Assembly: GCF_000834055.1 (NCBI RefSeq)
Contig: NZ_JXSQ01000017.1
Location: 1-64,000, forward strand
DNA: 64,000 nt
Direction of reading: 5' to 3'
Source of the DNA: Leucobacter komagatae
GTDB taxonomy: Bacteria; Actinomycetota; Actinomycetes; Actinomycetales; Microbacteriaceae
Below the pieces are notes generated by a model. That model did not search any database, was not told the DNA's origin, and saw only the letters and a list, made by a program, of their open reading frames with translations. The position numbers were made by a program, and so were the translations under genes. Every line of letters starts with the position of its first letter. Positions within the stretch are counted from its first letter, which is position 1. This document shows positions 1-64,000 of the stretch, in pieces.

Positions 1-37
1 GAGGGTTCCGCGGGCATACCCGCACATCGCCTCTAGC

Positions 38-1495
38 CTACCCCTCGCGACCGTCGGATTCCTCGTCATCACGCGGAATATTCGGCTTCGGCAGCGGAAT
101 CACGCCGGTTGTTGGCGGACCCTCCTGCGGGGCCGAGTCCCAGTGAGTTTTCAGCGGGTCTTCGAGTTCCGGTTCGCGGCGCAGCACGTCGATGGGGGCG
201 GTGAGGGTTTCCACCTGCTGCCCGCGATCGTCGCCCACATTTGGGCGACCGGCATGGGTGAACTGCAGTCCGTGGTCCCATCGCACGCGCAGCTGCCGCT
301 CCGAGATCAACCAGGTCATCCCGATCGCGAACGCGATGAGCGCCGCGACGCCGGAAATCACAAACGTTGAGCGCGGGCCGAGCGCGTCCGCGGCAGCCCC
401 AACAAGCGGTGCCCCGATTGGGGTTCCGCCCATGAGGATCGCCATGTAGAGCGCGAGCACCCGCCCGCGAACCGCCGGATCCGACGTCGTCTGCACGAAG
501 CCGTTTGCCGTCGTGAGCATCGTCGACGTTGCCAGTCCAAAGAACACGAGGGTCGACGCGAACAGCCAGTACGTCGGCATCACCGCGCCGAGCAGACTCA
601 CGATGCCAAGCCCGCCAACCGAGATGATGACAACGCGCATGCGCGCCGCCTGACGGCGTGCCGCCAACAGCGCCCCGGTGAGAGAACCAATCGCAAGAAT
701 GGACGACAGCAAGCCGTAGTCGGCGGCTCCCCGACCAAACTCGACGGCCATGGTTGAGGACATCACTGGGAAGTTCATGCTGAATGCCCCGACGAGGAAC
801 ACCATGACGAAGATGACAAGAATGTCGCGTCTTGCCATCACGTAGCGGAACCCCGCCGAGAGCTGCCGGAGTTGCGACTCACGCTTGACGCTTGAGTCCG
901 CTCGCACGTGCGTCGTCGTGATCATTGTGAGGGCGCCGAGCATCGCGAGGAACGAGGCGGCATTGATGATGAACACCCAGCCCGAGCCGATTGCTGCGAT
1001 GAGCAGCCCGGCGACCGCAGGCCCTACGAGCCTGGCGGAGTTGAACGATGCCGAGTTCAACGCGACAGCGTTCGAGAGTTGGTTGTTGCTCACGAGGTCG
1101 GAAACGAATGCCTGCCGCGACGTCGCATCGAACGCGTTGACAACGCCGAGGCCGAGGGCGAACGAGTAGAGGTGCCACAGCTCCGCCTGCCCGGTGACGA
1201 GGAGCACGCCGAGCCCCGCGGCGAGGAGCATGAGCAGTGATTGCGTAACCAACAGCACCTTGCGGCGGTCGAGTCGATCCGCGACCGCGCCGCTAAAGGG
1301 CACGAGCAGCAGCTGCGGCCCAAACTGCAGCGCCATGGTGATACCGACGGCTGAAGCGTTGTTCTCTGTGAGCTCTGTGAGCACGACCCAGTTTTGTGTC
1401 GTTGCCTGCATCCAGGCTCCCACGTTCGAGATGAACGCTCCGAAAAACCAAATGCGGTAATTTCGGATAGACAGGGAGCGGAACGTGCTTGACAC
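38..1495 (-). CDS. MFS exporter, MFS_3 (EntS-like) type
   Basis: A 485-aa inner-membrane major facilitator transporter, probably a proton-driven exporter of a small molecule; the substrate cannot be read from sequence. The N-terminus has the family opening (NYRIWFFGAFISNVGAW, residues 12-28), the cytoplasmic-loop motif A is GAVADRLDRRKV (69-80), and about twelve hydrophobic segments follow to near residue 405. A polar, Pro/Glu-rich cytosolic tail of about 80 residues closes the protein. The start is a GTG with a G-rich ribosome site about 11 bases upstream. It lies 114 bp downstream of htpX on the same strand, so read-through is possible. The family is confident, the role generic. Confidence 0.9.
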   Translation of the reverse strand: MSSTFRSLSIRNYRIWFFGAFISNVGAWMQATTQNWVVLTELTENNASAVGITMALQFGPQLLLVPFSGAVADRLDRRKVLLVTQSLLMLLAAGLGVLLVTGQAELWHLYSFALGLGVVNAFDATSRQAFVSDLVSNNQLSNAVALNSASFNSARLVGPAVAGLLIAAIGSGWVFIINAASFLAMLGALTMITTTHVRADSSVKRESQLRQLSAGFRYVMARRDILVIFVMVFLVGAFSMNFPVMSSTMAVEFGRGAADYGLLSSILAIGSLTGALLAARRQAARMRVVIISVGGLGIVSLLGAVMPTYWLFASTLVFFGLATSTMLTTANGFVQTTSDPAVRGRVLALYMAILMGGTPIGAPLVGAAADALGPRSTFVISGVAALIAFAIGMTWLISERQLRVRWDHGLQFTHAGRPNVGDDRGQQVETLTAPIDVLRREPELEDPLKTHWDSAPQEGPPTTGVIPLPKPNIPRDDEESDGREG

Positions 1496-1609
1496 TACGT
1501 GAACAACCCCCTTTGACTGCCTCTACCCTACGCCTATTACGGTTCGGTTACGGGTTTTCGTATTTTGAGGCGTGTCTCAGCACCGTATGTCCGTGGCGAG
1601 TGCGGCTCG

Positions 1610-2482
1610 CTACATCTTTCCACCCATGTCGAGGAGCCGGCGGATACGCTCAGGGATCGGCGGGTGCGTCGCGAACAGCCGCTGCATCATGCCGGGCTTC
1701 AACGGATCGGCGATCCAGAGGTGCGCCATGCTCGACTGCTGCTTTTGCAGCGGCCTGCCGTACTCGGAGAGTTTGTGGAGGGCGCTCGCAAGCGCCTCAG
1801 GATGCCTCGTGGTGAGCGCGCCTGTCGCGTCAGCGAGGTACTCGCGCTGTCGCGAGACTGCAAGCTGCACCATGCTCGCAACGAGCGGCGCGACCAGCAT
1901 GGCGACCAACCCGAAGATCATTACAGCTGGGTTGTTGTTGCTGTTATTGCGCCCGAAGAAGGCCATGCGCATGAGCATGTCTGCGATCATGCCGACGGCG
2001 ACAGTGAGACCGTAGACGATCATCGAGACACGGATGTCGTAGTTGCGTACATGGCCGAGTTCGTGGGCCATCACGCCCTCGAGCTCCGCGTCGGTCATGA
2101 TGTCGAGCAGACCCGTGGTCGCTGCGACGATGGCGTGATCGGGGTCACGCCCGGTCGCAAACGCGTTCGGGGCTGGATCCTGCACGATATACACCTCAGG
2201 CATTGGCATGCCCGTGGTGATCGCCAGGTTCTCGACCACGCGATACAGCCGCGGGTTGTCCTGCTGTTCGATCTTCACAGCGCCGCTCATCGACACGGCT
2301 TGTTTGCCTGCCGCGAAGTACTGGATGAGCGCGTACACGAGCGCGAAGCCCATGACAGCAATGACGATGCCTGGCGACTGATAGATCGCCGAGGCCAACC
2401 AGCCAAGACCCCCGACGATGCCGAGGAACAGCACGATAATGAGGGCGCTGTTGATCTTATTCCGGCGAATGGCGCTATACAC
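1610..2482 (-). CDS. htpX: M48 zinc metalloprotease, HtpX
   Basis: Membrane-bound zinc endopeptidase of the M48B/HtpX family, known elsewhere for turnover of misfolded membrane proteins. The 290-aa protein has two N-terminal membrane helices (about 12-34 and 38-57), the zinc motif HELGH at 140-144, a further hydrophobic pair (about 154-172 and 186-206) and the third zinc ligand in REYLAD (Glu214). All catalytic residues are present and the length is normal. The start is a GTG preceded by a strong AAGGAGG-type site. It follows lemA by 26 bp, the common lemA-htpX pairing, so the two are almost certainly one transcript. Activity of this copy is inferred from family knowledge. Confidence 0.95.
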   Translation of the reverse strand: MYSAIRRNKINSALIIVLFLGIVGGLGWLASAIYQSPGIVIAVMGFALVYALIQYFAAGKQAVSMSGAVKIEQQDNPRLYRVVENLAITTGMPMPEVYIVQDPAPNAFATGRDPDHAIVAATTGLLDIMTDAELEGVMAHELGHVRNYDIRVSMIVYGLTVAVGMIADMLMRMAFFGRNNSNNNPAVMIFGLVAMLVAPLVASMVQLAVSRQREYLADATGALTTRHPEALASALHKLSEYGRPLQKQQSSMAHLWIADPLKPGMMQRLFATHPPIPERIRRLLDMGGKM

Positions 2483-2508
2483 GCGGCCTCCTTCCGGGGT
2501 TCAACGTA

Positions 2509-3078
2509 TTAGAACTGAATGCGCGGTGGCTCTGCGATGGCCGCCGCGTCATCGACCTCGAAGAAGTCGCGCTGTGTGAACCCGAAGGGCCCAGCGATCA
2601 TGTTGTTCGGGAAGACCTGAATCTTGGTGTTCAGCTCGCGAACGCCGCCGTTGTAGAAGCGGCGGGCAGCCTGCACCTTGTTCTCGGTGTCAACCAGCTC
2701 GCCCTGGAGCTGCAGGAAGTTCTGGCTCGCCTGCAGCTGCGGGTAAGCCTCCGCGACGGCGAAGATGCTCTTCAGCGCTGACTGCATGTGGTTCTCAGCG
2801 GCCGAGGCTTCGGCTGGTCCCTGCGCAGAAAGCGTCTCAGCCCTGGCGCGCGTGACGGACTCGAAGACGCCCTTCTCGTGCGCCGCGTACCCCTTCACGG
2901 TTTCCACGAGCGCGGGGATCAGATCCGCGCGCCGCTTCAGCTGCACCGTGATGTCGCTCCACGCCTCATCGACTCGAACCCGAAGGGTGACGAGGGAGTT
3001 GTATGTGGCCCACAGGTATCCGACAACGAGGACAACGAGGGCGACAACGACGAGTGTGATGACCAATCCGGTTGACAT
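2509..3078 (-). CDS. lemA: LemA family membrane protein
   Basis: A 189-aa LemA-family protein: one N-terminal membrane helix (about residues 5-25) and then a long helical cytoplasmic domain carrying the family signature around TLRVRVDEAWSDITVQLKRR (31-50). LemA proteins have no established enzymatic activity but are repeatedly paired with HtpX-type proteases, as here (26-bp gap). No ribosome site is seen; a TAGGAT hexamer (3085-3090, minus strand) ends six bases before the ATG, so the message is probably leaderless. It is the first gene of the lemA-htpX unit. Confidence 0.92.
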   Translation of the reverse strand: MSTGLVITLVVVALVVLVVGYLWATYNSLVTLRVRVDEAWSDITVQLKRRADLIPALVETVKGYAAHEKGVFESVTRARAETLSAQGPAEASAAENHMQSALKSIFAVAEAYPQLQASQNFLQLQGELVDTENKVQAARRFYNGGVRELNTKIQVFPNNMIAGPFGFTQRDFFEVDDAAAIAEPPRIQF

Positions 3079-3084
3079 AGCTAA

Positions 3085-3090
3085 ATCCTA
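3085..3090 (-). promoter_or_regulatory. -10 element of a probably leaderless lemA promoter
   Basis: TAGGAT on the minus strand with six bases (TTAGCT) to the lemA ATG, and no Shine-Dalgarno sequence. The same -10-to-ATG distance occurs at ramB, an IclR gene and the MarR gene in this window. No good -35 is visible. Confidence 0.45.
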
Positions 3091-3130
3091 GCGCGACAGC
3101 TGATGATTCCGCTGTGAAGGTGCAAGAAGT

Positions 3131-4456
3131 TTACGCCCCGAGCACGCGGTGCAGGTACGGGTTATGGAACAGGCGGTCGGGGTCGAGCCGATCGCGCACC
3201 GCACGGAAATCGTCGAAGCGCGGGTAGCGCTCGCTCAGGTCTTCCGCGCTGAGCGTGTGCATCTTCCCCCAGTGCGGCCGCCCGGCGTGTGCGGCGAGCA
3301 CTGCCTCTGCCTCACGGAAGTATCCGTCGTCGCGGTCGCGCCAGTACCGGTGCACTGCGATGTAGCCGCTCTCGCGCCCGTGCGCCGTCGAAAGCATGAG
3401 ATTGTCTGCTGCCGCTGAGCGCACCTCGATCGGGAAGGACACCTTGAAGTCGCGTCGCTCGATGAGCGCACGCAGTTCCCGGAGCGCAGCTGGCACGGCC
3501 TCGAGCGGCACGGCGTATTCCATTTCGCGGAAGTGCACCCGCCGGTTCGTGACATAGACGCGGTGCGACTCGTCAACGTAGTCTCGTGCGCTCGACACCG
3601 TTTGCACCGCCCGGTTGATGCGCGGCGTTGTCGCGGGGAGCAGGCGCTGGAACCCGACGACAACTCCGAGCATCGCGTTGTTGATGAATTCCTCGTCGAC
3701 GTAGCGCGCGACGGTTCCCAGCGGGCGCGCACCGCTCCCAGCGACGCCCAGCTGCGGATCCACCGCAATCCGCGTGTTGGTCTTCGTGCGGGCTCCCGTC
3801 GTGTGGGGGAACCAGTAGAACTCGAAGTGATCAGCTTCCCGTGTCCGATCGAGGAAGCTGTCGAGCACCGACTCGAACGAGTCTGGCGCTTCCACGGCGT
3901 GGAGCAGGTATTGCGGCACGCACTGCACCGTGATCGTGACAAGCACGCCGAGCGCCCCAAGGCCAAGCGCGACGGCCGGCAACAGCTCAGCGTTCTCCGT
4001 CTCCGAAACGGTGAGCAGCTCCCCCGTTCCCGTAACCAGCGTCGCGCCCACGACCGCCGTCGAGAGCCCTCCGAGGCCGAGTCCGGTGCCGTGGGTGCCG
4101 GTCTGGGTTGCGCCCGTGATCGTTTGCTTGTCGATGTCGCCCATGTTCGCGAGCGCAAGGCCAAGCGGGCCGAGGATCGCCGGCAGCTCCCAGAGATGCG
4201 TGCCCGCCCACAGCGTCACCCGCGAAGCGGCTGGATCAGCCGACACGAGTCCGCGCATCCGGCTCAACTGCAGCCGAATCCCGTCGGTTGCGCCGATTGC
4301 TGTGAAGCTGTGAGAAGCCCCGATCGGTTTCACGGTGTGGCCCGTGTCGCGAGCACGCTCAACGGCGGCGACAATCTGCTCAGCGCTACGCGGGAAGATC
4401 TCGGTGGCAGGGGTCGACGTCTCGGTGCGCGCCCAATTGTGCCAGCGTGGGCTCAT
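3131..4456 (-). CDS. FAD-linked sugar-1,4-lactone oxidase (D-arabinono-lactone oxidase family)
   Basis: FAD-dependent aldonolactone oxidoreductase of the VAO/PCMH fold, 441 aa. The N-terminal FAD-binding domain shows PIGASHSFTAIG near residue 45, whose His is the usual site of FAD attachment, and GATQTGTHGTGLGLGG near residue 115. The C-terminal ALO domain ends in the typical FHNPYLHRVLG. Family members oxidise gulono-, galactono- or arabinono-1,4-lactone; the physiological substrate is unknown. I take the ATG at 4456 rather than a GTG nine bases earlier: it has GGGAAG eight bases upstream and overlaps the preceding stop as ATGA, giving translational coupling to the alanine-racemase-fold gene. 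Confidence 0.88.
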   Translation of the reverse strand: MSPRWHNWARTETSTPATEIFPRSAEQIVAAVERARDTGHTVKPIGASHSFTAIGATDGIRLQLSRMRGLVSADPAASRVTLWAGTHLWELPAILGPLGLALANMGDIDKQTITGATQTGTHGTGLGLGGLSTAVVGATLVTGTGELLTVSETENAELLPAVALGLGALGVLVTITVQCVPQYLLHAVEAPDSFESVLDSFLDRTREADHFEFYWFPHTTGARTKTNTRIAVDPQLGVAGSGARPLGTVARYVDEEFINNAMLGVVVGFQRLLPATTPRINRAVQTVSSARDYVDESHRVYVTNRRVHFREMEYAVPLEAVPAALRELRALIERRDFKVSFPIEVRSAAADNLMLSTAHGRESGYIAVHRYWRDRDDGYFREAEAVLAAHAGRPHWGKMHTLSAEDLSERYPRFDDFRAVRDRLDPDRLFHNPYLHRVLGA

Positions 4457-5703
4457 AGGAAGCACTTCCCTTCTCCGCGATAGGTCGGCATCGGGTCACC
4501 GGCAACAGCACCGGTAACCGGAACGACCGCGTTGCCGTGTTCCATCGGCTCCCCCGATTTCGTGTGCCTGAGCCAGACGCGGTCACCGACTCGCAACGAG
4601 CTCGCTGCGGCGCCGATTACGGGACTCTGCACCTCCCCGGCGGCCTCACGCGGGGCGTATCGCAGTCCTTGCGGCCACGCGAGCTGCGGCAATCTGTCGG
4701 CTGCGGCCGGCCCAGAAGCGATCCATCCGCCACCGAGAAGCGTCGCAGTCTCCTCGTTCGGCCTGCGCACAACGTCGAGCGCAAAGGCGACGGCTGGGGC
4801 CGGGGTGAACGACCGGTAGTTGTCGAACAGGTGCGGCCCGAACAGCCCGCTGCCGGCTGCGACCTCCGTGATCCCACCCTCCGCGACGGTGCGCTCGATG
4901 GATCCGGTACCGCCGCCGTTGACGAACTCGAGGTCGACGAGTGCGCGCACCGCTGCGAGCGCCTCAGCCCGGCGATCAACGAGCTCTGCGTGGCTCGCGC
5001 GCTGCATTGCGCGCATCACGATTCCAGCGGCCGGCTTACCCACAGGCGCGTCACCAACGCCGGCGATCTGAGCCTCGTACGACATCACACCCGCGATCGT
5101 GAAGCCCTCGCGTGTGAGGATGTGCTCCGCGAATTCGCGCAGGCCTGCAGCAGTAAATATGGGGCTCCGGAACACCCCGATGTGACCTAGAGCTTTGCTC
5201 CGCCACGATGCGTCGAAGTCGAGGCACACTCGGATACTCGGGCGCTTTCCCGGCGCCACAACCGAGTCGATGAGGTCGAGCTGCTCTGGGCTGTCAACCA
5301 TCAGGGTCACGCGCTCCGCGGCGCGCGGGTCTGCGGCGAGCGCGGCAATCGCCGCCCGATCCGCCGTCGGGTAGGCAACGACGATGTCGTCGATGGTCTC
5401 GCTGAGCCACACGGCCTCGGCGAGCGAGTAGCCGAGTACCCCCGCATACCCTGGGAGCGCGAGCACCGCGTCAAGCACGCCGCGGACCCTGACGGACTTC
5501 GAAGCAACGCGGATCGGCAAGCCGCCTGCTCGTCTGAGCATGTCGTTGGCGTTGTAGCTCAACGCCTCTGCACTGAGGGCAATCACTGGGGCAGAGAGCT
5601 CGGCCGTTGCATCGGTGAGGTTACCCCAGTAGCGTGCCGGGTCAAGCCAGGGTTGCGCGTTCGCCGCCGCGCGCAGCGCCGGTGCTGCGAGATCGAGAGT
5701 CAT
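4453..5703 (-). CDS. PLP-dependent alanine-racemase-fold enzyme (amino acid deaminase/D-threonine-aldolase-like)
   Basis: A 416-aa fold-type III PLP enzyme. The N-terminal TIM barrel carries the PLP lysine in IRVASKSVR (Lys69), and the glycine-rich phosphate-binding region FVNGGGTGS lies near residue 262. The C-terminal beta domain ends with the HTKSGEPMEHGN motif, whose His residues bind the divalent metal in D-threonine aldolase-type members. It could be a D-amino-acid aldolase or dehydratase; the exact reaction is not determinable here. It is translationally coupled (ATGA) to the following lactone oxidase, a pairing common in actinobacteria with no assigned pathway. Confidence 0.82.
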   Translation of the reverse strand: MTLDLAAPALRAAANAQPWLDPARYWGNLTDATAELSAPVIALSAEALSYNANDMLRRAGGLPIRVASKSVRVRGVLDAVLALPGYAGVLGYSLAEAVWLSETIDDIVVAYPTADRAAIAALAADPRAAERVTLMVDSPEQLDLIDSVVAPGKRPSIRVCLDFDASWRSKALGHIGVFRSPIFTAAGLREFAEHILTREGFTIAGVMSYEAQIAGVGDAPVGKPAAGIVMRAMQRASHAELVDRRAEALAAVRALVDLEFVNGGGTGSIERTVAEGGITEVAAGSGLFGPHLFDNYRSFTPAPAVAFALDVVRRPNEETATLLGGGWIASGPAAADRLPQLAWPQGLRYAPREAAGEVQSPVIGAAASSLRVGDRVWLRHTKSGEPMEHGNAVVPVTGAVAGDPMPTYRGEGKCFL

Positions 5704-5744
5704 GGCTGCATTCTAGTCCCGCCTACGCCGAGCCGAGGGAGGAA

Positions 5745-5855
5745 CTACGGTTCGTCTGTGGTGCGGTTACGTCGCCATAGCCTGAACCGGGTATACAGTC
5801 CCGCACACACTGCGCAGAGGATCACGATGACGAGGAGAGCCTTCGCGAATGCCAT
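5745..5855 (-). CDS. possible small single-helix membrane protein (36 aa)
   Basis: A short frame reads MAFAKALLVIVILCAVCAGL (residues 1-20) followed by YTRFRLWRRNRTTDEP: one membrane helix and a positively charged cytosolic tail, which is a sensible small-protein design. It ends 41 bp before the alanine-racemase-fold gene on the same strand and may lead that unit. No clear Shine-Dalgarno is present; TACGCT lies six bases before the ATG, compatible with a leaderless start. No homologue is recognised, and it could be chance. Confidence 0.42.
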   Translation of the reverse strand: MAFAKALLVIVILCAVCAGLYTRFRLWRRNRTTDEP

Positions 5856-5905
5856 AGCCCAAGCGTAGTGCCAGCAAGCGATCACGGACTCCATCACACG
5901 CGTGC

Positions 5906-5937
5906 TTGACCTTGACACGGTGTCAAGGTGTTAGGTA
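5906..5937 (+). promoter_or_regulatory. MerR-type promoter with 21-bp palindromic operator
   Basis: A 21-bp palindrome occupies 5909-5929: arm ACCTTGACAC, centre G, arm GTGTCAAGGT. It sits between a possible -35 (TTGACC, 5906-5911) and a -10 (TTAGGT 5931-5936 or TAGGTA 5932-5937), giving the long 19-20 bp spacer typical of MerR-controlled promoters. It lies directly upstream of a gene pair that includes a MerR regulator, so autoregulation is the simplest reading. Confidence 0.72.
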
Positions 5938-5955
5938 GTCCTGAAAGGACACACT

Positions 5956-6636
5956 ATGCACCCCACAGACACGACCCCAGCGCGGCGACTCGCTATCGCT
6001 CTCGCAGCCCCCAGCAACTCCGGCAGGCTGCAGGCCGCCATGACCGCAGGCACCTCTCCCGACCCGAGCTATGTTGAGCCGCTAATCGAGCGCGCTGGCA
6101 TCGAACCAGACTTTGGGGTGCGTGAGATGCTCACGTGGGCTCTCCTCCAGCTCCCACGGGAGCAGGTCATTGAGCGCGTGATCGCAGAGCTTCGCGCGGG
6201 GTCCCAACAGGCGCAGACCCAGGCGCTGCACACGCTCTCAAAACTTGGCGACGAGCGCGCGTGGCCGGCGATCACCGGGGAGCTGCTGCTGTCGGAGAAT
6301 GATGAGCTCGCCCGCACCGCGTGGCGCGCTGCGGTAGCGTGCGCCCCTGCCGGTGACCGAGCCGACCTCGCCGCCGTGCTGAGCACGCAGCTCGGTCGCG
6401 GCGACACCGACATCATGCGTAGCCTGAGCCGCGCCCTCGTCGCCCTCGGCGCCGAGGCCGAAGCGCCAATCGCTGCAGCACGGCTCGCGGCGCAAGCCAC
6501 CGGCGACGCGTCGGTGCTCACTCACGCCGAGGCTACCGAGCGCCTGCTCGCAGACCCCGAAGCGAGCTTTGCCCTCGACCCCACTGACGCGGCCCGTCTG
6601 GGGCGTGCACACTCCGGAGCTCGCGGTGCGCATTAG
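5956..6636 (+). CDS. HEAT-repeat protein coupled to a MerR regulator
   Basis: A 226-aa soluble protein made of HEAT-like helical repeats; recurring segments such as GVREMLTWALLQLP, QAQTQALHTLSKLGD and DELARTAWRAAVA mark successive helix pairs from about residue 45 to 205. There is no catalytic motif or signal peptide, so a protein-binding scaffold is likely. A good ribosome site (GAAAGGA, 5943-5949) precedes the ATG. The end overlaps the GTG of the MerR gene by 11 bp. Because the MerR partner also ends in HEAT repeats, the two may bind each other or a common partner. Function is unknown. Confidence 0.82.
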   Translation: MHPTDTTPARRLAIALAAPSNSGRLQAAMTAGTSPDPSYVEPLIERAGIEPDFGVREMLTWALLQLPREQVIERVIAELRAGSQQAQTQALHTLSKLGDERAWPAITGELLLSENDELARTAWRAAVACAPAGDRADLAAVLSTQLGRGDTDIMRSLSRALVALGAEAEAPIAAARLAAQATGDASVLTHAEATERLLADPEASFALDPTDAARLGRAHSGARGAH

Positions 6637-7621
6637 CGAGGTGTCACGTCGCGCCGGGGTGAGCTCGCGCATGCTCAGATACTACGAGCAACTCGGGTTG
6701 CTCACCCCGGCTGGGAGAACAGCGTCTGGATACCGGGAGTACTCAGAAGAGGATCTCGTGCAACTGCTCCGTGTTGAGGGGCTGCGCGCGCTCGGACTCA
6801 CCCTGCACCAGGTGGCTGCCGCGCTGGCAGCAAGCGCACCGGAACCCGAGGAGCTGATCACCGACCTCATCGCGCAGAGCCGCAGTCGGCTTAAGCGTGA
6901 GCAGCAGTTGCTCGACCGACTCGAGCAGCTGCGCTCGGCCACCCCAAACGACTGGGATGACGCGCTCGCGGTGATGCGGCTCGCCCGCGGCCTCGAATCC
7001 CCGCGCCCAGACGAACGGATTCGGGCCGCACTTTCGGCGGGCGGCCCCGGTGCGCTCCCCGAGCCAGCGCTCGTGTCCGCGTTGCTTGACGAGAGCGACC
7101 TCAATGCTGCCGGCGCGCTTCGCTGGGCGCTCGCACAAAGCTCGGATGGGCCTGGGGCGCTCGCCGCCGCCGTCACTGACCCCGTTGCGTCGCGTCGGAT
7201 GCGGGGGATCCTTGCGGTCGCGGTGTTCCCCGGCGCCGAAGCAGCGCGGATGCTCGAGCACGCGCTCGCCGATGACGATGCCGAAGTGCGTTCGGCTGCC
7301 GCACTCGCTCTCGGGCAGCGCGGCAACGAGGCCGCGGAAGCCGAACTCATGCAACTCGTTGCCCGTGGCCCACGCGACGTCGAGGCGGCTGAAGCGCTCG
7401 GGGTGATCGCTGAGGATCCCGTTGCAGCGGAGCGGATCGTTGCCGACCTCGCGGTGCGACTCGAGGCAGATCGTGATCTGGCCGGCGCCCGCGCCCGAAT
7501 CACCCAGGCCCTTGGCGAGTTCGACACGGATCAGGCCCGATCCCTTCTCGCCACGCTCGCTCGAGACCCGGATCGGGCGGTCGCCAGGGTCGCCCAGTAC
7601 CTCAGCTCCCGCACCGACTAG
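6626..7621 (+). CDS. MerR-family regulator with C-terminal HEAT repeats
   Basis: A 331-aa regulator. The winged helix occupies residues 1-75, opening RISEVSRRAGVSSRMLRYYE, with YREYSEEDL in the wing and a dimerising coiled coil around 75-110 (LIAQSRSRLKREQQLLDRLE). Instead of a small ligand-binding tail it has about 200 residues of HEAT-like helices (for example DDDAEVRSAAALALGQRGNE). I chose the GTG at 6626: the upstream frame is not MerR-like, a GGAG site precedes it, and it overlaps the previous stop. A protein rather than a small molecule may be the signal; that is inference. Its own palindromic operator lies at 5909-5929. Confidence 0.88.
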   Translation: MRISEVSRRAGVSSRMLRYYEQLGLLTPAGRTASGYREYSEEDLVQLLRVEGLRALGLTLHQVAAALAASAPEPEELITDLIAQSRSRLKREQQLLDRLEQLRSATPNDWDDALAVMRLARGLESPRPDERIRAALSAGGPGALPEPALVSALLDESDLNAAGALRWALAQSSDGPGALAAAVTDPVASRRMRGILAVAVFPGAEAARMLEHALADDDAEVRSAAALALGQRGNEAAEAELMQLVARGPRDVEAAEALGVIAEDPVAAERIVADLAVRLEADRDLAGARARITQALGEFDTDQARSLLATLARDPDRAVARVAQYLSSRTD

Positions 7622-7635
7622 CGGCCGGGCGTGCG

Positions 7636-8286
7636 CTACGCTACCGCCGCGGCTTCGAGATCCACCGTGAACGCCGCACCGGTGTGCTCGCGCAGCTCGG
7701 CTTCGCTGTGCCCAGGAGCGATGCGGCGCAGCACGAGGGCACCCTCCACGACATCGAACACCGCCCGATCAGAAATGATCCGATCGACAACGCCAGCCCC
7801 GGTGAGCGGGAGGTCGCACTCGGCGACGATCTTAGGCGAACCGTCCTTTGACACGTGGTCGGTGATGACAATCACGCGCGGGGTCCCTGCCACAAGATCC
7901 ATCGCACCACCCATTCCCTTGACAAGCTTCCCGGGGATCGTCCAGTTCGCGAGGTCGCCGTTGCCGGCGACCTGGAGCGCGCCGAGGATCGCGGTCTGCA
8001 CGTGTCCGCCGCGGATCATGCCAAACGACATCGCCGAATCGAAAATCGATGCCCCGGGGACGAGCGTGACGGTCTGCTTACCTGCGTTGATGAGGTCAGC
8101 GTCCTCCTCGCCCTCGAAGGGGAACTGGCCCATGCCGAGAATCCCGTTCTCGCTCTGCAGCATCACGCTGACACCAGCGGGAAGATGATTCGCGACGAGC
8201 GTCGGGATCCCAATTCCGAGGTTCACATATTGGCCGTCCTCGAGCTCTTCCGCGGCGATCGCGGCCATCTCGTCTCTCGTCCACAT
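7636..8286 (-). CDS. scoB: 3-oxoacid CoA-transferase, subunit B
   Basis: Beta subunit (216 aa) of a family I CoA-transferase that moves CoA between succinyl-CoA (or acetyl-CoA) and a 3-oxoacid such as acetoacetate or 3-oxoadipate. The catalytic Glu lies in the signature LQSENGILG (Glu46), and [11 protein letters not shown] precedes it at 21-31. The start lies two bases after the subunit A stop, so the genes are co-translated. Without beta-ketoadipate genes nearby, a ketone-body or butyrate role is more likely than aromatic catabolism. It ends 14 bp from the convergent merR gene. Confidence 0.92.
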
Positions 8287-8288
8287 GG

Positions 8289-8996
8289 TTAGACCGCCTC
8301 TCGGGTGCGCACGGTGCGCTGCTCAATGACTTTGTGGGTGTCCTCGACTGCGACAAGCCGCTGCACGAAGACGCCAGGCGTGTTGATGCGCTCTGGGTCG
8401 AGGTACTCACTCTCGAGGTGCTCGGTCTCAGCGATGGTAACGCGGCCGGACATCGCGACGAGCGGGTTAAAGTTCTGCGCTGTGAGACGGTAGCGCAGAT
8501 TACCTTCGGCGTCTGCAGTGTGTGCGCGAACGAGCGCGAGATCCGCGACGATCCCACGCTCCAGGATCACCCGCTTGCCATCGAACTCGGCTTCTGGCTT
8601 GCCCTCAGCGATCGGGGTGCCAACTCCGGTCGGCGTGTAGAACGCGGGGATCCCCGATCCGCCAGCGCGCAGCCGCTCGGCGAGCGTGCCCTGAGGAACG
8701 AACTCGACCTCGAGTTCGCCGCTGAGGTACTGCTCCGCAAACAATTTGTTCTCGCCGACATAAGATCCGAGCACCTTGCGCACCTGCCGGTTCTCGAGCA
8801 GCAAGCCGAGCCCCTGCCCGTCCACACCCATGTTGTTCGACACGACGGTGAGGTCCTTTACGCCGGTGTCGCGCAGCGCGACGATGAGGTTGTGCGGAAT
8901 TCCGCACAGGCCGAAGCCACCGACAGCGACAGTCATGCCGTCGCGTGCGACGTCGGCCACCGCCTCGGCTGCACTCTTCCAGGTCTTTGATGCCAT
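8289..8996 (-). CDS. scoA: 3-oxoacid CoA-transferase, subunit A
   Basis: Alpha subunit (235 aa) of the same CoA-transferase. The family signature [13 protein letters not shown] appears at residues 26-38, and the [16 protein letters not shown] region is typical of SCOT/PcaI alpha chains. The ATG at 8996 is preferred over a GTG at 9005 because the GGAGGG ribosome site sits a normal nine bases before the ATG and touches the GTG. It is divergent from an IclR regulator; a 10-bp motif occurs near the start of both genes, which suggests IclR control. Confidence 0.92.
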
Positions 8997-9009
8997 CCTT
9001 GCCACCCTC

Positions 9010-9141
9010 CGTTCACTATGCGGTCACAAACACCGCGTTCCTGCGAGCGTAGAACCGTTGCGCTCCCCCTTGCAAGGCCTGCTGGCGAGTCGCCACAGAA
9101 CCGGTCACGTCATGAATCGGCTCCATGCTATCGTTCACTAT
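9010..9141. promoter_or_regulatory. divergent scoA/iclR promoter region with repeated 10-bp motif
   Basis: CGTTCACTAT occurs twice in the same orientation, at 9010-9019 and 9132-9141. The first lies just outside the scoA start and overlaps a possible -10 (CATAGT on the minus strand); the second ends one base before the IclR ATG. Each copy is placed to control one of the divergent genes. A TATCGT hexamer (9129-9134) seven bases before the IclR ATG could make that gene leaderless. Confidence 0.6.
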
Positions 9142-9918
9142 ATGGACGACACGTCGCGCACGCCCGGAGCCCAGGTCGTGAGCCGCGTTGCTGCCGTGCT
9201 CCGAGCACTCAGCGCCGCTATGCCCGACGGCGAGAACACCACCGAGCTCGCGCGCGCCGCCCAGCTCACCAGGCCAACGGCGCACCGGCTCCTCTCAGCG
9301 CTCACCTCAGAGGGGTTCGTCGATCGCGACCCGCAGAGCGGAAAGTGGCTCCTCGGGCCCGAGCTCTATCTCATGGGAACGGTCGCGGCCGACCGCTACG
9401 ATGTCACCGACATCGCGCGCACCCACGTCGCAGCGCTCGCAGCAGCGACCGGCGAGAGCGCGTTCTTTTCCGTCCGACGAGGCGGCGAGACCGTGTGCCT
9501 TGAGCGACAAGACGGCAACTTCCCGATTCGCTCGTTCGTGCTGCACGAGGGCAAACGGTTCCCACTCGGAGTCGCCTCGGCCGGGCTCGCGATTCTGTCC
9601 TTCCTCACTCCGCACGCCGTCGACGCCTTTCTGACGGAGTCCAGGCTCGAAGACGACTTCGGCGGGGAGCACGCCGAGACGGCCATCCGCGCGCGCATCA
9701 GCGAGACCAGGCGGACGGGGTACGCCGTCAATCCAGGGCTGATCGTGCCAGGCAGCTGGGGGCTCGGTGCAGCAGTGTTCTCCGGGTCAGGGCAACCAGC
9801 GTGGGCGCTCTCCCTCACCGGCGTCGAATCCAGATTCTCCCCGGAACGCATCCCGGAGCTCGGGAGACTTCTCCTCGAGCACGCGCACCAGCTCACCGAG
9901 CAGCTCGCTCGCAAGTAG
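9142..9918 (+). CDS. IclR-family regulator (divergent from scoAB)
   Basis: A 258-aa IclR regulator: N-terminal winged helix about residues 10-75 (GENTTELARAAQLTRPTAHR), then the GAF-like effector domain with typical segments GESAFFSVRRGGETVCLER and RTGYAVNPGLIVPGSWGLGA. The ATG at 9142 gives a family-length protein; the longer open frame upstream runs through the intergenic region and the antisense of scoA. Divergence from scoAB and the shared CGTTCACTAT motif suggest it controls the CoA-transferase, with a CoA-transferase substrate as effector. The effector is inference. Confidence 0.9.
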   Translation: MDDTSRTPGAQVVSRVAAVLRALSAAMPDGENTTELARAAQLTRPTAHRLLSALTSEGFVDRDPQSGKWLLGPELYLMGTVAADRYDVTDIARTHVAALAAATGESAFFSVRRGGETVCLERQDGNFPIRSFVLHEGKRFPLGVASAGLAILSFLTPHAVDAFLTESRLEDDFGGEHAETAIRARISETRRTGYAVNPGLIVPGSWGLGAAVFSGSGQPAWALSLTGVESRFSPERIPELGRLLLEHAHQLTEQLARK

Positions 9919-9926
9919 CGGCACGC

Positions 9927-9951
9927 GACAGAGGCCACCTGGCCCTCTGTC
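9927..9951 (+). terminator. hairpin after the IclR gene
   Basis: GACAGAGG (9927-9934) pairs with CCTCTGTC (9944-9951) eight bases after the IclR stop. There is no T-run, as is usual in high-GC actinobacteria. Confidence 0.55.
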
Positions 9952-10069
9952 CCCCGGTCGGAGCGGCCTCTCTCCCAGCGCACGCGGGCAGGTGTGCCTC
10001 GCAGAGCCGCCGAACAACACGGCCAGACCAGGGCGCGATCGACCGGTCGATTGTGGGAAGATTATCCCA

Positions 10070-10146
10070 CCCCCTATAGCCCAACTGGCAGAGGCAGGAG
10101 ACTTAAAATCTCTTCAGTCAGGGTTCGAATCCCTGTGGGGGGACCA
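10070..10146 (+). tRNA. tRNA with anticodon UAA (Leu by code), short variable loop
   Basis: A full cloverleaf: acceptor CCCCCTA/TGGGGGG, D arm with GG in the loop, anticodon stem GGAGA/TCTCT around loop CTTAAAA (anticodon TAA at 10104-10106), T arm CAGGG-TTCGAAT-CCCTG, discriminator A at 10143 and encoded CCA. By the code it reads UUA (leucine). The variable region is only five bases (TCAGT, 10114-10118), whereas bacterial leucine tRNAs normally carry a long variable arm, and the first pair is C1-G72. The tRNA call is firm; the amino-acid identity is less so. Confidence 0.8.
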
Positions 10147-10218
10147 CTCGAGTTACGGATGAGTCCCTGGCTTCAGCAACTGCACGAAGCGGGCTCGTTC
10201 CACGCGCAGCGACAACAC

Positions 10219-10273
10219 AACGCCCCCGGGCGCGGATCCGACACCTTCGGTGTTGGTCCGGCCAGGGGGCGTT
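10219..10273. terminator. probable terminator between the tRNA and pckG
   Basis: AACGCCCCC (10219-10227) pairs with GGGGGCGTT (10265-10273), with an inner GACACC/GGTGTT hairpin. It lies between the tRNA (plus) and the end of pckG (minus) and could serve both. Confidence 0.7.
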
Positions 10274-10288
10274 TGCTGTTCGCTGAGG

Positions 10289-12124
10289 TTAGGCGCCCAG
10301 GCGCTTTCGCAGCCCCTCGAGCTCGGCGTTCAGAGCAGCCGGGAGGCGGTCGCCGAACTGTGCGAAGAATTCCTCGGTCATGTCTGCCTCAGCGAGCCAC
10401 GACTTCGGGTCGATCTCGAAGATCTCGTCAAGGTCGTCAGCAACTTCTTCGATTCCGGAGAGGTTCAGCTGGCCGTCGGCCGGGACGATACCGATCGGCG
10501 TCTCGCGCCCCTCGTACTCGCCCTCTACGCTGCGGATAACCCAGTCGATGACGCGCGAATTGTCGCCGAAGCCAGGCCAGAGGAAGCGGCCGTCGTCGCC
10601 CTTGCGGAACCAGTTCACCTGGAAGATCCTCGGGGCCTGCTCGCCGAGCTGCTCCCCCATCTCAAGCCAGTGGCCCCAGTAGTCGGCCATGTTGTAGCCG
10701 CAGAACGGGAGCATCGCGAACGGGTCGCGGCGGAGCTCGCCGACTGTGCCCTCCTGGGCTGCGGTCTTCTCAGAGGAGATCGTCGCACCCATGAATACGC
10801 CGTGGTTCCACGAGCGCGACTGGGCCACGAGCGGCACGTTGGTTGCCCGGCGTCCGCCGAAGAGGATCGCGTCAAGCGGAACACCATCGTGCTCGAACCA
10901 GTCCTGCGAAAGCGTAGGAGTCTGCTGAATCGGCACCGTGAAGCGCGAGTTCGGGTGCGCTGCTGGGCGACCCGACTCGGGCGTCCAGCTGTTGCCCTGC
11001 CAGTCAGTGAGGTGTGCGGGAACCGAGTCGGTCATCCCCTCCCACCAGACGTCACCGTCGTCAGTGAGGGCCACATTCGTGAAGATGGTGTTTCCCCAGA
11101 GGGTGTCCATCGCAACAGGGTTTGTCGTTTCGCCCGTACCGGGTGCGACCCCGAAGAAACCGGCCTCTGGGTTGATGGCGTAGAGGCGCCCGTCAGTGCC
11201 AGGGCGGAGCCAAGCGATGTCATCGCCAATGGTCTCAACCTTCCAGCCCGGAATGGTGGGCTGCAGCATTGCGAGGTTGGTCTTACCGCACGCAGACGGG
11301 AAGGCAGCGGAGAGGTGGTAATCCTTACCGGTTTCGGTGTTTGTGAGCTTGAGGAGCAGCATGTGCTCCGCGAGCCAGCCCTCGTTCTTGCCCATGACGC
11401 TCGCGATGCGCAAAGCGAAGCACTTCTTCGAGAGCAGTGCGTTTCCGCCGTAGCCCGAACCGTATGACCAGACCTCGAGGGTCTCGGGGAAGTGGGTGAT
11501 GTACTTCAGGTCGTTGCACGGCCACTCAACGTCGGCTTCGCCGGCTTCGAGCGGAGCGCCAACCGAGTGAACGGTACGGACCCACTCGCCGCCGGGGAGG
11601 ATCCCGTCGAGCGCTGCTTGTCCCATGCGCGTCATGATTCGCATGTTCAGCACCGCGTACGGCGAATCAGTGATCTCCACACCGAGCTGCGTGATGGCGC
11701 CACCGACTGGGCCCATCGAGAACGGGACGACGTACATGGTGCGCCCGCGCATGGAGCCCTGGAACTTGGGCATGAGCTCTGCACGCATAGCGTCGGGAGC
11801 TACCCAGTTGTTCGTCGGGCCGGCATCGGCTTCGTTCTCGGAGCAGATGAAGGTGCGATCCTCAACGCGTGCGACGTCGCTCGGGTTCGAGCGGGCGAGG
11901 AAGCTACCTGGACGCAGGTTCATGTTCAGCGGAATGAGTGAGCCGGATTCCACCATTTCGCTGGTGATCCGGTTCCACTCGTCCTGCGAGCCGTCGCACC
12001 AATAGACCGCGTCCGGCTGGGTAAGTTCGGCAACCTCGGTGACCCACTGCAGGATCTCGGGGTTGGACGTAGTCGCGCTTTCGCGGACGAGCTCAGCGAT
12101 CGGAGCGAGGGTTGTCGTGCTCAT
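10289..12124 (-). CDS. pckG: phosphoenolpyruvate carboxykinase (GTP)
   Basis: GTP-dependent PEPCK (611 aa), converting oxaloacetate and GTP to phosphoenolpyruvate, GDP and CO2: the entry to gluconeogenesis when cells grow on acetate or other short acids. Length and order match the GTP class. The nucleotide-binding kinase-1 loop with the reactive cysteine is seen in [12 protein letters not shown], substrate-binding [15 protein letters not shown] precedes it, and [20 protein letters not shown] lies in the C-terminal part. It is divergent from a RamB-like regulator of acetate metabolism, which fits control of PEPCK by carbon source. An AGGGAGA site lies about nine bases before the ATG. Confidence 0.97.
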
Positions 12125-12191
12125 GCCTTCGGATTCTCCCTAAGTGGTGCCGTCGAAGTTGGCTTGTATTCCCATTCTGGGCCCGGCCAAA

Positions 12192-12205
12192 GGTAAACAT
12201 TTACC
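12192..12205. promoter_or_regulatory. inverted repeat in the pckG/ramB intergenic region
   Basis: GGTAAA-CA-TTTACC, a 6-bp-arm inverted repeat between the divergent pckG and ramB starts, in an unusually AT-rich stretch for this genome. It is a candidate operator for one or both genes. It does not match the RamB consensus I know from Corynebacterium. Confidence 0.45.
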
Positions 12206-12213
12206 AAACAGCC

Positions 12214-12249
12214 TGTCAATATTTCGACTTATTGCCGTATAGTCAAATT
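12214..12249 (+). promoter_or_regulatory. ramB promoter, probably leaderless
   Basis: TGTCAA (12214-12219) as -35 and TATAGT (12238-12243) as -10 with an 18-bp spacer. The -10 ends six bases before the ATG at 12250 and no ribosome site is present, so transcription should begin at or next to the A of the start codon. Confidence 0.6.
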
Positions 12250-13719
12250 ATGGATCAGGTTTCTGTGCCTTCACTCAACGCCGCGACAATCGATCGTCTG
12301 GTGCTCGGTAAGCGCCTCAGACATTTCCGCACGGAGGCCGGGCTTACGCTCGAGCAACTCGGCAACCAGGTCGGCGTGGTCGCGAGCCAGCTTTCCCTCA
12401 TCGAGAACGGGAAACGGGAGCCGAAGCTCACCTTCATTCAGGCGATCGCTCGGGCCCTCGACATCGACCCAGGTGAGCTGCTGAACACCGAGGCCCCCGA
12501 CCGCAGGAGCGAGCTTGAGATCGAGCTCGAACGCGCGCAAAGTACTCCGGGGTACGAGCAGCTCAACCTCCCCCGCATCAAGTCCCCGCGATCGCTCAAC
12601 GACGACACACTTGAGTCGCTCATTGGCCTCCATCGGGAACTCGCACGCAGAACCCGCGCTGCGGCGACCACTTCGGAGGAGGCGCGGCGCGCGAACACCT
12701 CGATTCGAATGAAGATGCAGGAGCTCGACAACTACCTCCCCGACATCGAGCAGATCGCCACTGAACTCATGCAGCGAATCGGCCACACGGTCGGCGCAGT
12801 GACCCACCGTGACGTGGCAATCCTTGCGGAGATTCTCGGCTTCACGCTCATCTTCGTCGACGACCTGCCGCAGAACACGCGGAGCATTACGGACCTCGAG
12901 AATGGCCGCATCTATCTACCGCCGACGTCGATTCCTGGTGGCCACGGACTGCGTTCGCTAGCACTTCAAGCGATGGCCCATCGCGTTCTCGGGCACTCCG
13001 AGCCGAGAAGTTATGCGCAATTTCTCGAACAGCGATTGCAGATCAACTATTTCGCGGCCGCCTGCCTGCTCCCCGAGGAGCGGGCTGTCGAATACTTGCA
13101 GCAGGCTAAACGCGATCGGAATCTTGCCATCGAGGACCTGCGTGATGCGTTCGGGGTCACCCACGAGGCAGCCGCGCATCGTTTCACGAACCTCGCGACG
13201 CGGCACCTTGATCTGCGAGTGCACCACTACCGCACTGACGGGGCAGGCACCCTCGTACGTGGCTACGAGAACGATGGGCTGCCGTTCCCAATGGATGAGG
13301 GCGGCGCCATCGAAGGCGAGCTGCTCTGCGCCAAGTGGGGTGGCCGCACCGCCTTCAACCGGCAGAACCGTACGAGCGAGTTCTACCAGTTCACCGACAC
13401 CCCCAATGGGACGTTCTGGACAAGTGTGCAGACCGGAGACGCTGAGCTCGGCCCGTTTGCGATCGCCTGTGGGGTTCGCTTTGACGACGCGCGCTGGTTC
13501 CGCGGGCGTGACACCCACGTTCGCAAGCGCTCGACGTGCCCGGACGAATCGTGCTGCAGGTCGGCCGCCCCAGCCCTTCGCGAGCGTTGGGAGGGAAAGG
13601 CGTGGCCGAGTGCCCGCATGCACCAGCATGTGCTGTCGCCCCTGCCGACGGGCACGTTCCCCGGCGTCGACGACACGTCGATGTACGAGTTCCTCTCCAA
13701 GCATGCGCCCGAAGTCTGA
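12250..13719 (+). CDS. ramB: RamB/ScfR-type XRE regulator (short-chain fatty acyl responsive)
   Basis: A 489-aa transcription factor of the RamB/ScfR family: an N-terminal XRE helix-turn-helix (about residues 19-77; LTLEQLGNQVGVVASQLSLI), a helical linker, an IrrE/ImmA-like central domain with a degenerate zinc-site region (AHRVLGH) and the C-terminal DUF2083-type domain. In Corynebacterium glutamicum RamB represses acetate genes and acts on gluconeogenesis; a similar role here is inferred from family and from divergence with pckG. The start is the leaderless ATG at 12250, because the longer frame has no domain upstream. The last codons and stop lie inside the first copy of a 58-bp tandem repeat. 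Confidence 0.87.
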   Translation: MDQVSVPSLNAATIDRLVLGKRLRHFRTEAGLTLEQLGNQVGVVASQLSLIENGKREPKLTFIQAIARALDIDPGELLNTEAPDRRSELEIELERAQSTPGYEQLNLPRIKSPRSLNDDTLESLIGLHRELARRTRAAATTSEEARRANTSIRMKMQELDNYLPDIEQIATELMQRIGHTVGAVTHRDVAILAEILGFTLIFVDDLPQNTRSITDLENGRIYLPPTSIPGGHGLRSLALQAMAHRVLGHSEPRSYAQFLEQRLQINYFAAACLLPEERAVEYLQQAKRDRNLAIEDLRDAFGVTHEAAAHRFTNLATRHLDLRVHHYRTDGAGTLVRGYENDGLPFPMDEGGAIEGELLCAKWGGRTAFNRQNRTSEFYQFTDTPNGTFWTSVQTGDAELGPFAIACGVRFDDARWFRGRDTHVRKRSTCPDESCCRSAAPALRERWEGKAWPSARMHQHVLSPLPTGTFPGVDDTSMYEFLSKHAPEV

Positions 13720-13860
13720 GCAAAACGCATCGCGTTTTGCACTTCGGGCGCCGGGCCCACCGGCCCGGGAAGTTTAAGCAAAACGCACCGCGTTTTGCAC
13801 TTCGGGCGCCGGGCCCACCGGCCCGGGAAGTTTAAGCAAAACGCACCGCGGCTTGCACCG
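13712..13860. repeat. 58-bp tandem repeat, about 2.5 copies
   Basis: Units begin at 13712, 13770 and 13828, a constant 58-bp period. Each full unit contains a hairpin GCAAAACGC-(3)-GCGTTTTGC and a second hairpin CCGGGCC-CACC-GGCCCGG. The first unit begins inside the last codons of ramB; the third decays after about 25 bases. It looks like duplication of the gene end together with a terminator. Confidence 0.9.
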
Positions 13861-13873
13861 AGGGCTGCGGGAA

Positions 13874-13917
13874 CGCGAAAGGCCGCGGGATCCATGTGGA
13901 TCCCGCGGCCTTTCGCG
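13874..13917. terminator. 21-bp perfect hairpin, bidirectional terminator
   Basis: Arms 13874-13894 and 13897-13917 are perfect reverse complements with only TG between them, ending in CCTTTCGCG in one direction. It sits between convergent ramB and ndh and should terminate both. Confidence 0.85.
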
Positions 13918-13925
13918 TGCGCTAC

Positions 13926-15266
13926 CTAGTCAGCAGCGGGGCGAGGACGCGAAGCGAACTCTTCGAAGATCTCGCGGGGCTGCTGCGTCGCCTCGATGTT
14001 AACGATGTCGCGGCCGAGGAAGAAGTGTCCGACCCAGCCGCCGAACACGCGCCACTTGCGCTCCCACGTGGGGATCGCCATGCCGTGGTAGAAGCGGTGC
14101 GCGAGCCACGCAATGTAGCCCTTGAGCGTGAAGTTGCCCGAGCGGAATACGCCGGTGTTCATGCCGAGGCCTGCGACGGCGCCCTGGTTCTTGTGGTTGT
14201 ACTCAACAACGCCCTCGCCGCGGAGGCTGGCGACGATGTTCTTCGCGAGCAGCCTGCCCTGACGGACGGCGTGCTGTGCGTTGGGAACGCAGAAGCCGCC
14301 GGGGCCGGGGGTCGAGGAGATGTCTGGAACCTGTGAGGTATCGCCAGCGGTCCAGGCACCCTCGACGATGTCGCCGTCTTCGGTTGCGACGCGGAGCGAT
14401 GGGGTGCCGACGACGTGGCCGCGCTGGCCGATCGGGAGGTCGGTTCCGCGGAGGAATGGCCTGGGCATGACACCCGCGGTCCAGACGATGAGGTCTGATT
14501 CGTACTTCTCGCCAGTCGAGAGCTCGATGTTGCCGCCCTCTCCGCTGGAGAGCTGCGTGTCGAGGTGAATGTCGACGCCGCGACGGGTCTGATCCTTCAC
14601 AACCCAGTCAGCGAGCCCCTCTGTGACCTCGGGCATGATGCGGCCCATGGCCTCAACGAGGTGGAACTTCGTCTCGTCGAAGGTGATCTCTGGGTAGCGG
14701 CGCAGCAGGGCGGTCGCGAACGAGCGGAGCTCGGCTACCGACTCGATGCCAGCGAAGCCGCCACCGACGACGGTGACGGTGAGCAGGCGTGCGCGCTCAG
14801 CCGAGTCCTTCGGGAGCGATGCTGCGCGCTCGAAGTTACCGACCATGCGATCGCGGATCGCGACGGCCTCTTCGATCGTCTTCATGCCGATTGCGTTGTC
14901 AGCGATTCCCGGGATCGGGAAGGTGCGCGAAACAGAACCGGTGGTGATGACGATCTGGTCGTACTCGAAGTCGTACACCTCGCCAGTGTTAGGCGTGATG
15001 GTCGCCGTCTTGGTCGCGTGTGAAATGCCGGTGACCTTGCCCGCGATGTTCGCGGTGCGCTTGAGGTGACGACGGCGTGCGACGACCGCGTGACGCGGTT
15101 CGATCGAGCCAGCGGCTACCTCGGGAAGGAACGGCAGGTACGCCATGTAGGGCAGCGGGTCAACAATGGTGACCTCGGCCTCGCCCGAGCGGAGCAGCTT
15201 CTCAAGCTTCCATGCGGTGTAGAAGCCGGCGTAGCCGCCGCCGACGATCAGAATCTTCTTCGCCAC
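13926..15266 (-). CDS. ndh: type II NADH dehydrogenase (NAD(P)/FAD oxidoreductase)
   Basis: Single-subunit, non-proton-pumping NADH:quinone oxidoreductase, 446 aa, feeding electrons into the membrane quinone pool. The FAD Rossmann motif ILIVGGGYAGFYTAWKLE opens the protein (5-22), the second NADH-binding motif VTVVGGGFAGIESVAEL lies near residue 165, and the C-terminal amphipathic/hydrophobic stretch would anchor it at the membrane. The start is a GTG with AAGGAGA seven bases upstream. It occupies the position next to DUF501 where many actinobacteria carry a Ppx/GppA exopolyphosphatase gene. Confidence 0.9.
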   Translation of the reverse strand: MAKKILIVGGGYAGFYTAWKLEKLLRSGEAEVTIVDPLPYMAYLPFLPEVAAGSIEPRHAVVARRRHLKRTANIAGKVTGISHATKTATITPNTGEVYDFEYDQIVITTGSVSRTFPIPGIADNAIGMKTIEEAVAIRDRMVGNFERAASLPKDSAERARLLTVTVVGGGFAGIESVAELRSFATALLRRYPEITFDETKFHLVEAMGRIMPEVTEGLADWVVKDQTRRGVDIHLDTQLSSGEGGNIELSTGEKYESDLIVWTAGVMPRPFLRGTDLPIGQRGHVVGTPSLRVATEDGDIVEGAWTAGDTSQVPDISSTPGPGGFCVPNAQHAVRQGRLLAKNIVASLRGEGVVEYNHKNQGAVAGLGMNTGVFRSGNFTLKGYIAWLAHRFYHGMAIPTWERKWRVFGGWVGHFFLGRDIVNIEATQQPREIFEEFASRPRPAAD

Positions 15267-15474
15267 GAAGCGATCTCCTTGATGCTCAAATATGCACTAC
15301 ATGCAGGATGCAGCGTGCGCCCGCATGTGCGCGGGAAGCCAAGCTGGGCAATCTCCACCCAACCCAGTACACCCTACCTGTAAACTTGCCACTAATCGTC
15401 GCAAACGACGAGTTGCCGCATTCAAACCGACGAATATTCGCCGGTCAGCGACCATTTCCGAAACTTGTTCGGAA

Positions 15475-15957
15475 TTATCCAACCCAACCAGAACGCTCGA
15501 GCGCGAGATCGCCGATCGGGTTCACCCCGGGCCCCGCCGCGAGGGCGTGACCGATGAGGGCGTGCAGACATTTCACGCGGGTTGGCATGCCTCCCGCGCT
15601 GATCCCAGCGAGTTCCGGCACCTCCCCGACGGAGTCACGATCGGCGATGTACTGCTCGTGCGCACGAGCATACGCGGCGCGCAGCTCCTCGTCTTCGGCA
15701 AGCATCTCGTTGAACTCGACCATCATGCCGACGGCTTCAAGGCGCGACGCCGCGGCGACGACCTCGGGGTGCGAGAGGTAGTAGAAGGTGGGAAACGGCG
15801 AGCCGTCTGGCAGGCGCGGCGAGGTCGCAACCACTGTCGGGCTCCCGTCGGCTGCGCGTGCGGCGATACCGACGACGCCGCGCGCCTCACGGCTCAGCTG
15901 CTCGCTCACCGCCGCGATATCTTCAGCGGTCGGTGCGGGAAATGGTGGCCGGCTCAC
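15475..15957 (-). CDS. DUF501 family protein
   Basis: A 160-aa member of DUF501, a conserved actinobacterial family of unknown function encoded beside eno and the FtsB/DivIC gene (Rv1024-Rv1025 order in Mycobacterium). Typical segments are GVVGIAARAADGSPTVVAT, FPTFYYLSHPEVVAAASRLE and the C-terminal MPTRVKCLHALIGHALAAG, where Cys and His residues could bind metal. It overlaps the ftsB-like stop by four bases (ATGA) and is therefore co-translated. Confidence 0.88.
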   Translation of the reverse strand: MSRPPFPAPTAEDIAAVSEQLSREARGVVGIAARAADGSPTVVATSPRLPDGSPFPTFYYLSHPEVVAAASRLEAVGMMVEFNEMLAEDEELRAAYARAHEQYIADRDSVGEVPELAGISAGGMPTRVKCLHALIGHALAAGPGVNPIGDLALERSGWVG

Positions 15958-16415
15958 TTGGTGCTCCTTGCGGCTTCGTCTTCGGTTGGGGTGTCTGGGA
16001 TAGCGGTTCCTGAGGCGATAACGGATCCAACAAGATCCTTGGCCCAGTTTCGCTCAACGAGGGTGAGATCGGCGCTCGTCTCTTCCTGCGACTCGACAGG
16101 GAGCACGACGTCAGAGATGATGCTCAGTTGGGTCTCGCCCGGCAGCACATATGAGAGCCTGTCACGCGCTTGCGCACGGACGTATGCGGGATCTTTCCAC
16201 CGAGAACGCTCCGCATCGATGGATTCCACCGCTTCGCGGTGCTGTCTCACGCTCTCACGCAGTTGCGCGATCTCCCGCTGCTGCTGCACGAACGTTGAGA
16301 TGTTGGGGCTCAGAATCAGCGCACCGGCAATCACCGATACGACGACAATCACGGTGAAGACACTGAACCGCAGACTCGCGACCCACGCCGCGATATCTGC
16401 GCCCCAGTGCTTCAC
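15954..16415 (-). CDS. FtsB/DivIC-type septum formation initiator
   Basis: A 153-aa bitopic membrane protein of the septum-initiator family: short cytoplasmic N-terminus, one membrane helix (about 16-36, VFTVIVVVSVIAGALIL), an extracytoplasmic coiled coil (about 40-80, QQREIAQLRESVRQHREAVE) and the DivIC region around DRLSYVLPGETQ. Homologues act with FtsQ and FtsL in divisome assembly. It lies between eno and DUF501, the normal actinobacterial order, and overlaps DUF501 by ATGA. Confidence 0.88.
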   Translation of the reverse strand: MKHWGADIAAWVASLRFSVFTVIVVVSVIAGALILSPNISTFVQQQREIAQLRESVRQHREAVESIDAERSRWKDPAYVRAQARDRLSYVLPGETQLSIISDVVLPVESQEETSADLTLVERNWAKDLVGSVIASGTAIPDTPTEDEAARSTK

Positions 16416-16442
16416 CGTGTACTCCTCAGAATGGGTGGATCG

Positions 16443-17771
<1,329 letters not shown>

Positions 17772-17818
17772 TCACAGTGTAGAGGGTGCCGGGTTCTGCT
17801 CCCCGAGAGATCAGGCCA

Positions 17819-19114
17819 TTACTCGCCGAGATCGCGCCACGCCAGCTCGGCTGCGTCGCGAGTGCCTGGCCGCACGTTTGCGAAGCGCGCGAACCCCTCG
17901 GCCTCGAGCCGCGCGACAAGCGTTTTCATGTTCTTCTGTCGCTTCTCGAGGCGCACCCGCAAGCCGTCCGCAACGAGTGCGCGCTTGAGCACCATGAGCT
18001 CCTCGAGCGGTGTGTCTGCGTCAGCCACGAGCGCGACCGACTCAGGCCCTGCGTTCGCGTCAAGCTCGATGAGGTCGACAACGCGCTCGAACCCGATAGA
18101 GAATCCGACCGCTGGAACGTCCTGGCCGAGGAAGCGGCCGATCATTCCGTCGTAGCGCCCGCCCCCGCCAACGGAGGATCCCGAACCGGGGTGGGCGATC
18201 TCGAAGATCGTGCCGGTGTAGTAGCCCATCCCGCGCACAAGGGTGGGATCAAAGCGAATCTCGACGCCCTCGGGCAACCCGCCAGCGAGCGACTCACCGA
18301 GCGTCACAAGACTCTCGACGCCCTCCGTTGCGGCGCCCTCTGGCAGCACCCCGGAGATAGCTTCGCGGGTCACCGGGATCCCTGCAGCGAGTGCGGAATC
18401 GACGCCAGCAAGGATGCCGCGCATCGCTTCGGCCCCTGCCTCATTCCTCTCGGCGAGTTCGGTGACGACACCTTCAACGCCAATCTTGTCGAGCTTGTCG
18501 ACGGTGATGAGCGCCGCCGAGTGTTCTTCTGGCGCGAAGCCGCAGTGGTCGAGCAGGCCGAACAGGATGCGCCTGTCGTTCACCCGAATGACACAGTCCT
18601 TCAGACCGAGCTGCGCAAGCACCTGCGACGTCGCAGTGATCAGCTCGATCTCCGCGATGACGCCCGCCTCGCCAATGACGTCAATGTCCGCTTGCACAAA
18701 TTGCCGGTAGCGGCCCTTCTGCGGGCGCTCAGCGCGCCAGACCGGCGCGATCTGAATCGACCGGAACACGGGTGGCAGTTCGGCGCGGTGGGTGGCGTAG
18801 AAGCGTGCGAGCGGCACCGTGAGGTCGAAGCGCAGACCCAGATCAGCGAGCTGTTCGGCGTCACCCGCGGCAACCGCTGCGGCGAGCGCTTCCGGCTTGA
18901 TGCCTCGCTTGAGGATGGAAAATGACAGCTTCTCGTTGTCTCCCCCGAGCCCGGAGTGCAGCCGCGCATGGTCCTCCACGACCGGGGTCTCGATCTCGTC
19001 GAAACCGTGGTTGCGGTATACGCGTCGGATGATGCCGAGTGCGCGCTCACGGCGCGCTTTATCTTCTGGCAGGAAGTCGCGCATGCCGCGCGGCGGGTTC
19101 ACAGGGTTAGCCAT
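17819..19114 (-). CDS. hisS: histidyl-tRNA synthetase
   Basis: Class II aminoacyl-tRNA synthetase (431 aa) charging tRNA-His. Motif 2 is seen at WRAERPQKGRYRQFVQADID, the histidine-specific signature at TLVRGMGYYTGTIFEI, motif 3 at VGGGGRYDGMIGRF with GFSIGFERV, and the C-terminal anticodon-binding domain follows (ESVALVADADTPLEEL onward). All essential parts are intact. It is transcribed toward eno with a 95-bp gap. Confidence 0.97.
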   Translation of the reverse strand: MANPVNPPRGMRDFLPEDKARRERALGIIRRVYRNHGFDEIETPVVEDHARLHSGLGGDNEKLSFSILKRGIKPEALAAAVAAGDAEQLADLGLRFDLTVPLARFYATHRAELPPVFRSIQIAPVWRAERPQKGRYRQFVQADIDVIGEAGVIAEIELITATSQVLAQLGLKDCVIRVNDRRILFGLLDHCGFAPEEHSAALITVDKLDKIGVEGVVTELAERNEAGAEAMRGILAGVDSALAAGIPVTREAISGVLPEGAATEGVESLVTLGESLAGGLPEGVEIRFDPTLVRGMGYYTGTIFEIAHPGSGSSVGGGGRYDGMIGRFLGQDVPAVGFSIGFERVVDLIELDANAGPESVALVADADTPLEELMVLKRALVADGLRVRLEKRQKNMKTLVARLEAEGFARFANVRPGTRDAAELAWRDLGE

Positions 19115-19159
19115 GGGTTCTATTCTTCCATGATGCCGACCGCTTGAGGCACGACTACG

Positions 19160-19912
19160 TCAATGCCCCACCCTTGCGGCAGCACGGCCAATAGCTCGCG
19201 CAGCCTCACGCACAGCATGCCCATATTCGGCGTAGCGTTCTGGAACGATTCGGCTTGACGGCCCTGAGACTGAAACACTGCCCAGTGGATCTCCCCCCGG
19301 GCCCAGGATGGCCGCGCCGAGCGAGGTGATTCCCGTACTGAGGCCCTCCTCGTTAATCGAGTATCCCCTCGCCCGAACATCTCTGATTTCCTCGAGCAAC
19401 ATCCCTCGGTCGGTGAGCGTCCGCTCGGTTACGCTGTCAAGCGAACTCTCGCAGTAGCGTTCGACGTACGTCTCTTCCGATGCGGCCAGGTAGGCGAGCC
19501 CCGTTGCCGAGGCATGCAGTGGGATCTTGCTACCCAGCGGGAGGAAGGCGCGCAGAACGTGCGGCGTGTCCAACCGTTCGGCGAGAATGAGAATGTCACC
19601 GTCTGGAATCGCGAGGTGAACGGTCTCGGTTGTCGCCAGTTGTAGCGCGTTCATTGGCGCGATCGCAATGTCCCGCAGCGTACTCATGGCGCCGCTCCTC
19701 ACCGCGACAGCGTAGGCGTGCGCGGTGAGCGACCACAGCTTGCTCGAGTCGTCTTGCTCGACCCACCGCAGTTCCTCGAGGGTCGTAAGGGCACGCAGCA
19801 CCGTAGCTTTGGACCCGCCCAGTTCGCGGGCTACCTCAGAAAGACCGACGGGCTGATCCTCGGAGACCGCTTCGATCACGCGGATAGCGGTCACCACACT
19901 TTGCGTACTCAT
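19160..19912 (-). CDS. IclR-family regulator
   Basis: A 250-aa IclR regulator: winged helix in residues 1-65 (GLSEVARELGGSKATVLRAL) and a GAF-like effector domain (TVHLAIPDGDILILAERLD; RGYSINEEGLSTGITSLGAA). It is divergent from the MatC-like transporter/CaiB/crotonase unit, its likely target. A direct repeat ATGAACC (19981 and 20001, 20 bp apart) lies between them as a candidate operator. The effector is probably the acid imported or its CoA ester, by inference. Confidence 0.88.
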   Translation of the reverse strand: MSTQSVVTAIRVIEAVSEDQPVGLSEVARELGGSKATVLRALTTLEELRWVEQDDSSKLWSLTAHAYAVAVRSGAMSTLRDIAIAPMNALQLATTETVHLAIPDGDILILAERLDTPHVLRAFLPLGSKIPLHASATGLAYLAASEETYVERYCESSLDSVTERTLTDRGMLLEEIRDVRARGYSINEEGLSTGITSLGAAILGPGGDPLGSVSVSGPSSRIVPERYAEYGHAVREAARAIGRAAARVGH

Positions 19913-19980
19913 GCCTTAATCATCCACGGTGCAGGCCTTGACGGAAAGCCAACGAAGCCATAGCTTGGTCGAAACGAGAA

Positions 19981-20008
19981 ATGAACCAGTGGTTTATTAG
20001 ATGAACCG
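19981..20008. promoter_or_regulatory. direct repeat between IclR gene and transporter
   Basis: ATGAACCA (19981-19988) and ATGAACCG (20001-20008) are spaced exactly 20 bp, two helical turns, on the same DNA face. They lie 44-71 bp upstream of the transporter ATG in the divergent region. Confidence 0.45.
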
Positions 20009-20051
20009 GAGTGAATTCCTCGTTCCGAACTCTTGAGTGAAAGGTTGGCCA

Positions 20052-21433
20052 ATGACGGCCCAAATCATCGCACTACTGTTGTTCGTCGGAGTGTTTGTCC
20101 TCGCACGTTGCGTAAGGTCCACCTCGGCGTCATTATGTTCGCGGCCGCGCGCGCTGTGGGGCTCTGGCTCGCCCAGATGAGCCTGCCCGATGTCATCGCA
20201 GGCTTCCCAGTGTCACTGCTCGTGCTCCTGGTCGGTGTCACATACTTCTTCGGCATAGCCCAGGCAAACGGCACCGTCGACATCATCATCGAGAGGGCGG
20301 TCAACGTCGTCGGTGACCGCGCCGCGTTGCTACCGTTCGCCTTCTTCGTGCTCACCGCGGGAATCAGCGCGATGGGCTCACCACTCGCGGGCCTCGTGAT
20401 GGCCCCCGTTGGCATGCCGCTCGCGAAGAAATACGGGATCGACCGGATGCTGATGGGGCTCGCGATTGGCTCCGGGCTAAGCGCTGGCGCGTTCGCCCCC
20501 ACCAGCCTCTTCGGCATCGTCACCTACGGCACGGCACACTCGGTAAATATTGACCTCAACCCGCTCACCCTCTTTGCGGTCGCAGTCGGAGCGAACCTGC
20601 TGCTACTCCTCGCCGCCTACGTCATGTTCGGCGGCCTCGCCTTGTTTCGCAGACGTGGTCCCGGGCTGCTCCCGGAGAGCCTGCCACAGCTCAGCGTGAC
20701 AAAGCCAGGACCACAGCACCCGTTCGAGCGCGAGGGACACACCGCACAGAGCAGGCACGCGGTCACCTCAGGCATCCAGACACTCGAGGATCCGAGCGTG
20801 AACAAGCCGACCACGGCCCGAATGAACGGGGTGCAGGTTGCAACGGTGATGTGCATGCTCGGCCTCATCGCGAGCGTCATCGTACTGGCCGCGCTCGATC
20901 TCAGCCCCGATATTGGTGTGCTGTGCTTCGCGTTCGGCACCGTGCTCACGCTCATCAACCCCAGCGCTGGCAAGCAGGCCGTCGCAAAGATCGACTGGTC
21001 GACCGTGCTCATGGTCGGCGGCATCATCACGTTCGTCGGCGTACTCGAGCACATGGGCGCCGTTGACCTGCTCGGCGAGGCTGCAAGCAACGTTGGCACG
21101 CCCCTGCTCTCGGCCTTCGTCATCTGCCTCATCGGCGGGCTCATCTCCGCGTTCGCCTCGACGACCGGCATGCTCGCGGCGCTCGTGCCGCTCGCGATCC
21201 CTCTCGTCGCTTCCGGCGACATCGCGGGCTGGGCCGTCATCGCCGCGCTCGGCGTCTGTTCATCCATCGTCGATGTGTCGCCCTTCTCGACGGTCGGCGC
21301 GACGCTCGTCGCAACGGTCGACGAAGACGAGCGGCCCCGCATGAACAGACTCCTCACCCGCTGGGGCCTCTCGATGGTGATCGTCGGGCCAGTACTGCTC
21401 ATCGGCACCCTCGTCCTCCCCACGATGCTCTAA
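20052..21433 (+). pseudogene. MatC-like dicarboxylate (SLC13/CitMHS-type) transporter with a frameshift at codon 18
   Basis: A membrane carrier of the MatC/SLC13-like superfamily. The true start is ATG 20052, with GAAAGG seven bases upstream; it reads MTAQIIALLLFVGVFVLA, then at 20105-20107 the family sequence continues (TLRKVHLGVIMFAAA) only in the next frame. One A appears missing between GCA and ACG. In the start frame a TGA follows after about 40 codons. The rest (to 21433) is intact with some ten or more membrane segments and typical motifs (PVSLLVLLVGVTYFFGIAQ, NGTVD). It is either a recent pseudogene or a sequencing error. An uninterrupted frame from a TTG at 20033 exists but has no ribosome site and an unrelated N-terminus. 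Confidence 0.75.
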
Positions 21434-21460
21434 GCGCACCAACCCGAAACGGATCACGCC

Positions 21461-22702
21461 ATGCTTCCATTGAGTTCTTTCCGCATCATCGACCTCAGCC
21501 GCGCGCTCGCAGGCCCGCTCTGCACCGCACTGCTCGCAGACCTCGGCGCCGACATCATCAAGGTCGAATCAGGCCGCGGCGGCGACCCTGCGCGGGCGTG
21601 GCCACCGTTCGAGGCGGAACACAGCCTCTACTTCGACTCGGTGAACCGCAACAAACGATCCATCGCGCTCGATCTCTACAGCCCAGCTGGGACCGCGATC
21701 CTCGACAGGCTCATCGCGGGGGCCGACGCGCTCGTCGAGAATTTCAAACCAGGCACGCTCGACGCTATGGGATACACGGAGGCGCGGCTCCGACAGCTCA
21801 ACCCGCGCCTTGTCGTCGCATCCGTGACGGGGTACGGCACCACCGGCCCGCTGAGCGACCGCCCCGGCCTGGATCAGGTCATCCAGGCCGTCTCCGGGAT
21901 CACCTCGGTCACGGGCCCAGCCGGTTCGAGCGGCTACCGAGTGGGCCTGCCCATCGTCGATCTCACGAGCGGCATGACTGCGGCAATCGGCCTGCTCGCG
22001 GCACTCCTTGGCCGCGAGCGGCAAGCCACTCCAACCGGGAGCGGCGAGCAGGGCGGAAGTGTCGACAGGGTCGCCACGTCTCTGTACGAGACCGCGCTCA
22101 GCCTCTCGGTATTTCAGGGGCAGGCGGCGCTCACCAACGGCACTATTCCCCAGCCGCAGGGCAACGACCATCCAAGCATCACGCCGTACGGGGTGTTCGA
22201 CACGCTGACCGAGCCGATCGTCGTTGCCGTTACGACCGCGAGCCACTGGCGCAGCTTCTGCACTGCGCTCGGCTCGGAAGAACTGTTCGCCGACCCTCGA
22301 TTCGAGTCGAGCAGGGGCCGAACGGAGCACCGCGAGTCGCTCAACGTGCGAATCACCGAGCTACTCGCAGCGCGTGGTGCGGCCGAGTGGATCGCCGCGC
22401 TCAACGACGTCGGAATCCCCTGCGGCGCGATCCAGGATTACCAGCAGGTCTTGGCGCACCCGCAGACGGCTGCGCTCGGGATGATCCGCGACACCGTTCG
22501 CGGCGACGGCAGCGAGCTCAAGCTTCTCCGCGGGCCGCTCACTCTCGACGGCGAGCCCACTGGCGTGCACCGGCCGCCGCCGGGCTTCGGCGAGCACGGC
22601 GTCGAAGTGCTGCGCGAGCTGGGGCTGGCCGAGTCCGTGGTGACGCAGCTCATCGCCGACGCTGTCCTCGTCGGGGTCCCCGCGACACCGGGCGCGCAAT
22701 GA
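21461..22702 (+). CDS. CaiB/BaiF-family (type III) CoA-transferase
   Basis: A 413-aa family III CoA-transferase, which moves CoA between carboxylic acids through an aspartyl-CoA thioester. The N-terminal signature VIDLSRALAGPLCTALLADLGA-like region is at about 9-30, the KRSIALDL segment at 65-72, and the catalytic Asp lies in LPIVDLTSGM (Asp167). It starts 27 bp after the transporter, and its stop overlaps the crotonase-fold gene as ATGA, so the three form one unit. Activation of the imported acid to its CoA ester is the likely role; the acid is unknown. Confidence 0.88.
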   Translation: MLPLSSFRIIDLSRALAGPLCTALLADLGADIIKVESGRGGDPARAWPPFEAEHSLYFDSVNRNKRSIALDLYSPAGTAILDRLIAGADALVENFKPGTLDAMGYTEARLRQLNPRLVVASVTGYGTTGPLSDRPGLDQVIQAVSGITSVTGPAGSSGYRVGLPIVDLTSGMTAAIGLLAALLGRERQATPTGSGEQGGSVDRVATSLYETALSLSVFQGQAALTNGTIPQPQGNDHPSITPYGVFDTLTEPIVVAVTTASHWRSFCTALGSEELFADPRFESSRGRTEHRESLNVRITELLAARGAAEWIAALNDVGIPCGAIQDYQQVLAHPQTAALGMIRDTVRGDGSELKLLRGPLTLDGEPTGVHRPPPGFGEHGVEVLRELGLAESVVTQLIADAVLVGVPATPGAQ

Positions 22703-23601
22703 TCCCCGTTGGCGCGGCGCGGGAGGCGCTACACACCGCCGCAGGCGCGATCCGCTCGACCGTTGCGGCGGGGATTGGCACCATCTCGATCGACCGCCAG
22801 GCCAAGCGCAATGCACTCACGCCCGAACTGTGTGACGCGCTCGCCGCAACCGTTGCCCGTCTCGATCGCGACCCCGCGGTGCGCGTCATCGCCCTCACGG
22901 GCGCTGGCGCAGATTTCTCAGCCGGGGCCGATATCGCCGAGCTTCCGCGCGTGCTGTTCGACACCGGCGACCAGTCAGCCCGCGACGGGCAGGCTGGCGA
23001 CCCGCCAAGGAGCGGCGCGGGGGTGGACCACCTGACGGCAGCGGACGAAGCGTTCGGCGCGGCCCGCAAACCAACGGTCGCCCTCGTGCGCGGCGTGTGC
23101 ATGGGGGGCGGGTGGCAGCTCGCCTCTGCCTGCGACATCGTGCTCAGCGCAGACGATGCGAGAATCGCCATCACCCCAGCGCTGCTCGGCATTGTCTATC
23201 CGCGGCGCGGCGTCGACAGGCTCGTGCGCACGGTCGGGGTCGACCGAGCGAAGTATCTCCTCTTCAGCGGCGCGCGGGTGTCTCCGGCCGACGCAGAGCG
23301 ATGGGGCCTGGTCACCGCGGTGATTCCCGCCGCCCAGTTCACCCAGGCGGTCGCCGCGCTACTCGAGCGGATCGCGCGGAACTCGCAGTACTCGGTGCAC
23401 GCGACAAAGCGCCTCATCGACGCTGGGGTTCGCGCGCAGGGGCAGCCGGTCGGCGATTCCCGCGCCCCCAGCAAACTCGACGGCGACTGGGAGGCGGTCT
23501 GGTCGGAGATGGCCGGAAACCCCGACCTGCTGGCGGGCCGCGCGGCATTTCTCGCCGGTGACACTCCGGTATTCCCTTGGGAGCCACCCGGTCAGCGGTA
23601 G
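22699..23601 (+). CDS. enoyl-CoA hydratase/isomerase-family protein
   Basis: A 300-aa crotonase-fold protein. The oxyanion-hole segments are present: GADFSAGADIAEL (70-82) and RGVCMGGGWQLASACD (131-146). The region that usually holds the first catalytic Glu reads ITPALLGIVYPRRGVDRLV, without Glu, so a plain hydratase is doubtful; isomerase, decarboxylase or hydrolase chemistry fits as well. It carries an insert around residues 83-112 compared with a compact crotonase. It is translationally coupled to the CoA-transferase and presumably acts on that enzyme's product. Confidence 0.85.
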   Translation: MIPVGAAREALHTAAGAIRSTVAAGIGTISIDRQAKRNALTPELCDALAATVARLDRDPAVRVIALTGAGADFSAGADIAELPRVLFDTGDQSARDGQAGDPPRSGAGVDHLTAADEAFGAARKPTVALVRGVCMGGGWQLASACDIVLSADDARIAITPALLGIVYPRRGVDRLVRTVGVDRAKYLLFSGARVSPADAERWGLVTAVIPAAQFTQAVAALLERIARNSQYSVHATKRLIDAGVRAQGQPVGDSRAPSKLDGDWEAVWSEMAGNPDLLAGRAAFLAGDTPVFPWEPPGQR

Positions 23602-23620
23602 CCAGCGACGATCGGGCCGT

Positions 23621-24373
23621 TCAGTTGCGCTTTCCGAGGAGCTGCCCGATCCTCCTGGCTGTCTCACGCACGTGGCCGACGAGCGTCTCGGTCGCCGGGA
23701 GGGTTTCGCGGGTCGACACCGATACCGAGCCGAGTGGCTCACTGCCGAGGGCAACCGGCACGGCGAGAGCGGAGACCTGTTCATCGTATTCGCCACGCGT
23801 CACGCAGTAGCCCAGCTCGCGGATGCGCGAGAATTCCGCTTCGAGCGCTTCAGGGTTCATGCTCGTGACAGAGGTGTAGCGCGCGAGAGGTCGCTGGCTT
23901 GTGAAGTACTCACGCATCGCCCGTGGGAGGTGCGCATAGTAGGCCTTCGAGATGGCCCCAACGTGCGCGGGGAACAGCTCCCCCGTTGTCGGGTAACCGC
24001 GCAGCGGCCCTTCCGGCCCGTCGACCGAGATCACGGCGCGCATATGCGCGTGGTCTGCGACGGCGAACGTCGCTGTGAGCCCCGTCTGCTCTGCGAGGCT
24101 GGCGACGACTGGGCGGGTGATGCTCGCGAGCGAGGCGGTGCTCTGCCATGCGCGCGAGAGGTGGAGCACCCCTGGGCCGAGCTTGTAGACGCGGCGCTGG
24201 TCGTCGCGGCGAAGAAACTGCAGTTTGGTGAGGGTGTGGATCGTGCGCTGCGCGCTCGACGTTGAGCATCCGAGCAGCTGGGCGAGTTCGGTCACCCCGA
24301 CCTCGCGCCTGTCTGCGTTGAAGAGCAGGAGCGCTTCGAGCGCGCGCTCAACGCTGTCTAGGGTCTCGGTCAT
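23621..24373 (-). CDS. IclR-family regulator of the OPT/peptidase E unit
   Basis: A 250-aa IclR regulator: winged helix in residues 1-70 (VTELAQLLGCSTSSAQRTIH) and a GAF-like domain (TATFAVADHAHMRAVISVDG; GYCVTRGEYDEQVSALAVPV). I use ATG 24373, because the longer frame adds an unrelated N-terminus. GATAAT ends six bases before this ATG with no ribosome site, so the gene is probably leaderless. A 21-bp palindrome overlaps that -10, a clear autorepression arrangement. It is divergent from the aminotransferase-pepE-DUF1177-OPT operon, its probable second target. Confidence 0.9.
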   Translation of the reverse strand: MTETLDSVERALEALLLFNADRREVGVTELAQLLGCSTSSAQRTIHTLTKLQFLRRDDQRRVYKLGPGVLHLSRAWQSTASLASITRPVVASLAEQTGLTATFAVADHAHMRAVISVDGPEGPLRGYPTTGELFPAHVGAISKAYYAHLPRAMREYFTSQRPLARYTSVTSMNPEALEAEFSRIRELGYCVTRGEYDEQVSALAVPVALGSEPLGSVSVSTRETLPATETLVGHVRETARRIGQLLGKRN

Positions 24374-24380
24374 GCTGTAA

Positions 24381-24401
24381 TTATCCCGCATAGCGGGATA
24401 A
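24381..24401. promoter_or_regulatory. 21-bp palindromic operator, IclR/OPT operon
   Basis: TTATCCCGC-ATA-GCGGGATAA, perfect 9-bp arms. It overlaps the -10 (GATAAT, minus strand, 24380-24385) of the IclR gene and lies just upstream of a possible plus-strand promoter (TTGTTC 24405-24410, 16-bp spacer, TAATTC 24427-24432) of the divergent operon. Confidence 0.78.
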
Positions 24402-24487
24402 GCCTTGTTCGGTTGGCTCGCGTACCTAATTCTGATTGAGCACCTCCTCAGCATCGAGGTGGAATCAGGAAAGAGGCGAATCCAACG

Positions 24488-25690
24488 ATGGACTGGCAGA
24501 CCCACCAGGAAGCGAACCGCGCGGGCACTGAGCTCGGCGGAACCTATCTGTACTTCGACACCGCGGCCGCGGCTCCCCCGGTGATCGCGGCCGTCGAGGC
24601 GGCGAGTGAATACCTCTGGAAGACGACGCGCACGGGTCCATACCTGCCGAGCCTCCGAGCCGAGATCTACGCGCAGCTCGACGAGATCCGCGGCCGGGCC
24701 GCGAGCTTCTTGGGCGCGACGCCAGAGGAACTCGCGTTCACGCGCAACGGCACCGAATCGATCAGCCTCGTCGCACGCGGCCTACGCTTTGAACCAGGCG
24801 ACGAGATCATCGTGCCCGACACCGAGATGCTCTCCAACATCGCCATCTGGCGGATGGTCGCCACAGAATCTGGTGCGACAATCGTCACGGTCGCCGGCGG
24901 CCCAACCGGCCTGCTCGATCCCGAGGCGGTGCGCGCGGCGATCACCGAGCGCACGAAGCTCCTGACGTTCGCGGCGCTCTCGAACGTGACGGGTGCCGTG
25001 CAGCCCGTCGTCGAGCTGTGCGAGGTTGCGGCTGCCGCTGGCGTGCTCGTGCACGTGAATGCCGCGCAGGCCATCGGCATGATGCCTGTCGGGTTCGACG
25101 TCTGGCCGTGCGACTTCATCTCAGCATGCACACGCAAGGGGCTCCGCGCGATCGAAGGCTCTGGCGTGCTCGCCGTGCGCGAGCAGCACCTCGACGCACT
25201 CACGCCAACGCTCGCTGGCTGGTGGAACGCGGGGCTCGGAGACGGTGAAGACGTCACGTTCATGCACGCCGCACGCAAGCTCGAAGCGGGCTCGCCGAAC
25301 GTGCCCGCAATCCTCGCGCTCGGGGCCGCCATCGCGGTAGCCGAGGGGCTTGGGGTCGATGCGATCCACACCCGCGTGCGCGAACTCACGGAATACGCGG
25401 CAACCCGGCTGCGCGAGATCCAAGGCACGCAGATCTACGGGCCGGAGCGCGACGCTGATCGCCTCGGCATCCTGCCGTTCAACATCGACGGCTGCGACCC
25501 CGCGAAGCTCACGCTCGCGCTTGAGCGCCGCGGCATCATCATCGAGGCAGGTCACTTCATGGCGACCCCCATCCTCGCCGCGTACGGCGTCGAGCGGATG
25601 GCCCGCGTGTCGCTCCACTACTTCAACACCATCGACGAAATCGATCAGCTCGTCGCAGCGATCGACGCAGAAAGAGGAATCAACGCATGA
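24488..25690 (+). CDS. class V aminotransferase-fold PLP enzyme
   Basis: A 400-aa fold-type I PLP enzyme of the class V (cysteine desulfurase/selenocysteine lyase/isopenicillin-N epimerase-like) family. FTRNGTESISLVARGL (85-100) forms the PLP phosphate cradle and the Schiff-base Lys is in ACTRKGLRAIEGSGVL (Lys217). The position that is nearly always Asp (VDGAQ motif, contact to the pyridine nitrogen) is Asn191 here (HVNAAQAIG), which would weaken classical transaminase chemistry. It is first in the pepE-DUF1177-OPT operon, its stop overlapping pepE as ATGA. Racemase/epimerase, lyase or desulfurase roles are all possible. Confidence 0.85.
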   Translation: MDWQTHQEANRAGTELGGTYLYFDTAAAAPPVIAAVEAASEYLWKTTRTGPYLPSLRAEIYAQLDEIRGRAASFLGATPEELAFTRNGTESISLVARGLRFEPGDEIIVPDTEMLSNIAIWRMVATESGATIVTVAGGPTGLLDPEAVRAAITERTKLLTFAALSNVTGAVQPVVELCEVAAAAGVLVHVNAAQAIGMMPVGFDVWPCDFISACTRKGLRAIEGSGVLAVREQHLDALTPTLAGWWNAGLGDGEDVTFMHAARKLEAGSPNVPAILALGAAIAVAEGLGVDAIHTRVRELTEYAATRLREIQGTQIYGPERDADRLGILPFNIDGCDPAKLTLALERRGIIIEAGHFMATPILAAYGVERMARVSLHYFNTIDEIDQLVAAIDAERGINA

Positions 25691-26445
25691 CCAACGCACT
25701 TCTCATGAGCAGCTCGCGGATGGGCAGCCTCGGCTACCTGGAGCACGCAGCACCGCAACTGAACACTGTGCTCGAGGGCACGAGCCGCAAGGTGCTCTTC
25801 GTCCCATACGCTGCCGTGTCCTTTTCCTACGACACCTACGAGGATCTCGCGGCCCCGCCGTTCACCGCTGTCGACGCGGAGCTCACCTCGATCCACCGCT
25901 TCGACGACCCCGTCGCCGCAGTGCGCGCCGCTGACGTGATCGCGATCGGCGGCGGCAACAGCTTCGCGCTGCTCAACCGGTTGTACGGCGCCGAGCTTGT
26001 GCGAGAGATCCGCACCCAGGTCACCGAGCGCGGCACCACCTACATCGGGTGGAGCGCTGGTACCAATGTCGCGACGCCAACGATCCGCACCACCAACGAC
26101 ATGCCGATCGTTGAGCCGCCCTCGCTCTCGGCCATCGGTCTCGTGCCGTTCCAGATCAACCCGCACTTCATCTCGGGGAAGCCTGCCGGCCACAACGGTG
26201 AGAGCCGCGAGGAGCGGCTCGCGGAGTTCACCGCGATCAACCCGGGCGAAGAGGTGCTCGCGATCGTCGAGGGCACTGCGCTGCACGTGACAGGGTCGCG
26301 AGGCACCATCCTCAGCAACGCGGCGCTCGACAGCGCGGGCTCGCACTCCGCCGACGGGCTCGTCTTCGCGAACGCCGCCGAGCCGCGCACGATCGCGGCG
26401 GGCGAGAGCTTCGAGCTCTCAGAGATCTCGGGGCCGGTGATCTAA
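25687..26445 (+). CDS. pepE: peptidase E (S51 aspartyl dipeptidase)
   Basis: A 252-aa cytoplasmic serine peptidase of family S51, which in Salmonella cleaves Asp-X dipeptides. The nucleophile lies in GWSAGTN (Ser123), followed by Asp138 (TTNDMPI) and His160 (INPHF); the spacings of 15 and 22 residues equal those of the Salmonella triad Ser120-Asp135-His157. The Gly-rich AIGGGNSFALL segment (86-96) is also typical. Coupling to genes on both sides by overlapping stops and starts and an oligopeptide transporter downstream point to digestion of an imported Asp-containing peptide. Confidence 0.93.
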   Translation: MTNALLMSSSRMGSLGYLEHAAPQLNTVLEGTSRKVLFVPYAAVSFSYDTYEDLAAPPFTAVDAELTSIHRFDDPVAAVRAADVIAIGGGNSFALLNRLYGAELVREIRTQVTERGTTYIGWSAGTNVATPTIRTTNDMPIVEPPSLSAIGLVPFQINPHFISGKPAGHNGESREERLAEFTAINPGEEVLAIVEGTALHVTGSRGTILSNAALDSAGSHSADGLVFANAAEPRTIAAGESFELSEISGPVI

Positions 26446-27389
26446 TGTCGATTCGCGAAATCCTTGAGGTCTCCGACGAGATGGACGATCCGCGCCTCTC
26501 CGGCGAACGGATCGCCGATCTTCTGCGTAGCGCCAACGCACCGGGCTGCGAGATCACCGTCACGAGCGTGCCATACGAGGCGCCGGAAGACCCCAGCCAG
26601 CTGTGCGACTTCGTGAAGGTCGTCATCCCTGGCGAGGCAGGCGGCATCGCGGGCGGCGACGCCCCGACGCTCGGGCTCATCGGCAGGCTCGGCGCGCAGC
26701 AGGCGCAGCCGGAGCGGATCGGCTACGTCTCCGACGCCGACGGCTCGATCGTTGCGATCGCCGCCGCGCTCAGGCTGCTCCGCCTCACCGCGGCAGGCGC
26801 GCGCCTCCGCGGCGACGTCATCATCACGACCCACATCGCGACCCACGTGAGCATCACGCCGCGCGAGCCCGTCGACTTCATGGGCGTGCCCGTCTCCTCC
26901 GAGCGCATGAACGAGTTCGAGGTTGACGAGCGGATGGACGCGATCCTCTCCTTCGACACTTCGAAGGGCAACCGCCTCATCAACCACCGCGGCGTCGCGA
27001 TCTCCCCGACCGCGAAGGCAGGCTACCTCTTGCCCGTCTCCCCCGATCTCGTGACGGTGCTCGAGTACGCGACGGGCGAGCCCGCTCGCACTTTCCCGCT
27101 CGCGCAACAGGACATCACCCCCTACGGCAACGGCTATCGTCACTTCAACTCAATCATGCAGCCAACGATCGCGACCGCCGCCCCCGTCGTCGGGGTCGCC
27201 CTCACAGCGCGCGCCGTTGTTCCGGGGTCGTCGACCGGAGCGAGCTTTGAGGGCCCGCTCCTCGACGCGACGCGCTTCGCAGTCGAGGTGGCGAAGACCT
27301 TCGCGCGCGGTGAGGTCGCGTTCTACGAGACGACTGAACACGCTGCACTCATCGCACAGTACGGCGAATTGACCACTTTCCAGCAATAA
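26445..27389 (+). CDS. DUF1177 family protein
   Basis: A 314-aa soluble protein of DUF1177, a family without known function. No signal peptide or membrane segment is seen. Conserved-looking blocks are DFVKVVIPGEAGGIAGGDA (54-72), GDVIITTHIATHVSITP (123-139) with two His residues, NRLINHRGVAISPTAKAGY, and GSSTGASFEGPLLDATRFAVE. The His/Asp/Glu-rich motifs could bind a metal, but that is speculation. The ATG begins in the last base of the pepE stop (TAATG). From memory, DUF1177 recurs near OPT transporters and peptidases, consistent with this operon. Confidence 0.8.
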   Translation: MSIREILEVSDEMDDPRLSGERIADLLRSANAPGCEITVTSVPYEAPEDPSQLCDFVKVVIPGEAGGIAGGDAPTLGLIGRLGAQQAQPERIGYVSDADGSIVAIAAALRLLRLTAAGARLRGDVIITTHIATHVSITPREPVDFMGVPVSSERMNEFEVDERMDAILSFDTSKGNRLINHRGVAISPTAKAGYLLPVSPDLVTVLEYATGEPARTFPLAQQDITPYGNGYRHFNSIMQPTIATAAPVVGVALTARAVVPGSSTGASFEGPLLDATRFAVEVAKTFARGEVAFYETTEHAALIAQYGELTTFQQ

Positions 27390-27399
27390 CTCCCCTTGC

Positions 27400-27446
27400 T
27401 CTCACCGCGCACGTAGCCAACAGACATGCCTGGTGCGCGGTGAGAG
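27400..27446 (+). other. 14-bp-arm hairpin between DUF1177 and the OPT gene
   Basis: CTCTCACCGCGCAC (27400-27413) is the perfect reverse complement of GTGCGCGGTGAGAG (27433-27446), loop 19 bases, ending 26 bases before the OPT start. There is no T-run. It may act as attenuator, partial terminator or mRNA-stability element setting the transporter's level relative to the enzymes. Confidence 0.7.
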
Positions 27447-27472
27447 AATCCCTCCATGAGAAAAGACAGAAC

Positions 27473-29110
27473 ATGAATTCACCAACCGGTGCGCGGATCG
27501 GCAACGTTGCCGCAGCGCATCCCCGAGCCTTCGAGGTCGGCACCCTCCTCGTCTCCGTACTCCTCAGTCTCCTCGGTGCCGTCATCGGCGTCCACCTGAT
27601 CACCACGCTCGGCATCTCGGCGAACACGAGCGTCATCGGGGCCGTGATTGCGATGCTCATCGGCCGCTTCTCGTTCCTTGGGCTCAGCAAGTTCCGCGAC
27701 CCGCACCGCCAAAACATCATCCAGACCGCGATCTCCACGGCAACATTCGCCGCGGCAAACGGTCTACTTGCGCCGATCGCGATCCCATACGCACTGGGCA
27801 TGCCCGAACTCGTATGGCCCATGCTCATCGGCTGCTCGCTCGGCATCATCATCGACGTCTTCATCCTCTACCGAGCCTTCGGTTCGCGCTTCATGCCCGC
27901 CTCAGCCCCGTGGCCTCCAGGCGTCGCTGCAGCAGAGACCATCCGCGCCGGCGCATCGGGTGGCAAGCGCGCGCTTATCCTGCTCGGCGGGGCGGGAGTG
28001 GGCGTCGTCGGATCACTGTTCTCGCTGCCAATGGCTGCGGGTGGCGTCGCCCTTATCGGAAACTTCTGGGCGCTCCTCATGTTCGGCATCGGGCTGCTTT
28101 TGTCGCAGTACGCACCCGCGCTCTGGAACGTCAACCTCGGCGAGATGTACGTCGCGCACGGCGTGATGATCGGCGCAGGCATCGTTGCACTGCTCCAGGT
28201 CATCTGGCTCATCCTCGGTACGCGCACCAAGAAGGCGAAGCTCACAGAGACAGCGCGCATCCAGGCCGTCGCAGAAGACGAGACGCTGCAGTACACGATC
28301 GACAGTACCAGGCTCGGGAAGTCCCTCGGTCTCGGCTACATCCTGTTCGTTGCCGGGGCGCTACTCATCGCGCTTATTGGTGGTGCGATGAACGACCTCA
28401 CCATGTGGGGACTCATCGGGTTCGTGCTGTTCGCCGGTGTGGCCGCGATCGTGCACGAACTCATCGTCGGCCTCGCCGCGATGCACGCTGGTTGGTTCCC
28501 CGCGTTCGCGGTGACACTCATCTTCCTGATCTTCGGCCTCATGCTGAACATCCCCACCGTTCCGCTCGTCATGCTCGTGGCGTACTGCTCTGCAACCGGC
28601 CCCGCGTTCGCCGACATGGGGTACGACTACAAGACCGGGTGGATCCTCCGTCGAGAGCTCAAGCCGTGGAAGGCTGCCGAACTCATCGGCCGCCGTGAGC
28701 AGCTCAAGGCAGCGATCATCGCGATCGCCGTCGCAATCGGCGTCGTCGCCGTTTCCTGGGAGGGGCTCTTCGCGGACGGCAAGCTTCCCCCGTCGTCGAA
28801 GGTCTTCGCCGACACGATCATGGCAGGCGTGACCGACCCGAAGATCATGCTCACGATGGCGCTGTGGGCAATCCCAGGCGCGCTTATCCAGTTCTTCGGC
28901 GGGTCAAAGCGCCAGATGGGCGTGCTGTTCGCGACGGGGCTGCTCGTCGCAACGCCGAACGCCGGCTGGCTCGTGCTCGTCGCGCTCATCATCCGCATCG
29001 TCTGGACGAAGGTCCGCGGCGAACAGGGCGAGCAGGAGCTGTCGCTCGTCGGCGCGGGTGTCATCGCAGCCGACTCCATCATGAACGTCGGCAAGGTCAT
29101 CAAGTTCTGA
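27473..29110 (+). CDS. OPT/YSL-family oligopeptide transporter
   Basis: A 545-aa polytopic membrane protein of the oligopeptide transporter family, proton-coupled importers of small peptides or metal chelates. About 14 hydrophobic segments are seen; the first is near residues 20-45 (FEVGTLLVSVLLSLLGAVIG). I use ATG 27473 because an upstream GTG in frame lies in a hairpin arm. It ends the operon after DUF1177 (83-bp gap holding the hairpin). Together with peptidase E it suggests uptake and hydrolysis of a small peptide; the substrate is unknown. Confidence 0.9.
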   Translation: MNSPTGARIGNVAAAHPRAFEVGTLLVSVLLSLLGAVIGVHLITTLGISANTSVIGAVIAMLIGRFSFLGLSKFRDPHRQNIIQTAISTATFAAANGLLAPIAIPYALGMPELVWPMLIGCSLGIIIDVFILYRAFGSRFMPASAPWPPGVAAAETIRAGASGGKRALILLGGAGVGVVGSLFSLPMAAGGVALIGNFWALLMFGIGLLLSQYAPALWNVNLGEMYVAHGVMIGAGIVALLQVIWLILGTRTKKAKLTETARIQAVAEDETLQYTIDSTRLGKSLGLGYILFVAGALLIALIGGAMNDLTMWGLIGFVLFAGVAAIVHELIVGLAAMHAGWFPAFAVTLIFLIFGLMLNIPTVPLVMLVAYCSATGPAFADMGYDYKTGWILRRELKPWKAAELIGRREQLKAAIIAIAVAIGVVAVSWEGLFADGKLPPSSKVFADTIMAGVTDPKIMLTMALWAIPGALIQFFGGSKRQMGVLFATGLLVATPNAGWLVLVALIIRIVWTKVRGEQGEQELSLVGAGVIAADSIMNVGKVIKF

Positions 29111-29169
29111 CGCGGTAGGGGCGCACGCCCCGCCAGCACCCGCGCCATCAGCTGCGCGGCTTGCACGTA

Positions 29170-29208
29170 GCGAGGGCCCCGTCACCTGTTGGGTGGCGGG
29201 GCCCTCGC
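29170..29208. terminator. terminator between OPT and actP genes
   Basis: GCGAGGGCCCCGTCACC (29170-29186) pairs with GGTGGCGGGGCCCTCGC (29192-29208), 17 bp with one G-T, loop TGTTG, followed by GTTTG. It sits between convergent OPT and actP genes and can serve both. Confidence 0.85.
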
Positions 29209-29263
29209 GTTTGGGGGAACGGCGGTTCAGGTTTGGTTTCTGACTGAACCGCTCGCCGCGCGC

Positions 29264-30907
29264 TCAGTGCTTCACGGGTGGCTCAGCACCGTAACCGGTC
29301 AGCTCGCGCACCTCCATCTCGGCTGCGAGCTTCTTCGACTCGACTGTCTTGTCGGTGACCGAGAACAGCCAGGCGAGGAAGAAGCCAACCGGGATCGAGA
29401 TGATGCCCGGGTTGGACAGCGGGAAGATCGCAAAGTCGACGTTTTCGCCAAACATCGAGTTTGGCGATCCCGAGACAACGGGCGAGAGCGCGATGAGACC
29501 TACAGCCGTCACGAGGCCGCCGATCATCGACGCTACCGCGCCGCGCGTCGTAAACCGCTTCCAGAACAACGAGAAGAGGATTGTTGGCAGGTTCGCCGAC
29601 GCCGCGACGGCGAAGGCGAGCGCCACGAGGAACGCGACGTTTTGGCCCTGCACCCCGATGCCGCCTGCAATCGCAACGATGCCGATGACCACGGTGGTGT
29701 ACCGCGCAACACGCACCTCCTGTTTCTGGGTCACTCTGCCCTTCTTGATCACGTTCGAGTAGATGTCGTGTGCGAACGCTGCGGAAGCCGTGATGGTGAG
29801 CCCGGCGACGACCGCGAGGATCGTCGCGAACGCGACCGCGGAGATGAAGCCGAGCAGCACAGGCCCGCCGAGCTCTGCTGCGAGCAGTGGCGCCGCGGAG
29901 TTCACCCCGCCTGGTGAGGAGACAATGGTGTCCGGCCCAACGAACGCTGCTGCCCCGTACCCGAGCACGAGCGTGAACAGGTAGAAGATGCCGATCAGCC
30001 AGATCGCCCAGACCACTGACTGCCGCGCTGCCTTTGCCGTCGGTACGGTGTAGAAGCGCATGAGCACGTGTGGCAGCCCCGCGGTTCCCAGTACGAGAGC
30101 TAGCGCGAGGGACACGAAGTCGATCGGGAGCGCACCGTACTGGATTCCGGGTGCGAGGATCGCATCACCGTTCGTGTTCTCCGGGTTCGACACCGCGGCC
30201 TCGAGCACTGCGGCAAAGTTGAAGCCCTTGAGCGCGAGCACCCAGATTGTCATCGCGCCGGCGCCGAGGATGAGCAGCGCTGCCTTGATGATCTGCACCC
30301 AGGTGGTCCCCTTCATTCCGCCAATGAGCACGTAGAGGATCATGACGAGCCCGACGATGGCGACAACGAGCGACTGGCCAAGGCTCGTGTCGACGCCGAG
30401 GAGCAGCGAGACGAGCCCGCCGGCTCCCGCCATCTGAGCGAGCAGGTAGAAGAACGTGACGGCAAGCGTCGTGAGCGATGCCGCCATGCGAACGGGGCGC
30501 TCCTTCAACCGGAACGACAGCACGTCGGCCATCGTGAACTTCGCCGTGTTGCGCATGAGCTCGGCGACGAGGAGCAGTGCGACGAGCCACGCAACCAGGA
30601 ACCCGATCGAGTAGAGGAACCCGTCGTACCCGTTCACGGCGATGGCGCCGCAAATACCGAGGAACGAGGCCGCCGAAAGATAGTCACCTGCGATCGCGAG
30701 CCCGTTTTGTCTGCCGGTAAAGGAGCGGCCGCCCGCATAGAAGTCGGCGGCCGTTCGCGTGTTGCGGCTTGCGCGGATCACAATGACCATGGTCACGGCG
30801 ACGAACGCAAGGAATATTGAGATGTTGAGGATCGGGTTTTGATCCGCAGCATCGACAGCCTTCACTATCCCGTTCGCCGCCAGACTTGGCAACTCAGCTG
30901 CGCTCAT
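29264..30907 (-). CDS. actP: cation/acetate symporter, copy 1
   Basis: A 547-aa sodium:solute symporter (SSS family) of the ActP acetate/monocarboxylate permease type, with about 13 membrane helices. The N-terminal core RTAADFYAGGRSFTGRQNGL (about 52-71) and IAGDYLSAASFLGICGA are characteristic. It is nearly the same along its length as the second copy at 32361-33980, including the terminal GYGAEPPV(K/N)H. Its start overlaps the DUF485 stop as ATGA, the standard yjcH-actP arrangement. Acetate is the family substrate; propionate or other short acids are possible. Confidence 0.93.
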   Translation of the reverse strand: MSAAELPSLAANGIVKAVDAADQNPILNISIFLAFVAVTMVIVIRASRNTRTAADFYAGGRSFTGRQNGLAIAGDYLSAASFLGICGAIAVNGYDGFLYSIGFLVAWLVALLLVAELMRNTAKFTMADVLSFRLKERPVRMAASLTTLAVTFFYLLAQMAGAGGLVSLLLGVDTSLGQSLVVAIVGLVMILYVLIGGMKGTTWVQIIKAALLILGAGAMTIWVLALKGFNFAAVLEAAVSNPENTNGDAILAPGIQYGALPIDFVSLALALVLGTAGLPHVLMRFYTVPTAKAARQSVVWAIWLIGIFYLFTLVLGYGAAAFVGPDTIVSSPGGVNSAAPLLAAELGGPVLLGFISAVAFATILAVVAGLTITASAAFAHDIYSNVIKKGRVTQKQEVRVARYTTVVIGIVAIAGGIGVQGQNVAFLVALAFAVAASANLPTILFSLFWKRFTTRGAVASMIGGLVTAVGLIALSPVVSGSPNSMFGENVDFAIFPLSNPGIISIPVGFFLAWLFSVTDKTVESKKLAAEMEVRELTGYGAEPPVKH

Positions 30908-31272
30908 GATGTGCCTCCTTCGGCCCTAGGGACCATAGTTTCCAGCTCGGCGCGCAGGGACTCAGCAATCGGGTCAATCCGACGGTTGGTGTACATGACG
31001 TAGGCGGTGGTGATTGCGAATGTGGTGACAAACTGCGATAGCCCAAACCAAATCCCGACGTTCATGCCGAGCAGTGGCCTCGCCATAAAATCGTGCGCAA
31101 AGGCGCCGAGAACCACGAACAATAAAAACCAGGCGAGAAAGGCCGCGGCGAGCGGAAATACGAACCGCCGCAGCCGTCGCTTCAATTCACGGAATTCCGG
31201 CCTGGCTTGGAATTCCACGTAGTCGATGGAAGGGGAAATACCTTCCACCGCTTCGGATGCTGCATCGGACAT
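30904..31272 (-). CDS. DUF485 membrane protein (YjcH-like), copy 1
   Basis: A 122-aa DUF485 protein with two membrane helices (about 42-64 and 78-97) and charged ends, the usual small partner encoded before actP-type permeases. I use the ATG at 31272, with AGGAGG six bases upstream, instead of a much longer in-frame reading that crosses the divergent promoter. The stop overlaps the actP ATG. It is probably an accessory subunit or assembly factor for the permease; that is inference. Confidence 0.9.
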   Translation of the reverse strand: MSDAASEAVEGISPSIDYVEFQARPEFRELKRRLRRFVFPLAAAFLAWFLLFVVLGAFAHDFMARPLLGMNVGIWFGLSQFVTTFAITTAYVMYTNRRIDPIAESLRAELETMVPRAEGGTS

Positions 31273-31403
31273 TTGGGCCTCCTTGCCCTGCCTCGAGATT
31301 TCAAGGCTCGCCAACGAGAGCTGCAACCCGGCTCTCCACGAACCTTGAGAACCGCAACTGTGCGGTCTGGCTCCGATGCTAGAAACCGTGGTATGCATGT
31401 AGT

Positions 31404-31418
31404 ACCCCCAAAAGTTGG
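31404..31418. promoter_or_regulatory. RamA-like box upstream of ramA-like copy 1
   Basis: ACCCCCAAAAGTTGG, nearly the same as ACCCCCGAAAGTTGG at 36569-36583 before the second copy. The AC4-5 run followed by A/G/T matches the RamA-box pattern known in Corynebacterium glutamicum. It ends about 10 bases before the start codon and overlaps the ribosome site. Confidence 0.6.
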
Positions 31419-31428
31419 GAAGCCGGTG

Positions 31429-32280
31429 ATGTCTTCTGCAATTGACCCGAGACAGCGGCTCCTTCAAGAAGCCGTGACCGAGTTTTCGCGTGCGACGGGG
31501 TTCCCAGTCACCTTTGGAGGCTATGCATCCGAGGGCGTAACCGCTGTGACTGCGATGAGCGGCGCCCATGGAGAAGGCCTGCTGCGCCTTCGCGTCGCGA
31601 ACAGCCGTGGCCTCGGTGGCAGGGCCATGGTCGAGCACCGCCCGCGCTTCACAAGGGACTACATGGCCTCGCGCAACATTAGCCACGACTACGACGCGGA
31701 AATCGGGAGCGAGAGCATCGTGATGCTCGTCGCGGTCCCCGTCGTCGTCAATGACGAAACGCGGGCAGTGCTCTACGGGGGAACGCGCGGCGGCTTCTCC
31801 CCAGACGGCACCTTCATGCGCGCGGCAGCCGCCGTGCGGCGCGACCTCGTGCGTGAGATCCTTGCGGCCGACGAAGGCGACCTCCTCGGGGAACGCTCCC
31901 AGCAGCTCGATACCGAGCTCCACCCCTCAGTTCTCCCCGGCCCCGTCCTCGAGGAGTTGCGCAGCAGCCACGCCGAGGTGCGGCGCATCGCGGCAGAAAC
32001 CACTGACCCAGTCGCACGCGCACGACTCGCTGCGCTCGAAGCCCGCCTCGCCGGAATCGGCCACGATCCGCTCCCCCAGGTAGACGTGCACCTCACCGCA
32101 CGCGAGGTCGACGTGCTCAGCCAAGCCGCAATCGGGGCGACGAACGCCGAGATCGGAGCCACGTTCGGCATCGCTGAGAGCACGGTGAAGAGCTACCTGA
32201 AGACCGCAATGGGAAAGCTCGAGTCGTCGACCCGCCATGCGGCAGTCGCAGCTGCGCGCGGGCGTGGCCTCATTCCCTAG
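31429..32280 (+). CDS. RamA-like LuxR-family regulator, copy 1
   Basis: A 283-aa regulator of RamA size (RamA of C. glutamicum is 282 aa), the activator of acetate genes there. The N-terminal GAF-like domain includes RLRVANSRGLGGRAMVEHRP and SIVMLVAVPVVVNDETRAVL. A coiled linker follows, then the LuxR helix-turn-helix (LTAREVDVLS...NAEIGATFGIAESTVKSYLK, about 220-267). ATG 31429 has GGGAAG six bases upstream. It is divergent from DUF485-actP copy 1, its likely target. The C-terminus is almost the same as that of copy 2 (36592-37464). Confidence 0.88.
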   Translation: MSSAIDPRQRLLQEAVTEFSRATGFPVTFGGYASEGVTAVTAMSGAHGEGLLRLRVANSRGLGGRAMVEHRPRFTRDYMASRNISHDYDAEIGSESIVMLVAVPVVVNDETRAVLYGGTRGGFSPDGTFMRAAAAVRRDLVREILAADEGDLLGERSQQLDTELHPSVLPGPVLEELRSSHAEVRRIAAETTDPVARARLAALEARLAGIGHDPLPQVDVHLTAREVDVLSQAAIGATNAEIGATFGIAESTVKSYLKTAMGKLESSTRHAAVAAARGRGLIP

Positions 32281-32309
32281 GCGTGGCGCACGCGGCAGGC
32301 CACACACAA

Positions 32310-32344
32310 ACGCACTCGCCGACCCAAAGGGCCGGCGAGTGCGT
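32310..32344. terminator. terminator between ramA-like copy 1 and actP copy 2
   Basis: ACGCACTCGCC (32310-32320) pairs with GGCGAGTGCGT (32334-32344), with inner CCC/GGG pairs. It lies between convergent genes. Confidence 0.8.
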
Positions 32345-32360
32345 GCGAAACAGACGGTGC

Positions 32361-33980
32361 TTAGTGGTTGACGGGCGGTTCTGCCCCGTACCCCGTAAGC
32401 GCGCGTACCTCCATCTCAGCTGCGAGCTTCTTCGACTCACGCTTCGGATCCGTGACCGACCCGATCCAACCAAGGAAGAAGCCGAGCGGGATCGACACGA
32501 TGCCAGGGTTCTTCAGCGGGAAGATCGCAAAGTCGACACCGGCGCCGAGCATCGCCGTCTCGTTCCCCGAAACGACGGGCGAGAAGGTGATGAGCAGCAC
32601 TGCAGCGAGCAGGCCGCCGACCATTGACCACACCGCGCCGCGGGTCGTGAACTTCGACCAGAACAGCGAGTACAGAATTGTCGGAAGGTTCGCCGACGCA
32701 GCGACAGCGAACGCGAGCGCAACGAGGAACGCAACGTTCTGCCCCTGCACGCCGATACCGCCGAGGATCGCGGCAGCGCCGATCACGATTGTGGTGATCT
32801 TCGCAACACGCACTTCCTGCTTCGCGGTCGCTTTGCCCTTCTTGATCACGCTGTTGTAGATGTCGTGTGCGAACGATGCCGAGGCCGTGATGGTGAGGCC
32901 AGCGACCACCGCGAGGATCGTCGCGAACGCAACCGCCGAGATAAACCCGAGCAGCAGCGGACCGCCGAGCTCAGCGGCGAGCAGTGGCGCAGCGGAGTTC
33001 TGGCCGCCGGGAGCATTCGCAATCGTCTCCGGACCAACCACGGCAGCTGCGCCGTAACCAAGGACCAGCGTGAAGAGGTAGAAAATACCGATGAGCCAGA
33101 TGGCCCACACCACCGAGCGGCGGGCTTCCTTTGCGGTCGGCACGGTGTAGAAACGCATGAGCACGTGCGGCAGACCCGCGGTGCCAAGCACCAGCGCAAG
33201 GGCGAGCGATACGAAGTCAAGCGGATTCGCACCGTACTGCAGGCCTGGTGAGAGGATCGCGTCCCCGTTGACGTTCTCTGGGTTGTTCACGGCGGCATCG
33301 AGCACTGCTGCGAAGTTGAATCCCTTGAGCGCGAGCACCCAGATGCTCATTGCTCCGGCGCCGGCGATGAGCAACACGGCCTTGATGATCTGCACCCACG
33401 TCGTGCCCTTCATGCCACCGATGAGTACGTACAGGATCATGACGACGCCGACAACCGCAACCACAAGCGACTGACCAAGCTTGTCCTCGACACCGAGCAG
33501 CAGCGACACGAGTCCACCAGCACCCGCCATCTGTGCGAGGAGGTAGAAGAATGAGACGGCAAGCGTAGTGAGCGCCGCGGCCATCCGCACCGGGCGCTGG
33601 CGGAGACGGAACGAGAGCACGTCCGCCATCGTGAACTTTGCCGTGTTGCGCATAAGCTCCGCGACGAGCAGCAGCGCGACGAGCCACGCAACGAGGAAGC
33701 CGATGGAGTACAGGAATCCGTCGTAGCCGTAGATCGCGATTGCGCCACAGATGCCGAGGAACGACGCTGCCGACAGGTAGTCGCCAGCAATCGCGACGCC
33801 GTTTTGACGCCCGGTGAACGACCGCCCACCCGCGTAGAAATCCGCGGCGCTGTTGTTACTGCGGCTAGCGCGGATCACGATCACCATCGTCACCGCGACA
33901 AACGCGAGGAAGATGGCGATGTTGAGGACGGGGTTTTGCGCCGCCGAAGCTTCGGCGGCGAACATGACTGCGCGGTTCAT
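32361..33980 (-). CDS. actP: cation/acetate symporter, copy 2
   Basis: A 539-aa ActP-type sodium:solute symporter, closely similar to copy 1 through all of its roughly 13 helices; main differences are at the N-terminus, in the 395-405 region and in the loop near NETAMLGAGVDFA. The core SNNSAADFYAGGRSFTGRQN and AGDYLSAASFLGICGA segments are intact, so both copies should be functional. The start overlaps DUF485 copy 2 by ATGA. It lies in one strand order with DUF485 and a PrpE-type acyl-CoA synthetase, giving uptake plus activation of a short acid. Confidence 0.93.
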   Translation of the reverse strand: MNRAVMFAAEASAAQNPVLNIAIFLAFVAVTMVIVIRASRSNNSAADFYAGGRSFTGRQNGVAIAGDYLSAASFLGICGAIAIYGYDGFLYSIGFLVAWLVALLLVAELMRNTAKFTMADVLSFRLRQRPVRMAAALTTLAVSFFYLLAQMAGAGGLVSLLLGVEDKLGQSLVVAVVGVVMILYVLIGGMKGTTWVQIIKAVLLIAGAGAMSIWVLALKGFNFAAVLDAAVNNPENVNGDAILSPGLQYGANPLDFVSLALALVLGTAGLPHVLMRFYTVPTAKEARRSVVWAIWLIGIFYLFTLVLGYGAAAVVGPETIANAPGGQNSAAPLLAAELGGPLLLGFISAVAFATILAVVAGLTITASASFAHDIYNSVIKKGKATAKQEVRVAKITTIVIGAAAILGGIGVQGQNVAFLVALAFAVAASANLPTILYSLFWSKFTTRGAVWSMVGGLLAAVLLITFSPVVSGNETAMLGAGVDFAIFPLKNPGIVSIPLGFFLGWIGSVTDPKRESKKLAAEMEVRALTGYGAEPPVNH

Positions 33981-34375
33981 CGGATTCCCCCATCGGTGGT
34001 GTTCGGTGCGTCGTGAGGCGCTGCGAGCTCCTCGAGCTCAGCACGGAGCGCCGTACTGGCCGGATCGAGTCGTCGATTCGCAAATGCGACGTACCACATG
34101 GTGATCCCGAACGTGGTGATGAATTGGGCGAGGCCGAGCCAGAGCCCGACGTTCATGCCGAGGAAGGGGCGGGCCATGAACTCGTGGTTGTAGGCGCCGA
34201 GCAGCACGAAGGCGAGGAACCAGAGGATGAACGCGACCGCGAGCGGGAACGTGAACCGGCGGAACCGGGATTTGAGTTCTTGGAACTCGGGTTGCGCTTG
34301 AAACGCTTCGTAATCGATTGGGGTGTCTTGGCGCGCGTCTGCGCTCCCTTCGACACCTGGGGGAACAGCATTCAT
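33977..34375 (-). CDS. DUF485 membrane protein (YjcH-like), copy 2
   Basis: A 132-aa DUF485 protein with two membrane helices (about 50-72 and 86-105), similar to copy 1 in LLGMNVGIWFGLSQFVTTF versus FLGMNVGLWLGLAQFITTF. The ATG at 34375 has AGGAGG four to five bases upstream; earlier in-frame ATGs lack a site. It is coupled to actP copy 2 (ATGA). A 126-bp gap with a weak hairpin (TGGCCG 34430-34435 / CGGCCA 34444-34449) separates it from the upstream acyl-CoA synthetase gene. Confidence 0.9.
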   Translation of the reverse strand: MNAVPPGVEGSADARQDTPIDYEAFQAQPEFQELKSRFRRFTFPLAVAFILWFLAFVLLGAYNHEFMARPFLGMNVGLWLGLAQFITTFGITMWYVAFANRRLDPASTALRAELEELAAPHDAPNTTDGGIR

Positions 34376-34501
34376 GGGGCCTCCTTGCCACACGGGGATG
34401 GTTCTCTTCATTGCGAAACTTGTGTGCCTTGGCCGCTTCGGCACGGCCAGGCAGCGACCTCAGCAGTTCGTTGGGTCACCGGGTACTACTGCGCTCTCGC
34501 G

Positions 34502-36481
34502 CTATCGGGGCAGCGTCACCACGTTCGTTGCCGGAGCTGAGACCGTGGTCGACAGCGCAGCGATGAACTCGTCGATCACCCCGGGATCCTCGATCGTCGC
34601 GGGCACCGTGTAGGTCTCACCGTCCACAATCTGCCGCATCGTTTTTCGGAGGATCTTGCCCGAGCGGGTCTTCGGGAGCCGGTTGAGCACGGTGACGTCG
34701 CGGAACGAAGCGACGGGCCCGACCCGCTCACGAATGAGGGCGACGAGTTCGGCGGCGAGCGCTTCGCTCGAGATGTCGTTGCCGCGCGCGACGGTGACAA
34801 AACCCGCCGCCCGCTGCCCCTTGAGGGCATCGGCGATGCCGATCACCGCGCACTCCGCGACCGCGTGGTGCTGTGTGAGGACCTCTTCAAGGGACCCCGT
34901 CGAGAGGCGGTGCCCCGCGACATTGATCACGTCGTCGGTGCGGCCCATCACGAACAGATGCCCGTCTTCGTCGAAGTGGCCGGCGTCGCCGCTCGCGTAG
35001 TAGCCGGGGAACGCGGCGAGGTAGGAGTCGATGAAGCGTTGCTTGCTCCCCCAGATCTCGAGCATTCCACCGGGTGGGAGCGGCAGCTTGATCGCGATGT
35101 TGCCCTCGACATCTGGTGCGGTGATGTCGGCACCGGCGGCGTCGACGATGCGCACGTCGTAACCGGGCATCGGCACGGTTGTGGATCCGGCCTTCACCTG
35201 CAGCTCTTCGATGCCGAGCGGATTCGCGCAGATGGGCCATCCGGTCTCCGTCTGCCACCAGTGGTCGACGACGGGAACGCCGAGTCCGTCGCGCAGCCAG
35301 TGCCAGGTCTCCGGATCCATCCGCTCGCCAGCGAGATAGATGGCTCGCAGGTTTTTCAGATCGTACTTCGCGAGCTCGGTGAGTTCTGGGTCTTCGCGGC
35401 GGATCGCTCTGAGCGCCGTCGGCGCGGTCGAGAGGATCTTCGCGCCGGTCTCGGCGAGCACGCGCCAGAACGCGCCAGCGTCGGGGGTGCCGACCGGCTT
35501 CCCCTCATAGAGCACGGTGGTGCCGCCGGCGATGAGCGGGCCGTAGACAATGAAGGAGTGGCCAACGACCCAGCCGACGTCTGACGCCGTGAAGATGGTG
35601 TCGCCAGGGCCGAAGTCGTAGATGCCGCGCATCACCCAGCTCAGTGCGACGGCGTAGCCGCCGCTGTCGCGCACGATGCCCTTCGGGCTTCCCGTTGTTC
35701 CTGAGGTGTAGAGGATGTAGAGCGGATCGTTTGCGCGCATCGGGACGGGGGCTGCTGGCGTCGCGCCTGCGACGAGCGTCTCCCAGTCGTACCAGGTCGC
35801 GCCCGCACCGTCCTCGGCGTAGTCGGCTGCGGAGCCGGGGACATGCTCGCGGTCTGCGACGACGACGGCGCGCACGCCCGAGGCTGACTCGCCGCAGATC
35901 TCGAGTGCGCGGTGGACGAGGGGGAGGTAGCGAACCTGCCTGCCTGGCTCGAGCCCACCAGAGGAGGTAACAATGACGCTGGGCTTTGCATCGTCGATGC
36001 GGGTGGCGAGCTCGTTGGCCGCAAACCCGCCGAACACGACGGAGTGGATCGCGCCGATCCTGGCGCACGCGAGCATGGCGATGACGGCTTCCGACGTCAT
36101 GGGGCAGTAGATGAGCACACGGTCGCCTCGCGTCACGCCGAGGCCGCTGAGCACCCCGGCGAACAGTGCGACTTTGTCGCGCAGTTCCGTGTACGTGAGG
36201 CGGATCTGCGTGCCGGTCATTGCCGAGTCGGCGATCAGCGCGGTGGTGTCGCCGCGGCCTGCCGCAACGTGGCGGTCGAGTGCGTTTTCGCAGACGTTGA
36301 GGGTGCCGTCAGGGAACCAGCGCCATTCGGTTTCGCTGCGCTGTTCGAGCGCGGTGCGCGGTGCGGTGTCCCAGTGGATGCGTTCGGCTGCCTCGAGCCA
36401 AAACTCGTCTCGCTGCGAGTGACTGCGGTCCCAGACTTCCCGGTAACCCGCGCGAGGAACAACTGACAAATCTTCTCTCAC
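34502..36481 (-). CDS. prpE: acyl-CoA synthetase, propionyl-CoA synthetase (PrpE) type
   Basis: A 659-aa AMP-forming synthetase that activates a short carboxylic acid to its CoA ester through an acyl-adenylate. The adenylate loop YTSGTTGSPKGIVRDSGGYA matches PrpE rather than Acs (whose loop continues VLHTTGGY), and ASDVGWVVGHSFIVYGPL, WWQTETGWPI and the catalytic-Lys end RLPKTRSGKILRKTMR are all present. The start is a GTG at 36481 with AGGAGA six bases upstream. Propionate is the best guess and acetate a plausible co-substrate. It is divergent from the RamA-like copy 2 and next to DUF485-actP copy 2. Confidence 0.88.
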   Translation of the reverse strand: MREDLSVVPRAGYREVWDRSHSQRDEFWLEAAERIHWDTAPRTALEQRSETEWRWFPDGTLNVCENALDRHVAAGRGDTTALIADSAMTGTQIRLTYTELRDKVALFAGVLSGLGVTRGDRVLIYCPMTSEAVIAMLACARIGAIHSVVFGGFAANELATRIDDAKPSVIVTSSGGLEPGRQVRYLPLVHRALEICGESASGVRAVVVADREHVPGSAADYAEDGAGATWYDWETLVAGATPAAPVPMRANDPLYILYTSGTTGSPKGIVRDSGGYAVALSWVMRGIYDFGPGDTIFTASDVGWVVGHSFIVYGPLIAGGTTVLYEGKPVGTPDAGAFWRVLAETGAKILSTAPTALRAIRREDPELTELAKYDLKNLRAIYLAGERMDPETWHWLRDGLGVPVVDHWWQTETGWPICANPLGIEELQVKAGSTTVPMPGYDVRIVDAAGADITAPDVEGNIAIKLPLPPGGMLEIWGSKQRFIDSYLAAFPGYYASGDAGHFDEDGHLFVMGRTDDVINVAGHRLSTGSLEEVLTQHHAVAECAVIGIADALKGQRAAGFVTVARGNDISSEALAAELVALIRERVGPVASFRDVTVLNRLPKTRSGKILRKTMRQIVDGETYTVPATIEDPGVIDEFIAALSTTVSAPATNVVTLPR

Positions 36482-36568
36482 GATGTGTCTCCTGTGCGAT
36501 CTCTCAATACACATTGCGTCGTTGCGATGTGTTTCACTGATGCTATGTAGCGCGTATACGATGGATAT

Positions 36569-36583
36569 ACCCCCGAAAGTTGG
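36569..36583. promoter_or_regulatory. RamA-like box upstream of ramA-like copy 2
   Basis: ACCCCCGAAAGTTGG, one base different from the copy at 31404-31418. It lies between the divergent prpE and regulator genes and ends eight bases before the regulator ATG. Confidence 0.6.
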
Positions 36584-36591
36584 TAGCTTCA

Positions 36592-37464
36592 ATGATGAAA
36601 CTCACCCAGTCAAACCTCAGCACAGTTGTTGACGACGCTGTGTCCGAATTCGCGCGCGCAACCTCGTTTCCACTCGCGTTCGGCGGTCTCGAGTCCAACG
36701 GCACCACGACCGTAAGCGCCGTCTCTGGCAATCGCACCCGCAGCCTTTTCGGCCTGCGGGTGCAGCGCGCGCGAGGCCTCGGCGGCCGCGCCATGAGCGA
36801 GGGCCGGCCACGGCTCACGCCCGATTACGCCCGCTCACAGCTCATTACGCACGACTACGACGTCGAGATCGGCGCCGAAGACATCGTCACGCTCCTCGCA
36901 GTCCCCGTGATCCTCGACGGGCGCGTCCGCGCCGTCCTGTACGGCGGCAACCGCACCGATTCGCTCTCGAAGCGCGCCTCTATGCCCGCCGGAATAGCCA
37001 TCGCGCAGGAGCTCGCGCAGGAGATCCGCATCCAGGACGAGGTCGAACGCCGCGTCGCCGCACGCGAAGCGAATACGGTCGCTGGTGTGCCCGAGCGCGG
37101 CGGAATTGGCGAGATCCCGAGCGATATTCTTGAGGAACTTCGCCGCGGACACGCCGAACTTCGCGCCCTCACAGCAGAGGTGACGGACACGCGGGTGCGC
37201 GAGCGCCTCACTGAGCTCGGCAATCGGTTCGCCCGCATCGGCACAGCAAGCGCCGTCTCCGCCCCACCCGTGCACCTGTCGCGACGCGAAATCGATGTGC
37301 TCGTGCTCGTGGCCAGGGGCAACACCAACGTCGAAATCGGGCTCGCACTCCAGCTCACCGAGAGCACCGTGAAGAGCTACATGAAGACCGCGATGGGCAA
37401 ACTTGAGGCATCAACGCGACACGCGGCGGTGGCCACCGCACGCGCACACGGCCTCATTCCGTAG
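36592..37464 (+). CDS. RamA-like LuxR-family regulator, copy 2
   Basis: A 290-aa paralogue of the regulator at 31429-32280: GAF-like domain (VQRARGLGGRAMSEGRPRL; DIVTLLAVPVILDGRVRAVL), linker, and LuxR helix-turn-helix (LSRREIDVLVLVARGNTNVE; LTESTVKSYMKTAMGKLEAS). Two adjacent ATGs (36592 and 36595) are possible starts; the ribosome site is weak. It is divergent from prpE-DUF485-actP. The two regulators may share targets, since both promoters carry nearly the same RamA-like box. Confidence 0.87.
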   Translation: MMKLTQSNLSTVVDDAVSEFARATSFPLAFGGLESNGTTTVSAVSGNRTRSLFGLRVQRARGLGGRAMSEGRPRLTPDYARSQLITHDYDVEIGAEDIVTLLAVPVILDGRVRAVLYGGNRTDSLSKRASMPAGIAIAQELAQEIRIQDEVERRVAAREANTVAGVPERGGIGEIPSDILEELRRGHAELRALTAEVTDTRVRERLTELGNRFARIGTASAVSAPPVHLSRREIDVLVLVARGNTNVEIGLALQLTESTVKSYMKTAMGKLEASTRHAAVATARAHGLIP

Positions 37465-37528
37465 CGCGCAGCGATCGCGATTGCGGCAGCACGATCCGCC
37501 CGCGCGGCCGCGTGCGTGGATCGCGTCG

Positions 37529-38245
37529 CTACACGCAGCCGACCCGCTCAGCGAGGCGTGTCGTTGCCAGCCGAAGGGAGCGGTCGGGATCAACGCCCGC
37601 CGCATTCGCGCGAATGATGAGCGCGAGCATCGCATCACCAATGCCGACCTCAGCCATCGCAGTCTCGGTCGGCCCGATGGCTGCAGATAGCGGATCCTCA
37701 GCAGATCGCTCAGCCGCGGAGGGATCGACAAGGCGGGCCCGCTTCAACCGCTCGACGACCTTCGCGGCCCGCGCAAGCGTCGGCATCCCAGCAGGGATTC
37801 CTTCTAGTGGGGAGCGCGAACCACGCTGCTCCCCCGCAGCATCTTCCTTGAGCTGCTCCCACTCCGCGTTGAGCTCCTCAACAGTCATGTGCCCGCGATC
37901 TCCAAAGACGTGCGGGTGCCGCGCAACGAGCTTCGCGTTGAGCGCCTCCGCTATCGAGGCGAGGTCGTAACCCTCGCCGTCACGCTCGGCGATGACCGCG
38001 TGGAACAGTACCTGGTAGAGCACATCACCGAGCTCGCCACGCACCTCCTCCGCTGGTAGATCGCGTTCGATCGCGTCGATAAACTCCGCCGTCTCTTCGA
38101 TGAGGAACGGTGCGAGCGTCTCGTGCGTTTGGGCAGCGTGCCAGGCACAGCCTCCGTCCGCAACCATGCGGCGCACTGTGTCAAGCACCCCCTGCACTGC
38201 TTCGCTCGCGGGTGTCGGTTTGGGTCTGTCAGAGCCAGCGTCCAT
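37529..38245 (-). CDS. mazG: MazG nucleoside triphosphate pyrophosphohydrolase
   Basis: A 238-aa all-alpha NTP pyrophosphatase of the MazG family (house-cleaning of non-canonical or excess NTPs). The metal-binding region appears as FLIEETAEFIDAIE (47-60) with ELGDVLYQVLFHAVIAE (70-86), giving the EExxE...ExxD arrangement; YDLASIAEALNAKLVARHPH follows. A second, degenerate half extends to the C-terminus. It is next to mfd as in other actinobacteria, separated here by a small lipoprotein gene on the other strand, and convergent with the RamA-like gene. Confidence 0.94.
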   Translation of the reverse strand: MDAGSDRPKPTPASEAVQGVLDTVRRMVADGGCAWHAAQTHETLAPFLIEETAEFIDAIERDLPAEEVRGELGDVLYQVLFHAVIAERDGEGYDLASIAEALNAKLVARHPHVFGDRGHMTVEELNAEWEQLKEDAAGEQRGSRSPLEGIPAGMPTLARAAKVVERLKRARLVDPSAAERSAEDPLSAAIGPTETAMAEVGIGDAMLALIIRANAAGVDPDRSLRLATTRLAERVGCV

Positions 38246-38357
38246 AGTCTGAGCCTAACGGGTGAGCCGATCAGCTCGCTGACAGGCTCCGGTGTTGCGC
38301 ATCCACCACCGGCCGAATCCCAGCCGGCAAGCACCTTCCGCCGTTAAGCTCTCACGC

Positions 38358-38840
38358 ATGAGCCCCCTGACGAATCGACGCACATCCGCGACTGTCGCCG
38401 TTGCCGCGCTGCTCATCACCCTCACCGGCTGCTCGGCGATCCCGCTGGGTCCCTCAGCCTCCAGTGGCAGTGTGCAGGTACCCAACCGTATTGGCCCAGA
38501 GGGCTGCGGAATCAGCTCCGAGCGGATCACAAGCCTTCTCGACAGCGCAACCGCCCAACTTGGCACCGTGCAGGAGTCTGTCCTCGCCGGAGAGGTTCCC
38601 GATCTCGCCGCACTCGTCGCCCCGTTCGAGGGCGACCTGGCGTCGCTCACGCAGGAGGTCACCGATCCACAGGCGCTCGCCGCCCTCGAAGCCGTGCAGA
38701 CCGCGCTCACGGGGTTCGGTGACATCCCCGCACCAGGAAACGTGCTCGAGGCGCCCGGATACGTGCAGGAGATCACCGGCCAGATCGCGCAGCTGCGCGA
38801 CGCTGGCACGGCGCTGCAGCAGCTCTGCTCTGCGCCCTAA
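38358..38840 (+). CDS. small lipoprotein
   Basis: A 160-aa secreted lipoprotein. The signal peptide has basic NRR at 6-8, a hydrophobic core and a lipobox LTGC with the lipidated Cys25. The mature part is helical and Asp/Glu/Ala-rich with two further Cys residues (ILE PEGCGIS region and QLCSAP at the end) that could form a disulfide. A TAAGCT hexamer seven bases before the ATG and no ribosome site suggest a leaderless message. The stop overlaps the convergent mfd stop by four bases. No family is recognised; a lipoprotein (LpqU) also lies beside mazG in Mycobacterium, but I see no basis to equate them. Confidence 0.8.
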   Translation: MSPLTNRRTSATVAVAALLITLTGCSAIPLGPSASSGSVQVPNRIGPEGCGISSERITSLLDSATAQLGTVQESVLAGEVPDLAALVAPFEGDLASLTQEVTDPQALAALEAVQTALTGFGDIPAPGNVLEAPGYVQEITGQIAQLRDAGTALQQLCSAP

Positions 38841-41800
38841 CCCGCGTTGGTCGAAGGATCCGGCTCGAGTAGGGCCGCGATCACGCTCGACGTCCAGGCG
38901 ACGATATCGCCGTCGTCCGGTGTCGCGCGCTGGCCGACGCCGGCGAGTGGGCTCTTGGCCGACGCCGTGCCGCCAGGCAACGGAATCTGCAGCGTCTTCG
39001 TCGTCTCCGTGTACTTGCCGCCTGGGTACATGCGGTTCATCCGCATGCGGCGCGAGTCCAACAGCGTGACCGGTTCGAGGCGCAGGGTCGGGCCGAGCGC
39101 GACGACCTTCGACAGCCCGAGCAGCGAGGCGCGGCGCCGCAGCGCCGAGACCCCTGCGAGACGCAGCACCTCGGCCGGCGGCTCGCCGTAGCGGTCGGTG
39201 AGCTCCTCGAGTACGAGCCCGACGTTCTCTTCCGGTGCCTGCGGGTGCGAGGCAGCGGAGAACTTCTGGTACGCCTCGAGGCGCAGCCGCTCACTCTCGA
39301 CGTACTCCTCCGGGATGTGCGCGTCGACCGGAAGCTCGAGGATGAGTTCGTGGTTCGCCTGAACGTCCTCCCCCTTGAACGTGCTCACGGCCTCCCCGAT
39401 CATGCGCAGGTAGAGGTCGAAACCCACTCCGGCGATGTGCCCCGACTGTTCCCCTCCGAGCAGGTTGCCTGCGCCGCGCAGCTCGAGATCCTTCAGCGCG
39501 ACCTGCATGCCGGAGCCGAGCTCGTTGTTCGCCGCAAGAGTCTCGAGCCGCTCGTTTGCGTGCTCGGTGAGCGGCTTGTCAGGGTCGTACAGGAAGTACG
39601 CGTATGCGCGCTCCCGGCTCCGCCCAACGCGTCCGCGAAGCTGGTGCAACTGGCTCAGGCCGTACTTGTCTGCCTGATCGATGATGATGGTGTTCGCGTT
39701 CGCGATGTCTAGCCCGGTCTCGATGATCGTCGTCGACACGAGCACGTCAAACTTGCGCTCCCAAAAGTCCTGCACGACCTGCTCGAGCTGGTGCTCGGAC
39801 AGCTTGCCGTGCGCGACGGCGACACGCGCCTCCGGCACGAGCTCCGCGATCTTCGCGGCGGTGCGCGCGATCGAACTCACCCGGTTGTGCACGAAGAACA
39901 CCTGCCCCTCGCGGAGCAGTTCGCGGCGGATCGCTGCCGAAATCTGGCGGTCGCTTCGGGGCCCAACGAAGGTGAGGATCGGGTGGCGATCCTCTGGCGG
40001 CGTCGCAAGCGTCGACATCTCGCGGATGCCGGTGACCGCCATCTCGAGTGTGCGCGGAATCGGCGTCGCGCTCATCGCGAGGATGTCGACGCCGGTCTTG
40101 AGTGCCTTGAGCTTATCCTTGTGCTCGACGCCGAAGCGCTGCTCCTCGTCGATGATGAGCAGGCCGAGATCCTTGTAGATCACACTGTCGGCGAGGAGCC
40201 TGTGCGTGCCGATTACGACGTCGACGGTGCCAGCGGCGAGCCCCTCGAGCGTCTCCTTCGCTTCCTTGTCGGTTTGGAAGCGACTCAGCGCGCGCAGCTG
40301 CACGGGGAAACCCGCGAAGCGGTTCTGGAACGTCTCGAAGTGCTGGTTTGCGAGCAGCGTCGTCGGCACGAGCATCGCAACCTGTTTGCCGTCCTGCACG
40401 GCCTTGAACGCAGCGCGGATCGCAACCTCGGTCTTGCCGAAGCCGACGTCGCCAGCGAGCAGCCTGTCCATCGGAACGGGGCGCTCCATGTCGCGCTTGA
40501 CCTCGTCGATCGTGGTGAGCTGGTCAAGGGTCTCCGCGAACGGGAACGCCTCTTCAAGCTCGCGCTGCCACGGGGTGTCGTCCGAGAAGGCAAAGCCGGG
40601 GGAAGCCATCCGTGCCGAATAGAGCTTCACGAGTTCAACGGCGATGTCGCGGACGGCCTTGCGGGCCTTCTTCTTCGCGGTTGACCAGTCGCTGCCGCCC
40701 ATCTTCGACAGTGGCGGCGCCTCGCCGCCGACATAGCGCGAGAGCTGGTCGAGCTGATCGGTCGGCACGTACAGCTTGTCGCGTGGCATGCCGCGCTTCG
40801 TCGACGCGTATTCAATCACGAGGTACTCACGCAGCGCCTTGCCTGCGTCACGGCCGATGCCGGTCGGCACCATCCGCTGGGTGAGCTCAACGAACTGGCC
40901 GATGCCGTGGGTCTCGTGCACGACGTGGTCGCCCGCGACGAGTTTGAGCGGGTCAACGACGTTCTTGCCGCGTCGGCGCGCAAGCTTCTGCCCTGTCGCC
41001 CCCTGCGAGGTGACCGTCCGCCCGAAGAACTCGGTCTCCGTCTCGAGCAGCAGCTTCGCTTCTTCGCTCTCGAAACCCTGCCAGGCGATGCCGGTGACGA
41101 GGTAGATCACACCGGCCTCGAGCTTCTCGGGGAGCTCATCGACAATGCGCGCCGCGGCCCCCACCTCTGCGAGCAGGTCGCGGGCGCGCTCAACGAGCCC
41201 GGCGCCCTGCGCGGTGACGACCGTCCGCCACCCCTCGCTCACGCGCTTGCTCAGGTAGGTGAGGGCGTGCGCGGTCGCATCGCCGTCGCCGGCGCTTCTG
41301 CGCACGGATCCGCCGTGCACGGTAACGATCGCGTCGTCGACGCCGTCGATCACGGTGAGGCCGCGCGGCTCGTCAGCGCCGCTCTCACCCGCGCTCTGAG
41401 GGTCTGGCACGGGGGTGTCCGCCGCGTCACGCACGAAGCCCGTCATGCTCCACCACGGCCGAGCCGGGGAGGCACGCCTGAGCTCGGCTACGGTGAGCAT
41501 GCCGCTGTCACCGGTCGGAATCGGGGTTTCTGCGCCGACCGTTGCCGCGTGCCAGGCCGCCTCGCGGAATTCGTTGTTCGTATCCGAGAGGCTGACCGCA
41601 CGGCCAGCCACTCGCTCGGGCGAGACGACGAGCACGGCGCCGCCTGCAGGCAGGAGTGCCGTGAGCGGTGCGAGATCGGGGATGAGCTGCGGCAGCAGGC
41701 TCTCCATCCCCTCAACGGCAATGCCCTCGGCCATTTTCTCGAGCATCGTCGACAGCGCTGGGAACTGCGGCAGCAAATCGGCCGCACGCATGCGAACGTC

Positions 41801-42556
41801 GTCCGTGAGTAGCAGCTCGCGCGCTGGCCACAGCTCAAGCGCGTCGACCGGGTCGCCTGCGCTTCGCTGGTCAGACACCGAGAAGCGGCGGATCTGATCA
41901 ACCTCATCACCAAAGAAGTCAACGCGCATTGCCTGTTCGGCAGCCGGGGGGAAGACGTCGAGGATACCGCCGCGCACCGCGAACTCGCCGCGCCTGGTCA
42001 CCATATCAACGCGCGTATACGCGAACTCGACGAGCCTGCGTGAGAGCGCGTCAAGGCCGTGTCCGGCAGCGCCGACCGTTGGCTCTTCTCCCGCGCGCAG
42101 CACCACAGGTTCGGCGTACGCGGCGTGCGGGGAGACCGGCTGCAGGGCCGCGCGCACCGAAGCGACAACCACGAGCGGTCCGCGCTCGGCCTGCTCCGGG
42201 TTCTGGCCATAGTCGCGAAGCATCCGCAGGGCCTCGGCCCGCCGCCCAACCGTTTCCGGGCTCGGGCTCAGTCGCTCGTGCGGGAGCGTTTCCCATGCGG
42301 GGAACTCGGTGGTGAGAGCCTCGGGAATGAGCGAGGCAACAGCCTGGCGGATGGCGTCAGCCTCGCGGCTCGTCGCGGCAATGAGCAAGTACGCACCGCG
42401 ATCGCCGCCAGCGCGGCGGCGATGAATGAGGCCGGCGATCAGCGGGGCACGCAACCCGTCGGCGACCGAAAACTCCGAGTCCCCCGAAGCCGCATCGAGA
42501 GCTCGCGCGAACGAAGGGGCTTGTGCGAGGAGGCCGTCGAGCCCTTTCAGGCTCAC
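38837..42556 (-). CDS. mfd: transcription-repair coupling factor
   Basis: Mfd (1239 aa), the ATPase that removes stalled RNA polymerase and recruits UvrA. In order: UvrB-homology N-terminal module, CarD-like RNA-polymerase-interaction domain (LKLVAGDHVVHETHGIGQFV), superfamily 2 translocase with Walker A GDVGFGKTEVAIRAAF and DEEQ box LLIIDEEQRFGVEHK, the TRG region (LSQLHQLRGRVGRSRERAYA) and the C-terminal autoinhibitory domain. Length and motifs are normal. It overlaps pth by ATGA (42553-42556), and its 3' end overlaps the convergent lipoprotein gene by four bases. Confidence 0.98.
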   Translation of the reverse strand: MSLKGLDGLLAQAPSFARALDAASGDSEFSVADGLRAPLIAGLIHRRRAGGDRGAYLLIAATSREADAIRQAVASLIPEALTTEFPAWETLPHERLSPSPETVGRRAEALRMLRDYGQNPEQAERGPLVVVASVRAALQPVSPHAAYAEPVVLRAGEEPTVGAAGHGLDALSRRLVEFAYTRVDMVTRRGEFAVRGGILDVFPPAAEQAMRVDFFGDEVDQIRRFSVSDQRSAGDPVDALELWPARELLLTDDVRMRAADLLPQFPALSTMLEKMAEGIAVEGMESLLPQLIPDLAPLTALLPAGGAVLVVSPERVAGRAVSLSDTNNEFREAAWHAATVGAETPIPTGDSGMLTVAELRRASPARPWWSMTGFVRDAADTPVPDPQSAGESGADEPRGLTVIDGVDDAIVTVHGGSVRRSAGDGDATAHALTYLSKRVSEGWRTVVTAQGAGLVERARDLLAEVGAAARIVDELPEKLEAGVIYLVTGIAWQGFESEEAKLLLETETEFFGRTVTSQGATGQKLARRRGKNVVDPLKLVAGDHVVHETHGIGQFVELTQRMVPTGIGRDAGKALREYLVIEYASTKRGMPRDKLYVPTDQLDQLSRYVGGEAPPLSKMGGSDWSTAKKKARKAVRDIAVELVKLYSARMASPGFAFSDDTPWQRELEEAFPFAETLDQLTTIDEVKRDMERPVPMDRLLAGDVGFGKTEVAIRAAFKAVQDGKQVAMLVPTTLLANQHFETFQNRFAGFPVQLRALSRFQTDKEAKETLEGLAAGTVDVVIGTHRLLADSVIYKDLGLLIIDEEQRFGVEHKDKLKALKTGVDILAMSATPIPRTLEMAVTGIREMSTLATPPEDRHPILTFVGPRSDRQISAAIRRELLREGQVFFVHNRVSSIARTAAKIAELVPEARVAVAHGKLSEHQLEQVVQDFWERKFDVLVSTTIIETGLDIANANTIIIDQADKYGLSQLHQLRGRVGRSRERAYAYFLYDPDKPLTEHANERLETLAANNELGSGMQVALKDLELRGAGNLLGGEQSGHIAGVGFDLYLRMIGEAVSTFKGEDVQANHELILELPVDAHIPEEYVESERLRLEAYQKFSAASHPQAPEENVGLVLEELTDRYGEPPAEVLRLAGVSALRRRASLLGLSKVVALGPTLRLEPVTLLDSRRMRMNRMYPGGKYTETTKTLQIPLPGGTASAKSPLAGVGQRATPDDGDIVAWTSSVIAALLEPDPSTNAG

Positions 42557-43176
42557 CGAGCTCCCCCGTGGAAGCGCTGCTGCGTCGCGGTGAGACCGTC
42601 GGTGACAAGCATTTCGCTCGCGTCAGCCGCGTCCTCAAGCAGCACTGCCAGGGTGTCGCGCTCGGCGGAACCAAACGGCTTGAGCACGAAGTCTGCTGGG
42701 TCTTGCTGGCCGGGCGGCCGCCCGATTCCGATGCGGACGCGCAGGAAGTCTGGGGTGCCAAGCGCCTTGGCGATGTCGCGCAGGCCGTTGTGGCCACCGT
42801 GCCCGCCGCCCTGCTTGAGCTTGAGCGAGTCGAACGGCAGGTCGAGTTCGTCATGCAGCACGATGACGCGTTCCGGCTCGACGCCGAAGTACTTCGCGAG
42901 CGCTGAGACCGGGCCGCCGGAGGTGTTCATGAAGCCGTTCGACTTCGCAAGAATCAGCTTGGGGCCGCCAGGGGCGGTGCGGCCCTCGGCGACACGAGAG
43001 TTCGTCTTGTGCGGCGAAAACTTCGCGCCCATCCGGTCCGCAAGCACATCAAGGGCCATCTGCCCTACGTTGTGCCGCGTCGTCTCGTACTTGGGGCCAG
43101 GGTTGCCGAGACCCACGACCAGCCAGTTGTCACTCGCCACGGTCTCTTCGTCCTTTTTCTTTCGCCACCAGAACAC
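42553..43176 (-). CDS. pth: peptidyl-tRNA hydrolase
   Basis: A 207-aa Pth1 enzyme that recycles peptidyl-tRNA released from stalled ribosomes. The signature VVGLGNPGPKYETTRHNVG holds the catalytic His (His35), with FMNTSGGPV and VLHDELDLPF (the Asp partner) following. A short charged N-terminal extension (FWWRKKKDEETV) precedes the fold. It is coupled to mfd by a 4-bp overlap and separated from upstream rplY by a strong terminator hairpin, so pth-mfd starts its own transcript or depends on read-through. Confidence 0.97.
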   Translation of the reverse strand: MFWWRKKKDEETVASDNWLVVGLGNPGPKYETTRHNVGQMALDVLADRMGAKFSPHKTNSRVAEGRTAPGGPKLILAKSNGFMNTSGGPVSALAKYFGVEPERVIVLHDELDLPFDSLKLKQGGGHGGHNGLRDIAKALGTPDFLRVRIGIGRPPGQQDPADFVLKPFGSAERDTLAVLLEDAADASEMLVTDGLTATQQRFHGGAR

Positions 43177-43250
43177 CCCTTAAGCCTATGCGTGATTCCG
43201 GACGAAACACACCGAAATTGCTCTCGGCTGAACCCGGCCCCACACAGCAC

Positions 43251-43289
43251 GAAACCCGTCGGGCGGTGATTCGCCGCCCGACGGGTTTC
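43251..43289 (-). terminator. terminator of rplY
   Basis: A perfect 16-bp stem: GAAACCCGTCGGGCGG (43251-43266) and CCGCCCGACGGGTTTC (43274-43289) with a 7-base loop, 14 bases beyond the rplY stop. Confidence 0.88.
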
Positions 43290-43303
43290 GAGAAACCGTT
43301 TGG

Positions 43304-43897
43304 TTACTCTGCAGCTGCCTCAGCGGCAGCATCTGCCTCATCGTCAGCAGCGGATCCGCGCGGCACGATGACCTGCACAACGAGGTGCGACTCTTCGTCG
43401 ACGAGCTCAGCGCCCTTCGGCAGATCGAGCTGGTCAGCGAGCACCTGAGTGCCCTCTTCAGCGCCCTCGATGTTCACCTCAACCGACTCGGGGATCGACG
43501 TTGCGGGAACGAGCAGGCGGATCGTGTTGAGCTCCTGGATCGGCGTGGTGCCCGAGAAGGACTCGCCGATGATGTGGATCGGGACCTCAACCTCGACCTT
43601 TTCGCCCTTCTTCACGATGAGCATGTCGACGTGCTCGATGATCTGGCGTACCGGATCCTTCTGCACATCCTTGATCAGGACGAGGTCCTTCTTGCCGTCG
43701 AGGGTGACCTCAACAAGCGGGTTCGCGTAACGAACGATGAGGCTCAGCGGGTGAGTCTCAACGGTGACGTGCTTGGGCTCGGTGCCGTGACCGTAGACCA
43801 CTGCGGGGGTCTTGCCAGCAGCGCGAAGCTTGCGGGCTGCGCCCTTGCCGAAGCTCTCGCGGACGGTTGCGTCGAGCTGGTTATCGATCTTGCTCAT
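43304..43897 (-). CDS. rplY: 50S ribosomal protein L25/Ctc
   Basis: A 197-aa long-form L25 (Ctc/TL5) that binds 5S rRNA. The L25 domain runs to about residue 90 (RESFGKGAARKLRAAGKTPA, VVYGHGTEP) and the beta-rich C-terminal TL5 domain to about 185 (EVEVPIHIIGE, GTQVLADQLDLP), ending in an acidic/Ala tail. The ATG at 43897 has AGGAGA seven bases upstream; the longer in-frame reading covers the leader. It is part of the actinobacterial glmU-prs-rplY-pth backbone. Confidence 0.96.
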   Translation of the reverse strand: MSKIDNQLDATVRESFGKGAARKLRAAGKTPAVVYGHGTEPKHVTVETHPLSLIVRYANPLVEVTLDGKKDLVLIKDVQKDPVRQIIEHVDMLIVKKGEKVEVEVPIHIIGESFSGTTPIQELNTIRLLVPATSIPESVEVNIEGAEEGTQVLADQLDLPKGAELVDEESHLVVQVIVPRGSAADDEADAAAEAAAE

Positions 43898-44060
43898 GTG
43901 TTTCTCCTTGCGGGCTCTCGCCCCGTGTCGGGTGGATTTCTCCACCGGCGTGGTGTCTCGCACTCTAAACGTGCGACGCAGCGATGCCCCAAAAGGCAGG
44001 TCGTTCCGCGTCGATAACGGGTGCTTGCGCACCCCTCGCCGAAGTACAGCCTCTAATATT
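43898..44060 (-). promoter_or_regulatory. rplY promoter and long 5' leader
   Basis: A strong -10 (TAATAT, minus strand, about 44053-44058) implies a leader of about 150 bases before rplY. It contains a GGGTGC-GCAA-GCACCC hairpin with a GNRA loop (about 44024-44039). This could be an autoregulatory ribosomal-protein leader; no known class is recognised. Confidence 0.45.
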
Positions 44061-44076
44061 ACACGATACGGGGCAG

Positions 44077-44748
44077 CTACTTCGCCAGCGCGTTCACGGC
44101 GTCACTCACTGGCGTCTCACCGTCGAGCAGATCGAACGACGAGCCACTCAGCTCGGGGCGCACGAGCACCTGTGCGAGTACCTCGGCGACGTTGTCGCGG
44201 CTCACCGGGCCGCGTTCCAGTTCTCCGACAGTAACTCGCCCAGTTCCTGGTTCGTCGGTGAGCGTGCCGGGTCGCACGATGACCCAGTCGAGCGTGCTTG
44301 CGGCGAGCGCAAGGTCAGCCGCGTACTTTGCGCCCTGGTACGCGAGAAAGTCGTCGCCAACGCTGGCCGGCGGCGTGTTTGCAACGCCGATGTACGAGAT
44401 CTGTACGACAGCAGCGGAGAGCGCCTTGGCTGCCCCCATCGTTGTGAGGGCCCCCTGGTGATCCACCGTTTCCTTCCTGGCCGGGCCCGACCCTGGCCCG
44501 GCTCCAGCAGCGAAGAGCAGCGCATCGGCGGCCCCAATCGCGGCCGCGAGCTGTTCCGCCGTTGCCTGCTCAATGTCGGCGAGCACCGCTTCGCCACCGG
44601 CGCGCTCGACGTCGGCGGCGTGATCGGGGTTGCGGATCACCCCGAGTACGCGGTGCCCCGCTGCACTGAGCAGTGCGGTGGTGCGCAGCGCAATCTGTCC
44701 GTGCCCGCCGATAATCGCGATGGTCTTGGGTGCTTCTGCCTGTGTCAC
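44077..44748 (-). CDS. NAD(P)-binding SDR-like (NmrA/SDR_a5) protein
   Basis: A 223-aa Rossmann-fold protein of the atypical/extended SDR group. The dinucleotide motif is IAIIGGHGQIALRTTALL (10-27), LLFAAGAG follows beta-4, and the catalytic-type Tyr/Lys pair appears as YQGAKYAADLAL. Such proteins reduce quinones or sugars or act as redox sensors; the substrate is unknown. It lies with a YbaK-type gene between rplY and the two-component system on the same strand. Confidence 0.82.
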   Translation of the reverse strand: MTQAEAPKTIAIIGGHGQIALRTTALLSAAGHRVLGVIRNPDHAADVERAGGEAVLADIEQATAEQLAAAIGAADALLFAAGAGPGSGPARKETVDHQGALTTMGAAKALSAAVVQISYIGVANTPPASVGDDFLAYQGAKYAADLALAASTLDWVIVRPGTLTDEPGTGRVTVGELERGPVSRDNVAEVLAQVLVRPELSGSSFDLLDGETPVSDAVNALAK

Positions 44749-44814
44749 GGTGTCCTCCAGTGTGGTGCTTTCGATACGGTGTGTGGCCTAGCCTGCGGTG
44801 TCGCAGCGGCCAGA

Positions 44815-45375
44815 TTAAGCGGCCTGTTCGCCAGCCAGGTCGACGATTTCTGCCCCGAAGGCCTGTGCGAGCTCGTCTGCCAGCACGCGAGCGCCGATCC
44901 CGTGGCTTCCTGCCCCAAGCAGGATTTCCTCGCCAACGAGGCTCGCGTCAAGGATGACAGGCCAGGCTGTTGCTGAGCCGAGCGGCGTGATCGTGCCCCG
45001 CTCATACCCCGTGGCCGCGAACGCGGCGGCGGCATCTGGCAGCGACAGCCGGTTTACCCCGAGGTGCGCACGGAGCTTCGCCCAGCTGAATTGCGAGTCG
45101 AGTGGCGCGAGCACAAACACATACGACGTTCCGCGCTGCACGACGATACTTTTCACGATGAGCGCACCGTCAGCCCTCGGCGACGTCGGCCGCCCAGCGC
45201 CCTCGCGTGCCACGAACTCAACCGCTAGGCCGCGCGCCGCAGCGTCCGCCGCAGCGCGTGCGACGGCGGCTGGAGGGTGCGCGCCGGTCACGCCCGACCG
45301 CCGAGGCGCGTCTGCTTCCTCCTCGGTGTGTGGTGCAGTCCCGCTCTGCGCATGTGTCGCACTGTCCGATTGCAC
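44815..45375 (-). CDS. YbaK/EbsC-type aminoacyl-tRNA deacylase
   Basis: A 186-aa protein of the YbaK/ProX trans-editing family, which hydrolyses mischarged aminoacyl-tRNAs such as Cys-tRNA-Pro. The core begins after a variable polar N-terminus of about 30 residues. GALIVKSIVVQRGTSYVFVL holds the conserved editing Lys, and GYERGTITPLGSATAWPVIL and GAGSHGIGARVLADEL match the family's conserved C-terminal segments. It is probably co-transcribed with the following SDR gene (66-bp gap). Which tRNA it edits is unknown. Confidence 0.85.
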   Translation of the reverse strand: MQSDSATHAQSGTAPHTEEEADAPRRSGVTGAHPPAAVARAAADAAARGLAVEFVAREGAGRPTSPRADGALIVKSIVVQRGTSYVFVLAPLDSQFSWAKLRAHLGVNRLSLPDAAAAFAATGYERGTITPLGSATAWPVILDASLVGEEILLGAGSHGIGARVLADELAQAFGAEIVDLAGEQAA

Positions 45376-45444
45376 AGTCGCCTCGCTTCCTCTCGACGTT
45401 CCTCTTCGTGAAACACCGCAGCCGGGGAAACTATTTCGTTGGCG

Positions 45445-46128
45445 TCAGTCAGCAACCGTGACGAGACCAGACTCATACGCGGCAACGACGATCTGGGTGC
45501 GGTCGCGCAGCCCGAGCTTCGAGAGTATCCGTGAGACGTGTGTCTTCACGGTCTGCTCCGACAGGAACAACGCGGTGGCGAGCTCGGCGTTCGTGCGCCC
45601 GGAGGCGACGAGGCGCATCACCTCGAGTTCGCGTTCGGTGAGCTGCGATAGCGTCGCCCGCCGCTTCGGCTCGGGGCGCGCTGCGTAGTCAGCTATGAGA
45701 CGCCGTGTCACTGAGGGTGCGAGCAACGCTTCGCCTGCTGCGACGATCCGCACCGCCTGCACGAGGTCTTCCGCGCTCGCGTCCTTCAGCAGAAACCCGC
45801 TTGCGCCGGCTCGTAGCGCAGCGAACACGTACTCGTCCGCGTCGAACGTCGTGAGCATGATCACGCGCGGGTTGTCATCGCCTTGGCGAGCGAGCACGGC
45901 GCGCGTCGCATCGAGGCCGTTCATCCGCGGCATGCGGATATCCATGAGCAGCACGTGCGGTCGCGTGCGTCTCACAAGCTCGACCGCGGCGTCGCCGTCG
46001 GCAGCGTCACCGACAACCGTGATGTCAGGCTGAGCGCCCAGCAGCGCACCGAACCCTTGGCGCACCATCTCCTGGTCGTCAATGATCGCCACGCGAATAG
46101 GTTGCTCTTCGGCCTCTGACATGCTCAT
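45445..46128 (-). CDS. NarL/LuxR-family response regulator
   Basis: A 227-aa response regulator: receiver domain with acidic pocket IIDDQE (15-20), phospho-acceptor Asp63 in LLMDIRMPRMNG, Thr at LTTFD and Lys at LLKDAS; then a LuxR/NarL helix-turn-helix (LTERELEVMRLVASGRTNAE; LSEQTVKTHVSRILSKLGLR). ATG 46128 is used; a second ATG at 46122 is equally possible. It is divergent from its likely partner kinase rather than in the same operon, so both promoters share 46129-46303. Confidence 0.92.
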   Translation of the reverse strand: MSMSEAEEQPIRVAIIDDQEMVRQGFGALLGAQPDITVVGDAADGDAAVELVRRTRPHVLLMDIRMPRMNGLDATRAVLARQGDDNPRVIMLTTFDADEYVFAALRAGASGFLLKDASAEDLVQAVRIVAAGEALLAPSVTRRLIADYAARPEPKRRATLSQLTERELEVMRLVASGRTNAELATALFLSEQTVKTHVSRILSKLGLRDRTQIVVAAYESGLVTVAD

Positions 46129-46303
46129 CCGTCGATCATAGGCGTGCGGTGGCGGCGCGCGCACAGGCGCCAGGCGGATCTCGGCAGCTTCACTCCAGCG
46201 AGCTACACGAGCGGCACCGTCGTTCACTCTGGCGGGGGATGTCGCGGTGGCCATGCCAGGCTTACAGTGGGGCAACGGCCGACAGATAGGGAACACTCTC
46301 AGT

Positions 46304-48235
46304 ATGGACACACAGACTCCGACGACCGCCTCGGTAGTGCGCGAGACGGGCGGCCTGTACTCGCCCGCCATGGTCGGCAGGGATCTCGGCTACATCCTCC
46401 CCGGGTTTCCCATCGCGATCGTCTCGTTCTCACTGCTGCTCACGCTCGCGACGGCATCAATCAGCACGCTTATTCTGTGGGTTGGCCTTCCGCTGCTTGC
46501 CGTCACCCTGGTGCTCGCGACGACCTTCGCCGAGCTCTCGCGCGCCCGCCTGCGCTGGTGGGACGGCGACGGCGCCACCCCGCGATATCTTCCCAAGGGC
46601 ACGGGCGCGTTCGGCATGCTGCGTGCGCTCCGCGATCCACGCCGTTGGTTCGACCTCGCATTTGAGATGCTCGTCGCTTTTCCGCTGCGGATCTTTACGT
46701 TTGTCTTCACCCTCACCTGGCTCTCCATGGCAATCGGCGGCATCACCTGGGTGCTGTGGGGCTACTTCCTCCCCAGAGAAGACAACACATTTCCGGCGAA
46801 CCTCCTTCTTGCGATAAGCGACGGCGCAATCCCCGAGACGGTCGCGCACTCGTACTGGGTTGAGGCAATCTTCTACACACTGTTTGGTGTTGTCGCCATC
46901 GCATCTCTTCCCCCTGTGTTGCGCGGCTTAGCCGTGCTCGACGCAACCGTGGCTCGCCTTGCGCTCTGCCCCGATGCGACAAGCAGCCCGAGCGAATCGC
47001 CTGCGCAGCCCACCGCAATCACAGCGCGGGCTGGTTGGCCCAAGCCCCGACGCTTCGGAGCAGATGGGGGATGGGTGTGGATCCTCGCTGGCTACTCCGC
47101 CGTCGTCCTCGTCGCGATCGGCTGGCCGCTCCTTGCGAACCTCTACTCGGTTCACGTCGCAATCGCGATGGTGTTGGTCATTGCGCAGGCCGCGGCGCTG
47201 CTGCTCGCGATCCGACTCCCGGCGGTCGCGATCGCGGTCGCTGCGGCAGCCCCTGCCGTGGCGACGCTCATCTCATCGCTCGACCCAGGGGTGCCCTGGC
47301 CATGGCCAGTGAGCATGCTCATCACCCAGGCCGGAATCGTGCTCATCATCGCGCTGCGGCGCGGATGGCAGTGGGTGCTTGCTGCCTGGTGCCTCCCCCA
47401 GGCAGCCGTGATCGCAGCCGTACTCATCTCGCAGCCGGGCGCAAGCGGCTTCACGTCTGCGTCGGTCACGAACATGGTGGTCACGTCGTCGGTCACACTC
47501 GGGATCGCGCTGCTCGGCATCGTCATCCAGGCCTTCGCCGAGGATCGCGGCGAACTCGTGAAGGAGCGCCGCGCGAATGCGGAGCTTGACGCGAAACAGA
47601 AGGAGCTCGCTGAGCGCAACCTCATTGCCAGGGAGCTCCACGATGTCGTCGCCCACAGCATGTCAGTTGTCAGCATCCAAGCAAACACGGCGAAATACCG
47701 CATACCAGGGCTCGGTGACGCCGCTGAGGCCGAGTTCGCCGCGATCGCCGAATCCTCAAGGCAGGCCCTCACAGAGATGCGCAGCCTCCTCGCAACGCTG
47801 CGCGCGCCGGACGGCTCGGCCCCACTCGTGCCGCAGCCGACGCTCGCCGATCTGCCCGCCCTCATCGAGGCGAGCAGGCAGTCTGGTGCGACGATCACCT
47901 ACGCACACGACGGGCTCGACGAGCTCGGGGCAGGCGAGAATACGACCGTGCCGGCGTCGACAGCGCTCACCACGTACCGCGTCGCGCAGGAAGCACTCGC
48001 AAACGCGATGCGACACTCCCCCGGCGCGGAGATCAACGTCACCGTCGCCGCATCCAGTGCGGGGCTGAGCGTGTCTGTGGTGAACGGACCAGCGAGCACG
48101 CCGCCCGGGGCGTCGGCCGGATCAGGAATGGGGATCGCGGGGATCAGCGAGCGCGTGTCAGCGCTCGGCGGAAGCATCGACGCCGGCCCCACTGATGACG
48201 GCGGTTTCGCCGTGCGCGCGGTGCTGCCGCTCTAG
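46304..48235 (+). CDS. two-component sensor histidine kinase (HisKA_3)
   Basis: A 643-aa membrane kinase. Residues 28-210 form a polytopic putative-sensor domain (four helices, including about 36-58 and 126-154), then a second block of five to six helices (256-410), a coiled coil (415-440) and the HisKA_3 dimer domain with phospho-acceptor His446 in ARELHDVVAHSMSV. The ATPase domain has N-box AQEALANAMRHS and G-box SGMGIAGISERV. The double membrane block is larger than in typical DesK-like kinases and suggests a membrane or envelope signal. AGGGA lies about 11 bases before ATG 46304. Its partner is the divergent response regulator. Confidence 0.92.
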   Translation: MDTQTPTTASVVRETGGLYSPAMVGRDLGYILPGFPIAIVSFSLLLTLATASISTLILWVGLPLLAVTLVLATTFAELSRARLRWWDGDGATPRYLPKGTGAFGMLRALRDPRRWFDLAFEMLVAFPLRIFTFVFTLTWLSMAIGGITWVLWGYFLPREDNTFPANLLLAISDGAIPETVAHSYWVEAIFYTLFGVVAIASLPPVLRGLAVLDATVARLALCPDATSSPSESPAQPTAITARAGWPKPRRFGADGGWVWILAGYSAVVLVAIGWPLLANLYSVHVAIAMVLVIAQAAALLLAIRLPAVAIAVAAAAPAVATLISSLDPGVPWPWPVSMLITQAGIVLIIALRRGWQWVLAAWCLPQAAVIAAVLISQPGASGFTSASVTNMVVTSSVTLGIALLGIVIQAFAEDRGELVKERRANAELDAKQKELAERNLIARELHDVVAHSMSVVSIQANTAKYRIPGLGDAAEAEFAAIAESSRQALTEMRSLLATLRAPDGSAPLVPQPTLADLPALIEASRQSGATITYAHDGLDELGAGENTTVPASTALTTYRVAQEALANAMRHSPGAEINVTVAASSAGLSVSVVNGPASTPPGASAGSGMGIAGISERVSALGGSIDAGPTDDGGFAVRAVLPL

Positions 48236-48295
48236 GCTGCAGTCTCCGGGGGGGGTGCGGGGACTGCAAGGGCTGCAAGGGTCTATCCGGGCTTC

Positions 48296-48343
48296 GGGCC
48301 TGCGCTGAATCGGGCCTGTGCTGAATCGGGCCTGCGCTAGCTG
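48296..48343. repeat. 16-bp tandem repeat, three copies
   Basis: Units GGGCCTGCGCTGAATC (48296-48311), GGGCCTGTGCTGAATC (48312-48327) and a partial third (48328-48343) follow the kinase gene. Confidence 0.8.
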
Positions 48344-48346
48344 CAA

Positions 48347-48418
48347 TAACTCAGGGATCTGCAGAAGTCATGGAGTTTTCCGCGAATGCGGACATGACTT
48401 GTGCAGATCCCTGAGTTA
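48347..48418. repeat. long inverted repeat (26-bp arms), possible terminator or REP-like element
   Basis: Arms 48347-48372 and 48393-48418 pair with a single mismatch (...GCAGAAG... against CTTGTGC). Inside, TCCGC-GAAT-GCGGA (48379-48392) adds a second stem. It lies between convergent kinase and prs genes. The complex design exceeds a simple terminator. Confidence 0.85.
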
Positions 48419-48461
48419 ACGCCGGAGAATGACCTCCGCGCAACAACCTGATGCGTTGAGT

Positions 48462-49439
48462 TTAGGCGGCGCCCTCGAACAGCGAGGTCACCGATCCGTC
48501 TTCGAAGACCTCGTGGATCGCCTTCGCGAGCAGCGGAGCGATCGGCAGCACCGTCAGCTTCTCGAAACGCTTCTCTTCGGGAACGGGCAGCGTGTCGGTT
48601 ACCACCACCTGGTCAATGAAGTCCTGTGAGAGGTGCTCGATAGCACGACCAGAGAAGATCGCGTGGGTGCACGCAATGGTGACGCCGCGCGCGCCGTTTG
48701 CCTTGAGTGCCTCAGCAGCCTTGGCGATCGTCCCGCCGGTGTCGATCATGTCGTCGACCACGACGCACCAGCGATCCTTCACGTCACCGACGATCTCGTG
48801 CACACTCACCTGGTTCGGCACGAGCGGGTCGCGGCGCTTGTGGATGATCGCGAGCGGTGCGCCGAGCTTGTCGCTCCAAACATCGGCAACGCGCACGCGG
48901 CCCATGTCGGGAGAGACGACGACGAGGTCGTCACGGTTGATCGTCTTCTGGAAGTGCTCAAGCAGCACGGGCATCGCGAACAGGTGATCGACAGGGCCGT
49001 CGAAGAAGCCCTGAATCTGCGAGGCGTGCAGATCGACCGACATGATGCGATCTGCGCCAGCTGTCTTGAACAGATCGGCGACGAGGCGTGCCGAGATCGG
49101 CTCGCGGCCACGACCCTTCTTGTCCTGGCGCGAGTAAGGGTAGAACGGTGCGACGACCGTGATGCGCTTCGCTGAAGCGCGCTTGAGCGCGTCGACCATG
49201 ATGAGCTGCTCCATGAGCCACTCATTGATGGGGTTGGTGTGCGACTGGATCACGAACGCGTCGGATCCGCGGACGCTCTCGTCGAAGCGCGCGTACAGTT
49301 CGCCGTTCGCGAAGGTGCGGGCATCGGTGGGAACGAGTTCGGCGCCGAGTTCAGCGGCGACCTGTTCGGCGAGCTCTGGGTAGGCCCGTCCGGTAATGAG
49401 AACGAGCTTTTTCTGCCCGGTCATCTCGATTTTGCTCAT
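48462..49439 (-). CDS. prs: ribose-phosphate pyrophosphokinase
   Basis: PRPP synthetase (325 aa), making phosphoribosyl pyrophosphate from ribose 5-phosphate and ATP for nucleotide, His and Trp synthesis. Signature segments are FVIQSHTNPINEWLMEQLIM, PYSRQDKKGRGREPISARL, VDLHASQIQGFFD and the PRPP-binding loop VVVDDMIDTGGTI. Length is normal. It follows glmU by 28 bp, the classical glmU-prs operon. Confidence 0.98.
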   Translation of the reverse strand: MSKIEMTGQKKLVLITGRAYPELAEQVAAELGAELVPTDARTFANGELYARFDESVRGSDAFVIQSHTNPINEWLMEQLIMVDALKRASAKRITVVAPFYPYSRQDKKGRGREPISARLVADLFKTAGADRIMSVDLHASQIQGFFDGPVDHLFAMPVLLEHFQKTINRDDLVVVSPDMGRVRVADVWSDKLGAPLAIIHKRRDPLVPNQVSVHEIVGDVKDRWCVVVDDMIDTGGTIAKAAEALKANGARGVTIACTHAIFSGRAIEHLSQDFIDQVVVTDTLPVPEEKRFEKLTVLPIAPLLAKAIHEVFEDGSVTSLFEGAA

Positions 49440-49467
49440 CAGTGCTTTCCCACTTGCCCTTCGGTAA

Positions 49468-50931
49468 TTACGTTGTGTGAGGTGTGTCGTTGAGTGAGTC
49501 TGTTGCGGGCTGTGCAGCCCGCTCCGCTGCGGCGGCTGAGGTCGTCCCCTTGCGGTTCGTTTCGACCCATCCCTCCAGGTTGCGCTGGGGGGCTACGGTC
49601 ATCGCGAGCGCGCCAGCTGGCACGTTCTTTCGCACAACCGTTCCCGCAGCAGTGTACGTTCCATCACCAATGGTAACCGGAGCAATGAGAACATTCTTCG
49701 AGCCGACGCGAACGGCGTCGCCGACAACGGTCTGGTGCTTGTTCACTCCGTCGTAATTGGCGACGATCGTACCCGCGCCGATGTTCGAATCCCTGCCAAT
49801 GGTGACGTCACCGACGTAGCTCAGGTGCGGTACCTTCGACCCGTCGCCGATCTGCGCGTTCTTCGCCTCGACGAAGGCACCAATCTTGCCGCCCTCACCG
49901 AGCTCGGTGCCAGGGCGGATGTATGCGAAGGGGCCAATCTCGGCGCCCTTCTGGAATGCCGCGAGCGTCGCCTCTGAGCGCCGTACGCGCACGCCCTCGC
50001 CGACCTCGCAGTCGGTGAGCGTCGTATCCGGTCCGATGACAGCACCCGTCGCAATCGACGTTGCGCCGTGCAGGAAGGTGCCCGGGAGGATATCGACGTC
50101 TGCCTCGATCGACACGTCGGCATCGATCCACGTCGTAGCCGGGTCGACAATCGTGACGCCGTTGCGCTGGTGCTCGCGAATGATGCGGGCGTTGAGCTCA
50201 CGGCCGGCGTCTGCGAGCTGGGCGCGGTCGTTCACACCGGCGACGACCCACGGGTCGCTCGTCGCAACAGCCTCAACGCCGCCGCCGCTCGCGAGGATCC
50301 GCGCCGCAGCGTCGGTGAGGTACTTCTCGCCCTGCGCGTTGTTCGTGTCGATCTCGGCGAGCGCACGCGCGAGCGCGCGGTGCGCGAAGACGTAGACGCC
50401 GCCGTTGATCTCAGCGATGCGACGCTGCGCATCGGTTGCGTCTTTCTCCTCGACGATGCCGGTCATGCCGCCGTCAGTGTCCCTGAGGATCCGCCCGAGA
50501 CCCGTTGGGTTGTCGAGCAGCGCGGAGAGCAGGGTCATGTCGCGCGACTGCGCGAAGTGCCCTTCGAGGAGTCGCGTTACGGAGGCGCCGTCCACGAGCG
50601 GTGCGTCTCCGGAGAGCACCACGACGGAGCCGTCGAAGTCGGCCGGAAGCGCGGCGAGCGCGAGCTCAACGGCGCGGCCGGTCCCCGGAACCTCGTCCTG
50701 GTCGACGATGATGGTGTCTGGCGCGTGCTCGAGGATGGCCGCGGAAACCTGCTCGCGCTCGTGGCGCACCACTGCGACCACCCGCTCGGGCGACAGCGCG
50801 GCAGCCGTATCGAGCACATGCTCGATGAGTGAGCGACCACCGATGCGGTGCAGCACCTTCGGCAGCGAGGACTTCATGCGGGTTCCCTGGCCCGCGGCCA
50901 GGATAACGACGGCGAGTGAACGCTCTGTCAT
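49468..50931 (-). CDS. glmU: bifunctional UDP-GlcNAc pyrophosphorylase/GlcN-1-P acetyltransferase
   Basis: GlmU (487 aa), making UDP-N-acetylglucosamine for the cell wall. The N-terminal uridyltransferase has LAAGQGTRMKSSLPKVLH (11-28) and GDAPLVDG; the C-terminal left-handed beta-helix shows repeating hexapeptides (IGPDTTLTDCEVGEGVRV, IGRDSNIGAGTIVANYDGVN). A low-complexity tail (TSAAAAERAAQPATDS) follows. ATG 50931 has an AGGAAGGGA site upstream; the longer frame is non-homologous. It is upstream of prs in one unit. Confidence 0.97.
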   Translation of the reverse strand: MTERSLAVVILAAGQGTRMKSSLPKVLHRIGGRSLIEHVLDTAAALSPERVVAVVRHEREQVSAAILEHAPDTIIVDQDEVPGTGRAVELALAALPADFDGSVVVLSGDAPLVDGASVTRLLEGHFAQSRDMTLLSALLDNPTGLGRILRDTDGGMTGIVEEKDATDAQRRIAEINGGVYVFAHRALARALAEIDTNNAQGEKYLTDAAARILASGGGVEAVATSDPWVVAGVNDRAQLADAGRELNARIIREHQRNGVTIVDPATTWIDADVSIEADVDILPGTFLHGATSIATGAVIGPDTTLTDCEVGEGVRVRRSEATLAAFQKGAEIGPFAYIRPGTELGEGGKIGAFVEAKNAQIGDGSKVPHLSYVGDVTIGRDSNIGAGTIVANYDGVNKHQTVVGDAVRVGSKNVLIAPVTIGDGTYTAAGTVVRKNVPAGALAMTVAPQRNLEGWVETNRKGTTSAAAAERAAQPATDSLNDTPHTT

Positions 50932-51050
50932 GATCGGGTATCCCTTCCTGTTCGCGAGCGAACGACCGCTGCGCGGAGCTGCACCAAGGACTGATGCGAC
51001 CCGGCGCACAGTTGCTCCCCCACCCTACGCGGCGCCGTGGGCGCCGTTTC

Positions 51051-51091
51051 GGAGCGACTCAGCGAAGCGTTGCTTCGCCGATGGTCGCTCC
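51051..51091 (-). terminator. nested hairpin at the 3' end of tRNA-Gln
   Basis: GGAGCGAC (51051-51058) pairs with GTCGCTCC (51084-51091) around GCGAAGC-GTT-GCTTCGC (51062-51078). The outer stem uses the last bases of the tRNA acceptor strand, so the terminator and tRNA 3' end are mutually exclusive folds. Confidence 0.65.
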
Positions 51092-51159
51092 GCCCCTAGG
51101 ATTCGAACCTAGACTTAACAGCTCCAAAGGCTGTCGTGCTGCCATTACACCAAGGCGGA
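51088..51159 (-). tRNA. tRNA-Gln (anticodon UUG)
   Basis: A 72-base cloverleaf on the minus strand: acceptor TCCGCCT/GGGCGGA, anticodon loop CTTTGGA with anticodon TTG, T arm CTAGG-TTCGAAT-CCTAG, discriminator G. CCA is not encoded. It lies upstream of glmU on the same strand. Confidence 0.95.
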
Positions 51160-51275
51160 CCGCGCCGAAACCGGCACGGATATAGTCTGCCAGACGTCGG
51201 GGCCTTCTACGCACCTCTTCGGGCGAACGGGCCAAACTGCGGCGGGTTCACGGGGAAAAATTGGTCCCCGCGCGT

Positions 51276-51287
51276 GATAATAGGTGA
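51276..51287 (+). promoter_or_regulatory. -10 of a probably leaderless marR promoter
   Basis: GATAAT (51276-51281) ends six bases before the MarR ATG. An inverted repeat CGGGGA...TCCCCG (51251-51270) just upstream could be an operator. Confidence 0.5.
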
Positions 51288-51836
51288 ATGGAAGACCGCA
51301 CCCAAGACACGTTTGACGAGGTTGACGGGATCATTGCGTCATGGAGCGCGGCACGCCCTGACCTAGATTTCGCCCCCCTGACCGTGTTCTCACGGCTCTC
51401 GCGCATCGCGAAACACCTCGACCGCGCCCGCTCGCACGCCTTCGAGCGTTCGGGCCTGACGTCGTGGGAATTTGATGTGCTCGCGGTACTCAGGCGCGGT
51501 GGCGCTCCGTACCGGCAGAGCCCAAAGGTGCTCGTGCAGCAGACGATGGTGTCGAGCGGCACGATGACCAACCGAATTGACCGACTCGTCGAGCGGGAGC
51601 TCGTTCGACGACTCACCGACCCAAACGACGGCCGGGGTGTCCTCGTCGAGATGACGCCCCTCGGGCAAACGCTTGTCGACGCGGCGATGACGCGACTCAC
51701 CGACGCGGAGGAGCGTCTCCTTGGCGCCATCAGCAAGCCTGAACGCGAACGCCTCGCTGTTCTGTTGCGCAAGCTCGCAAAGAGCGTCGACCGGTTCGAA
51801 CCGGTCTCGGAAGCGATCGAAATCGTCGAGATGTAG
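51288..51836 (+). CDS. MarR-family regulator
   Basis: A 182-aa MarR regulator with the winged helix in the middle: SGLTSWEFDVLAVLRRGG (about 60-77), recognition-helix region QQTMVSSGTMTNRIDRLVER (84-103), wing LVRRLTDPNDGRGVLVEMTP. N- and C-terminal helices would form the dimer interface. It is divergent from tRNA-Gln/glmU and convergent with an amidase, so its target is not evident; autoregulation through the inverted repeat at 51251-51270 is plausible. Confidence 0.9.
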   Translation: MEDRTQDTFDEVDGIIASWSAARPDLDFAPLTVFSRLSRIAKHLDRARSHAFERSGLTSWEFDVLAVLRRGGAPYRQSPKVLVQQTMVSSGTMTNRIDRLVERELVRRLTDPNDGRGVLVEMTPLGQTLVDAAMTRLTDAEERLLGAISKPERERLAVLLRKLAKSVDRFEPVSEAIEIVEM

Positions 51837-51886
51837 CTGTCGCTCAGTTCCGGGGCGGCCGTTCTTGCGGCGCGCCCCGGGTCAAG

Positions 51887-53578
51887 CTATGCGAGCCCAC
51901 CGGGTGCGACGCGGAGCGACCCTTCCCCCGCGCCAGCCTCGAACGCGGCCGCGGTGCGGAGTAGTTCCGGGTCGGCGTAGGCTGCCCCGGCAAAGGTGAG
52001 CCCGACCGGCATGCCGATGTCCGCCATAACCCCCATCGCGACCGTCACGGTCGGGATGCCGAGATGGCGGAGCGCGTAGTTCCCGTTCGAGAAGAACACC
52101 CCGTTTGACCACGCGTGATCCGCCGCGGCAACGTCGCGCTCGGCGTCCTCCCGGCCGACATCGGCGTTCGCGGGGAACACGATTCCGTCGAAGCCCTCGG
52201 CAGCGAGCCAGGACTCGAACAGCTGCTCACGGAGCTGTACGAGGGCCCTGAGCCCGTCCGCGAACTCGGGTAGCTCCCGCGGGTCGGGGATGCCTTCCCG
52301 CGCGAACGCGACGACGGCGCGGTAACGGTTCTCGTAGTCCTCGACCTCCTCGTAGCGATCGGGCAGCGTGCCGGGCGGCTGCGGGAAGATCGTGTCGGGA
52401 TCGACGGTGCCGAGACTCGGGATCGCCGGGTCGCCGTTCGCGCGCAGGAAGTCGTCCCACCCAAAGGCGAGGAAGTGGTTGAACTCGGTGTCCATCCAGC
52501 CGTCGGGCAGCACACCGAGTGCGCCGACGTTTTCCTGGCCCGGCCGGTCGCCCTCGTACTGCTCGATGAGCGGGAAGCCGGTCTCGACGATCTCCGCGCC
52601 GAGCGCCTCGAGCCGGGCGCGTGCCTGCTCCCACAGCGCGAGCACTGAGGGCCGCACCGTGATCGGGAACGCGGGGTCGAGCCCGAGGTACATTTTCGGC
52701 ACGGCGAAGCGCTTGCCAGCGAGCGGCGTGGGGTTCGCGCCGACGCTCGCCCCGTCGCCGGCGAGCGCGAGGTACGAGGCTGGCCGGTGCTCGCTCGGCG
52801 CGGGCACCTGGACAACCTGCTGCGCTCGCCAGAAGTCGCCGCGGGTGACCGCGTCGTCCTGCACGAGCACGTCGAGCAGCCGCAGCATGTCTGGCATCGA
52901 GCGGGTGTGCGGCACGACGACGTCGCGGGCGGGGAACAGCGGCCAATTGCCGCGGATCGAGAGCACGCCCCACGACGGCGTGTAGGCGCAGAGGGCGTTG
53001 TTTGAGGCGGGGCTTCGGCCGCTCGACACGGTCTCCTCCCCCATGCCGAATACGGCGAGGTTCGCGGCTGTCGCGACGGCGGAGCCATTCGAGGAGCCTG
53101 AGGCGTAGGCGGCAGCGAGGTAGTCGCGGTTGTAGGGCGATTCCGCGCGGCCGTAGACCCCGCGCTGCATGCCGCCGTCTGCCATTGGCGGCATGTTCGT
53201 CTTGCCGAGCAGCACTGCGCCTGCCTCACGCAGCTTCGCGACAGAGAACGCGTCCCACTGCGCGACGAGGTCGCGGAAAGCGGGAGACCCCGACGCGACG
53301 GTGAGCCCGCGCACCATGTAGGAGTCCTTCACCGTGAACGGCACGCCCTCGAGCGGTCGCTGCGTTCCGGCGGCCCACCGCGCGTCGGACTCGGCTGCCT
53401 GGGCGAGCGCTTCGGGGTTGCGCACGACGACCGCGTGCAGCCCGGCATCGCCCGAGTCGTAGGCATCGATCCTGGCGAGGAACTCCTCGGTGAGGCCGGT
53501 CGGGGTTGTCGCTCCGGAGCTGAAGGCTGCGAGCACGTCGGAAATGCTCGCTTCGATGAGATCAAAAGACTCGCGCAT
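51887..53578 (-). CDS. amidase-signature family hydrolase
   Basis: A 563-aa amidase-signature enzyme hydrolysing a C-N amide bond. The catalytic Lys is in PFTVKDSYM (Lys84), the cis-Ser region in ASGSSNGSAVATAANL (159-174) and the nucleophile region in GEETVSSGRSPASNNA (180-195), which departs from the common GTDTGGSIR form but keeps a Ser-Gly-Arg-Ser-Pro core. No signal peptide is seen, so it is cytoplasmic. It lies downstream of an acyl-CoA dehydrogenase on the same strand. The substrate is unknown. Confidence 0.88.
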   Translation of the reverse strand: MRESFDLIEASISDVLAAFSSGATTPTGLTEEFLARIDAYDSGDAGLHAVVVRNPEALAQAAESDARWAAGTQRPLEGVPFTVKDSYMVRGLTVASGSPAFRDLVAQWDAFSVAKLREAGAVLLGKTNMPPMADGGMQRGVYGRAESPYNRDYLAAAYASGSSNGSAVATAANLAVFGMGEETVSSGRSPASNNALCAYTPSWGVLSIRGNWPLFPARDVVVPHTRSMPDMLRLLDVLVQDDAVTRGDFWRAQQVVQVPAPSEHRPASYLALAGDGASVGANPTPLAGKRFAVPKMYLGLDPAFPITVRPSVLALWEQARARLEALGAEIVETGFPLIEQYEGDRPGQENVGALGVLPDGWMDTEFNHFLAFGWDDFLRANGDPAIPSLGTVDPDTIFPQPPGTLPDRYEEVEDYENRYRAVVAFAREGIPDPRELPEFADGLRALVQLREQLFESWLAAEGFDGIVFPANADVGREDAERDVAAADHAWSNGVFFSNGNYALRHLGIPTVTVAMGVMADIGMPVGLTFAGAAYADPELLRTAAAFEAGAGEGSLRVAPGGLA

Positions 53579-53648
53579 GCCCCCATGTTAGTGGGGGCAT
53601 GCGCGAGTCGAGAGCGGTGGATCGTCCCGCCGTGCCGGCGGGAGACGC

Positions 53649-54815
53649 CTACTTGCGGCCGGTGACGGCGCGCGCGACGATCTCGCGCATGACCTCGTTG
53701 GTGCCGCCGTAGATGCGGTGTACGCGCGCGTCGAGGAACGCGCGGGTGATGGGGTACTCGGTGATGTAGCCGTAGCCGCCGTGCAGCTGGACGCCCTGGT
53801 CGAGGATCTCCCACTCGCGCTCGGTGCACCAGAACTTCACCTTGGCTGCCTCGTCTGCGCTGAGCTCGCCCTTCTGGAAGAGTCGCATCGCGCGGTCGAT
53901 GAACGCCCACATGACGTCGACAGTCGTCGCCATCTCGGCGAGGCGGAAGCGGCTGTTCTGGAAGTCGGCGACCGGCTTACCGAAGGCCTCGCGGCTCTTC
54001 GTGTACTCAAGGGTCCAGCCGAGCGCTGCCTCGGAGATCGCGGCTGCGACGACGCCGATGGAGAGGCGCTCGAGCGGCAGGTTCTCCATGAGCTGCACGA
54101 AGCCGTGCCCCTCAACGCCGCCGATGAGGTTCTCGTCTGGCACGAATACGTCGACGAAGCTGAGCTCGGCGGTGTCGTGACCGTGCGCTCCCATCTTGTT
54201 GAGCTTGCGGCCGTGGTCGAAGCCCTCCATGCCCGACTCGATGATGATGAGGCTGAACGCGTCTGGTCGGTTCCCCTCACCAGTCTTCACGAAGGTGACG
54301 ACCATGTCTGCGGTCTTGCCGCTCGAGATGAAGGTCTTTGCGCCGTTGACGATGTAGCCGCCGTCGGTCTTCTTCGCTGTCGTGGTGACGCCGCGGAGGT
54401 CGCTGCCGGTGCCTGGTTCGGTCATTGCGAGCGCGCCGAGCACCTCGCAGGTGGCCATCTTCGGCAGCCACTTCTGCTTCTGCGCGTCGGTGCCAAAGCG
54501 AGCGAGGTAGGGAACCGCGAGGTCGTCCTGGATGCCTGCGGCCCCGGCGAGCGATGCGCCGGTGCCCGACTTGATGAGCTCCTCGTTCACGATTGAGCGG
54601 AAGCGGTAGTCCTCGAGCATGCCAGCTCCGCCGAATTCCTCGGGAACGGAGAGACCAACGAGGCCCTGTTCGGCTGCGGCGAGCATGGTGGCGCGGTCGA
54701 CCTCACCGTCTGCCTCCCACTGCTCCATCTTTTCCTGGGTGACGTAACGCTTGATGAATTCCTTCACCAGCTCGCGAAAATCGTCGTGGATCTCTTCGTA
54801 AATATCGCGTTCCAT
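53649..54815 (-). CDS. acyl-CoA dehydrogenase
   Basis: A 388-aa FAD-dependent acyl-CoA dehydrogenase, introducing the alpha-beta double bond of an acyl-CoA. ALAMTEPGTGSDLRGVTTTA holds the FAD/substrate signature (near 130-150), QLHGGYGYITEYPITRAFLD is the second signature, and the catalytic-type Glu is in RIYGGTNEVMREI (about residue 374), the position used by medium/short-chain enzymes. It is intact and of normal length. The next gene on the strand is an amidase (70-bp gap), which may be accidental. Confidence 0.93.
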   Translation of the reverse strand: MERDIYEEIHDDFRELVKEFIKRYVTQEKMEQWEADGEVDRATMLAAAEQGLVGLSVPEEFGGAGMLEDYRFRSIVNEELIKSGTGASLAGAAGIQDDLAVPYLARFGTDAQKQKWLPKMATCEVLGALAMTEPGTGSDLRGVTTTAKKTDGGYIVNGAKTFISSGKTADMVVTFVKTGEGNRPDAFSLIIIESGMEGFDHGRKLNKMGAHGHDTAELSFVDVFVPDENLIGGVEGHGFVQLMENLPLERLSIGVVAAAISEAALGWTLEYTKSREAFGKPVADFQNSRFRLAEMATTVDVMWAFIDRAMRLFQKGELSADEAAKVKFWCTEREWEILDQGVQLHGGYGYITEYPITRAFLDARVHRIYGGTNEVMREIVARAVTGRK

Positions 54816-55347
54816 GTGCGTATTCCCTTCGCGTCGTCGCGTTGAGCGGTTGTGGTGAGTGGCGCCCCGTCCGCAGCGTCCTGCGCTCAGGGCGTGCTAA
54901 TCGAAGGCATTGGGTACTCCCAAGCATGAACGACGCCCCAATGCAACGTCAAGCGATTTGTTGCGTAGCTCCAGGTTTGCCCTCCCCAAGCCCGCGCGGC
55001 ATGCGTAACAACTCCACAACGCGCGCGCCTTTTCCCCGCCAGCGTGTGGTGGCCGCTGACGCCGATACCGGCGCTGCTGCGATCAGCTGTCCCGCCGAAC
55101 CCGAACCGACCACCAACGGGCGCCCGTGGCACCGGCAAGTAGTGCCGGCCCACGGACCGCGGCAGCCGCACCCGCGCACTGCGGGTGCCGACTACTCAAA
55201 TCCCCGGGCCACCTCCCCCAAACATGAGCGAGGCGTACTCCGAAGGCCTGCTCCCCGAGCGCCTGGGCATACTTTGGTTCCTGCGCATTAGGCAACGCCC
55301 GTAGCCTACGCACGCGCTGACACCTCGGTCATTCCCGAAAGGAAACC
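54816..55347. other. intergenic region, no convincing gene
   Basis: A 532-bp gap between divergent acyl-CoA dehydrogenase and surface-protein genes. Open frames here are short, basic and Pro/Arg/Gly-rich without ribosome sites. One hairpin is seen: GCACCCGC (55168-55175) with GCGGGTGC (55181-55188). The right end holds the GAAAGGAAA ribosome site of the next gene. Confidence 0.6.
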
Positions 55348-57318
55348 ATGTTCCTAACGACCAAAATCAGCGGACTCGCGGCGGCATCGCTGCTTGCTTC
55401 GTCCGTCACGCTGCCGATACCGCAGCACGAGCTCCCCGCAGAAACAGCGGACCACGCAATCGCAGCTCTGCCAGCGGGAAAGGCGACGGGAAGTTCTCAG
55501 TACGGGCTCATCGGAGAGAATCCGGCGGTCGACAGCGCCACGTACGGCGTAACCGTAGACTCCGACGGCGCCATTTGGTACACCGCGACAGGTGGGAGCG
55601 CACACGGCGTGAACGTCTACAGGCCCGGCACGTTCGCGCCAGACGGTGGGGACTACCGCGGAAACGGTGACTACGCTGAGGGCACCGGATACCTCGGCTC
55701 CGCCTGGCACGACCCGATCCGCTTCGCCAACCGCGACAGCACGATCAAGAACCCTGCCGGTGGCACCGAGCCATGGGCTGAGCCGCGTGGCATCGAAGCG
55801 TTGGAAGGCGGGGGCATCGCCGTAAACGATACGAACGGGAACGTCTCCGTGCCCCCGGGAACCGTCTTCTTCTTCAACGATCAGCAGGAACGCATCGGTA
55901 GCGCCGGCGTCGCGGGCGACAACGCCTGCTCCACGCTTGCGGAGGGCGAACTCGCTTGGGGCCCGTACGTCGCGGTCCGCGGCGACCGGCTCTTCGCCCC
56001 GTACGAGAACTGCAACGTCGTGAGTGTCTTCGGCGTCCCTGGTGGCGAGCCGCTGTATCGGCTCACGGGCGAAGGGCAGACCGTTGGGCAGACTGCGAAC
56101 GGCCCAGTCCCCAGCGGGCCCGGCAACCTGAGCCACGTCTACGGCGTTTCAACCGACGGGGAGGCGTTTTACACGTCCGACCTCGGCGATACCCGGAGCC
56201 CGCAGGCCGGCATGGTGCAACGATGGTTCATCGATGATGCTTCGGAGAGCTGGACACTCGACACCGATTTCGGCGTCGACGGCGCGCTGACCTTCCCGGG
56301 CAAGCGGATCTACCAGACGATCGTCGCGCCGGACTCGACCCTCTACGTGATCCCCAAAACGGGCAACATTGAGCACTACACGTCGACGGGCGATCACCTC
56401 GGCTCCGTGACGACAGCTGGGCTCCCCTACGACGAAGCCCGCGACCTCGCTATCACCAAGGAGGGGTGGCTCGTGATGACCGCGAAGACCGGAAGCAGCG
56501 TGCGACTGCTTGCGGAGAGCCCCTCGCCGGTAACCGGCCTCTCCGCGGAGCATGGCAGCCAGCCGGGCAGCATCGTGCTCTCGTGGGACGAACCCGAGCA
56601 CCGATCAGGGCAGGCGCCACTGCTCGACTATGTCGTCGAACAGTCCACGGATGACGGCGAGACATGGCAGATAGTGCAGCGCGAAGCGAGCACCGAACAC
56701 AGCCGCACCCTCACGGGCTTGGGCGGGGAGGCATACAGCTTCCGTGTCACCGGCTACAGCGAGGCGGGGCGGGGCGATTCTGCCGTGATCGAGGGGGTCG
56801 ACCCCGAACCCGTGGAGTCCGATATCAGCATTGAGCTCGTTGGGGCGGCCCCAGCCGAGATCGTCGAGGGCAATACCGTCACGTGGACCGCGACCGTCAC
56901 CAACACGGGCAACGCACCGTTGAGCGACGTCATCGTTGACTTCGAACTCGGTCCAGGCGACTTCGCGGAGAACGACCTCGAGGGCACCCTCGAGGCAGGG
57001 GAAAGCGTCACCGTCACTGCCGCCTCGCCCATCACCCCCGAGCAGCTCGCGGCGGCGAGCGCGGAGGCGAGCGCGTACACAATCGCGGTTGACGTTCTCG
57101 GAACGTCCGTCGTCGACGCCGCTGAGGCGAGCGTGGCGCTCACCGAGCACGCCGTGACCACGCCTGCTCCGCCGGGCGGGAAGACACCGGAGCCAGCGCC
57201 GGCAGAGCCCCTGGCGCGCACGGGAGGCGGATCGTTGCTTGAGTGGCTGGTGCTCGCCGCTGTGCTGATCGCGGCAGGAGCTGCCGGGATGTTCGCGCGG
57301 ACGCGGCGGCTCGCCTAG
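55348..57318 (+). CDS. sortase-anchored beta-propeller/Fn3 surface protein
   Basis: A 656-aa exported protein. A weak signal peptide is at residues 1-22 (KISGLAAASLLASSVTLPIP). Residues about 50-395 contain recurring propeller-like strands (YGVTVDSDGAIWYTA, YGVSTDGEAFYTSDLG, QTIVAPDSTLYVIP, ARDLAITKEGWLVMT), followed by a fibronectin III domain (about 395-480, GSIVLSWDEPEH) and a CARDB/DUF11-like domain (about 490-600, GNTVTWTATVTNTGNAPLSD). The C-terminus has LARTG, a hydrophobic helix and RTRR: a sortase sorting signal of LAxTG type. It is a cell-wall-anchored protein; the ligand is unknown. Confidence 0.87.
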   Translation: MFLTTKISGLAAASLLASSVTLPIPQHELPAETADHAIAALPAGKATGSSQYGLIGENPAVDSATYGVTVDSDGAIWYTATGGSAHGVNVYRPGTFAPDGGDYRGNGDYAEGTGYLGSAWHDPIRFANRDSTIKNPAGGTEPWAEPRGIEALEGGGIAVNDTNGNVSVPPGTVFFFNDQQERIGSAGVAGDNACSTLAEGELAWGPYVAVRGDRLFAPYENCNVVSVFGVPGGEPLYRLTGEGQTVGQTANGPVPSGPGNLSHVYGVSTDGEAFYTSDLGDTRSPQAGMVQRWFIDDASESWTLDTDFGVDGALTFPGKRIYQTIVAPDSTLYVIPKTGNIEHYTSTGDHLGSVTTAGLPYDEARDLAITKEGWLVMTAKTGSSVRLLAESPSPVTGLSAEHGSQPGSIVLSWDEPEHRSGQAPLLDYVVEQSTDDGETWQIVQREASTEHSRTLTGLGGEAYSFRVTGYSEAGRGDSAVIEGVDPEPVESDISIELVGAAPAEIVEGNTVTWTATVTNTGNAPLSDVIVDFELGPGDFAENDLEGTLEAGESVTVTAASPITPEQLAAASAEASAYTIAVDVLGTSVVDAAEASVALTEHAVTTPAPPGGKTPEPAPAEPLARTGGGSLLEWLVLAAVLIAAGAAGMFARTRRLA

Positions 57319-57353
57319 CGAGGCGCACTCGGCAGCCCCGCTGAGGGGAACGT

Positions 57354-57398
57354 GACTGGGTCGTTCACCCGCTTGTTGGCGGGTGAAACGACCCAGTC
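57354..57398. terminator. terminator after the surface-protein gene
   Basis: GACTGGGTCGTTCACCCGC (57354-57372) pairs with 57379-57398 over 19 bp with one bulged A. Confidence 0.88.
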
Positions 57399-57462
57399 GT
57401 CATTGGGCGGGGTTCGCCACGCGTTCGGCGATCGCCTCGCACGCTCCGCTTGCGGCGTTCGG

Positions 57463-57508
57463 TTCCCGTTAGGGACCGCGCAGCGACCGTATGGATTCCG
57501 TTAGGACC
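57463..57508. promoter_or_regulatory. direct repeat upstream of the kdp operon
   Basis: TTCCCGTTAGGGACC (57463-57477) and TTCCGTTAGGACC (57496-57508) are imperfect copies 33 bp apart, three helical turns, about 100-145 bp before the first small kdp ORF. They are a candidate KdpE site. Confidence 0.5.
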
Positions 57509-57607
57509 CCACTTTTCGCCCCAATACGGGTGTTGAATCAGGGCATGCGCCACCGCGGCGCCCGGCACCAGCTCCCGCTGGCCGGCAGTTCTAGAACGGA
57601 GCTCATC

Positions 57608-57691
57608 GTGCTCGATGTCGTCTTCGCGTTCGGCGTGATCGCGCTCTTCGCCCTCATCGGCCTGCTGGCCAAGGCGGTGGACAAGCTGTGA
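57608..57691 (+). CDS. 27-aa membrane peptide preceding kdpF
   Basis: A GTG-started frame reading [20 protein letters not shown] (residues 1-20), then AKAVDKL: one membrane helix with a short charged end. GGAG (57598-57601) lies six bases before the GTG. The stop overlaps the kdpF start (GTGA), so it is translationally coupled to kdpF, strong evidence that it is real. It resembles KdpF in size but lacks the RPEKF ending, so it may be an extra Kdp subunit or a regulatory peptide. Confidence 0.65.
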
Positions 57692-57777
57692 TCGTGTTCA
57701 ACGCCCTCGCCGCACTGCTCGCGGTCGCCGCGCTTGTCTACCTTGGCATCGCCCTCACCCGGCCGGAGAAGTTCTGA
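57688..57777 (+). CDS. kdpF: KdpF, small Kdp subunit
   Basis: A 29-aa single-helix peptide ([20 protein letters not shown], then LTRPEKF) matching KdpF, which stabilises the KdpABC potassium pump. The start is GTG 57688 (a second GTG at 57694 is possible). The stop and the kdpA start overlap as TGATG. Confidence 0.88.
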
Positions 57778-59477
57778 TGGGCTGGCTCTCCGCGCTCCTC
57801 GCCGTCGCGAGCGTGGCGGCGATCATCGCCGTCATCTATCGCCCGCTCGGCGACTACATGGCCTGGGTCTACACGTCGACGAAGGATTGGCGCGTCGAGC
57901 GTGGCATCTACCGCGTCATCGGTGTTGACCCGCGGGCCGAGCAGAGCTGGCAGGCGTACCTCCGCGCCGTGCTCGCGTTCTCCGCGGTGGGGCTACTCAT
58001 CGTCTACGCGATGCAGCGCCTGCAGCAGTGGCTCCCGTACTCGCTCGGGCTCACAGCCCCGAGCGAGCATCTCTCGTTCAACACGGCGGCCTCGTTCGTC
58101 GGCAACACGAACTGGCAGTCGTATTCCCCCGAGGCGACGCTCGGCTACTCGGTGCAGCTCGCGGGCCTCGCGGTGCAGAACTTCACGTCGGCAGCCGTCG
58201 GCATTGCCGTCGCGATCGCGCTCGTCAGAGGCTTTGCGTACCGCCGCTCTGGCACGATCGGCAACTTCTGGGTCGACCTCACCCGCGGCACGCTCAGGCT
58301 GCTGCTTCCGATCGCTGCGGCGAGCGCGCTCGTCTTGCTCGCCGGCGGCGTGATCCAGAACTTCAACGGCTTCTCGGATGTCACGACGCTCGCGGGCGCG
58401 ACGCAGTCGATCCCCGGCGGCCCGACGGCCTCGCAGGAGGCGATCAAGCTGCTCGGCACGAACGGCGGCGGCTTCTTCAACGCGAACTCGTCGCATCCGT
58501 TCGAGAACCCGACGCCGTGGACGAACCTCCTAGAGGTCGTACTCATGCTCGCGATCCCGTTCTCGCTGCCGCGCACCTTCGGCCGCATGATCGGCGACAA
58601 CCGCCAGGGCACCGCGATCCTCAGCGTGATGGGCCTGCTCTACGTGCTGTCGTTCTCGGCGCTCACCGCGCTCGAGCTCGCCGGCCGCGGCACGGCGCCC
58701 GAGCTCGCTGGTGCGGCGCTTGAGGGGAAGGAGCAGCGCTTCGGCATCATCGGGTCGACACTGTTCGCGACGACGAGCACTGGCACCTCGACGGGTGCCG
58801 TGAACTCGATGCACGACTCGTACACGGCGCTCGGCGGCATGTTCCCCATGCTGAACATGATGCTCGGCGAGGTCTCGCCGGGCGGCGTCGGCTCGGGGCT
58901 GTACGCGATCCTCGTGCTCGCGGTGATCGCGGTGTTCATCTCCGGTCTGCTCATCGGCCGCACGCCCGAGTATCTCGGCAAGAAGATCGGCCCGCGCGAG
59001 ATCAAGCTTGCGGCGCTCTACATCCTCGTGATGCCGACGCTCGTGCTCGCGGGCACCGCGCTGAGCTTCGCGCTCCCCGGTGTGCGCGAGAGCGTCACTG
59101 GCGAGTCGATCTGGAACCCTGGCGTCCACGGCATGAGCGAGGTGCTCTACGCGTTCACCTCTGCGGCGAACAACAACGGCTCGGCCTTCGCTGGCCTCAC
59201 CGCGAACACCCCGTGGCTGAACACGGCGCTCGGCGTCACGATCCTGCTCGGCCGCTTCGTGCCGATCGTGCTCGTGCTCGCGCTCGCCGGGTCATTCGCC
59301 GCGCAGGACAGGGTGCCGGCGACCGCAGGCACCCTCCCCACCCACCGCCCGCTGTTTGTCGGGCTGCTCGCAACGGTCACGGTGCTCCTCACCGCGCTCG
59401 CTTTTCTTCCCGTTCTCGCGCTGGGTCCCCTGGCTGAAGGCTCGTGTAACCATGTCAACGACAACCACATCTCCTAG
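57777..59477 (+). CDS. kdpA: potassium-transporting ATPase, channel subunit A
   Basis: KdpA (566 aa), the ion-conducting subunit of the high-affinity K+ pump. Four selectivity-filter-like P-loops typical of the family are visible: [33 protein letters not shown], the [16 protein letters not shown] region and [13 protein letters not shown]. About ten membrane helices are present. The end is unusual: after the normal ALGPLAEG it continues [11 protein letters not shown], overlapping the kdpB start by 26 bp. GGAGA lies about seven bases before the ATG. Confidence 0.97.
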
Positions 59478-61575
59478 CCGCGGCGGCTTCTCGCTCGGCC
59501 AGCTCGGCGCCGCGCTTCCCGGCGCGTTCCGCAAGCTCGATCCGCGCGAGCAGTGGCGCAACCCGGTGATGTTCATCGTGTGCGTCGGTGCCGTGCTCAC
59601 GACGGCGCTCGCGCTCGCCGAGCCGTTCCTCGGCGGGCCGGCACCCTCGGGTGGCAGCACCGTGCCAGCGTCGTTCACGGCCGCGATCGCGATCTGGCTG
59701 TGGCTCACCGTGCTGTTCGCGAACGTCGCGGAGTCGGTAGCCGAGGGGCGAGGCAAGGCGCAGGCCGAGTCGCTCCGCAAGACACGCACCTCAACAACGG
59801 CGCGCCGCGTCGACGACTACGACGAGCTTGGGGACGCTGCGGCCGCGCATGCTGGCTTCACTGCCGTCGCCTCGGCGGATCTCCGCGTCGGCGACACCGT
59901 CGTCGTGTCGGCCGGCGAGCTCATTCCAGGCGATGGCGACATCGTCTGGGGCATCGCCTCGGTCGACGAGTCCGCGATCACGGGCGAGTCTGCGCCCGTC
60001 GTCAGGGAGTCGGGCGGCGACCGCTCGGCTGTGACTGGCGGCACGCGGGTGCTCTCCGATCAGATCGTCGTGCGGATCACGTCGCAGCCAGGCGACACGT
60101 TCGTGGATCGCATGATCGCGCTCGTCGAGGGCGCGGCCAGGCAGAAGACGCCGAACGAGGTCGCGCTGAACATCCTGCTCGCGAGCCTGTCGATCGTGTT
60201 CGTCGTCGTCGCGCTCACGCTCAACCCGATCGCCTCCTACGCTGCAGCACCCGTGAGCCTCACAGTACTCACGGCGCTGCTCGTGTGCCTCATCCCGACG
60301 ACGATCGGCGCGCTGTTGAGCGCGGTCGGCATCGCGGGGATGGATCGGCTCGTGCAGCGCAACGTACTCGCGACGAGCGGCCGCGCGGTCGAGGCAGCTG
60401 GGGATGTTACGACCCTGCTGCTCGACAAGACAGGCACGATCACCTACGGCAACCGCCGCGCGAGCGAGTTTCTCCCGCTGCTCGGGGTCGAGCACGGCGA
60501 GCTCGTCGCTGCGGCCGCCCTCTCCTCGCTCGCTGACCCGACGCCCGAGGGCAGCTCGATCGTCGAGCTCGCCGAGCAGCTCGGCAGCGATTTCGATCGC
60601 TCCCCGGGCGGCACTGCCGTCCCGTTCACCGCGCAGACCCGCATGTCTGGCGTCGACCTGCCTGACGGCTCGCTCGTGCGCAAGGGGGCGGGATCCGCTG
60701 TGGCCGCGTGGCTGAGCGAGGGTGGATCGGCGCTGATTCCCGCCGTGCAGTCGGAGCTCGATGCGCGCGTCGCTGAGGTCGCGGGGAGCGGCGGCACCCC
60801 GCTCGTCGTCGCGGTTGCCGCCGCCGACGGCAGGCGCCGGGTGCTGGGCGTCGTGCACCTCAAGGACGTCGTGAAGGAGGGGCTGCGCGAGAAGTTCACT
60901 GAGCTGCGCGCGATGGGGATCCGCACCGTGATGATCACGGGCGACAACCCGCTCACGGCCGCAGCGATCGCGGAAGAGGCCGGCGTCGATGACTTCCTCG
61001 CGGAGGCGACCCCGGAGGACAAGCTCGCCTACATTCGCAAGGAGCAGGAGGGCGGCAATCTCGTCGCGATGACGGGCGACGGCACGAACGACGCCCCAGC
61101 GCTCGCCCAGGCCGACGTCGGCGTCGCGATGAACTCGGGCACCTCTGCCGCGAAGGAGGCCGGCAACATGGTCGACCTCGACTCTGACCCGTCGAAGCTC
61201 ATCGAGATCGTGCGCATCGGCAAGCAACTGCTCATCACCCGCGGCGCGCTCACGACGTTCTCGATCGCGAACGACATCGCGAAGTACTTCGCGATCATCC
61301 CGGCGATGTTCATGGGGGTGTTCCCGGGCCTCGCTGCCCTGAACATCATGGGGCTGAGTTCTGCGGCGTCGGCCGTGCTGTCGGCGATCATCTTCAACGC
61401 GCTCGTGATCGTCTTCCTCATCCCGCTCGCGCTCCGCGGCGTGAAGTACCGGCCGGGCGGGGCCTCCAGCATCCTCGGCCGCAACCTCGCGGTCTACGGG
61501 CTCGGCGGTGTCGTCACGCCGTTCGTCGGGATCTGGCTCATCGACCAGGTCGTCCGGCTCATCCCAGGGTTCTAG
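59452..61575 (+). CDS. kdpB: potassium-transporting ATPase, catalytic subunit B
   Basis: KdpB (707 aa), the P-type ATPase that energises potassium uptake. The phosphorylation site is [13 protein letters not shown], the actuator TGES loop is [11 protein letters not shown], and the hinge shows [18 protein letters not shown]. Membrane segments lie near 40-100, 240-290 and the C-terminal third. I use ATG 59452, inside the end of kdpA; the longer frame has no homology. Confidence 0.98.
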
Positions 61576-61636
61576 CGGCGGTGCGCACACCCGCGCGAGA
61601 CCGCTCACGATTCGCACAACGAAAGAAGCTCACACC

Positions 61637-62251
61637 ATGACTGCCGCAAGCCGTACCTCCCGCCGCACTGTCTGGGTCGCGATCCGCGCGATGGCGCTGT
61701 TCACGCTCCTCCTCGGCGTCGCCTACCCGCTCGCGATCACGGGGGCGGGCCAGCTCGCCCTCCCGTTCCAGGCGAACGGCTCGCGCCTCGCCGGCCCCGA
61801 TGGAACGACCGTCGGCTCCGTGCTCATCGGTCAGCAGTTCCTCACGGCCGCGGGCGAGCCCGACCCCGCGTTCTTCCAGCCACGCCCGTCAGCGGCAGGC
61901 GACGGCTACGACGGCGCCGCATCGTCCGGTTCGAATCTCGGGCCTGAGAACACCGACCTCGTCGCCGCGATCGGTGAGCGGAAGGCCGCCGTCGCCGCGT
62001 TCAACGGCGTGCCAGAGGGCGAGGTGCCAGCCGACGCGGTCACCGCATCCTCCTCGGGCCTCGACCCGCACATCAGTGCGGCCTACGCGCAGCTGCAGGC
62101 GGCGCGCGTCGCGGAGGCACGCGGGCTCGCTCCAGCCGCGGTCGAGCAGCTCGTCGCCGCGCACACCGCAGGCCCCGACCTCGGACTCCTCGGGGAGAGT
62201 AGGGTAAACGTGCTCGAACTCAACCTGGCGCTCGAGCAGTTGCGGGGGTGA
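61637..62251 (+). CDS. kdpC: potassium-transporting ATPase, subunit C
   Basis: KdpC (204 aa), single-helix subunit (about 12-34, VAIRAMALFTLLLGVAYPLA) with an extracytoplasmic domain; family motifs GSVLIGQQF, FQPRPSAAGDGYDGAASSGS-like and the DPHISAAYAQLQAARVAEAR block are present. The ATG at 61637 has GAAAGAAG upstream. The stop lies three bases before the kdpD ATG. Confidence 0.97.
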   Translation: MTAASRTSRRTVWVAIRAMALFTLLLGVAYPLAITGAGQLALPFQANGSRLAGPDGTTVGSVLIGQQFLTAAGEPDPAFFQPRPSAAGDGYDGAASSGSNLGPENTDLVAAIGERKAAVAAFNGVPEGEVPADAVTASSSGLDPHISAAYAQLQAARVAEARGLAPAAVEQLVAAHTAGPDLGLLGESRVNVLELNLALEQLRG

Positions 62252-62253
62252 AC

Positions 62254-64000
62254 ATGGCACGACGAGGCAGGCTTCGCGTGTTCCTCGGCGCTGCCCCCGG
62301 CGTCGGGAAAACCTTCTCGATGCTTGAGGAGGGCAGCAGGCTCCTCGCCGAGGGCCGCGACGTTGTGATCGGCGTCGTCGAATCCCACGGCAGGGCGGCG
62401 ACCGCCGCACTCACCGAGGGGCTCCCCCTCGTGCAGCGCGCCAACGTCGCGCACCGCGGCGTCGAGCTCGAGGAGATGGATCTGGCCGCCGTCATCGAGC
62501 GTGCGCCCGAGATCGCGCTCGTCGATGAACTGGCGCACACCAACGCGCCCGGTTCCGCGCACGCGAAGCGCTGGCAAGACGTCGAGGAGCTGCTCGCGCA
62601 CGGCATCGACGTGATCTCCACGCTCAACGTGCAACACATCGACTCGCTCAACGACGTTGTCGAGCAGATCACCGGCGTGCCGCAGCAGGAGACGGTCCCC
62701 GACAGCTTTCTGCGCGGCGCGGACCAGCTTGAACTGGTGGATCTCGCGCCGCAGTCGCTGCGCGACCGGCTCGCCGGAGGTTTCGTCTACCCAGCCGAAC
62801 GGATCGACGCGGCACTCTCGCACTACTTCAGGCTCGGCAACCTCACCGCGCTGCGCGAGCTCGCGCTCGTGTGGCTCGCCGACGAGGTCGACCAGGCCCT
62901 CAGGGGGTACCGCGCCGAGCATGGCATCGACGGCACGTGGGAAGCGCGCGAGCGGGTCGTCGTAGCGCTCACCGGCGGACCTGAGGGTGAGACGCTGCTG
63001 CGTCGCGGATCGCGCATCGCCGCCCGCTCCACCGGTGGCGAGCTCCTCGCGGTCCACGTCACGAGCCAGGACGGGCTGCGCGCAGCCGGCCCGGACGTGC
63101 TCGCGCGTCAGCGCGCTCTCGTCGAACAGCTCAACGGGAGCTACCACCAGGTCGTCGGAGAGGACGTCCCGACCGCGCTCGTCGAGTTCGCCCGCTCGGT
63201 GAACGCGACCCAGCTCGTGCTCGGCGCGAGCAGACGTGGCCGCCTCGTCGCAGCGCTCACGGGCCCTGGCATCGGCGCGACCGTGGTGCGAGAGTCTGGC
63301 GACATCGACGTGCACATGGTGAACCACGCCGCGGCCGCGCGCCGGCTCGCGTTGCCGCCGCTCACGGGGGCACTCACCACAAAGCGGCGAGTTCTCGGCT
63401 TCGTCGTCGCGCTGCTCGGCGGGCCGGCGCTCACGTACCTGCTCATGTTGTCGCGCAGCCAGGACTCAATCACGAGTGACGTGCTCAGCTACCAGCTACT
63501 CACCGTCGTCGTCGCGCTCGTCGGCGGTATCTGGCCGGCACTCTTCGCCGCGGTGTTCTCGGGCCTCACACTCGATTTCTTCTTCATCGAACCGATCTTC
63601 ACCGTACACATCCACCAGCCGCTTCACCTGCTCGCGCTCGCGCTGTACGTCGTGATCGCAAGCCTCGTGAGCTTCATTGTCGATCGCGCGGCACGGCACA
63701 CACGCGCGGCGACGCGCTCAGCCGCCGAGTCGGAACTCATTCAGACGATCGCGGGCAGCGTGTTGCGCGGCGACGACGCGGCGCAGGCGCTCGCTGACCG
63801 CACGCGCGAGGCGTTCCAGCTCAGCGCGGTGCGGGTCGTCGGCGTCGGCACCGCTGACGAACCAGGGCGTGAAATCGCGAGCTCTGGTGACGCTACGCAT
63901 GACGCTCCCGTCACGCGCGTCGACCTCGGCGAATACGCGACGCTCGAGCTACACGGGGCTCCGCTCGCCGCCGCTGAACAGCGGCTGCTGTCGGTTGTCG
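62254..64000 (+). CDS. kdpD: KdpD sensor kinase, cut by the window end
   Basis: The first 582 codons of KdpD, the turgor/potassium sensor kinase controlling kdp. The KdpD N-terminal domain has Walker A GAAPGVGKT (12-20) and the DELAHTNAPGS box; a universal-stress-protein-like domain follows (about 230-345, VVVALTGGPEGETLLRRGSR; LVLGASRRGR), then the DUF4118 four-helix membrane region (about 375-480, with FFFIEPIFTVHI). The frame is still open at the last base; the histidine-kinase part and kdpE lie beyond. ATG 62254 has GGGGG five bases upstream; an in-frame GTG at 62248 overlaps the kdpC stop. Confidence 0.95.
   Translation, partial: MARRGRLRVFLGAAPGVGKTFSMLEEGSRLLAEGRDVVIGVVESHGRAATAALTEGLPLVQRANVAHRGVELEEMDLAAVIERAPEIALVDELAHTNAPGSAHAKRWQDVEELLAHGIDVISTLNVQHIDSLNDVVEQITGVPQQETVPDSFLRGADQLELVDLAPQSLRDRLAGGFVYPAERIDAALSHYFRLGNLTALRELALVWLADEVDQALRGYRAEHGIDGTWEARERVVVALTGGPEGETLLRRGSRIAARSTGGELLAVHVTSQDGLRAAGPDVLARQRALVEQLNGSYHQVVGEDVPTALVEFARSVNATQLVLGASRRGRLVAALTGPGIGATVVRESGDIDVHMVNHAAAARRLALPPLTGALTTKRRVLGFVVALLGGPALTYLLMLSRSQDSITSDVLSYQLLTVVVALVGGIWPALFAAVFSGLTLDFFFIEPIFTVHIHQPLHLLALALYVVIASLVSFIVDRAARHTRAATRSAAESELIQTIAGSVLRGDDAAQALADRTREAFQLSAVRVVGVGTADEPGREIASSGDATHDAPVTRVDLGEYATLELHGAPLAAAEQRLLSVV

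Follow-up and report, generated by a model that had tools for sequence, protein, structure and literature searches.

A conserved, rare variant of a widespread DUF1177 gene module beside an IclR-family regulator in Leucobacter komagatae

Genes and control elements of the operon

The window analysed here is a 64,000-nucleotide stretch of a Leucobacter komagatae contig, in which four co-directional genes lie divergent from an IclR-family regulator gene (Table 1). The gene set of the original prediction (IclR, a class V PLP enzyme, an S51 peptidase, DUF1177 and an OPT transporter) is found in full, each member scoring above its own Pfam family cut-off, and the overlapping junctions are as described: ATGA at 25687–25690 (PLP/PepE) and TAATG at 26443–26447 (PepE/DUF1177). 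The catalytic triad of PepE is likewise complete (S123, H160, E195) in alignment with Salmonella PepE, and its nearest solved relative is 1fy2. The regulator contains both the HTH_IclR and the IclR_C domain and reaches no named NCBIfam subfamily cut-off. A sequence search of the PDB with the OPT protein returned no match.

Table 1. Features of the operon and its flanking control elements, in window coordinates.
Feature	Position	Strand	Evidence
IclR-family regulator gene	23621..24373	−	IclR_C (89.8 bits) and HTH_IclR (45.3 bits) in Pfam, above cut-off in each case
Perfect palindrome, proposed IclR operator	24381..24401		TTATCCCGCATAGCGGGATAA
Conserved TTG...AATTCT element, possible operon promoter	24405..24432	+	Aligned intergenic regions of the window, L013 and L015
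Class V PLP enzyme of the aminotransferase fold, lacking the desulfurase cysteine	24488..25690	+	Pfam Aminotran_5 271.9 bits
Dipeptidase PepE, peptidase family S51	25687..26445	+	NCBIfam PepE 290.1 bits (cut-off 156)
DUF1177 protein, predicted M28/M42-type fold	26445..27389	+	Pfam PF06675 355.7 bits (cut-off 25); model and fold comparison
Intercistronic hairpin, DUF1177/OPT gap	27399..27446	+	Predicted folding
OPT-family transporter gene	27473..29110	+	Pfam OPT (PF03169) 64.9 bits (cut-off 25.8); start by relatives
Strong hairpin 3′ of OPT, possible transcript end	29170..29208	+	Fold of 29108–29230; without a T run behind it

The structured gap claimed before the transporter gene is 83 bases long with a start at ATG 27473, and an 89-base stretch folds at −31.7 kcal/mol. 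This ATG is the more probable start, because the OPT proteins of loci L013 and L015, both from the genus of the window, align from residue 1 of that reading; the alternative, GTG 27440, is disfavoured because it lies inside the 3′ arm of the predicted hairpin. Hairpins occupy the same place in L013 and L015 with different letters, and since these gaps fold likewise, a role in tuning OPT expression may be suggested. In L108, from another family of the same order, the hairpin is absent and the gap measures about 14 bases.

The palindrome TTATCCCGCATAGCGGGATAA is perfect, as had been stated, and is the sole match in the window at up to three mismatches (100 shuffles: mean 0.01, largest 1). Its placement over the −10 of the IclR gene gained no support, as a sigma-70 scan of 24330–24520 gave no promoter-like site on either strand; the same consensus scan did not pick up the TTG...AATTCT element. 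While much of the intergenic sequence drifts, 20 of the 21 palindrome positions are kept in L013, 20 in L015 and 16 in L016 (Corynebacterium kalidii), and no clear copy was found in L108. The palindrome sits just upstream of the IclR start. Because it directly precedes the conserved TTG...AATTCT element, its placement would fit activation of the operon together with IclR autorepression at least as well as simple repression.

Upstream (20033–23601, forward strand) are genes for a carboxylate carrier of the MatC/CitMHS type, a CoA-transferase of family III and an enoyl-CoA hydratase, preceded by an IclR-type gene on the opposite strand; this is probably a separate carboxylate-use operon. Downstream (29264–32280) are an MctC-type monocarboxylate transporter (859.5 bits against a cut-off of 670) and a RamA-like regulator that scores below its cut-off, and the same neighbours lie behind the operon in L013 and L015.

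Recurrence of the gene set and the wider DUF1177 module

The full gene set also occurs in L013, L015, L016 and L108, the first three obtained from DUF1177 searches, and the IclR counterparts share 83% (L013), 78% (L015) and 62% (L016) identity with that of the window. In L014 and L015 the DUF1177 gene is split over two frames, and each has one other gene split in this way, OPT in L014 and PLP in L015, reflecting either decay or sequencing errors. The genome of the window contains a second DUF1177 gene (L010, 8658–9602), whose operon also includes an ABC importer of the Opp type (SBP5), an M20 peptidase and AroM.

A search over one genome per species found no fewer than 577 places coding for DUF1177; the 80 best were retained, which is not an even sample. 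Neighbouring families were counted within 6 kb at 79 of these loci (L060, with no DUF1177 match, was left out); several contigs end close to DUF1177, and absences may be overcounted. AroM is the most frequent neighbour (60/79), followed by OPT (47/79), IclR (36/79), Asp/Glu racemase (29/79), S51 and ABC ATPase (24/79 each), M29 and DUF917 (20/79 each), PucR (18/79), M20 (13/79), hydantoinase A (6/79) and a cytosine-type permease (5/79); some loci also carry S9, S66 or M24 peptidases. AroM or an Asp/Glu racemase is present at 64 of the 79, which makes them usual, not universal, and neither was found within 6 kb in the window operon. The hosts include Pseudomonadota, Bacillota, Actinomycetota, Acidobacteriota and one Bathyarchaeote, and the gene also occurs on a haloarchaeal plasmid. 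On a conjugative Klebsiella plasmid (L119, 4559–9966), a six-gene cassette of the order IclR-OPT-DUF1177-AroM-PepE-racemase lies amid transposase genes; the module therefore moves between bacteria.

The co-occurrence of DUF1177 with OPT and S51, named beforehand as one condition on which the pathway idea depended, is borne out by these counts. It extends to the PLP subfamily: at all eight distinct loci found (the window, L013, L015, L016, L108, L113, L117 and L118), OPT, DUF1177 or both adjoin the PLP gene. Because the neighbours of DUF1177 and the partners of the PLP loci both passed this test, a module for peptide uptake and breakdown is well supported, and we regard that general role as highly probable. 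The PLP enzyme, which the original prediction had placed within the pathway, is an uncommon extra and not part of its core, occurring within 6 kb of DUF1177 at one of the 79 loci. The window operon matches the common pattern in having a peptide importer and a peptidase beside DUF1177, plus a regulator (OPT, S51 and IclR). It is conserved and represents an uncommon form of a peptide module that is itself widespread and unstudied.

The nearest solved relatives of the PLP enzyme by sequence are cysteine desulfurases, an identity that is rejected here since the catalytic cysteine is lost, being replaced by Met in 6/6 aligned members of the subfamily. The residue before the PLP lysine is Arg instead of His in 6/6, and the EHH motif reads EML in 5/6. 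The pyridine-binding Asp is Asn in 4/6; this change was rejected as a subfamily mark, as L108 and L109 have Asp. The PLP-binding lysine K217 is present in 10/10 aligned sequences, and R373 is also retained. L114 and L115 were excluded from the subfamily, as they keep the cysteine and are SufS-like. Among the Bacillota loci, L113 and L117 pair the PLP gene with OPT and an M24 peptidase, and L118, which recurs in a second Planococcus record, pairs it with DUF1177, a fragment of an M24 gene and hydantoinases A and B.

The subfamily is sparsely distributed. Besides the window it was found in one of 396 genomes of the order and in one of 149 around G149; 396 genomes of the phylum yielded none further, bar two SufS-like ones, and 251 genomes around G150 and 299 of the order of G891 yielded only the already known locus. 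These searches scored some candidates per genome (e.g., 4 in the 396-genome searches), and others may exist; L117 was found via locus L032 and not by the genome-search thresholds.

AroM and the racemases are missing from all PLP-bearing DUF1177 loci (0/6) and present at 64/78 of the others (Fisher test, p = 9.5e-5; counting the PLP loci as two lineages raises it to 0.038; related loci are not independent). Both are absent from 14/78 non-PLP loci too. The DUF1177 tree requires two separate associations with the PLP gene. Because the PLP-bearing DUF1177 loci of both lineages are without AroM and racemases, replacement of the racemase step by the PLP enzyme is the simplest reading, and one that we advance tentatively, at less than even odds.

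The DUF1177 protein and candidate substrates

DUF1177 had been described as having no assigned reaction. A full-text search for DUF1177 listed a single paper, PMC4738358, which is on DUF1996, and one for PF06675 listed none; no paper giving the protein a function was found in a literature search with most subscription journals outside its scope. The protein is not without clues, since its predicted model shows a zinc-peptidase fold, of the M28/M42 type by structure comparison to M28 enzymes. The 1000 top Foldseek-ranked chains were re-aligned, and the best matches are two-metal aminopeptidases, among them 6esl and 1amp, described as two-zinc enzymes in the available part of PMC7522609; no glutaminyl cyclase was noticed among the 50 best of the 1000. 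Residues D97, H130, D171 and H233 are invariant in 62/62 DUF1177 members. When DUF1177 is mapped onto the M28 metal sites by element order, not superposition, sites 2–5 would be filled and the first would be Arg, R81; the catalytic Glu was not found by this mapping. Loss of H140 was considered as a mark of the whole DUF1177 clade of the window and rejected, as L108 keeps H140.

Fold comparison is the sole approach that yielded relatives of DUF1177, because sequence and profile searches gave nothing useful. The single sequence had no match in the PDB, and the profile gave four chance-level matches (best E 0.11, an RNase P protein), two of which, at E 0.53 and 0.55, are to glutamate racemases. 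No peptidase family is among the 11 listed for the 62 members against Pfam at E up to 5, and in Pfam DUF1177 finds only itself and stray matches (lowest E 0.043). Profile comparison with the M20, M29, S51, DUF917, AroM and racemase clusters gave a probability below 1 in each case. With its predicted fold and candidate metal site, DUF1177 is probably a metalloenzyme acting on an amide bond.

The DUF1177 module also overlaps with gene clusters encoding cyclodipeptide-oxidase (CDO)-like proteins. According to PMC11055893, 88% of the operons that contain a CDO are located away from CDPS clusters; hydantoin-racemase-like genes, DUF917, AroM and importers are overrepresented in them, many also have peptidases, and hydantoin- or allantoin-like substrates or unknown metabolites are proposed for them. 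The term DUF1177 is absent from the main text of that paper. CDO subunit B (PF19585) was found in one of 50 DUF1177 genomes, hand-picked from the 80 with mostly close enterobacterial kin and short contigs left out, and there it lies within the DUF1177 cluster, adjoining two nitroreductases. In the reverse direction, 299 Bacilli genomes contained five CDO subunit B loci (one of them in the same genome), all amid module genes: AroM and M29 at 4/5 each, OPT at 3/5 and DUF1177 at 2/5, with one contig only 4.6 kb long. CDO-like genes, a nitroreductase plus DUF6092, are clustered with module genes in L128 (1–9955), L129 (10125–14959) and L131. Each of these clusters has M29; L128 and L129 also have AroM, a racemase and PucR, OPT occurs in L128 and L131, and DUF1177 in L128. 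Neither nitroreductase nor DUF6092 was found among ten window proteins scanned, and CDO subunit B was not found in C. kalidii, which has a window-type operon. DUF1177 and CDO-like clusters thus overlap strongly in Bacilli, and this overlap makes cyclic or dehydrogenated dipeptides plausible substrates of the module by analogy.

We propose an IclR-controlled operon that scavenges a small peptide. The dipeptide imported by OPT would be modified or cyclic and would probably contain an aspartyl residue. DUF1177 would bind one metal ion via D97, H130 and H233, with D171 near, and would open or otherwise transform this dipeptide, and PepE would then cleave the resulting Asp-X dipeptide. The PLP enzyme may adjust a product's stereochemistry or amino group, standing in for AroM and the Asp/Glu racemase found in the common module. 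Control would fall to IclR, which at the palindrome would sense either the peptide or a product and so set transcription of itself and the operon. The proposal builds on the gene content and order, their recurrence, the conserved operator-like palindrome and hairpin, the wide DUF1177 module and the zinc-peptidase fold of the model, while each chemical step is drawn from family knowledge. Taken whole, it has a little less than an even chance of being right. That the substrate is cyclic is possible and rather doubtful; a still more specific version is unlikely, in which the DUF1177 proteins are single-metal enzymes of the M28 fold that form a new class and open cyclic dipeptides or cyclic amides related to them, and in which the PLP enzyme, as a PLP-dependent epimerase, has taken over from the cofactor-free racemases of the common module.

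The operon could instead serve plain scavenging of linear Asp-X (or D-Asp) dipeptides, with import by OPT, cleavage by PepE and by DUF1177 acting as a two-metal aminopeptidase, transamination or racemisation of the free amino acid by the PLP enzyme, and no cyclic substrate. PepE is by family an Asp-X dipeptidase, the neighbours of the module include varied linear-peptide peptidases (M20, M24, M29, S9, S66), and the leading fold matches of DUF1177 point the same way. In the inferred mapping, however, neither the first metal His nor the catalytic Glu is present, plain dipeptides would make a further conserved enzyme next to PepE redundant, and the overlap with oxidase-like and hydantoinase genes suggests modified substrates; this reading has perhaps a minority share of the probability. 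It is quite improbable that the module acts not on peptides but on hydantoin- or allantoin-like rings of nucleobase-related metabolism, as proposed for clusters of similar genes in the available part of PMC11055893: DUF917, hydantoinase A, the cytosine-type permease and PucR in the neighbourhoods, together with the hydantoinase A and B genes that adjoin the PLP gene in L118, would suit such a role, but DUF917, hydantoinases A and B, the cytosine-type permease and PucR are all absent from the window operon and from its four counterparts, and OPT, Opp-type importers and peptidases are commoner among the 79 neighbourhoods. Synthesis rather than degradation of a peptide-derived secondary metabolite, one of the possible roles named for similar clusters (PMC11055893, in the part available), is very improbable, given that importers, dipeptidases and IclR or PucR regulators predominate around DUF1177 and no assembly enzyme is among the annotated genes of the plasmid-borne cassette.

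In 2013 the enzymes that hydrolyse cyclic dipeptides were stated to be unclear (PMC3852281, in the part available), and DUF1177 is a concrete candidate for this activity. New here are a predicted fold for DUF1177, a candidate metal site within it and the finding that the module overlaps with oxidase clusters; a family of this size thereby gains a candidate active site and a peptide-uptake context.

Comparison with known systems

The DUF1177 model has its fold in common with M28 metallopeptidases, with no sequence match to M28. Site 3, which is Glu or Asp in M28, would be His in DUF1177. In GPAA1, a single-zinc M28 relative, site 1 is not a metal ligand (PMC7522609, in the part available), as in the DUF1177 mapping. 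Glutaminyl cyclases, likewise relatives of the M28 enzymes, bind one zinc yet, as described in the available text, keep all five sites, whereas the DUF1177 mapping keeps sites 2–5. The PLP enzyme shares its fold class, PLP lysine and R373 with SufS-type cysteine desulfurases, but the NCBIfam SufS model scores it at 256.4 bits against a cut-off of 475.1.

CDO-like clusters without CDPS (PMC11055893, in the part available) have racemase-type genes, DUF917, AroM, OPT or ABC importers and peptidases in common with the DUF1177 module; what sets the window operon apart from them is its PLP enzyme and PepE. Another close arrangement is the six-gene cassette found, for example, in L018, L058 and L059 and on the Klebsiella plasmid, with which the window operon shares OPT, S51, DUF1177 and IclR. 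Unlike that cassette, it has a PLP enzyme instead of AroM and the Asp/Glu racemase, its IclR gene is divergent, and its DUF1177 lies on a separate long branch of the DUF1177 tree. The window operon is a compact form of the module, with four genes and one regulator and without the usual racemases.
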